The position numbers and the translations under genes were made by a program. From a virus, in IMG/VR virus record IMGVR_UViG_3300036766_000175, positions 1 through 22,079 of that record: a stretch of 22,079 bases of DNA; one strand, written 5' to 3'. The notes below the pieces were generated by a model. The model was not told where the DNA came from. It made no database searches and saw nothing but the letters and a program-made list of their open reading frames with translations. Positions 1 through 22,079 of this stretch are shown in pieces. Each line of letters starts with the position of its first letter. Positions within the stretch are counted from its first letter, which is position 1.

Positions 1-303
1 TAAAAGGCAGATAGTTTATAAAACAGAGAGAATGCGCATAAATGGTAGGTAGTAGCTAAATAGATGCGTAAAAGCAGTAAGAAAGATTATTGAGAGAATG
101 CACATAAAATGCAAATGCTGAGAGACTGTGCATCAATAGCAGGTAGTAGTTAAATATATGTGTAAAAGTAGAAGAAAAGATTATTGAGAGAATGCGCAAT
201 AAATGCAATAGTGAAGGATGATGCCTGTGATGTATTGCATTTATTGCACCTTCTTGCAATCGAGCTGGCTGCATTGAGAGGATGCACAATAAATGCAATA
301 GTG
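1..303. repeat. Diverged ~94-bp tandem repeat array
   Basis: Two clear copies, 26-119 and 120-213, are each 94 bp: a 66-bp part (26-91 and 120-185) that aligns without gaps, and a 28-bp part (92-119 and 186-213) beginning GAGAGAATGC. A third copy of the 28-bp part lies at 276-303 after a 90-bp step. The short core GCAATAAATGC or a one-base variant recurs at 196, 286, 445 and 540, linking this array to the next one. No plausible gene is seen here: the small open frames on the minus strand are low-complexity, carry no ribosome binding site and resemble no protein I know. Role unknown; a packaging, replication or regulatory site is possible. Confidence 0.75.
196..247. repeat. Perfect 15-bp inverted repeat (hairpin)
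   Basis: GCAATAAATGCAATA at 196-210 is exactly complementary to TATTGCATTTATTGC at 233-247, leaving a 22-base loop. No T-run follows directly, so it is not a standard intrinsic terminator. The arm overlaps the core shared by the surrounding tandem repeats. Confidence 0.8.
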
Positions 304-328
304 TTATAAAGATGTGCAATTATTGTGC
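284..328. repeat. 14-bp inverted repeat, one mismatch (hairpin)
   Basis: GCACAATAAATGCA at 284-297 pairs with TGCAATTATTGTGC at 315-328 with one mismatch and a 17-base loop. It is the second copy of the hairpin at 196-247: both are preceded by a GAGAG(A/G)ATGC block and followed by CCTTCT and then ATCGAGCTG. A 10-bp palindrome, CTCGATCGAG, lies just after it at 334-343. Confidence 0.75.
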
Positions 329-366
329 CTTCTCTCGATCGAGCTGAGTATGTTGTGAGATGCTAA

Positions 367-635
367 GGAAAATGATATGAGTACTGACTAGAGTTCTTGT
401 TTTCTGTAAATGCGTAAACTTGTTCACGAAGTGAGTGGGTACTAGCAATAAATGCCATTCCGGAAAATGATATGAGTACTGACTAGAGTTCTTGTTTTCT
501 GTAAATGCGTAAACTTGTTCACGAAGTGAGTGGGTACTAGCAATAAATGCCATTCCGGAAAATGATATGAGTACTGACTAGAGTTCTTGTTTTCTGTAAA
601 TGCGTAAACTTGTTCACGAAGAGACTGAGTACTAG
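367..635. repeat. Near-identical 95-bp tandem repeat, ~2.7 copies
   Basis: Copies start at 367, 462 and 557. The first two are identical over 95 bp. The third is identical to about 621 and then diverges, keeping a related ACTAG at the end. Each junction carries the palindrome TTCCGGAA (458-465, 553-560). The period is not a multiple of three, so any reading frame changes at each copy; the minus-strand open frames here show the same peptide in shifted register, which argues against coding. The high identity suggests recent amplification, or an assembly that may have collapsed or expanded copies. Confidence 0.9.
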
Positions 636-810
636 AACTTGTAGAAAAACAGTTGAAAAACATGTCTACAAAAAAACTTATTTTGGTGAGTGGTCGAATC
701 CTAGCGAGCAATTTTGGATAAGTGAGCTCACACAGGTGAATTTATAACAAAGAATCTTACCCAACGATTCTAGGCTGCAATGCGTCGATTTTTGCATGAA
801 TAGGAGATAG
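636..810 (+). promoter_or_regulatory. Leader of the structural operon, promoter not resolved
   Basis: This is the non-coding stretch before the terminase gene. It is AT-rich and includes a TATAAC hexamer at 743-748, but the nearest TTGGAT (714-719) is 23 bases upstream, too far for a sigma-70 type pair, so no promoter is firmly called. The terminase ribosome binding site, AGGAGAT at 802-808, lies just before the ATG at 811. No tRNA or small-terminase gene is seen. Confidence 0.35.
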
Positions 811-2307
811 ATGAATATATTAAATAAACATGATGGAGCGGACGTTTTGAATGCAGTAATTCGTGGTACACAGATCGAAGATCTGCATGATGAGGAGCTC
901 TTTGCGGCATTGGCATCAAAAGACTATTCCTTTTATTGCCAATACGTAACGCATAGAATCTGGAAGCCTTATAAACATTTGCAGCCAGTTATTGAAGCAC
1001 TTGAAAAGGTTGCACGTAGAGAACTTACTCGATTAATGATCTTTATGCCTCCGAGACATGGCAAAAGTATGGCTGTTTCAGAAACGTTTCCATCATATTT
1101 TATCGGTTTGCATCCTTCAATGCATATAATAATTGCATCATATGGCGATGTGCTTGCACAGCAATTTGGTAGACGAAATAAGCAGAAGGTTGAAGAGTTC
1201 GGAAAAAGCATCTTTAATATATCGATATCTGCTGATCAAGCAAGCAAAGTTGATTGGGAGTTGGCATTACCGCGAGGAGGCGGAGCAGTGACTTCAGTTG
1301 GAATTGGAGGTGCAATCACTGGTAAAGGTGCTGATTTGTTAATCATTGATGATCCAATAAAGAACCGTGAAGAAGCGAACAGCATTACTTATCGGAACAA
1401 AGTGTGGGAAGAATGGCAAAATACTTTGCGTACAAGACTTGAAGGTAAGTTTGCATCCGTGATTATTATTGCAACACGTTGGCATCATGACGATTTAGTT
1501 GGACGATTACTTAATGCTGAATATGCTGCTGTAGATGACTGGACAATTATTTCGCTGCCTGCAATTGCTGAACAAAATGATATTCTAGGTAGAGCGGTTG
1601 GAGAGCCTCTTTGTGCTGAACTTGGCTATGATAAAGCTTGGGCTACAAAAACAAAAGCTGATGTTGGTTCTTATGTTTGGGATGCATTATTTCAACAGCA
1701 TCCTTCAGTTCAAAAGGGAAGCATATTTAAGAGGTATTGGTGGAGATTTTATAATACGTTACCATTAAAGTTTGATAGGATCATTCAAAGTTGGGACATG
1801 GCATTTAAAGATATGACTGTATCTAGCTTCGTCGTTGGTCAAGTGTGGGGCTTAGCAAATGCACGTATTTACTTATTGGATCAGCTCCGTGGACACTTTG
1901 ACTTTGTGAAGACATTAGAAGCTGTTAGTGCTCTTTCAGCAAAGTGGCCAATAAGTCAGAGCCAAGGCATTTATGTTGAAGACAAAGCAAATGGTCCTGC
2001 AGTGATTTCAGTGTTGAAGGAAAAAATAATGGGACTTATTGCCGTAACGCCACAAGGAAGCAAGACTTCTCGAGCGTATGCAGTAACACCATTGGTAGAA
2101 GCAGCAAACGTTTATTTACCGAATGTTTTACTACAACCTTGGGTAGATGATTACATTGCTGAGCTAACGGCATTTCCAACTGGCACACATGATGACCAAG
2201 TAGATGCAACAACACAGGCTTTATCGATGCTTGCAGGATCGTTGCATCAAAGTACTGAAGCATATGAAGTTTTAAAGAATGCATCAATGAATTATATAGG
2301 AGGCTAG
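811..2307 (+). CDS. terL: Terminase large subunit (DNA-packaging ATPase/nuclease)
   Basis: This is the motor that docks on the portal, pumps the genome into the prohead using ATP and cuts the concatemer. The N-terminal ATPase shows Walker A MPPRHGKS (residues 79-86), Walker B LLIIDDP (176-182) and the coupling motif ATRWHHDD (221-228). The C-terminal RNase H-like nuclease shows QSWDMA (D329), VEDKANG (E390, D391) and HDDQVDA (D461, D462, D465), the expected acidic set. The 498-residue length is normal for the family. The ATG at 811 is chosen for AGGAGAT at 802-808. No small terminase gene precedes it; it is either outside the window or lacking. The portal gene follows after one base. Confidence 0.97.
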   Translation: MNILNKHDGADVLNAVIRGTQIEDLHDEELFAALASKDYSFYCQYVTHRIWKPYKHLQPVIEALEKVARRELTRLMIFMPPRHGKSMAVSETFPSYFIGLHPSMHIIIASYGDVLAQQFGRRNKQKVEEFGKSIFNISISADQASKVDWELALPRGGGAVTSVGIGGAITGKGADLLIIDDPIKNREEANSITYRNKVWEEWQNTLRTRLEGKFASVIIIATRWHHDDLVGRLLNAEYAAVDDWTIISLPAIAEQNDILGRAVGEPLCAELGYDKAWATKTKADVGSYVWDALFQQHPSVQKGSIFKRYWWRFYNTLPLKFDRIIQSWDMAFKDMTVSSFVVGQVWGLANARIYLLDQLRGHFDFVKTLEAVSALSAKWPISQSQGIYVEDKANGPAVISVLKEKIMGLIAVTPQGSKTSRAYAVTPLVEAANVYLPNVLLQPWVDDYIAELTAFPTGTHDDQVDATTQALSMLAGSLHQSTEAYEVLKNASMNYIGG

Positions 2308-2308
2308 C

Positions 2309-3796
2309 GTGGCACGACGAAACATCTTTGCAGAGATGGCGTCAAGATTACGAGAAGTTGCAACAAATTGGATCTCGCCAAGTGATATGGCAGGACAATA
2401 TTCGCTTGTCACCGCAAAGATGAATTATACGCTTACTAAAGAACTGTATTACAACACAAATAAAGAGTATAAACTTGGAGCAGGCTTTGCAAAACCTGTA
2501 ATAAACACTACTGTTGGATTTTGTGGCATTCCAGACGTTATAGCAGATGATGATGCCGCTCAAGATGATCTTGATTCTTACATCATTAAATGGAGTGGCC
2601 TTTTACTTATTGCACAAAGAAACTGTTTGAGAGATGGTGATTCTTACATTAGATTTATGAAGTTAAAGAATGATTTAGTACTATTCAAAGGTGAAGAAAC
2701 AACGCTTCAGGCATTTTTGATTTCACCTGAATATGTGACAATTATTGCAGACGTCATTACAGGTGAAGCTGAAAAGTATATTATTAAAACTCCTGTTGAT
2801 TACACAGATGAAAATAACAATCATTTTAATTTTACTGTAATAGAAACAATTACAAAAGATCAAAGAATGGTTTCATACAGTGGTACTAATGTGCCTGCTA
2901 CGCTTACAACTTTACAAGAAGCAAACGCTTGGGGTTTTATTCCAATCATTCACTTCAAGAATTCAGCAGAGCCGAACGAGATGTATGGACGATCGGAGCT
3001 TGAAGTCATTGAACCATTTATGAAAGCTTACCATGATGTATTCATTCAAGCTATGCAATCAAATAAGCTTCATAGCAATCCAAAAGTCAGACTAAAATTG
3101 TCAGACGTTGATGGCTTTTTAAATCATAATTTCACAAAAGAACAAGTTGCAGAGTCAAAGAGGACAGGAAAGCTGGACTTCAATAAGGATATTTACTTAC
3201 TGAATGTCAATGAAGATATGGGATTTGTTGAAGTACAAAGTGCAATTGGATCAGCTGAAGTTTTATTGAAGTTTTTATTCTACTGCATCGTTGATGCTTC
3301 ACAAGTTCCAGAGTTTGCTTTTGGAACTGCAGTACAAAGCAGCAAAGCAAGCGTTTCAGAACAGCTTATTCCATTAGAGAAAAAAATTGCAATCAAAAGG
3401 TTAGAACTTCAACCATTATACCAAAGGCTTATTAGAATGATTTTAGCAATGTTGTCCATTGCCAATGCAAAAACGTTTACTACTTATGGCTGTTCATTTC
3501 AATGGCAAGATGTAAGTCCAGCTGATGAAGTTGCAACATCAACGATTTTATTCAATACTGTGCAAGCATTAACAATGGCTGTGGAAGGTCAGATTGTCAG
3601 CCAAGAAGCTGCAACTGACTTTTTAGCAGATCTTATTCCAACATTGCATCGATTTATAAGTGCTGATAAAGACATAGCAAGCGAAAAAGATAGGATCATT
3701 GCAGGTTTATTACTAATGCAACAAACTAAGAACGGAACAATTGCAGACGTATTGCAAAAAGAGATGTTGGCTAAAACTGGGATAGCTAAACAATGA
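2309..3796 (+). CDS. Portal protein (SPP1 gp6-like)
   Basis: The portal is the dodecameric ring at one capsid vertex through which DNA enters and leaves, the docking site of the terminase and of the tail connectors. Family assignment rests on overall sequence character, 495-residue length, the KLHSNPKV segment in the middle, the helical SSKASVSEQ-LIPLEKK segment (about residues 343-360) typical of SPP1-type portals, and its place right after terL. The start is GTG at 2309, one base after the terL stop, with AGGAGG at 2298-2303. The stop overlaps the next start as ATGA, indicating translational coupling to the MuF gene. Confidence 0.93.
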   Translation: MARRNIFAEMASRLREVATNWISPSDMAGQYSLVTAKMNYTLTKELYYNTNKEYKLGAGFAKPVINTTVGFCGIPDVIADDDAAQDDLDSYIIKWSGLLLIAQRNCLRDGDSYIRFMKLKNDLVLFKGEETTLQAFLISPEYVTIIADVITGEAEKYIIKTPVDYTDENNNHFNFTVIETITKDQRMVSYSGTNVPATLTTLQEANAWGFIPIIHFKNSAEPNEMYGRSELEVIEPFMKAYHDVFIQAMQSNKLHSNPKVRLKLSDVDGFLNHNFTKEQVAESKRTGKLDFNKDIYLLNVNEDMGFVEVQSAIGSAEVLLKFLFYCIVDASQVPEFAFGTAVQSSKASVSEQLIPLEKKIAIKRLELQPLYQRLIRMILAMLSIANAKTFTTYGCSFQWQDVSPADEVATSTILFNTVQALTMAVEGQIVSQEAATDFLADLIPTLHRFISADKDIASEKDRIIAGLLLMQQTKNGTIADVLQKEMLAKTGIAKQ

Positions 3797-5607
3797 GCTG
3801 GATAGAAACATTTAAAAACAGTACAACACCTGATTACTTCAAATACATTTCATCTGCTCGATCGGAGTTCCTAAATGCACGTATAGCGCTGTCACAAAAC
3901 ATCAGCAATATGTATACACAATATGCAATGGCCATTGAGAAACAAATTCGTGATCTAGGAGTTCATACATTACAAACTGCACAGCTTGAACAGCTGGCTT
4001 ATAGCATGCGGCAAGAAGCGGCACATTTAGCAACTGGGTTAACTACTGTTGTAAATGATTCAATGGTAGAATCAATGCGATTGGCAACAGATCCTTCAAA
4101 ATATGCATTGCTTAAAGCTTCAAAAGGAGTACTGAATGAGGCTGAAGTTAAAGCATATTTTGTCAAGGTCAATTCAAATGCTTTAAGCTATTTTATGTCA
4201 AAGACTGAGCACAATCCACTATTTATCAGTCAAAGAGTTTGGGGTATAGCAGCACAAGCAAATACAGCAATTGTTGGCATTTTAAAAGATTCAATTGCTG
4301 TTGGTGCTGACTCATTTAAAACAGCGAGACTGCTAGGAGCATATGTTCAAGGAAGTGGAACTGCACAGCGAGCATTGATTCGTCAATTGAAAGACGGTGG
4401 AATTAAGAAATATTACGTGCCAAAAGATATAAGCTTTGAAGCTCTACGACTTGCTCGAACAGAAACGTCAATGGCATTTATGGAAGGCACCTATAAAGGT
4501 GGCCAAGCGAATCCTCTTTACCGAGGCATTAATTGGCTACTGTCAGCAAATCACATGATAACAGATATATGTGATGATTATGCGGCTCAAGGCTTTTTTG
4601 CAGCTGGCGAAGAACCTGAACTTCCACATCCTCAATGTGGCTGTACTCAAGTAGATGTTTTTGAAGATGCAGAAGATGCAGCAAATGATTTGAAAGACTG
4701 GGTCAACGATCCTTCAAGTCATCCTGAATTGGAGCAATGGTATAATGAACAATATTTGCCTGCTCTTGGAAAAGAAGCTATTGAAGTTCCATCAGCGATT
4801 GCATTCAGTGAAAACTTTGATAGCATAGCAAGAAGTGCTGGCTGGACTGATCAACAGCTTGCTGCTATTAAAAAGGATCTTTCAACTTCAATCACACCAA
4901 ATCAGTCTGCTTCACAGTTAGCAAAACTACGAAGCAATATGGAACGTCAGTATGGAATTTCAAAGAGCACCCAAGGAACTGTGGATGATTTGATGCAGGC
5001 GTGGTTAGAGAATTCGTCAGACCTTGCTAGCACGTTGAATGCTGATAAGCTACTGTTAAACTGGAAAGGCATGATAGCTGAGCAGTACGATCAACAGCTG
5101 CAAAAAGCATTAACGTTTAGATCAATGTTTGCACAGCAATACGCAAAAGCAATATATGGTGATACAATAACATTATATCGAGCAGTCGACGATGGTAATG
5201 CATGGCTTCAGTTGTTAAGGACTGTTGGTAAAAACAATGAGCTTACTAATTATATGCAATCAGCGCAGAGCCTTCGTGAATTTGATGTTAATAAACTACG
5301 CACGCTGTTAGGAAAAGATGCTAAGACAATTTTGAAGTTCAATGTTAATGCATTAAGTTCATGGAGTTCTGATCCTACGCTGATTGATTACTTTGGAAAT
5401 GTTACACTAAAACAAACGTTTGCAACAGCTGATATTTTTACAGCATATGCTGTTGATCCAGTGCTTACGACTGAGTGTGAAGAGTTTATCATGACATCAT
5501 TAACTAACAAAGGTACAGTAGAAATGACAGTCGAGCAGCTATTAATGGCTATGAAACGAAGTCCAGAGATTGTAAATGCTTTTGTTGATGCCTTGGGTGG
5601 CTTTTAA
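3793..5607 (+). CDS. MuF-type minor head protein fused to an ADP-ribosyltransferase-like domain
   Basis: The N-terminal half (about 1-300) is a MuF/SPP1 gp7-type head morphogenesis protein: helical region, LARTETSMAFMEGT (220-233) and the terminal HPQCGC motif (279-284), as in proteins bound to the portal inside the head. Normal MuF proteins end near here; this one continues to 604 residues. The extra C-terminal part (about 370-600) has the R-S-E layout of ADP-ribosyltransferases: TLYRAV with R463, SSWSSD (522-527) in the place of the Ser-Thr-Ser strand, and ECEEFIM (561-567) with candidate catalytic glutamates. MuF proteins with C-terminal toxin domains, including ARTs, are known from Firmicutes prophages. 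The MuF part is clear; the ART assignment is an inference from spaced motifs, and which glutamate is catalytic is uncertain. It starts within the portal stop (ATGA). Confidence 0.85.
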   Translation: MSWIETFKNSTTPDYFKYISSARSEFLNARIALSQNISNMYTQYAMAIEKQIRDLGVHTLQTAQLEQLAYSMRQEAAHLATGLTTVVNDSMVESMRLATDPSKYALLKASKGVLNEAEVKAYFVKVNSNALSYFMSKTEHNPLFISQRVWGIAAQANTAIVGILKDSIAVGADSFKTARLLGAYVQGSGTAQRALIRQLKDGGIKKYYVPKDISFEALRLARTETSMAFMEGTYKGGQANPLYRGINWLLSANHMITDICDDYAAQGFFAAGEEPELPHPQCGCTQVDVFEDAEDAANDLKDWVNDPSSHPELEQWYNEQYLPALGKEAIEVPSAIAFSENFDSIARSAGWTDQQLAAIKKDLSTSITPNQSASQLAKLRSNMERQYGISKSTQGTVDDLMQAWLENSSDLASTLNADKLLLNWKGMIAEQYDQQLQKALTFRSMFAQQYAKAIYGDTITLYRAVDDGNAWLQLLRTVGKNNELTNYMQSAQSLREFDVNKLRTLLGKDAKTILKFNVNALSSWSSDPTLIDYFGNVTLKQTFATADIFTAYAVDPVLTTECEEFIMTSLTNKGTVEMTVEQLLMAMKRSPEIVNAFVDALGGF

Positions 5608-5849
5608 TGAGTAGTTTAGCAGTATTAAATGACAATGGTTTAAAGCTTAGTAGCTTCATTGAGCACTTTTCAAAAATGCAGCGAGAACAGTTTGATGCTA
5701 TGTCACAAAAGCAACAGAGAGAGCTTTTGTTAAAATACCTTGAAATTCGCAGCACATACAGATCTAAAAAGTTAGCTAATGATGATCTTAAAAGAGCTTT
5801 AGATGCGATTACGTTTGATGATGTGAAAAAGGAGATCAACAATGGCTGA
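5607..5849 (+). CDS. Small protein after MuF-ART, function unknown
   Basis: I do not recognise this 80-residue protein. It is charged, predicted mostly helical, with a Q/R/K-rich centre (FSKMQREQFDAMSQKQQREL) and no signal peptide or membrane segment. Its ATG shares one base with the MuF-ART stop (TAATG), so the two are translationally coupled. In MuF polymorphic toxins the gene directly downstream is often the immunity gene, so this is a candidate partner; a small head or scaffold accessory protein is an equal alternative. It overlaps the next gene by 8 bases. Confidence 0.8.
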   Translation: MSSLAVLNDNGLKLSSFIEHFSKMQREQFDAMSQKQQRELLLKYLEIRSTYRSKKLANDDLKRALDAITFDDVKKEINNG

Positions 5850-6069
5850 CAATGAGCAATTACCAAAAGGAATGATAGCTACTGCGGAGATATCAATAAA
5901 AGATATTGATTATGCAGGCATTTTGTTAAGAAAGATAGAGGAGATTAAAGGAGACTTTAACTTTAATCTATTGTCGTTGCAAATAAACGAAGGCGAAGGT
6001 AAGTCGCCGACGATTGCGTTAGTTTTGCAGGTCTTACCGAAGGAGGTAAAAGATGCCCTATCCAAATGA
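5842..6069 (+). CDS. Small protein, function unknown
   Basis: This 75-residue protein has no family I recognise. The middle alternates hydrophobic and polar residues (ATAEISIKDIDYAGILL, then FNFNLLSLQI and TIALVLQVL), suggesting a small alpha/beta fold. The start has AAGGAG at 5828-5833 inside the upstream gene. Its last 17 bases overlap the protease gene, whose ribosome binding site also lies within it. Position between a MuF-ART protein and the protease allows either an immunity-type partner or a minor head role. Confidence 0.8.
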   Translation: MADNEQLPKGMIATAEISIKDIDYAGILLRKIEEIKGDFNFNLLSLQINEGEGKSPTIALVLQVLPKEVKDALSK

Positions 6070-7315
6070 ACATTCATGCAGAATGCATGATCCAGCAGAC
6101 TTTGACAAAGCTAGCTTCCGTCGAATGGTAAAAGGAGATCTTGCAATTATTATTGGCAAGCTGCACGGAAAAGATGCTACATCTACACAAGCATATCGAT
6201 ATCCAATCGCTGACTGGACTGAAGCTAGAGCTAAGGCACATTGTGAAGCTGCTGGTGGAACCTTTGAGGCTGCAAAAAAAGCAGAGATGGAAGCTGTAAG
6301 TTTGCTTGCAAATCTTACTGGTGAAATCAATGTTGCAGATATTCCAATTGCAGCGAATGTTAACTTAGATCAACTAAAAGAAGGAGATACAGATCCTCTT
6401 GAAGTTGTTGTTGAAATTGATAGTGGCAAGAGTACTCGAAAGTGGGACTACTTGCCAAGCACAATACAAAAAATTGTCAAGCAGATAAATGACACTACAC
6501 CAAATGGATTCTTAGGCCATCAAAAAGCTGAAAATCTTGAAACAGAATTTCCAGACATTGCAACACATTGGATTGGAGCGATATATAAAGATGGCAAAGC
6601 GTTTGTGAGAGGATTGATTGATCCTTCTATGGATAAGCTAAAGAGGCTGATTAGATCACAAAGAATTAAACAGGTTTCAATCTTCGGAGTTCCTACTTTA
6701 GCTATGAATAAAGGAGAAACTCAAGTAGTTGATTATCAGCTATTGTCTTTAGATTGGTCGCCTAAAGATAGAAATGGTATGGCTACAAAAGTTATTGCGA
6801 CCAGTGAAATTGATGCAATTTTAGCATCTCTGTCATCAGGAGGTGACAAAGTGACAAAAGAAGAGATTTTGTTAGCAGCTAAGGATTTGCTAGCAACTGG
6901 TGAAATGAAAAAAGATGATTTCAAAGCTCTTATTGGTGATCTAGAAGACTCTGTGAAAGTGCAGGATATTGCCAAAAAGTTGAATGTTGATGCTAACAAG
7001 GTGGCTGGAGAAATCGATAGGTTATTGTTAATTGAACAAAGTACTCTAGTAGAAAAGCATAATCAGCTAGTCGAAAAGGTGCTTAAAGAAAAGATAGTTG
7101 ATGAAACTATCCGTGGTATTGTAGGAGAAGTCCTGCAATCAACTGTTGGTGATGATGACAAGAAGATTGCTTCTGAAATAGAAGTAGTTCTTCAAAAGGA
7201 TGCAGTTAAAAAGGCTATGAGTGAATTGCACACAGACAACAGTCCTCCAGCTGCAGGTAATACAACTGGCAAGGATAGGAAGTTCACTCAGTTTGAAAAA
7301 GCCAAAATTAGATAG
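6053..7315 (+). CDS. Prohead maturation protease with N-terminal extra domain and scaffold-like C-terminus
   Basis: Probable prohead protease and scaffold in one 420-residue chain. Residues 1-75 form a small Cys/His-containing domain (EHSCRMHDPADFD, then AHCEAAGGTFEAA) seen, to my knowledge, on head proteases of other uncultured phages. Residues about 100-250 look like the protease: GFLGHQ with H156, KQVSIFG with S209 and LSLDWSP with D234 are the likely catalytic or structural residues of a serine phage prohead protease. Residues about 262-420 are charged and helical without tryptophan or cysteine, as in scaffold domains, and end in the basic FTQFEKAKIR. The downstream capsid protein lacks its own delta domain, so this C-terminus is the best scaffold candidate. 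Start chosen for AGGAGGT at 6041-6047. Confidence 0.82.
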   Translation: MPYPNEHSCRMHDPADFDKASFRRMVKGDLAIIIGKLHGKDATSTQAYRYPIADWTEARAKAHCEAAGGTFEAAKKAEMEAVSLLANLTGEINVADIPIAANVNLDQLKEGDTDPLEVVVEIDSGKSTRKWDYLPSTIQKIVKQINDTTPNGFLGHQKAENLETEFPDIATHWIGAIYKDGKAFVRGLIDPSMDKLKRLIRSQRIKQVSIFGVPTLAMNKGETQVVDYQLLSLDWSPKDRNGMATKVIATSEIDAILASLSSGGDKVTKEEILLAAKDLLATGEMKKDDFKALIGDLEDSVKVQDIAKKLNVDANKVAGEIDRLLLIEQSTLVEKHNQLVEKVLKEKIVDETIRGIVGEVLQSTVGDDDKKIASEIEVVLQKDAVKKAMSELHTDNSPPAAGNTTGKDRKFTQFEKAKIR

Positions 7316-7326
7316 GAGGATGCAAA

Positions 7327-8040
7327 ATGGCTTACATGAAACCTACACCTACAACAGAAACAGAAAAGCTTGTAGGTAAAATTAGTGATGGATTGTCAGT
7401 TAAGTTGGCAGTACCGGCAAAAGTAGTTGCTACTGGAACGACCAACGACGGCGTAACAAATGGTATTTTGACTTGGACAGCAGTCGAAGCTGGCCTTGAT
7501 GGAAACGGTGTTACGATTATTCAGCAAGATCCTAAAGGCAACGACCAGGCGCTTGCAATTGTGGTAAGTGAAAAAACTATCACAATTAGTCTAGCAACTG
7601 GTGGTGCAGGAGCTATTAGTACGACAGCTGCAGCTCTCAAAACTGCAATTGAAGCAGATGCAGATGCTGCTGCTTTAGTAACTGTCGTTTATTCAGGTAC
7701 TGGAGCAGGTTTGTGTATAGACGATAACGCTGTTCTTGCTGGTGGACTTGATAATGCGATTACAATGAAGAACTTCTACCTTATTAGCCATTTCTTCGGT
7801 ATGGCAATGGCTGATGCAGTCGCAGAAGGTGAAGTAGTTTTAGACCTCGAAGAAGCAGAATATGTAACAGATCAAATCAAAGTGGCAGATGCATTTATAG
7901 TAGGAGCTAAAGTTTATTGGGATCCTACAAACTTCTGGTTTACAGAAACCGTAGGAGCACTTACCCTTGTAGGAATTGTTACTGTTGCAAAAGATGCTGA
8001 TGACAACATTCAGTTCAAATTAATCAACTCAGTTATATAG
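7327..8040 (+). CDS. Head decoration (capsid cement) protein with inserted beta domain
   Basis: The ends of this 237-residue protein (about 1-32 and 145-237) resemble DUF2190-type capsid cement proteins: a short N-terminal strand region, VAEGEVVLDLEE, VGAKVYWDPTNFWFTE and VGIVTVAKDADDNIQFKLI, the usual beta-barrel pattern. Residues about 33-143 are an extra domain, LTWTA, GNGVTIIQQDP, TITISLAT, GAISTTAAALKTAIEA and AVLAGGLD, that recurs in the tail tube protein downstream at the same distance from the N-terminus. AGGAGG at 7314-7319 gives the start. Location between protease/scaffold and capsid genes fits. An alternative is another shell-binding protein. Confidence 0.8.
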   Translation: MAYMKPTPTTETEKLVGKISDGLSVKLAVPAKVVATGTTNDGVTNGILTWTAVEAGLDGNGVTIIQQDPKGNDQALAIVVSEKTITISLATGGAGAISTTAAALKTAIEADADAAALVTVVYSGTGAGLCIDDNAVLAGGLDNAITMKNFYLISHFFGMAMADAVAEGEVVLDLEEAEYVTDQIKVADAFIVGAKVYWDPTNFWFTETVGALTLVGIVTVAKDADDNIQFKLINSVI

Positions 8041-8051
8041 GAGGATGAACA

Positions 8052-9134
8052 ATGAACATTTATAGTATTGATGCTTTAAAAGAATGGGCAAAGACTCATG
8101 ACCATGAAATTGTTGGCCGCTATTTGTTTAGTGGAGAGCTCAAATCCATAGCAAGTAAGATTGTTAATGGAGAGATGGATATTCTTAAACTGTCAAGACC
8201 TTTAGGAGAAATGATTACTAAAGGAGATATTCCAGAAGAGCTTTTCCAAAAAGTTGTTCTTGATGTTGAACTTGGTAGGGCTGCAGTACCTTTAATGTAT
8301 AACCCAATCTATGATACAATCACTGATGCTAACTTTCCTCAAGACTTGAAAGCTAAATGGGCTATGTATGGAGCAGTGGTGTTCCTTGCTCATCTTGAAG
8401 GTCAGGAGGTAGAGTTTGGATCGCTGCGTGCAGAAGAAGGACCAGTTGCTTCAATTCTAACGTTTGCTGCGGGATTTGAGTATACCGAGGATATGGTAAA
8501 GTATAATCAAACTTGGAATATGACAATTCTCAATCAGGCGTTTGGAGAAGCATATAATGCATTGTTAAACCACATTCATCTCTTTCCAATTCTTGCAGGA
8601 CCTGATGTAAATTATTCAGCTCCAGGCTACGAAGATGCAAATAAAACAGCTGCCGTTTGGACGAAAGCGGATGGTTCAGCGGGAACTGACTCGGATTACG
8701 ATCTTCTTATGACTTATAGAGCAACAATTAAACAGGGATTAAAAGATGCAAGAAAGGTTGGCAGACCAGCATCTGTTCTTTTAGCTCCTTCAGTGGATGA
8801 AATCGACATCAGCGAAGCTATCAATAGAATGGTGCTTACTTCCGGCAGAGTTCTTCCTGCGTTTACCGACATCACCTCATTCATTTATTATGATGGCTGG
8901 ACAACAAAGGTAGCTGGAAAAACATACACGTATCAAGGTGTTCCAACAACAAAGATTTATTTGATTCGTCCAAGAGGTGGATTCAAAGAACTTGTAAAGC
9001 ATGATCTTCAAGTTCAATCAAACGCTGGAGACTTGTCTCGCTTGATTAGTGCTCAAGTTGTTGGTGTTGCACGTAGAGGAATTTACGCAGCACTGGCTGA
9101 AAACGTTCAAGAACTTACTGTTCCTGCCGCATAG
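8052..9134 (+). CDS. Major capsid protein (HK97 fold)
   Basis: Forms the icosahedral shell. The 360-residue length, gene order (protease/scaffold, decoration, then this) and patterns support an HK97-type capsid protein: an N-arm (about 1-75), ELGRAAVPLMYNPIYDTI (73-90), a long spine-helix region (about 145-175, YTEDMVKYNQTWNMTILNQA), the A-domain with RPASVLLAPS (238-247) and IYLIRPRGGF (302-311), and a C-terminal Q-V-V-G-V-A-R-R-G segment (335-343). There is no N-terminal scaffold domain. AGGAGG at 8039-8044 overlaps the stop of the decoration gene and precedes the ATG by 7 bases. I cannot confirm a protease cleavage site. Confidence 0.88.
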   Translation: MNIYSIDALKEWAKTHDHEIVGRYLFSGELKSIASKIVNGEMDILKLSRPLGEMITKGDIPEELFQKVVLDVELGRAAVPLMYNPIYDTITDANFPQDLKAKWAMYGAVVFLAHLEGQEVEFGSLRAEEGPVASILTFAAGFEYTEDMVKYNQTWNMTILNQAFGEAYNALLNHIHLFPILAGPDVNYSAPGYEDANKTAAVWTKADGSAGTDSDYDLLMTYRATIKQGLKDARKVGRPASVLLAPSVDEIDISEAINRMVLTSGRVLPAFTDITSFIYYDGWTTKVAGKTYTYQGVPTTKIYLIRPRGGFKELVKHDLQVQSNAGDLSRLISAQVVGVARRGIYAALAENVQELTVPAA

Positions 9135-9161
9135 TAATAATTACATAGGAGGTGTTGCACA

Positions 9162-9509
9162 GTGGACCTGACATATTTACGTTTAATTGTTGATGAGAGA
9201 ATAGCTTCAGGTGGCTCAGAAGCTGATACGTCTTTTACTGATGTAGAATTAATTGCCATTGCAACTCAATGTGAAAATGATCTTTATTTAACTGCTTCTG
9301 AAGTATGGAGAATAAAAGCTGGCCTTATTCAAGATAGAATAGCAAACTATTCAATAGGCTCAGAGTCAGTTACATATGTGTCACTTCTTGAAGCATATAA
9401 TCATGCAATAGCGCTATCAATGGAGTATAAGAACAAAGGTGGCAATGCTGCTAAAGTGTTCTCTCAAACACCTCCTGATGTATTACATTCAGAGGATGAA
9501 GATGAATGA
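9162..9509 (+). CDS. Head-tail connector, adaptor (gp6/gp15-like)
   Basis: A 115-residue mostly helical protein in the position of the adaptor ring that binds under the portal (HK97 gp6, SPP1 gp15 type). YLRLIVDERIASGG, TDVELIAIATQCENDLYLTASEVWRIKAG and the C-terminal helix AYNHAIALSMEYKNKGG fit the four-helix design of that family. The start is GTG at 9162, with AGGAGGTG at 9147-9154. The end overlaps the next gene by 8 bases. Assignment is by position and helical pattern. Confidence 0.75.
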   Translation: MDLTYLRLIVDERIASGGSEADTSFTDVELIAIATQCENDLYLTASEVWRIKAGLIQDRIANYSIGSESVTYVSLLEAYNHAIALSMEYKNKGGNAAKVFSQTPPDVLHSEDEDE

Positions 9510-9885
9510 CGTTCAACGTTTACGAGCTGATGTACAACATATTATTGATGAGAACCCTTCTATTATTCAAATTACAAAAAAAGAATACATCGATGATGGT
9601 GCTGGAGGCAAAACTGAAGTAATCACTACTGCTACTGAATTTATAGCAAGAATTTTTTCGACAGCCGTTAAACCTGCAATAGACATTATTCAACCAGCAG
9701 GAATACAGCATCGAAACGAATATAAATTAGTTGCTGCCTTTAACGCTGAAATAGCAGAAGCAACAGAAAATGTTAAGCAAACATTTACAGTGGATAGCAT
9801 TACATATCTCATTACTGAACTTGCTATCATAAAATATGCAGCAAGCATTATTTCAAAAGAAGCTATACTAATGAAGGTGAGCTAA
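9502..9885 (+). CDS. Head closure or head-tail joining protein
   Basis: A 127-residue protein from the chosen ATG at 9502, served by AGAGGA at 9491-9496; ATG 9496 is an alternative adding two residues. The frame stays open further upstream to 9439, but that part lies wholly within the previous gene and has no ribosome binding site. YIDDGAGGKTEVITTATEFIARIF and FTVDSITYLITELAIIKYAASIISKEAIL give a beta-barrel profile like stopper proteins that close the connector channel (SPP1 gp16 type). Its place second in the connector group agrees. Function is inferred mainly from position. Confidence 0.72.
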   Translation: MNDVQRLRADVQHIIDENPSIIQITKKEYIDDGAGGKTEVITTATEFIARIFSTAVKPAIDIIQPAGIQHRNEYKLVAAFNAEIAEATENVKQTFTVDSITYLITELAIIKYAASIISKEAILMKVS

Positions 9886-10230
9886 ATGCCTGGTGCAAAT
9901 GAAGTAAATGATAAGTTGACTGAACATGTATCAAGAAGAGTCGCTGGATTGTATGTTTTATGTGACTCTGAAGGTAAAGGAACTCTTGAAGCCGAAGCAA
10001 AAAGAAATGCACCTTGGACCGATAGAACAAGTAATGCTCGTCAAGGATTGCATGGTGGAGCTGAGTTTGACGGCAGCGACATTGTCATTTATGTTGCTCA
10101 TACGATGGAATATGGAATTTACTTAGAGTTAGCTAATGCAGCCAAATATGCAATTCTTATGCCAACAATAGACAAAAACCTTGAGCATATTAGAAAAGTT
10201 GTCACAGATTATTGGCAAGGTACTGAATGA
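9886..10230 (+). CDS. HK97 gp10-like neck / tail-joining protein
   Basis: A 114-residue protein of the HK97 gp10-like type. The recognisable run is RNAPWTDRTSNARQGLHGG (residues 40-58), followed by a beta segment DIVIYVAHTMEYGIYLELA and KYAILMPTI, a combination common in neck proteins of siphophages. ATG follows the upstream stop directly; GGTGAG at 9876-9881 is a modest ribosome binding site. It overlaps the next gene by 4 bases (ATGA). Likely joins connector and tail. Confidence 0.83.
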   Translation: MPGANEVNDKLTEHVSRRVAGLYVLCDSEGKGTLEAEAKRNAPWTDRTSNARQGLHGGAEFDGSDIVIYVAHTMEYGIYLELANAAKYAILMPTIDKNLEHIRKVVTDYWQGTE

Positions 10231-10580
10231 GAGCTGAAATCAGAACGAGATTACTCACTCTAGTCAGCAACCGAGTTTATGAACCATATTCGCCAACTAA
10301 AGACACTGTGAAACCTTTCATAGTTGTTAAATTTGGTGTTGAGGTTCCTGATAATGTTTACTATGCATATCGACAAGTGGTTCAAGTCTGGCCATATGTT
10401 GTAAGAGGTTCATACACAGTTTTGGATACGTTTGTATCACAAATTATTGGAGCTCTAAAAGAGCCGATAGATACTGTTCCTTTAAAGTATGAAGGAACTG
10501 TAGGTCAAGATTATTTTGACCCAGATTGGCAAGCCTTAACTCAAGGCTTACAGTTTTCATATGCCACAATACACGATTAG
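10227..10580 (+). CDS. Tail completion (terminator) protein
   Basis: A 117-residue protein in the place of the tail-completion ring that caps the tail tube before head attachment (SPP1 gp17 / lambda gpU type). It has the family-like pattern of an N-terminal helix, P-F-I-V-V-K-F-G strand, VVQVWPYVVRGSYTVLDTFVSQIIGAL and a final strand LTQGLQFSYATIHD. ATGA overlap with the upstream gene indicates coupling. The stop overlaps the AGGAGGT (10579-10585) of the tail tube gene. Confidence 0.75.
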   Translation: MRAEIRTRLLTLVSNRVYEPYSPTKDTVKPFIVVKFGVEVPDNVYYAYRQVVQVWPYVVRGSYTVLDTFVSQIIGALKEPIDTVPLKYEGTVGQDYFDPDWQALTQGLQFSYATIHD

Positions 10581-10589
10581 GAGGTAGAA

Positions 10590-11516
10590 ATGGCAGATCA
10601 AATTAAGAAGGGGTATTTGAGAGGCGTTAGAGGACTTCTCGTTACTCCATTAAATACTGATGGCTCGCTTCCTTCAGTTGTTCCTGAAGTAGCAGCGACT
10701 GCAAATACAGGAGTAGGTACCAGTCTTATTACGTGGACTGCAAAAGCGGGAATGGGAGTTTCTGGAAATAGCATTGTTGTTATTCTTCAGAACCCTGGTG
10801 CAAATAGCCAAGCTCTATCAGTTACAGTTTATCTGAGAGCTATTCTGGTTAGTCTTGCGACTGATGGAACTGGAGTAATTACCACAACGGCTACTTTACT
10901 TAAAGCTGCTATTGCAGCTAGTGCAGAAGCTTCGTTGCTTGTGGTTTGTTCAGGTGCAGGTGCAGCAGGACTTATAACGGACCAAACTGCTCATCTTGTT
11001 GGTGGAACTGATCAGCAAGGAGCAAACTATTGGGTAAACACACCAGAAGAAGTTGGTTATACAGCAAAAGTTGAAGCCGGTGCAGAAGACACTTTAAGAG
11101 GTGGTGATGCCGTTTTAACGTCAGTAAAAGATCCTGATATTGTCAAAGGAATAACACTTGCCATTCGTGATGCTCGGTTTGATGCTAAGTTAGCTGAAAT
11201 CATAGATGGTGGAACGCTTATTGAAGATGGCGGAGAGATAATTGGATACACAGCTCCAACAGTTGCTGCTCAGGCAACTCCAATTCCTTTTAGAGCGAAA
11301 GTGTATGTTCAGTCATACAATGAAACCGGTCATAGAGAAGCTTATCTCGCATATAATTTCGTTTACTGCATCGGAAAGCTAGGAAACATCACACATACAG
11401 ACAAGGCGTGGGGATCAGCAATATTCAATGTTGATGCAAGCGAAAATCCAAGCACATTGGCGAGCGTTTATTCAAAAGAATTTGTTGACACATTACCAAC
11501 TGAAGCAGGCGTATAA
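10590..11516 (+). CDS. Major tail tube protein with inserted beta domain
   Basis: Forms the hexameric rings stacked into the tail tube. The 308-residue chain splits into a short N-terminus (KKGYLRGVRGLLVTPLNTDG), an inserted domain (about 33-144) and a C-terminal tube body (about 145-308) with GYTAKVEAGAEDTLRGGD, DIVKGITLAIRDARFDAKLAEII, IPFRAKVYVQSYN and the C-terminal YNFVYCIGKLG. The inserted domain matches that of the decoration protein: ITWTA, GNSIVVILQNPG, ILVSLATDG, VITTTATLLKAAI, HLVGGTD. Tube identity follows from position after the completion protein, size and beta-rich body. AGGAGGT at 10579-10585 sets the start. A hairpin follows the stop. Confidence 0.85.
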   Translation: MADQIKKGYLRGVRGLLVTPLNTDGSLPSVVPEVAATANTGVGTSLITWTAKAGMGVSGNSIVVILQNPGANSQALSVTVYLRAILVSLATDGTGVITTTATLLKAAIAASAEASLLVVCSGAGAAGLITDQTAHLVGGTDQQGANYWVNTPEEVGYTAKVEAGAEDTLRGGDAVLTSVKDPDIVKGITLAIRDARFDAKLAEIIDGGTLIEDGGEIIGYTAPTVAAQATPIPFRAKVYVQSYNETGHREAYLAYNFVYCIGKLGNITHTDKAWGSAIFNVDASENPSTLASVYSKEFVDTLPTEAGV

Positions 11517-11521
11517 ATTAA

Positions 11522-11547
11522 AGCAGCAAGCTTAAAAACTTGCTGCT
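11522..11547 (+). promoter_or_regulatory. Hairpin after tail tube gene (attenuator or weak terminator)
   Basis: AGCAGCAAG at 11522-11530 pairs perfectly with CTTGCTGCT at 11539-11547 over an 8-base A-rich loop. It is followed by ATTT rather than a long T-run, so at best a leaky terminator, an RNA-processing or mRNA-protecting structure setting tail tube level. CTATTTGAGG (11546-11555) follows and is repeated after the hairpin at 12070-12098. Confidence 0.6.
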
Positions 11548-11562
11548 ATTTGAGGAGGCAAC

Positions 11563-11718
11563 ATGAATTTAAAGAAGTTTTTTAAAGTTTTCAAACTCAA
11601 GAAGGAAGAATCCGTCTTGAGAGCAAGAATTATCAGGGCTGATGGAACGGTTGAAGACCTTGGAGTAATCGCAAGGGGTAAAGCAATTAAAAATTTCACG
11701 GAGGTGAAACATGGCTGA
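11563..11718 (+). CDS. 51-residue basic phage protein
   Basis: A short gene with a strong AGGAGG at 11553-11558 four bases before the ATG. The product starts with a basic helix (MNLKKFFKVFKLKKEES), then LRARIIRADGTVEDLGVIARGKAI. In my recollection the segment R-x-I-R-A-D-G-T-V-E-D-L-G-V begins longer phage proteins whose remainder resembles the next gene here, so these two may be one protein split in two. Its last 8 bases overlap that gene, and it contains that gene's ribosome binding site (GGAGGTG). It would be missed by length cut-offs. Function unknown. Confidence 0.72.
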   Translation: MNLKKFFKVFKLKKEESVLRARIIRADGTVEDLGVIARGKAIKNFTEVKHG

Positions 11719-12064
11719 TGTAACTGTCTTAACACAAAAAGGTGAGGAGTGGGTTGTTGATTTAATGGCCGCAGTGACACAGTATGGAACTTGGGGAACA
11801 GGTGCAGGAACGGCCGCAAAAGGCGACTTAACAATGTTTACTGAAGCACCGGAAGCAAGGATCTCAACAACAATTACTCAACCCGTTGCTGATAAGGTTC
11901 AACATGTTTGGTTGATGACTTCTGCTGCAGGAGCAACGATTACGGAGGCAGGAATATTTTCTGCCATAACTGTTGGAACGATGTATTATCATGCTTCCTT
12001 TACAGGAATTGTTTTAAGTGCTGGTGACAAGATAGAATTCACTCTTCAAAACGAGGTAACTTAA
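11711..12064 (+). CDS. Phage structural protein, tail-fibre-associated type
   Basis: A 117-residue protein with a pattern common in tail-region genes: TQYGTWGTGAGTAAKGDLTMFTEAPEARIS, then DKVQHVWLMTSAAGATITEAGIFSAITVGTMYYHASFTGIVLSAGDKIEFTLQNEV. The G-T-G-(A/T)-x-A element, the I-T-E-A-G-I-F strand and the closing L-S-A-G-D-x-I-x-F-T strand fit a small beta-sandwich that I associate with virion-surface or fibre-like proteins of uncultured phages; I cannot name a family. It overlaps the 51-residue gene by 8 bases and is flanked by hairpins. Virion location is inferred. Confidence 0.75.
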   Translation: MADVTVLTQKGEEWVVDLMAAVTQYGTWGTGAGTAAKGDLTMFTEAPEARISTTITQPVADKVQHVWLMTSAAGATITEAGIFSAITVGTMYYHASFTGIVLSAGDKIEFTLQNEVT

Positions 12065-12069
12065 TTCGA

Positions 12070-12098
12070 GGGGTCAGGGATATAAAATTCCTGACTCT
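12070..12098 (+). promoter_or_regulatory. Hairpin before the repeat-protein gene
   Basis: GGTCAGG (12072-12078) pairs with CCTGACT (12090-12096), and with G-T wobbles the stem extends over 12070-12080 and 12088-12098, leaving a 7-base loop. No T-run follows, so it is probably an attenuator or translational element. CTATTTGAGG at 12099-12108 follows, the same ten bases as after the hairpin at 11522-11547, and supplies the GAGG ribosome binding site of the next gene. Confidence 0.6.
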
Positions 12099-12112
12099 CT
12101 ATTTGAGGTAAA

Positions 12113-14017
12113 ATGGCACATACTTACGACACAAAAGCTGAGACTAATGGCTCTGCAAATCCATTAACTCTGGCTTATACTTGTGGGACTGGGGCGACCC
12201 TATTAGTCCTTTGTATTGTTGTTTCAGGCTCGACTAACAGGACTGGAGGAAATCCAACTTATAACGGAGTTGAGATGACGCCTGTATATGAAAATATTAA
12301 ATATGCTTCGTCTCCTGAAAACTCCGTGAGTATGTATTATTTGTTAAGCCCTCCGACTGGAAGTGCCTACAATATTTCAGTTCCAAATTCTGGTTCGCTA
12401 ACAATGTGGTTGTCTGCTTCATCTTACAAAGCCCAAAGTGGTTACACAAGCGCCTACGATGTAGGAAAAACAAACACAGGACTTTCTGCTAACCCTTCGG
12501 ATTTGATAACTACGACAGTTGACGGAGATGTATGTGTCCAAGTTGTTGGAGATGGCTATAGAGATGTTCCTTCTGGACAAACTCATACTTGGTTAAACGA
12601 CCACGACTTCGGGGCAAATGTTGGGGCAAATCAATATGCCTTACAGGCAACTGCTGGCAATATTACAATGGGCTTTACTGAGTCTTCCGATGACTGGCAA
12701 ATGATTACTGCATCGTGGAAAGAAGTTCTGGGAGCAACTCAAAAAGCACTTTCAGTTGCTATGAGCAATGTTTTATCAAGAATATTGAAAACTTCAAAGC
12801 GACCCTCTGTAACTATGTCAAACGTTCTCACAAGAGTTAGAAAAATAAGCAAGTTTCCTTCTATTACAATGGTTAATAATCTTGTTTTCAGCAAGGGAAA
12901 ACTTTTGAGTAAAGCAATTTCAATAACAATGGTTAATGTTTTAAATATTGCAAGGTCTTTTATTAAAGTTAAAACTTTGTCGGTTATCTTGACTTCAGTT
13001 TTAGGTATAAGTAAAAAAATTAGTAAATTTCCTTCAATTATTTCAGTTGGAATTTTATCTATTAGAAAGCAAATTAAGAAAAATCTTTCAATAACAATGG
13101 TTAATGTGCTTACAAAGGTTAGAAAGATTTTAAAAACTTGTTCAGTTGCTATGGTAACTATTTTAGTTATTCTATACCAAAAAATATTAGGAAAAGTCTT
13201 GTTAGTTATAACCAGTAATGTTCTTGCAATTCAAAAAACAGCAAAGAAAATTCTCTCACTTATTTCGAGTTACCCTGTTGTTCTATTCAAGGGATTTTAT
13301 AAATCTGTTTCTGTTGTGTTGACAAGTGTTTTAAGTGTGAGCAAAAGGGTTGAGAAAAGCCTTTCAGTTGTTTTAGCAAGTGTGCTGTCAATTCTTAAAG
13401 GTCACATATTCATTAAATCTCTGTCAGTTATTTTACAGAGCGTTTTAGGTATTGCAAAGCAAATAAGGAAAAATCTCACTGTAACTGTATCAAATATTCT
13501 TACTATTATTTATCATAAAATCTGGATAAAAGTCTTATCAGTATTTTCTGCTGGCGTTCTATCTATCAGTAAGAAAGTTAGCAAAATACTTTCAGTTATA
13601 ATGGACAATCTTTTATCTATTGCTCATCAGTTTATTGCTGGCGGGGCAATTCAAAAAAGTCTTTCTGTTGTTTCAGAAAATCTTTTATCTATGCAAAAAG
13701 AAGTTAGCAAAATGCTTTCAGTAGTAATGCAGAACATTGTAACTCTTTCAAAGCAAAATACAGGAACTGTATACAAGTCTCTCTCAGTAGTCTCATCTAA
13801 TATTCTTAATCTTTCAAGGGGAATTTTTAAATCATTGTCGACAGTTATGCAAAACGTACTTTCTCTTGCTAAGAAAGGTAAACGAATAGTTGTAAATATA
13901 ATGATAGTGGTAAAAGAGCGTCGATTTTCTGGGTCACATAAAGATCAAATGCAACACGGCGTTGTCGTAAAAGAGAAACAACACGACGTTGTCGTAAGGG
14001 AGCATGAATATGATTAA
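12113..14017 (+). CDS. Repeat protein: beta-rich head plus ~20 K-x-L-S-V repeats
   Basis: Residues 1-207 form a beta-rich globular domain (ATLLVLCIVVSG, NPTYNGVEMTPVYE, DDWQMITASWKEV), a lectin- or jelly-roll-like pattern often seen in virion surface proteins. Residues about 211-590 are roughly twenty tandem repeats of 18 residues, some lengthened to 20, 22 or 24, with consensus K-x-L-S-(V/I)-x-M-x-N-V-L-S-I-x-K-x-x-x. Length changes are always even. Each repeat holds two short hydrophobic strands separated by polar or basic residues, suggesting a beta-solenoid or fibrous rod; a membrane-active role is an alternative given its basic, hydrophobic nature. Residues about 591-634 are charged, with the element V-V-V-(K/R)-E twice. 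No signal peptide. GAGG at 12105-12108 is a modest ribosome binding site. I infer a virion appendage; function is not known to me. Confidence 0.85.
   Translation: MAHTYDTKAETNGSANPLTLAYTCGTGATLLVLCIVVSGSTNRTGGNPTYNGVEMTPVYENIKYASSPENSVSMYYLLSPPTGSAYNISVPNSGSLTMWLSASSYKAQSGYTSAYDVGKTNTGLSANPSDLITTTVDGDVCVQVVGDGYRDVPSGQTHTWLNDHDFGANVGANQYALQATAGNITMGFTESSDDWQMITASWKEVLGATQKALSVAMSNVLSRILKTSKRPSVTMSNVLTRVRKISKFPSITMVNNLVFSKGKLLSKAISITMVNVLNIARSFIKVKTLSVILTSVLGISKKISKFPSIISVGILSIRKQIKKNLSITMVNVLTKVRKILKTCSVAMVTILVILYQKILGKVLLVITSNVLAIQKTAKKILSLISSYPVVLFKGFYKSVSVVLTSVLSVSKRVEKSLSVVLASVLSILKGHIFIKSLSVILQSVLGIAKQIRKNLTVTVSNILTIIYHKIWIKVLSVFSAGVLSISKKVSKILSVIMDNLLSIAHQFIAGGAIQKSLSVVSENLLSMQKEVSKMLSVVMQNIVTLSKQNTGTVYKSLSVVSSNILNLSRGIFKSLSTVMQNVLSLAKKGKRIVVNIMIVVKERRFSGSHKDQMQHGVVVKEKQHDVVVREHEYD
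12743..13882 (+). repeat. ~54-bp coding repeats of the repeat protein
   Basis: About twenty degenerate units encode the K-x-L-S-V repeats. The phrases (C/T)TTTC(A/T)GTT and AATGTTTTA/AATCTTTTA recur at about 54- to 72-base steps. Synonymous positions have drifted, so units are similar in protein more than in DNA, indicating an old array kept by selection rather than a recent expansion. Confidence 0.8.
13952..13997 (+). repeat. Short direct repeat (27-bp step) with internal inverted repeat
   Basis: CAACACGGCGTTGTCGTAA at 13952-13970 recurs as CAACACGACGTTGTCGTAA at 13979-13997, one base different. It encodes Q-H-(G/D)-V-V-V-(K/R)-E twice at the C-terminus of the repeat protein. Within each copy CAAC and GTTG can pair. 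Probably a small tandem duplication in coding sequence. Confidence 0.7.
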
Positions 14018-14318
14018 TGAAGAATTGCTTAAAGTTGATGTAGTTGTTGGAGACTTTGGATATGATTTTGTCTTTACACTATATCAGGAAGATGAAGTTA
14101 CTCCATTTGATTTAACAGAGTATGAACCTCATTTAGTTACATCACTATTTGACGTAGTAATGGAAAAAACAGCCACCCCAACAGATGGCAAGTGTTCTTA
14201 TACACTTGACGCGAATATATTTACAGCAATAAAAAAGATTTACGAAGCAAGAATGCGTTTATTAAAAGCAAACACAGTAGCAAGAACAGTTTTTAGATTT
14301 TATATTGTAACTATTTAA
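14010..14318 (+). CDS. Baseplate upper protein-type (BppU N-terminal-like) domain protein
   Basis: A 102-residue protein from ATG 14010, preferred because AAGGGAG at 13996-14002 then lies 7 bases upstream; ATG 14004 would add two residues with almost no spacing. The pattern VGDFGYDFVFTLYQEDEVTPFDLT, KCSYTLDANIF and YEARMRLLKANTVARTVFRFYIV matches the N-terminal domain of phage baseplate upper proteins, which normally anchors a receptor-binding or fibre protein to the tail. Here the domain stands alone, right after the repeat protein (8-base overlap), suggesting it anchors that protein to the virion. The anchoring role is inference. Confidence 0.77.
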   Translation: MINEELLKVDVVVGDFGYDFVFTLYQEDEVTPFDLTEYEPHLVTSLFDVVMEKTATPTDGKCSYTLDANIFTAIKKIYEARMRLLKANTVARTVFRFYIVTI

Positions 14319-14329
14319 AGGAGGTTGTA

Positions 14330-14794
14330 ATGGAAGAAAACAAAGTAATTTCACTGCAAGAAATTGAAGTAATTGCAAAAGGTGAGTTAGTACAAATTCC
14401 TGGATGGAAGGCTGGAACGTTTATTACTGTAAGATTGAAACCTATTGACTTAACTCCTGAGCTACTTAAATTAAGAAACGGAATTCCGAATCCACTAAAA
14501 AAGGAAGCCCAAGAAGTGTTTGAGGGTAAGAAAGCAAATCGAGAGGAAGTTGGCGAGGCTCTTCTTCAAAATCCTGGAATATTAGAACAACTTGATGTGT
14601 TTGCAAAACTAGCACTTGTTGAACCTACATATGATGAAATCCAAACACGAATGCCTCTTATCACAGAGCAAAAATTGGCGATCTTTAATTGGGTGATGGG
14701 AGGTGTTCAGGACTTAATACCGTTTCGTGAAGAACCCAAACCTGATGGTGGAATTGGTACTGACAGCAAAAAGCTTCGGGATAAGACCAAGTAG
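14330..14794 (+). CDS. Tail assembly chaperone (gpG-like)
   Basis: A 154-residue protein placed directly before a small overlapping frame and the tape measure gene, the standard place of the tail assembly chaperone that coats the tape measure during tail assembly. Its features fit: N-terminal strand with IPGWKAGTFITVRLKPIDLTPELLKL, helical middle, and LVEPTYDEIQTRMPLITEQKLAIFNWVMGGVQDLIPFR, the typical conserved end before an acidic, disordered tail. AAAGGAGG at 14317-14324 gives the start. It stops at TAG 14792-14794; a frameshift before the stop would join it to the downstream frame. Confidence 0.88.
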   Translation: MEENKVISLQEIEVIAKGELVQIPGWKAGTFITVRLKPIDLTPELLKLRNGIPNPLKKEAQEVFEGKKANREEVGEALLQNPGILEQLDVFAKLALVEPTYDEIQTRMPLITEQKLAIFNWVMGGVQDLIPFREEPKPDGGIGTDSKKLRDKTK

Positions 14795-14912
14795 TTTAAT
14801 AAAAGGCGTTTCAAATTATGTAGCTTATTGCTTTGATGTTGCTTGTGGTATTTATGATTTATATTTGCAGCAAGGAAGGAAACCAATAGAGTGGGAGGAG
14901 AATGAACTGTGA
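14727..14912 (+). CDS. Tail assembly chaperone extension (gpT-like), expressed by frameshift
   Basis: This frame is open from 14718 to its TGA at 14910-14912 and overlaps the chaperone gene by about 75 bases. Its C-terminal part, IRPSSLIKGVSNYVAYCFDVACGIYDL, has the R-P-S-x-L ... Y-x-A-Y-C-F-D signature of the frameshift-made part of tail chaperones. The only early start, GTG 14727, has no ribosome binding site, so independent translation is unlikely. Moving from the chaperone frame requires +1 or -2. With a slip at AAA-A (14768-14771) the fusion would be 193 residues. It ends within the tape measure start (GTGA overlap). Confidence 0.72.
   Translation: MKNPNLMVELVLTAKSFGIRPSSLIKGVSNYVAYCFDVACGIYDLYLQQGRKPIEWEENEL
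14735..14774 (+). promoter_or_regulatory. Candidate programmed ribosomal frameshift site
   Basis: Within the overlap of the two chaperone frames, the in-frame AAA codon at 14768-14770 followed by A lets lysyl-tRNA re-pair after a +1 slip, giving AGC TTC GGG and entering the downstream frame. CCC-A at 14735-14738 is a second +1 candidate. A -1 slip at the A-run would reach TAA at 14782-14784 within a few codons, so -1 is excluded as the productive shift. A -2 slip remains possible. Which site is used cannot be decided by reading. Confidence 0.55.
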
Positions 14913-17587
14913 ACTTAGGTAGTATTTGGGCTGAAATTCGTATAAAAACTGATCAATTGCAAGCTGATGTTGCAAAAGCTCAAGGACTAATAACTGCTGC
15001 TGAAAAAAGCACAGAAGCTGCTGCAACTAAAATTTCAACAGCGGCTGACACACAAATGGCAGCTTTTTCAGCACATATGGAAACTGTTGCAAATAAGATT
15101 AAGACTACAGGCCAGAATATTTCAAAAATTGGAACTCCTCTTCTTATTGCTGGCGCAGCTATGACGGCTGCTATTGGATTACTGGTTAAAGCTGCAGCAG
15201 AAGGAGAAGTTGCGGAGACAAGACTTGCAACAGCTTTGAAAGCAACAGGTCAATATTCAGAAGAAAATGTAAAGAGTTTGATTAAACTTTCTGAGAATAT
15301 GGCAGACCTTTCAGGTATTTCACACGATTCAATTCAGCAGATGATGGGTTTCGGTTTGCAGTTAGGTTTTACAAAAGAACAAGTAGAAAAATTGACTCCT
15401 AAAATTCTCGATTATGCTTCTGCGACAGGAAAAGACTTGGAAACTTCAATACGCTTGGCAAAAGCTGCAATGGAAGGTAATGTAGGAGCTCTTGATCGAG
15501 TTGGAATATACATAGAAAAAGCGAAAGATGGAACAGTCGATTTTAATAGCGTTTTGAATGCTTTTGCAAGCTATGCAGGAAGTGCAGAAGCAAAAGGTAA
15601 TACGCTTGCTGGCCAAATTGGTCGTTTAAAAGAGCATTATGATAGGTTGGCAGAAACATTAGGAACAACGTTAATTCCTGTAATAAAAGATTTGATTGAT
15701 AAATATCTCGTACCTTTGATTGATAAAATAACTAAGCTTCCACCAAAAACTTTAGAGAATATAGTCAAATTTACAGCACTTGCAGGAGTTATCTTGCTTG
15801 TTGGTGGTACAACAATGAAACTAATTGGCTTTGTAACTTCACTTACTTCATCAATTATACTGCTTATTCCACAGCTTCAAGCTTTAGGAGTTACTTTTAA
15901 TATTGCACTTGGTACAGTTGGATGGCTTGTTCTTGCTGTTGCTGCTGTCGCTTTACTTGCTGCACACTGGGATGATGTTGCAGATGCTTTATATAGAGCT
16001 ACAGATGCTCAGTTGGGTTATGAGAAAGTTACTCCTGTGACTTATCCAGGAGAAACGCATCTAAGAGCGCCAGTAGAAGGAGAGCCTGGATATGTACCAA
16101 AAACAGCAGCACAACAAGCGAAAGAAGATGCAGATGCAGTTCTAGACGCAGAAAAAAAAGCTGCAGATGCAAAAGTAGCGTTAAATGCAGATTTGGCTGA
16201 TAGGATTTATGCACTGACTCATACAGAACTGCAAAACAAACTTCACGCTATAGATGTGCAAGCGGCTGCAGATTTGGATGCTGGGAAAGACGCTGTGAAA
16301 GTTGCTATTTGGGTTAAGGATGCCAAGGCACAGGCTGAGAAGGAGACAGCAGCAGAGGCCTTAAAAATAACCCAGGATAATGCCACAAAAATTTCACAAG
16401 TCAATGCAGACTTAGATGATAAACTCTATGCACTTAGTCATAGCACAATTGAAAATCAGATTCGTGACCTTGCCAAGGAGCGTGATGCAGCAATCGCTGC
16501 TGGAGGTTCGAAGTTAGAAGCTGCCAAGGTGTATGCGCTTGCTTCAGAAAAGGTTTATGCTGATGCACGGATAGAAGCCAATCAAAAGGCTACTGATTTG
16601 ATAGCAAATTTTGAAAGTAATTTGACTGAATATTTAAGAGACCTCCATCAACGGGAAATGGATTTTGCGATCAAGTCAATAGAGAAAGAACGCGACGCTA
16701 AGCTTAAATCTATTCAAAAAGAGATGGATGCAGTCCAGAAACAATACGATGACGCTATCGATAAAATTAATAAAGAAAGAGATGCAAGGTTAGGAATAAT
16801 TGATGAAAGAATTGCTAAGCTTCAAGAACAACACGAAAAGGAGCAGAGGTCTGAAACTTTAGCCGGATTAAATCAAGCGGTTGCAGAAGCACAAACTGCT
16901 GAAGAGCGAGCGGCAGCAGAGAGAGACCTGAATAAACAGATAGCAGAGTGGGGATATGAGGATACTCTTGAGAGATTGAGAAAAGAGGCAGATGCAGTAC
17001 GGGCAGCAGCAGAAAAAGAAACAGGTATCGCCGAAGAAACATATAAGAATGATATGAAACAGAAAGAGGAAGAAGTTAAAGAATGGCAGAGTTTTTATGA
17101 CGACAAAGTAACTGCAACGCAAGAGTTTTATGCTGATCTAATGCTTCAAAGAAATATTGATGCAGAAAAACAAAAATGGTTAGCAGGAAAAACAAATACA
17201 GAAATTTTAGATAAGTTGAGAAAGACAGAAGGTCAGTGGGCTGCTCTTGGCTCAGAAATTGGAGATGCTTTTTGGGGTAATTTAATGAGTGGAATAACTA
17301 ATTTAAAGGACTTGTTAAAACTTATAGGAGAATTGCCTATTGGTGGTGGACATGGTGGTTTTGCTCAAGGTGGAGCAGTTTATGGTCCTACTCTTGCATT
17401 GTTAGGAGAAACAGCAACACCAAGCAATCCTGAAATAGTTATTGCTCCTGGAGCTGGTGGTGGTTCAAATATTGAGTTTATTCTTCGCGAAGTTTTAGAT
17501 CAGATGAGAATACTTAATGCTAGAACAATGCCGGATGTCAAGAGCGGAATTGCTAATTCGATTAGCGGTTTGGGAGGAAAAATCTAA
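14909..17587 (+). CDS. Tail tape measure protein
   Basis: Sets tail length and is thought to help DNA pass the cell envelope at infection. The 892-residue protein has an N-terminal helical region with a hydrophobic segment (about 77-95), a long middle of small helices, and a strongly hydrophobic zone (about 285-352, ALAGVILLVGG to VGWLVLAVAAVALLAA) typical of tape measures. A long Lys/Glu/Ala-rich coiled coil spans about 400-760 (IEKERDAKLKSIQKEMD and following). The C-terminus has the usual glycine-rich GGFAQGGAVYGPTLALLGE and NPEIVIAPG. Residues about 425-449 and 498-522 are an internal duplication. Start is GTG 14909 with GGGAGGAG at 14893-14900, overlapping the chaperone-extension stop. 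At about 0.15 nm per residue a tail near 130 nm is expected. Confidence 0.95.
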   Translation: MNLGSIWAEIRIKTDQLQADVAKAQGLITAAEKSTEAAATKISTAADTQMAAFSAHMETVANKIKTTGQNISKIGTPLLIAGAAMTAAIGLLVKAAAEGEVAETRLATALKATGQYSEENVKSLIKLSENMADLSGISHDSIQQMMGFGLQLGFTKEQVEKLTPKILDYASATGKDLETSIRLAKAAMEGNVGALDRVGIYIEKAKDGTVDFNSVLNAFASYAGSAEAKGNTLAGQIGRLKEHYDRLAETLGTTLIPVIKDLIDKYLVPLIDKITKLPPKTLENIVKFTALAGVILLVGGTTMKLIGFVTSLTSSIILLIPQLQALGVTFNIALGTVGWLVLAVAAVALLAAHWDDVADALYRATDAQLGYEKVTPVTYPGETHLRAPVEGEPGYVPKTAAQQAKEDADAVLDAEKKAADAKVALNADLADRIYALTHTELQNKLHAIDVQAAADLDAGKDAVKVAIWVKDAKAQAEKETAAEALKITQDNATKISQVNADLDDKLYALSHSTIENQIRDLAKERDAAIAAGGSKLEAAKVYALASEKVYADARIEANQKATDLIANFESNLTEYLRDLHQREMDFAIKSIEKERDAKLKSIQKEMDAVQKQYDDAIDKINKERDARLGIIDERIAKLQEQHEKEQRSETLAGLNQAVAEAQTAEERAAAERDLNKQIAEWGYEDTLERLRKEADAVRAAAEKETGIAEETYKNDMKQKEEEVKEWQSFYDDKVTATQEFYADLMLQRNIDAEKQKWLAGKTNTEILDKLRKTEGQWAALGSEIGDAFWGNLMSGITNLKDLLKLIGELPIGGGHGGFAQGGAVYGPTLALLGETATPSNPEIVIAPGAGGGSNIEFILREVLDQMRILNARTMPDVKSGIANSISGLGGKI

Positions 17588-17588
17588 T

Positions 17589-19322
17589 ATGATTTATTTA
17601 AAAACGCTTACACAAACGTATCCTTTACCCGAAAGAACTTCAAAAAGCAGCCCGATGGATTATTTTTCTTATCACCAACCGTTTACTGATTTAAACTATG
17701 GATTCCTTCTTGGTTTAGAACCTCAAGAGCTTACGGTTCAGTTAAGACCTTTAGACTTGTCAATTCCTTTTAACGATGTCATTTATGTATCATTTGATAA
17801 TATAACTTGGCAAAGAGTTATTGCTATTAAAGTTCTAGATTTTAGTTTGCCATTCAAAGGAGCACATTATCCACTTACGTTAAGGATAGTTGCTTCTCCT
17901 TTAAGACTTGGAACTACTCACGCTTCAGGCAATATCTGGGGACTGAATGCTACACCTAATTTAGTAAACGCTGGAAATCACACAGCCTATGCTAAATTAG
18001 TTTACTATGCGCCAAGACTTTATTTTCCTTTAACTCAAAACTTGATAGACTTTGCAGGTTCAAGTATTGCTTTGACAAATGCAGCCTCCAAGACTTATCA
18101 AGGCGTAAGTTATCCTGCAAATACTCCAATTTTTAATTTGGGACTTTATTTAAGCAATGAATTTGCAGATGTGGCTAAATTAACTTTTTATAATTCAGCA
18201 ATACACACGATTATTGCTCAAATAAAATCTACTCGTTATCCAACTGACTGGGTCATTGGTGCAGGTGAAGGGACTCCAAACTTATTAACAGCTAATCAGT
18301 CAAATGCTGAAGTAGATACATCAGGAATGAGTGGCACTGGAGGAACTTTTTCGAGAACTACGACCGCAGGAGAGTTTTATGCAGGAATAGCTGGATTTAA
18401 AATAGTTTCAACAGGTTCAAATGATATCTCTATTCAGACCTCAACAAAAACTACAGGTTTAACTGCAGGAAAATACTATTGTTTTAGTGTTTATGCAAAA
18501 TCCTCTACTACTGCAAAAAATTGGTACGTTAAAATTTATTGGTATGATGCAGCACACGCACTTATATCTGCTATAAACTCAACTTTAGTTCCAGCCTTAA
18601 CTTCATTCACAAGATTATTGGTTATAGGTAAGGCACCAGCAAATACCGTAGAATGTACAGTATTCATTAAATTAGTAGCCTCAGTTGTAAACGATGTTCT
18701 TTATATAGATAACTTAATGTTTGAACAGATAAACGAAACGACCATAACAGTTTGGGATGATGGACTTAAAAACAAACTTTACATAGACATACCAAATAAT
18801 CTTTTAAAGTGGACTGATTATACTTCAACGATTCAATGTGCTTTTCCAACAGACCAATTCTTACAAGAAAACTCAAGTTATACGAGAAAAACTATAACTA
18901 TCGTTGCTATTCATAATGGTTCTACAAAAGAAATTCACTGCAAATATGATGGTGGAACTTTTAATGATGGTTCTGGAGCTTTGGATTTATTGGTTTGGAC
19001 GAATCAAATAACTTTAGGACGGTTTGATGGTTCTTTATTTAATCTAATTCAATATCCTTATGTCTTGAGCGCTTCTAATTATGGAAGTCTGAACTTTACT
19101 CTCAATCCTTTGAAGTTTAATAACTTCTATATAGCGAATAAGACTGCTGGAGTAATTGTTTACGAGAATGGTATTTTAACAGATGAGAACGGGAACGATA
19201 TTACAGGACTTGTAAGCGGAAGTTTAATTGAATTTTTGCCTTCTGTTTCTACGCAAGTTCAAATGACCGATGGACTTTCTGGTAAGTGGAATGTGTCAGT
19301 TAATGACTGCTATTTTCCATAA
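17589..19322 (+). CDS. Distal tail-like protein with nested lectin-like and CBM-like inserts
   Basis: Lies directly after the tape measure, the place of the distal tail (Dit) protein. Start ATG 17589 is served by GGGAGG at 17572-17577; the open frame further upstream lies inside the tape measure gene. The 577 residues are far more than a classical Dit (about 250). Ends (about 1-120 and 510-577, closing with SGKWNVSVNDCYFP) look Dit-like. Residues about 144-220 and 383-510 look like the two halves of a LamG/concanavalin-type lectin domain (ANTPIFNLG; ITLGRFDGSLFNLIQYPYVLS). Between them, about 228-382, sits a carbohydrate-binding-module-like jelly roll (NLLTANQSNAEV, GKYYCFSVYAKSS, VKIYWYDAAHALIS, LYIDNLMFEQ). 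Such 'evolved' Dits bind host sugars. Domain calls are from pattern only. Confidence 0.78.
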   Translation: MIYLKTLTQTYPLPERTSKSSPMDYFSYHQPFTDLNYGFLLGLEPQELTVQLRPLDLSIPFNDVIYVSFDNITWQRVIAIKVLDFSLPFKGAHYPLTLRIVASPLRLGTTHASGNIWGLNATPNLVNAGNHTAYAKLVYYAPRLYFPLTQNLIDFAGSSIALTNAASKTYQGVSYPANTPIFNLGLYLSNEFADVAKLTFYNSAIHTIIAQIKSTRYPTDWVIGAGEGTPNLLTANQSNAEVDTSGMSGTGGTFSRTTTAGEFYAGIAGFKIVSTGSNDISIQTSTKTTGLTAGKYYCFSVYAKSSTTAKNWYVKIYWYDAAHALISAINSTLVPALTSFTRLLVIGKAPANTVECTVFIKLVASVVNDVLYIDNLMFEQINETTITVWDDGLKNKLYIDIPNNLLKWTDYTSTIQCAFPTDQFLQENSSYTRKTITIVAIHNGSTKEIHCKYDGGTFNDGSGALDLLVWTNQITLGRFDGSLFNLIQYPYVLSASNYGSLNFTLNPLKFNNFYIANKTAGVIVYENGILTDENGNDITGLVSGSLIEFLPSVSTQVQMTDGLSGKWNVSVNDCYFP

Positions 19323-19337
19323 TGGGAGATTTATAAC

Positions 19338-22079
19338 GTGGCAAACGCAAGTAACGCACCAAGCAATATAAAAGTTTATCCAATACCTGCTAAAGGAGTA
19401 GAGGTTAGAGCAACATTCACTTCTGCTAATGGAACGAATCCTGCAACTTATGCAAGGTTTCAAGTTTCAACAGACCCGAATTTTGGAACTACTGTTTACG
19501 ATTCAGGGCAAGTTTCAATAAGTCCAATAAGTGACGGCGCAGAAGGAGTAATGACATTTGGTTTTGTTCCTTCAAGTCAAGGGACTTATTATTACAGGCT
19601 TTGTTTTTGGGATAATGCAAATTATATACAAACGGACCTTACAGTTTGGAACGGTGCAACCGTAGGAGATGATGCGGGGCATACTGCATATGCTAGACCA
19701 AGTGGGGATAACTCGATTAGCACTGCCCTTTCTATTTTTCCGACAACTCCAACAACCCACTATGATAAGGTAGATGAAGTAACGCATAACGATAATACAG
19801 ACTATATTTATAATAGCGGGGTTTCGGGAACTTTTACCGATATTTACAATTGTCTTCAGTCAGGAATTGATGGAACAAATCTTCATAGAATTGCAAGCGT
19901 AAATCTTATCGCATATGCGAAGGTATTAAATGCTGCTAAATTAGCATATTTAAACTTAAAGGTAGGAAATACGTTTTCCGCAAACATAGATATGACGAAT
20001 GTTACTGCCTGGACGCAAAAAAATAAACTTTGGAGCACAAACCCAGATACGGGTTTAAATTGGACTTTGAATGATGTTAATAGCTTATTAATAGGTTTTA
20101 AATTTCAAGACAGCTGGGGTGCATATCTTTATATTACTCAACTCTACGCAGAAATTACTTATTATAACTATACAATAACGTTTACACCACCTGGAAATAA
20201 TATTCTAAATATCGGTTATCCTTCAGTTTCAAGTATCGATGTTAATAACAATCAAGAAAACTTTACCTTTACGGTTCAAATTCAAGATACTTATACCAAG
20301 CCTCCGATGGTAACTTTGAATGTAGACAATAAAGGTTATTTAATGGACTATGTTTCAAGAGTTGGTTCAGGACCTTATACTTATACATTTATAAAGACTT
20401 TGCCACTTGAGACAGGAAAACACCAATACCAATTTATTATCAGTAATGTCTGGACGACTTTAATAAGCAATACATATAATCTATATGCAAACTATCAATC
20501 AAGCAAAGATGTAAAAATCTATGTAGATAATAAGCAAATAAACGCTTGGAATATAATTTTAACCGAGAATCTTTTGCCCGATGTAAATGAAGCTTCATTC
20601 GTGACTGATAATGTTATAGATTCAATTTCTGTGGAATTGAGGGTAAAAACTGGAAGGCAAGTAAAGTTCTATCAAATGCAAATCAAAAACAACGCAAGGT
20701 CGGGCTCGAATTGGCAGTATACAGTTTACTCGACTCTCAAAAAAGAGTTGAAAAAGACAATTTCTTATGGAGCGCAGGTTACGAGTTCGCAGTCTTTACT
20801 TCAAAAGATTTTGCCTGCTTATTCTATTTTTGGAAATTTAACCGAGAATATTTATTTTCAACAATTTACTGATAAGACTATTGCAGAAGTTCTATCCTAT
20901 TTGATTATGATTAACCAAGTTCGAATGCACGAGAGAAACGGGAAAATATATATTTTAGAAGACACAAATCCGACTTATACCTTACAAAACTTGGAAAAAC
21001 AAGGTGAAGATAGGGACAATATTATAAATATAGTTCGAGAATACTATAAATTACTACAGACTCCTGTGCCTGCGACGGCTTTAACCGAATATGATGCCTC
21101 GAATTGGGCTGGAACTGTGGTAAATGCAATTCAAACTTCTAATGGTATTTTACCGCCTTCGAACTCTCCCTATATGTTAAAAGCGACTGGCGAAATATAT
21201 AGGTCGAATATAAGCATAACGCCAACAGATTATGATAGGTTTCATTTGAATTGGAATCCTGACACAGCAACGACTTTAACGATTAAATTAGAGACAGACA
21301 CTTCGAATTACTACTCTTATACGAGGACTTTTTCAGGCGGAAAAGGTGCGGGCTTTGTTTTACTTGGTGGTTCTGCTCAAGATGTTGTAAGCAAAACAAT
21401 AGCTTTTGGAAGCACAAAACTTGTTTCGAATATAACGGGGCAGACTTCTGATAACTGCTCATATAAAATACAATTAAAATTAAATGGAAGTGTCGTTCTT
21501 GACACTGGCTGGCTTACAACTTTTCAGAAGTCCTTTAACTTGCCTTTCTTCAATACAAACGCAGATACAATAGTTCTATACTTTACGAATCTTTATCCTG
21601 TCGGGACTTCATACGGGGTAAACTGCCAGCAGTTGACTATTCAAGAGTATGCAAATGTCGTTGTCTCTACGCAGAAAACCGAAGAAATTGTAACGGGGCA
21701 AAGCCTAAAGGGAAGCGGAAGTGTAGATATAACTTATAATGCTCCGACTTTTACCCTTCATGCAAAAGTGGCCGCTGGGAGTGCTTATTCAGTTTCAGGA
21801 AATCAATCGCTTCTGGTAAATGTTTATGGTTTTGCAATTAACTATTTCCAGGGAGGTATAACAAGAGGGGCAATCATAGGTGCAAGTTGGTATACTGAAA
21901 ATGGAATACTTTACCTCGAAGCTACTATGACCGTTCCAGGACCCGACAACGTAGATTATGCTTGGTGCAGTTATGACGTTTGGGAAGCAGTAGTGACTAC
22001 CACGTACACATCTGTTTACGGTTGGCAGTATATAACTTATGCCTGGCAGCAGACTTATAATTTATTTGATTCTATCGAC
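19338..22079 (+). CDS. Tail-tip / baseplate hub protein, partial (3' end beyond window)
   Basis: The frame from GTG 19338 stays open for 914 codons to the last base, so the gene is incomplete at its 3' end. GGGAGA at 19324-19329 is its ribosome binding site. Residues about 7-105 look like a fibronectin type III domain (RFQVSTDPNFGTTVYDSG, GTYYYRLCFWDN). Residues about 113-275 form a jelly-roll seen widely in phage structural proteins (KVDEVTHNDNTDYIY, WSTNPDTGLNWTLNDVNSLLIGF, ITQLYAEITYY). Residues about 390-580 resemble a tail-hub (gp27/Tal-like) region (KIYVDNKQI, VELRVKTGRQVKFY, SLLQKILPAYSIFG, AEVLSYLIMINQVRMHERNGKIYILED). The rest is beta-rich with repeated sandwich-like segments. It follows the Dit-like gene by 15 bases, where the tail-tip protein belongs. 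No enzymatic motif is visible in this part. Confidence 0.8.
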   Translation, partial: MANASNAPSNIKVYPIPAKGVEVRATFTSANGTNPATYARFQVSTDPNFGTTVYDSGQVSISPISDGAEGVMTFGFVPSSQGTYYYRLCFWDNANYIQTDLTVWNGATVGDDAGHTAYARPSGDNSISTALSIFPTTPTTHYDKVDEVTHNDNTDYIYNSGVSGTFTDIYNCLQSGIDGTNLHRIASVNLIAYAKVLNAAKLAYLNLKVGNTFSANIDMTNVTAWTQKNKLWSTNPDTGLNWTLNDVNSLLIGFKFQDSWGAYLYITQLYAEITYYNYTITFTPPGNNILNIGYPSVSSIDVNNNQENFTFTVQIQDTYTKPPMVTLNVDNKGYLMDYVSRVGSGPYTYTFIKTLPLETGKHQYQFIISNVWTTLISNTYNLYANYQSSKDVKIYVDNKQINAWNIILTENLLPDVNEASFVTDNVIDSISVELRVKTGRQVKFYQMQIKNNARSGSNWQYTVYSTLKKELKKTISYGAQVTSSQSLLQKILPAYSIFGNLTENIYFQQFTDKTIAEVLSYLIMINQVRMHERNGKIYILEDTNPTYTLQNLEKQGEDRDNIINIVREYYKLLQTPVPATALTEYDASNWAGTVVNAIQTSNGILPPSNSPYMLKATGEIYRSNISITPTDYDRFHLNWNPDTATTLTIKLETDTSNYYSYTRTFSGGKGAGFVLLGGSAQDVVSKTIAFGSTKLVSNITGQTSDNCSYKIQLKLNGSVVLDTGWLTTFQKSFNLPFFNTNADTIVLYFTNLYPVGTSYGVNCQQLTIQEYANVVVSTQKTEEIVTGQSLKGSGSVDITYNAPTFTLHAKVAAGSAYSVSGNQSLLVNVYGFAINYFQGGITRGAIIGASWYTENGILYLEATMTVPGPDNVDYAWCSYDVWEAVVTTTYTSVYGWQYITYAWQQTYNLFDSID

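What the first reader, a model, noticed from the sequence alone, without database searches (positions are those of the whole stretch)
3793..5607. MuF head protein carrying an ADP-ribosyltransferase-like C-terminus
The chain runs about 300 residues past the MuF end motif HPQCGC, and the extension has the spaced elements of an R-S-E ADP-ribosyltransferase: R463 in TLYRAV, SSWSSD at 522-527, and glutamates at 561-564 before a hydrophobic strand. Since MuF proteins sit inside the head near the portal, this could be an enzyme injected with the DNA to modify a host target (compare T4 Alt) or used against rival bacteria as proposed for MuF polymorphic toxins.
Basis: partly seen in the sequence, partly recalled or inferred. 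Interest (0 to 1): 0.8.

Follow-up and report, generated by a model that had tools for sequence, protein, structure and literature searches.

The report
Phage head protein with ADP-ribosyltransferase-like tail
A phage head protein carries an extra tail whose three short signature motifs match protein-modifying enzymes (ADP-ribosyltransferases), probably a toxin or takeover enzyme injected with the phage DNA; this kind of fusion is already known, but this tail is too divergent for standard family searches to recognise.

Summary

The extension is a swapped-in module. The closest relative found (L002, capsid protein 82% identical) has a 330-residue MuF that stops where the extension begins, and it lacks the 80-aa ORF that follows here. 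Elsewhere in the same phage family this site carries other enzymes: a PF03496 ADP-ribosyltransferase (ART), HExxH peptidase-like domains and JAB-like domains.

Calling this extension an ART rests on motifs. Pfam, PHROGs, NCBIfam, PADLOC and PDB searches and both AlphaFold models gave nothing usable, and it does not match a profile of VIP2/Alt-type phage ARTs. It does match the R / S-aromatic-[ST]...F / ExE layout of T4 ModA and ModB. A pattern for that layout hits six of the seven Mod-family ARTs collected, three unannotated look-alikes and this ORF, and nothing else among 3,191 ORFs; 3 of 300,000 shuffles match.

Best reading: a MuF polymorphic toxin or effector of known architecture (compare Bxa), with a divergent Mod-like ART and a candidate immunity ORF. 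ART assignment about 0.75-0.8.

The parts
3793..5607 (+). MuF head protein with C-terminal extension (604 aa)
   Evidence: single ORF; lies directly after portal (2309-3796, 4-base overlap) and terminase large subunit
3793..4767 (+). MuF domain and its normal tail, residues 1-325
   Evidence: phrog_1657 E 7e-67 over aa 10-321; 53% identical to the short 330-aa MuF of L002
4627..4644 (+). HPQCGC motif, residues 279-284
4768..5604 (+). C-terminal extension, residues 326-604; predicted ADP-ribosyltransferase module
   Evidence: absent from L002, whose MuF stops here; the same site carries other modules in the family; motif match
5170..5187 (+). TLYRAV, residues 460-465; R463 = predicted motif I Arg
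   Evidence: compare LWRGV (T4 ModA) and LYRGI (T4 ModB)
5356..5394 (+). SSWSSDPTLIDYF, residues 522-534; predicted motif II
   Evidence: same spacing as SASYDKNIALHF (ModA), SFSSDFATARQF (Serratia phage X20), SWTTDQKIAERF (phiM12)
5473..5493 (+). ECEEFIM, residues 561-567; predicted ExE motif, E561/E563
   Evidence: compare ECEFML (mar005), EQERML (KP185), EQEVMI (ModA)
5607..5849 (+). 80-aa ORF overlapping the MuF stop by one base (TAATG); candidate immunity protein
   Evidence: absent between MuF and the next gene in L002; no family above any cut-off
5842..6069 (+). conserved flanking gene (LPKGM protein), right border of the inserted module
   Evidence: orthologue directly follows MuF in L002 (L002:6737-6979)

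Best explanation
The gene encodes a MuF polymorphic toxin/effector. The N-terminal MuF domain places the protein in the capsid near the portal. The C-terminal module is a divergent R-S-E ADP-ribosyltransferase with T4 ModA/ModB-like motifs (R463; S523/S525 in SWSS; E561/E563). It would enter the cell with the DNA and transfer ADP-ribose from NAD+ to a bacterial target, either to help takeover or to poison a rival. The 80-aa ORF directly downstream was probably gained with it and would protect the producing cell. Shown: the MuF domain, the gene context, the module border, the modularity at this site in the family, and the three motifs. Inferred: ART fold and activity, packaging and injection, the target, and the immunity role.
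For: MuF profile hit and portal/terminase/capsid context. Exact module border against L002, which also lacks the 80-aa ORF. Site polymorphism: 16 of 39 MuF clusters (90% identity) carry extensions over 140 aa, of at least three kinds, including a PF03496 ART at E 2.2e-18 in L036. Motif match to biochemically known Mod ARTs: the pattern hits only six Mod ARTs, phiM12, L151, L153 and this ORF among 3,191 ORFs, and 3 of 300,000 shuffles. A DNA pattern for motif II alone found L151 and L153, which also have the unselected Arg and ExE. Literature: MuF fusions to ARTs and downstream small ORFs are common (PMC5576092, PMC9503650); Bxa is a proven antibacterial MuF-ART with cognate immunity proteins (PMC11699363).
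Against: No hit in Pfam, PHROGs, NCBIfam, PADLOC or PDB sequences for the extension. HHalign against VIP2-type phage ARTs gives 10-18, inside shuffles (max 20) and decoys (max 21), while real divergent ARTs score 76-148. Against Mod plus SW-type profiles it scores 22.8 (1 of 120 shuffles higher), and only the motif II stretch aligns. AlphaFold models are poor. The R-to-S spacing (about 60) exceeds that of the Mod ARTs (about 25), and YRA replaces YRG. No homologue of the extension was found, so conservation is untested. Some short-MuF loci also have a small ORF after MuF.
Confidence: 0.7

Rival explanations
1. The extension is an exchangeable MuF toxin or effector module of another fold (for example a nuclease or an all-helical toxin), and the R, S and E motifs are coincidental.
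For: No ART profile or fold evidence; no homologues; more than half of the predicted MuF toxins carry nuclease domains (PMC5576092).
Against: Three motifs in the right order, motif II in the exact ModA register, very low chance rate; motif II found alone in other phages is accompanied by R and ExE.
Confidence: 0.18
2. An ART used only as an early host-takeover enzyme, like T4 Alt/ModA, not a competitive toxin; the 80-aa ORF is an unrelated small phage gene.
For: The motifs resemble ModA/ModB, which modify RNA polymerase and translation proteins (record notes); about 44% of phage ARTs lie in head-packaging contexts (PMC9503650); some short-MuF relatives also have small ORFs after MuF.
Against: The small ORF is gained together with the extension relative to L002, and the L057 and L016 extensions are likewise followed by overlapping small ORFs, as described for MuF toxins.
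Confidence: 0.3
3. The extension is a structural or decayed remnant (scaffold-like tail or inactive ART) with no enzymatic role.
For: A neighbouring group (L057) has an ART-like extension apparently lacking the Arg, so inactive versions may exist; some MuF C-terminal extensions have no known toxin domain (PMC5576092).
Against: The ORF is intact with the same GC3 as its neighbours and retains all three motifs; the close relative does without the extension, so it is not needed for the head.
Confidence: 0.1

Closest known systems
Bxa, MuF-fused ADP-ribosyltransferase of Bacteroides stercoris prophage (PMC11699363)
   Same: MuF N-terminus, C-terminal ART, head-morphogenesis locus, small downstream ORFs of which one or more give immunity
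   Different: different phage and host; larger protein (869 aa); has an ADP-ribosyl-hydrolase immunity gene, none seen here; the extension here gives no hit to phrog_16625 (annotated as Bxa ADP-ribosyl transferase) beyond the MuF part
T4 ModA/ModB (RSE-clade phage ARTs)
   Same: R / S-x-[ST]...F / ExE motif layout and register of motif II
   Different: stand-alone enzymes in T4, not fused to MuF; shorter R-to-S spacing; YRG not YRA; overall sequence similarity not significant
PF03496 (ADPrib_exo_Tox, VIP2/Alt-type) MuF extensions, e.g. L036 and Microbacterium phages Clock and Alakazam
   Same: ART fused at the same site of MuF, L036 in the same phage family
   Different: window extension has no detectable similarity to this ART type
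MuF polymorphic toxins (PMC5576092; Apk2, PMC12226406)
   Same: short versus extended MuF forms, variable C-terminal enzyme, small ORF downstream
   Different: toxin domain not in curated libraries

Membership tests
MuF polymorphic toxin | N-terminal MuF domain in a phage head gene cluster | tested here: met
   phrog_1657 7e-67; terminase, portal and capsid neighbours
MuF polymorphic toxin | C-terminal extension of at least 100 aa that varies among relatives with conserved MuF | tested here: met
   short MuF in L002; ART, HExxH, JAB and other extensions elsewhere in the family
MuF polymorphic toxin | small ORF (<150 aa) directly downstream, linked to the toxin module | tested here: met
   80-aa ORF at 5607-5849, absent in L002; its immunity function is untested
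MuF polymorphic toxin | toxic activity and neutralisation by the small protein | not testable with these tools
   needs expression experiments
RSE-clade ART (Mod-like) | R, S-x-[ST] and ExE motifs in order | tested here: met
RSE-clade ART (Mod-like) | significant profile similarity to known family members | tested here: inconclusive
   HHalign 11.8 (Mod only) and 22.8 (Mod plus SW), only motif II aligned
RSE-clade ART (Mod-like) | ART fold | tested here: inconclusive
   AlphaFold pLDDT about 50, Foldseek 0 matches
PF03496 / VIP2-Alt-type ART | profile match | tested here: not met
   no Pfam hit; HHalign inside the null while positives score 76-148
any ART | NAD+-dependent transferase activity | not testable with these tools
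   needs an enzyme assay

The most novel reading that the evidence does not exclude
The extension belongs to an ART family not recognised by the libraries searched, related to T4 Mod enzymes and including the SWTTD proteins of phiM12, L151 and L153, and it has been recruited as a head-delivered MuF toxin with its own new immunity protein (the 80-aa ORF). In the survey passage I read (PMC9503650), the MuF fusions named are Alt/VIP2 and N4-ART types, not Mod types.
Probability: 0.45. Interest if true: 0.5.

Novelty: new member of a known kind. Interest (0 to 1): 0.4.

Why it matters
It is a clear case of an enzyme module and a candidate immunity gene inserted at the end of a phage head protein, with a close relative showing the empty site. 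If the ART assignment holds, ARTs invisible to standard profile libraries are being missed in MuF toxins, and the motif II pattern S-[AFWY]-[ST]-x(8)-F between R and ExE is a usable way to find them. The architecture and proposed use are already described, so the surprise is limited.

Tried and rejected
Homologue searches for the extension: viral contigs with three different peptide sets, genome contigs (14), phages, plasmids, 300 and 399 Bacillota genomes (40, 60, 80). All weak hits were checked or judged chance: a sugar-phosphorylase-like protein and an amidotransferase-like protein, an Aeromonas phage protein lacking the Arg. CARD_2 and HepT Pfam hits are far below cut-off. A VIP2/Alt-type assignment was tested with positive controls and decoys and rejected. 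AlphaFold alone and with five sequences: both poor, Foldseek empty. Pattern search in 290 Bacillota genomes: chance hits only. L149/L150 pattern hits carry no R or ExE and were discarded.

Full report
Observation. The ORF 3793-5607 is real and uninterrupted, 604 aa. It follows the terminase large subunit and an SPP1-type portal gene, and a cement-like and a capsid-type protein follow downstream. Residues 10-321 match PHROG 1657 head morphogenesis (E 7e-67). The window is the whole virus record of 22,079 bases.

Module border. Using the capsid protein I fetched the phage family. The closest relative, L002 (capsid protein 82% identical), has a MuF 53% identical to ours that ends after LPALEGLRV, exactly where our extension begins at LPALGKEAIEV. 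In L002 the next gene is the LPKGM protein; in the window an extra 80-aa ORF (5607-5849) lies between, overlapping the MuF stop by one base. So the extension and the small ORF together form the inserted stretch. GC3 of the extension (0.30) is like that of its neighbours, so the composition does not point to a recent foreign origin.

Polymorphism at the site. Of 39 MuF clusters at 90% identity, 16 carry extensions of more than 140 residues after HPxCxC (a few of these are fragments of one group). They include a PF03496 ADP-ribosyltransferase (L036 group, E 2.2e-18), HExxH peptidase-like domains (L016, L033, L040, L042, L045, L049, L084; L086 also shows one) and JAB-like domains (L022 with a sub-threshold RadC-like hit; L087; also L125 and L130 from genomes). 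The L016 and L057 extensions are followed by overlapping small ORFs. This is the pattern described for MuF polymorphic toxins (PMC5576092). Caveat: some short-MuF loci (L007, L013, L014) also have an ORF of about 85-130 aa after MuF.

Is the extension an ART? Library searches give no answer: nothing in Pfam, PHROGs, NCBIfam or PADLOC, and no ART in PDB sequences. I built a profile from phage ARTs of the VIP2/Alt type and ran controls. Left-out real ARTs score 76-148 and the divergent L057 group scores 42.5, but the window scores 10-18, inside shuffles and decoys. So it is not detectably of that type.

A DNA pattern for motif II only (SSW[ST][ST]DP-x-[VIL]-xxx-F[AG]) in 2.9 million viral contigs gave six loci, four of them plausible genes. 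L151 and L153 also carry HRG or YRG before and EQE or EKE after, although these were not selected for; L152 is cut upstream but has ENE; L154 has Q in place of R. One of them led to Sinorhizobium phage phiM12 (LFRGM, TSWTTDQKIAERF, EFEVLV). From there I compared T4 ModA and ModB, annotated as RNA polymerase ADP-ribosylases, and relatives. Their motif II (SASYDKNIALHF, SFTTSLHTACSF, SFSSDFATARQF, SFTVDEKIACEF) has the same register as the window's SWSSDPTLIDYF, and their ExE includes ECEFML and EQERML, comparable to ECEEFIM here. A pattern for this layout hits six of the seven Mod ARTs collected (the seventh, K4, is annotated as only 124 aa and no ExE was found in it), phiM12, L151, L153 and the window, and nothing else in 3,191 ORFs (736,000 residues); 3 of 300,000 shuffles of the extension match. 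The pattern was composed after seeing all members, and two tolerances (A after R, one residue after ExE) were set partly for the window, so these figures are optimistic. Profile comparison supports only the motif II stretch (22.8, 1 of 120 shuffles higher). The R-to-S distance is about 60, against about 25 in Mod ARTs.

Structure. AlphaFold with one sequence and with five gave mean pLDDT of 52 and 50; Foldseek of the second found nothing. The fold is therefore untested rather than contradicted.

Mechanism. Best reading: the MuF part holds the protein in the head (MuF proteins are thought to be present in 2-3 copies, PMC12226406), the C-terminal ART enters with the DNA and modifies a bacterial target, and the 80-aa protein protects the producing cell. 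Bxa (PMC11699363) is an experimentally shown example of a toxic MuF-ART: its C-terminal ART domain is toxic in E. coli, loses toxicity on change of the catalytic Glu, and is neutralised by adjacent genes. Whether the enzyme here serves takeover of the host, like T4 Alt and Mod, or attack on rivals cannot be decided from sequence; the linked small ORF favours a toxin that its producer must be protected from.

Verdict. Confirmed observation; known architecture; divergent, probably Mod-like ART module without recognisable homologues in the collections searched. New member of a known kind, interest 0.4.

Noticed in passing
L036:3098-4816 (also L055, L060, L074-L076): MuF of the same phage family with a clear PF03496 ADP-ribosyltransferase at the same C-terminal site (E 2.2e-18).
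   Followed up: yes
L057:4903-6657 and L061/L063/L064/L066/L067: MuF extension with ART-like motif II/III (IRSWSQ ... SHYAEQYEVL) but LYVYE where YRG is expected, so apparently without the Arg; followed by a 91-aa ORF overlapping by 4 bases.
   Followed up: partly
L016, L033, L040, L042, L045, L049, L084, L086; L022, L087, L125, L130: Other MuF extensions in this family: HExxH peptidase-like domains in the first group, JAB/RadC-like HxHP domains in the second.
   Followed up: partly
L056:4641-6359, L073: MuF extension of unknown type (GKGVYGNGTYTA ... YDAIDIPSPGFMLVLNRG), with no family hit.
   Followed up: no
L159:988-1491 (phiM12), L151:7721-8470, L153:1197-1904, L152:4259-4570: Unannotated phage proteins with R / SWTTD / ExE motifs: candidate ARTs absent from the libraries searched (L152 is cut before the Arg position). 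L154 (phrog_4776) is similar but has Q for R.
   Followed up: partly
window 19338-22079: The record ends inside a long ORF; it is a virus fragment. The tail-region ORFs from 14909 on were not analysed.
   Followed up: no

Follow-up and report, generated by a model that had tools for sequence, protein, structure and literature searches.

The 634-aa product of a gene in the tail module of an environmental-sample phage joins an N-terminal domain (N-domain) homologous to phage minor tail proteins to a tandem array of 20 short units that each open with lysine. Because relatives keep this N-domain yet often carry different 18–21-residue repeats behind it, the array is best read, on sequence comparison, as a shaft or spacer that can be exchanged. 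We put the probability of this role, that of a fibre or minor tail protein whose shaft is the array, at roughly two in three.

The window, that is, the whole stretch of DNA analysed, is a 22,079-nt virus contig (IMG/VR IMGVR_UViG_3300036766_000175). Family and profile searches place terminase, portal, cement and capsid genes 5′ of the repeat gene and a tape-measure gene 3′ of it, and connector-like proteins and further tail proteins are also encoded. Three genes (for the 117-aa, repeat and 104-aa proteins; Table 1) lie between genes for a 308-aa and a 154-aa protein, which their positions suggest to be tail-tube-like and tail-chaperone-like, respectively; the repeat gene itself sits within the structural and tail module, between the tail-tube-like and tape-measure genes. 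Elsewhere in the window, DNA tandem repeats of 94–95 bp precede the terminase gene (26–208, 1.9 copies; 367–635, 2.8 copies, 98% matching), and a 601-aa tail protein (17517–19322) has a sub-threshold match to an NCBIfam phage head spike fibre domain (E = 0.017).

Table 1. Features of the repeat-protein locus, in window coordinates
Feature	Position	Strand	Basis
Repeat-protein ORF, 634 aa: N-terminal minor-tail domain, 20-unit array and charged C-terminal tail	12113..14017	+	ORF list, translation
N-domain, residues 1–205; common to other phage and prophage loci compared	12113..12727	+	PHROG 553 and 2106 matches
20-unit array, residues 211–590; 18-residue units, some of 20, 22 or 24; consensus K-x-L-S-V-x-x-x-N-V-L-S-I-x-K	12743..13882	+	Periodicity analysis
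Charged C-terminal tail, residues 591–634, ending ...VVVKEKQHDVVVREHEYD	13883..14014	+	Translation
117-aa protein, weakly similar to Gp80 'Podophage GP4 fiber I protein'	11711..12064	+	E = 2.8e-4, 21.7 bits; cut-off 27 bits
104-aa protein, 14-bp overlap with the repeat gene, no family match	14004..14318	+	Family search
Sole DNA-level block shared with the fetched part of IMGVR_UViG_3300035701_000147 (L005)	11553..13272	.	BLASTN

An earlier note on this DNA had described about twenty lysine-initiated repeats in a hydrophobic and basic array within a phage structural region, and each of these points, like the limits it gave for the array, proved exact or was borne out. The units begin at residues 211, 229, 247, 267, 287, 305, 323, 341, 361, 379, 397, 415, 435, 453, 473, 491, 515, 533, 555 and 573, and lysine opens all 20. 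At a lag of 18 residues, 25% of the array is identical to itself, compared with about 10% in shuffles (z = 10.5); a Markov null preserving neighbour frequencies gave z = 10.1, a level reached by none of 300 shuffles. GRAVY is +0.68, and 56 Lys and Arg stand against 4 Asp and Glu in the 380 residues, making the array strongly basic, with hydrophobic stretches of about 13 residues flanked by basic clusters. When the units of the window are pooled with those of its closest relative (L002; 37 in all), Lys occupies position 0 in 36, Ser position 3 in 30, Val or Ile position 4 in 33, Asn position 8 in 25, Val or Ile position 9 in 31 and Leu position 10 in 30; Val and Ile interchange at positions 4 and 9 and Asn, Ser and Gly at position 8, and proline recurs at position 2. 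The same note had unit lengths changing in steps of two. This holds for all 19 spacings in the window (18, 20, 22 or 24 residues) but for only 14 of 16 in L002, where the other two are 23, so that even spacing is not a general rule. A DNA tandem-repeat finder run on the window reported nothing within the array, from which we conclude that the units diverged anciently rather than arising by recent DNA expansion.

The K-x-L-S-V unit is absent from every family library searched. The array matched nothing in Pfam or NCBIfam, nothing in the PDB by sequence or by profile at E values up to 1, solved solenoids included, and nothing among INPHARED phages by tblastn; PHROGs returned only a weak tail-chaperone match (E = 0.032). 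As the earlier note had supposed, the repeats match no named family among Pfam, NCBIfam and PDB sequences. The array profile found no counterpart when run against 400 genomes from the phylum to which a prophage-bearing metagenome-assembled genome (MAG) belongs, a phylum that may not be the host's, and a literature search found no description of a K-x-L-S-V repeat. Degenerate DNA patterns for the unit, which cover only some codon choices so that few matches do not prove the unit rare, hit IMG/VR sequences outside the L002/L021 contig by chance, with stops inside the motif or no second unit.

Evidence of several kinds bears on the proposed shaft role. First, the N-domain is homologous to minor tail proteins: residues 4–199 match phrog_553 (E = 6.4e-11) and residues 2–198 match phrog_2106 (E = 5.5e-8), the former over columns 117–307 of 512, short of the repeat segment and second domain of that family. 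Relatives gathered with the N-domain alone, ignoring the repeats, are encoded on virus contigs and, in one case, by a prophage in a Chloroflexi MAG (L051), and a tandem array stands behind the N-domain in 7 of the 14 proteins, window included, several of the relatives being contig fragments. Best lags are 18 residues in the window, L002 and L059, 19 in L006, 20 in L003 and 21 in L051 and L060. The remaining seven have no tandem array at 12–30 residues, which counts against the role. Chemistry varies among the arrays, which are basic in the window and L002, acidic in L006, L059 and L060, and Gly-rich in L003 and L051; nearly every unit in the relatives' arrays contains Gly or Pro. Unit profiles from L003, the Mycobacterium phage phiT46-1 and Virus Rctr197k match each other (p = 0.001 to 0.014), and that of the window matches other arrays no better than chance would (p = 0.14 to 0.77); the trait in common is therefore a similar unit length, and homology of the window's units with the others is unsupported.

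Other repeats were seen in the same family. L007 (7001–8980), one of the seven without such an array, has behind its N-domain a 45-residue repeat of the YALFGGG...VDAYDTSLTRSTPTALSVAR type, possibly a β-propeller; in L003 (ORF 510–3206) a cysteine-rich C terminus, ...CQYAGTKCAVVGKKCRIVGKKCGHPCE, lies behind the Gly-rich array; and in L006 (7001–9427) a FADVGHGTDAF array is followed by a second, different short-repeat stretch at the C terminus.

Second, a comparable arrangement occurs in annotated tail proteins. Searching with the L003-type array matched minor tail proteins encoded by Mycobacterium abscessus prophages, including phiT46-1 gp23 (YP_010050646.1), which covers all 512 columns of phrog_553 (E = 9.6e-154). 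Since columns 117–307 of this family are those that match the window's N-domain, an array beside this domain recurs in minor tail proteins, in either order. Both proteins combine this N-domain type with a short-unit tandem array and are encoded in a tail module, but in gp23 the array (P-S-R-V-A-V-G-T-P-T-I type) comes first, with two such domains after it, and its units have no detectable relation to K-x-L-S-V units (p = 0.24). Minor tail proteins of phrog_13352, with GIASxxAxG arrays (L003 and Virus Rctr197k), likewise consist of tandem units of about 20 residues, and in L003 these stand behind the same N-domain; unlike the basic, hydrophobic units of the window, they are Gly/Ala-rich, near neutral and of different sequence.

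Third, N-domain genes have fibre-family neighbours. The neighbouring gene encodes Gp80 in L008 (E = 5.7e-48; similarity to PDB 8jou, 4.6e-15), the fibre-tail adaptor Gp77 in L051 (E = 5.7e-20, in the slot 3′ of the repeat gene) and an LtfC-like protein in L004 (E = 3.3e-7). Pfam names Gp80 and Gp77 (PF23140, PF23148) after podophage GP4, whose three types of tail fibres are the subject of a paper (J Mol Biol 435:168258) cited in PMC11784390. These tail-fibre proteins are neighbours of the repeat protein rather than its like, and the link is one of gene neighbourhood, which does not of itself prove interaction. Against the role, the Gp80 match of the window's own 117-aa protein falls under the Pfam cut-off and the window's downstream gene matches no family; the corresponding 3′ slot in L002 holds another small protein without family assignment.

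Fourth, the locus has been exchanged between phages and its repeats are under selection. On the closest relative, the 35-kb contig L002/L005/L021, the protein has 588 residues and 17 units, and within the 14.4 kb fetched from it and compared by BLASTN a single block of about 1.7 kb is common to both (Table 1). The N-domains are 98% identical (dS 0.014, dN 0.009), and along the array dS climbs through 0.16 and 0.78 to 1.37 and dN through 0.04 and 0.31 to 0.61. Array dN/dS, computed with a simple Nei-Gojobori script and with the last dS near saturation, is about 0.25–0.44; being below 1, it indicates that the repeats are maintained by purifying selection. A near-identical N-domain followed by divergence climbing in the array is the pattern expected of recent transfer with a crossover within the array or close to it, and the front of the cassette appears to have been exchanged recently, with its breakpoint there. 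The cassette lies among tail genes in both phages, in different places: between tail-tube-like and tape-measure genes in the window and, in L002, with tail-tip genes on one side and an amidase-like gene on the other. In L002, too, the gene for the Gp80-like protein precedes the repeat gene. Finally, a 746-aa tail-region protein of L002 (3192–5432) contains a stray K-x-L-S-V-like unit near residue 170 (E = 8.4e-4), placing the motif in a second protein of the tail region. By eye, another such unit lies near the C terminus of this protein.

Together these observations favour the fibre or rod that the earlier note had suggested among other roles. The 117-aa Gp80-like protein, the repeat protein and the small downstream protein would form a small exchangeable cassette. 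The product would be a virion component in which the N-domain is probably either a docking module on the tail or a ligand-binding module, with the 20-unit array, very likely oligomeric, as an elongated shaft or spacer bridging distance behind it towards a putative host-facing end; shaft length and surface chemistry would vary among phages while the 18–21-residue unit is kept. Against this role, neither of two low-confidence AlphaFold2 models supports a rod, and in place of the C-terminal knob of classic fibres the protein has a short charged tail, which leaves no room for a globular binding head.

Structure prediction yielded no confident model of the array. A full-length AlphaFold2 model built with two sequences reached a pLDDT of 33, with helices drawn in the array at about 35, and four units modelled with eight other blocks (nine rows) gave one continuous helix with mean pLDDT 66, for which Foldseek found no match among viral models. 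Neither model contains a strand in the array. In unit-averaged hydrophobicity the spectrum peaks at 3.6 residues (28% of power; p of about 0.09 by column permutation), and strand-like harmonics (2.0–2.25 residues) are almost zero. Column permutation took the place of hydrophobic-moment z-scores, which we set aside because repetition inflates such scores. Composition points the other way, with mean Chou-Fasman values of 1.135 for strand and 1.019 for helix.

We lean towards a beta-rich oligomeric fibre because of this composition, the interchange of Asn, Ser and Gly at one position, and the Gly/Pro-rich arrays that relatives carry in this slot. A β-solenoid or trimeric β-fibre, with a strand-turn-strand unit and Asn at the turn, comes close to an even chance without reaching it. 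The Asn/Ser/Gly swaps at position 8 and Val/Ile swaps at positions 4 and 9 suit it, as do the relatives' arrays, whose period is similar and which have Gly at a corresponding place. The β-solenoid proposed in the earlier note nevertheless found little backing in the strandless models, the missing period-2 power and the odd spacings of L002; nor do solved β-fibres match the sequence, or GxxSxxxxG arrays show profile kinship (p = 0.24 to 0.77). Triple β-spiral and triple-stranded β-helix fibre shafts build an elongated virion shaft from short tandem units, much as the window's array would, the triple β-spiral being a trimer with a 15-residue repeat and a conserved Gly/Pro turn. The window's units differ from these in length (18 residues rather than 15 or 8), match neither in sequence, have Asn, not Gly or Pro, at position 8 and find no support for such a structure in the models. 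The T4 gp5 helix (PMC4576200) belongs with these shafts.

A long α-helical rod or coiled coil, in which 18 residues would make five turns with a polar Lys/Ser/Asn stripe on an otherwise hydrophobic surface, we consider unlikely. It would account for the predicted helices and the 3.6-residue harmonic with its strand-like counterparts near zero, but AlphaFold2 tends to draw helices when alignments are shallow. With 4 of its 380 residues acidic, Ala at 4% and Val, Ile and Ser very abundant, the array does not resemble a soluble helix in composition, and Chou-Fasman values favour strand; moreover, prolines repeat at unit position 2, nearly every unit behind the N-domain in relatives has Gly or Pro, and spacings of 20 and 23 residues disrupt the helical phase. 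Helix and β-structure are rivals over the fold only, both being compatible with the fibre or shaft role.

That the array is a membrane-active segment, inserting into or perforating the host envelope, had also been raised, and its short hydrophobic stretches amid basic clusters and its charge balance would fit. It is very improbable: a transmembrane array needs hydrophobic spans at least about 18 residues long, the stretches here are too short for a membrane helix, and only 3–5% of 19-residue windows exceed KD 1.6. In other phages the arrays behind the N-domain are, besides, mostly acidic or Gly-rich, so the slot does not demand membrane activity. Disordered or decaying, functionless sequence, to which low AlphaFold2 confidence and fast divergence between the two copies might point, deserves hardly any credence given an open frame, the Lys and Ser conserved across units and the dN/dS.

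Phages switch hosts through swapped fibre parts. Here one conserved domain bears differing short-repeat arrays of near-equal unit length in unrelated phages. As a tentative proposal, which we think has the odds against it, the 18–21-residue arrays behind the N-domain may all belong to one class of phage fibre shaft that has so far gone unrecognised. Members of this class would retain the length of the unit and its fold, and their sequence and surface chemistry, whether basic, acidic or Gly-rich, would be freely replaced to suit hosts. If the arrays do share a fold, they would offer a compact natural system in which to see how a fibre shaft can tolerate almost total replacement of its sequence.
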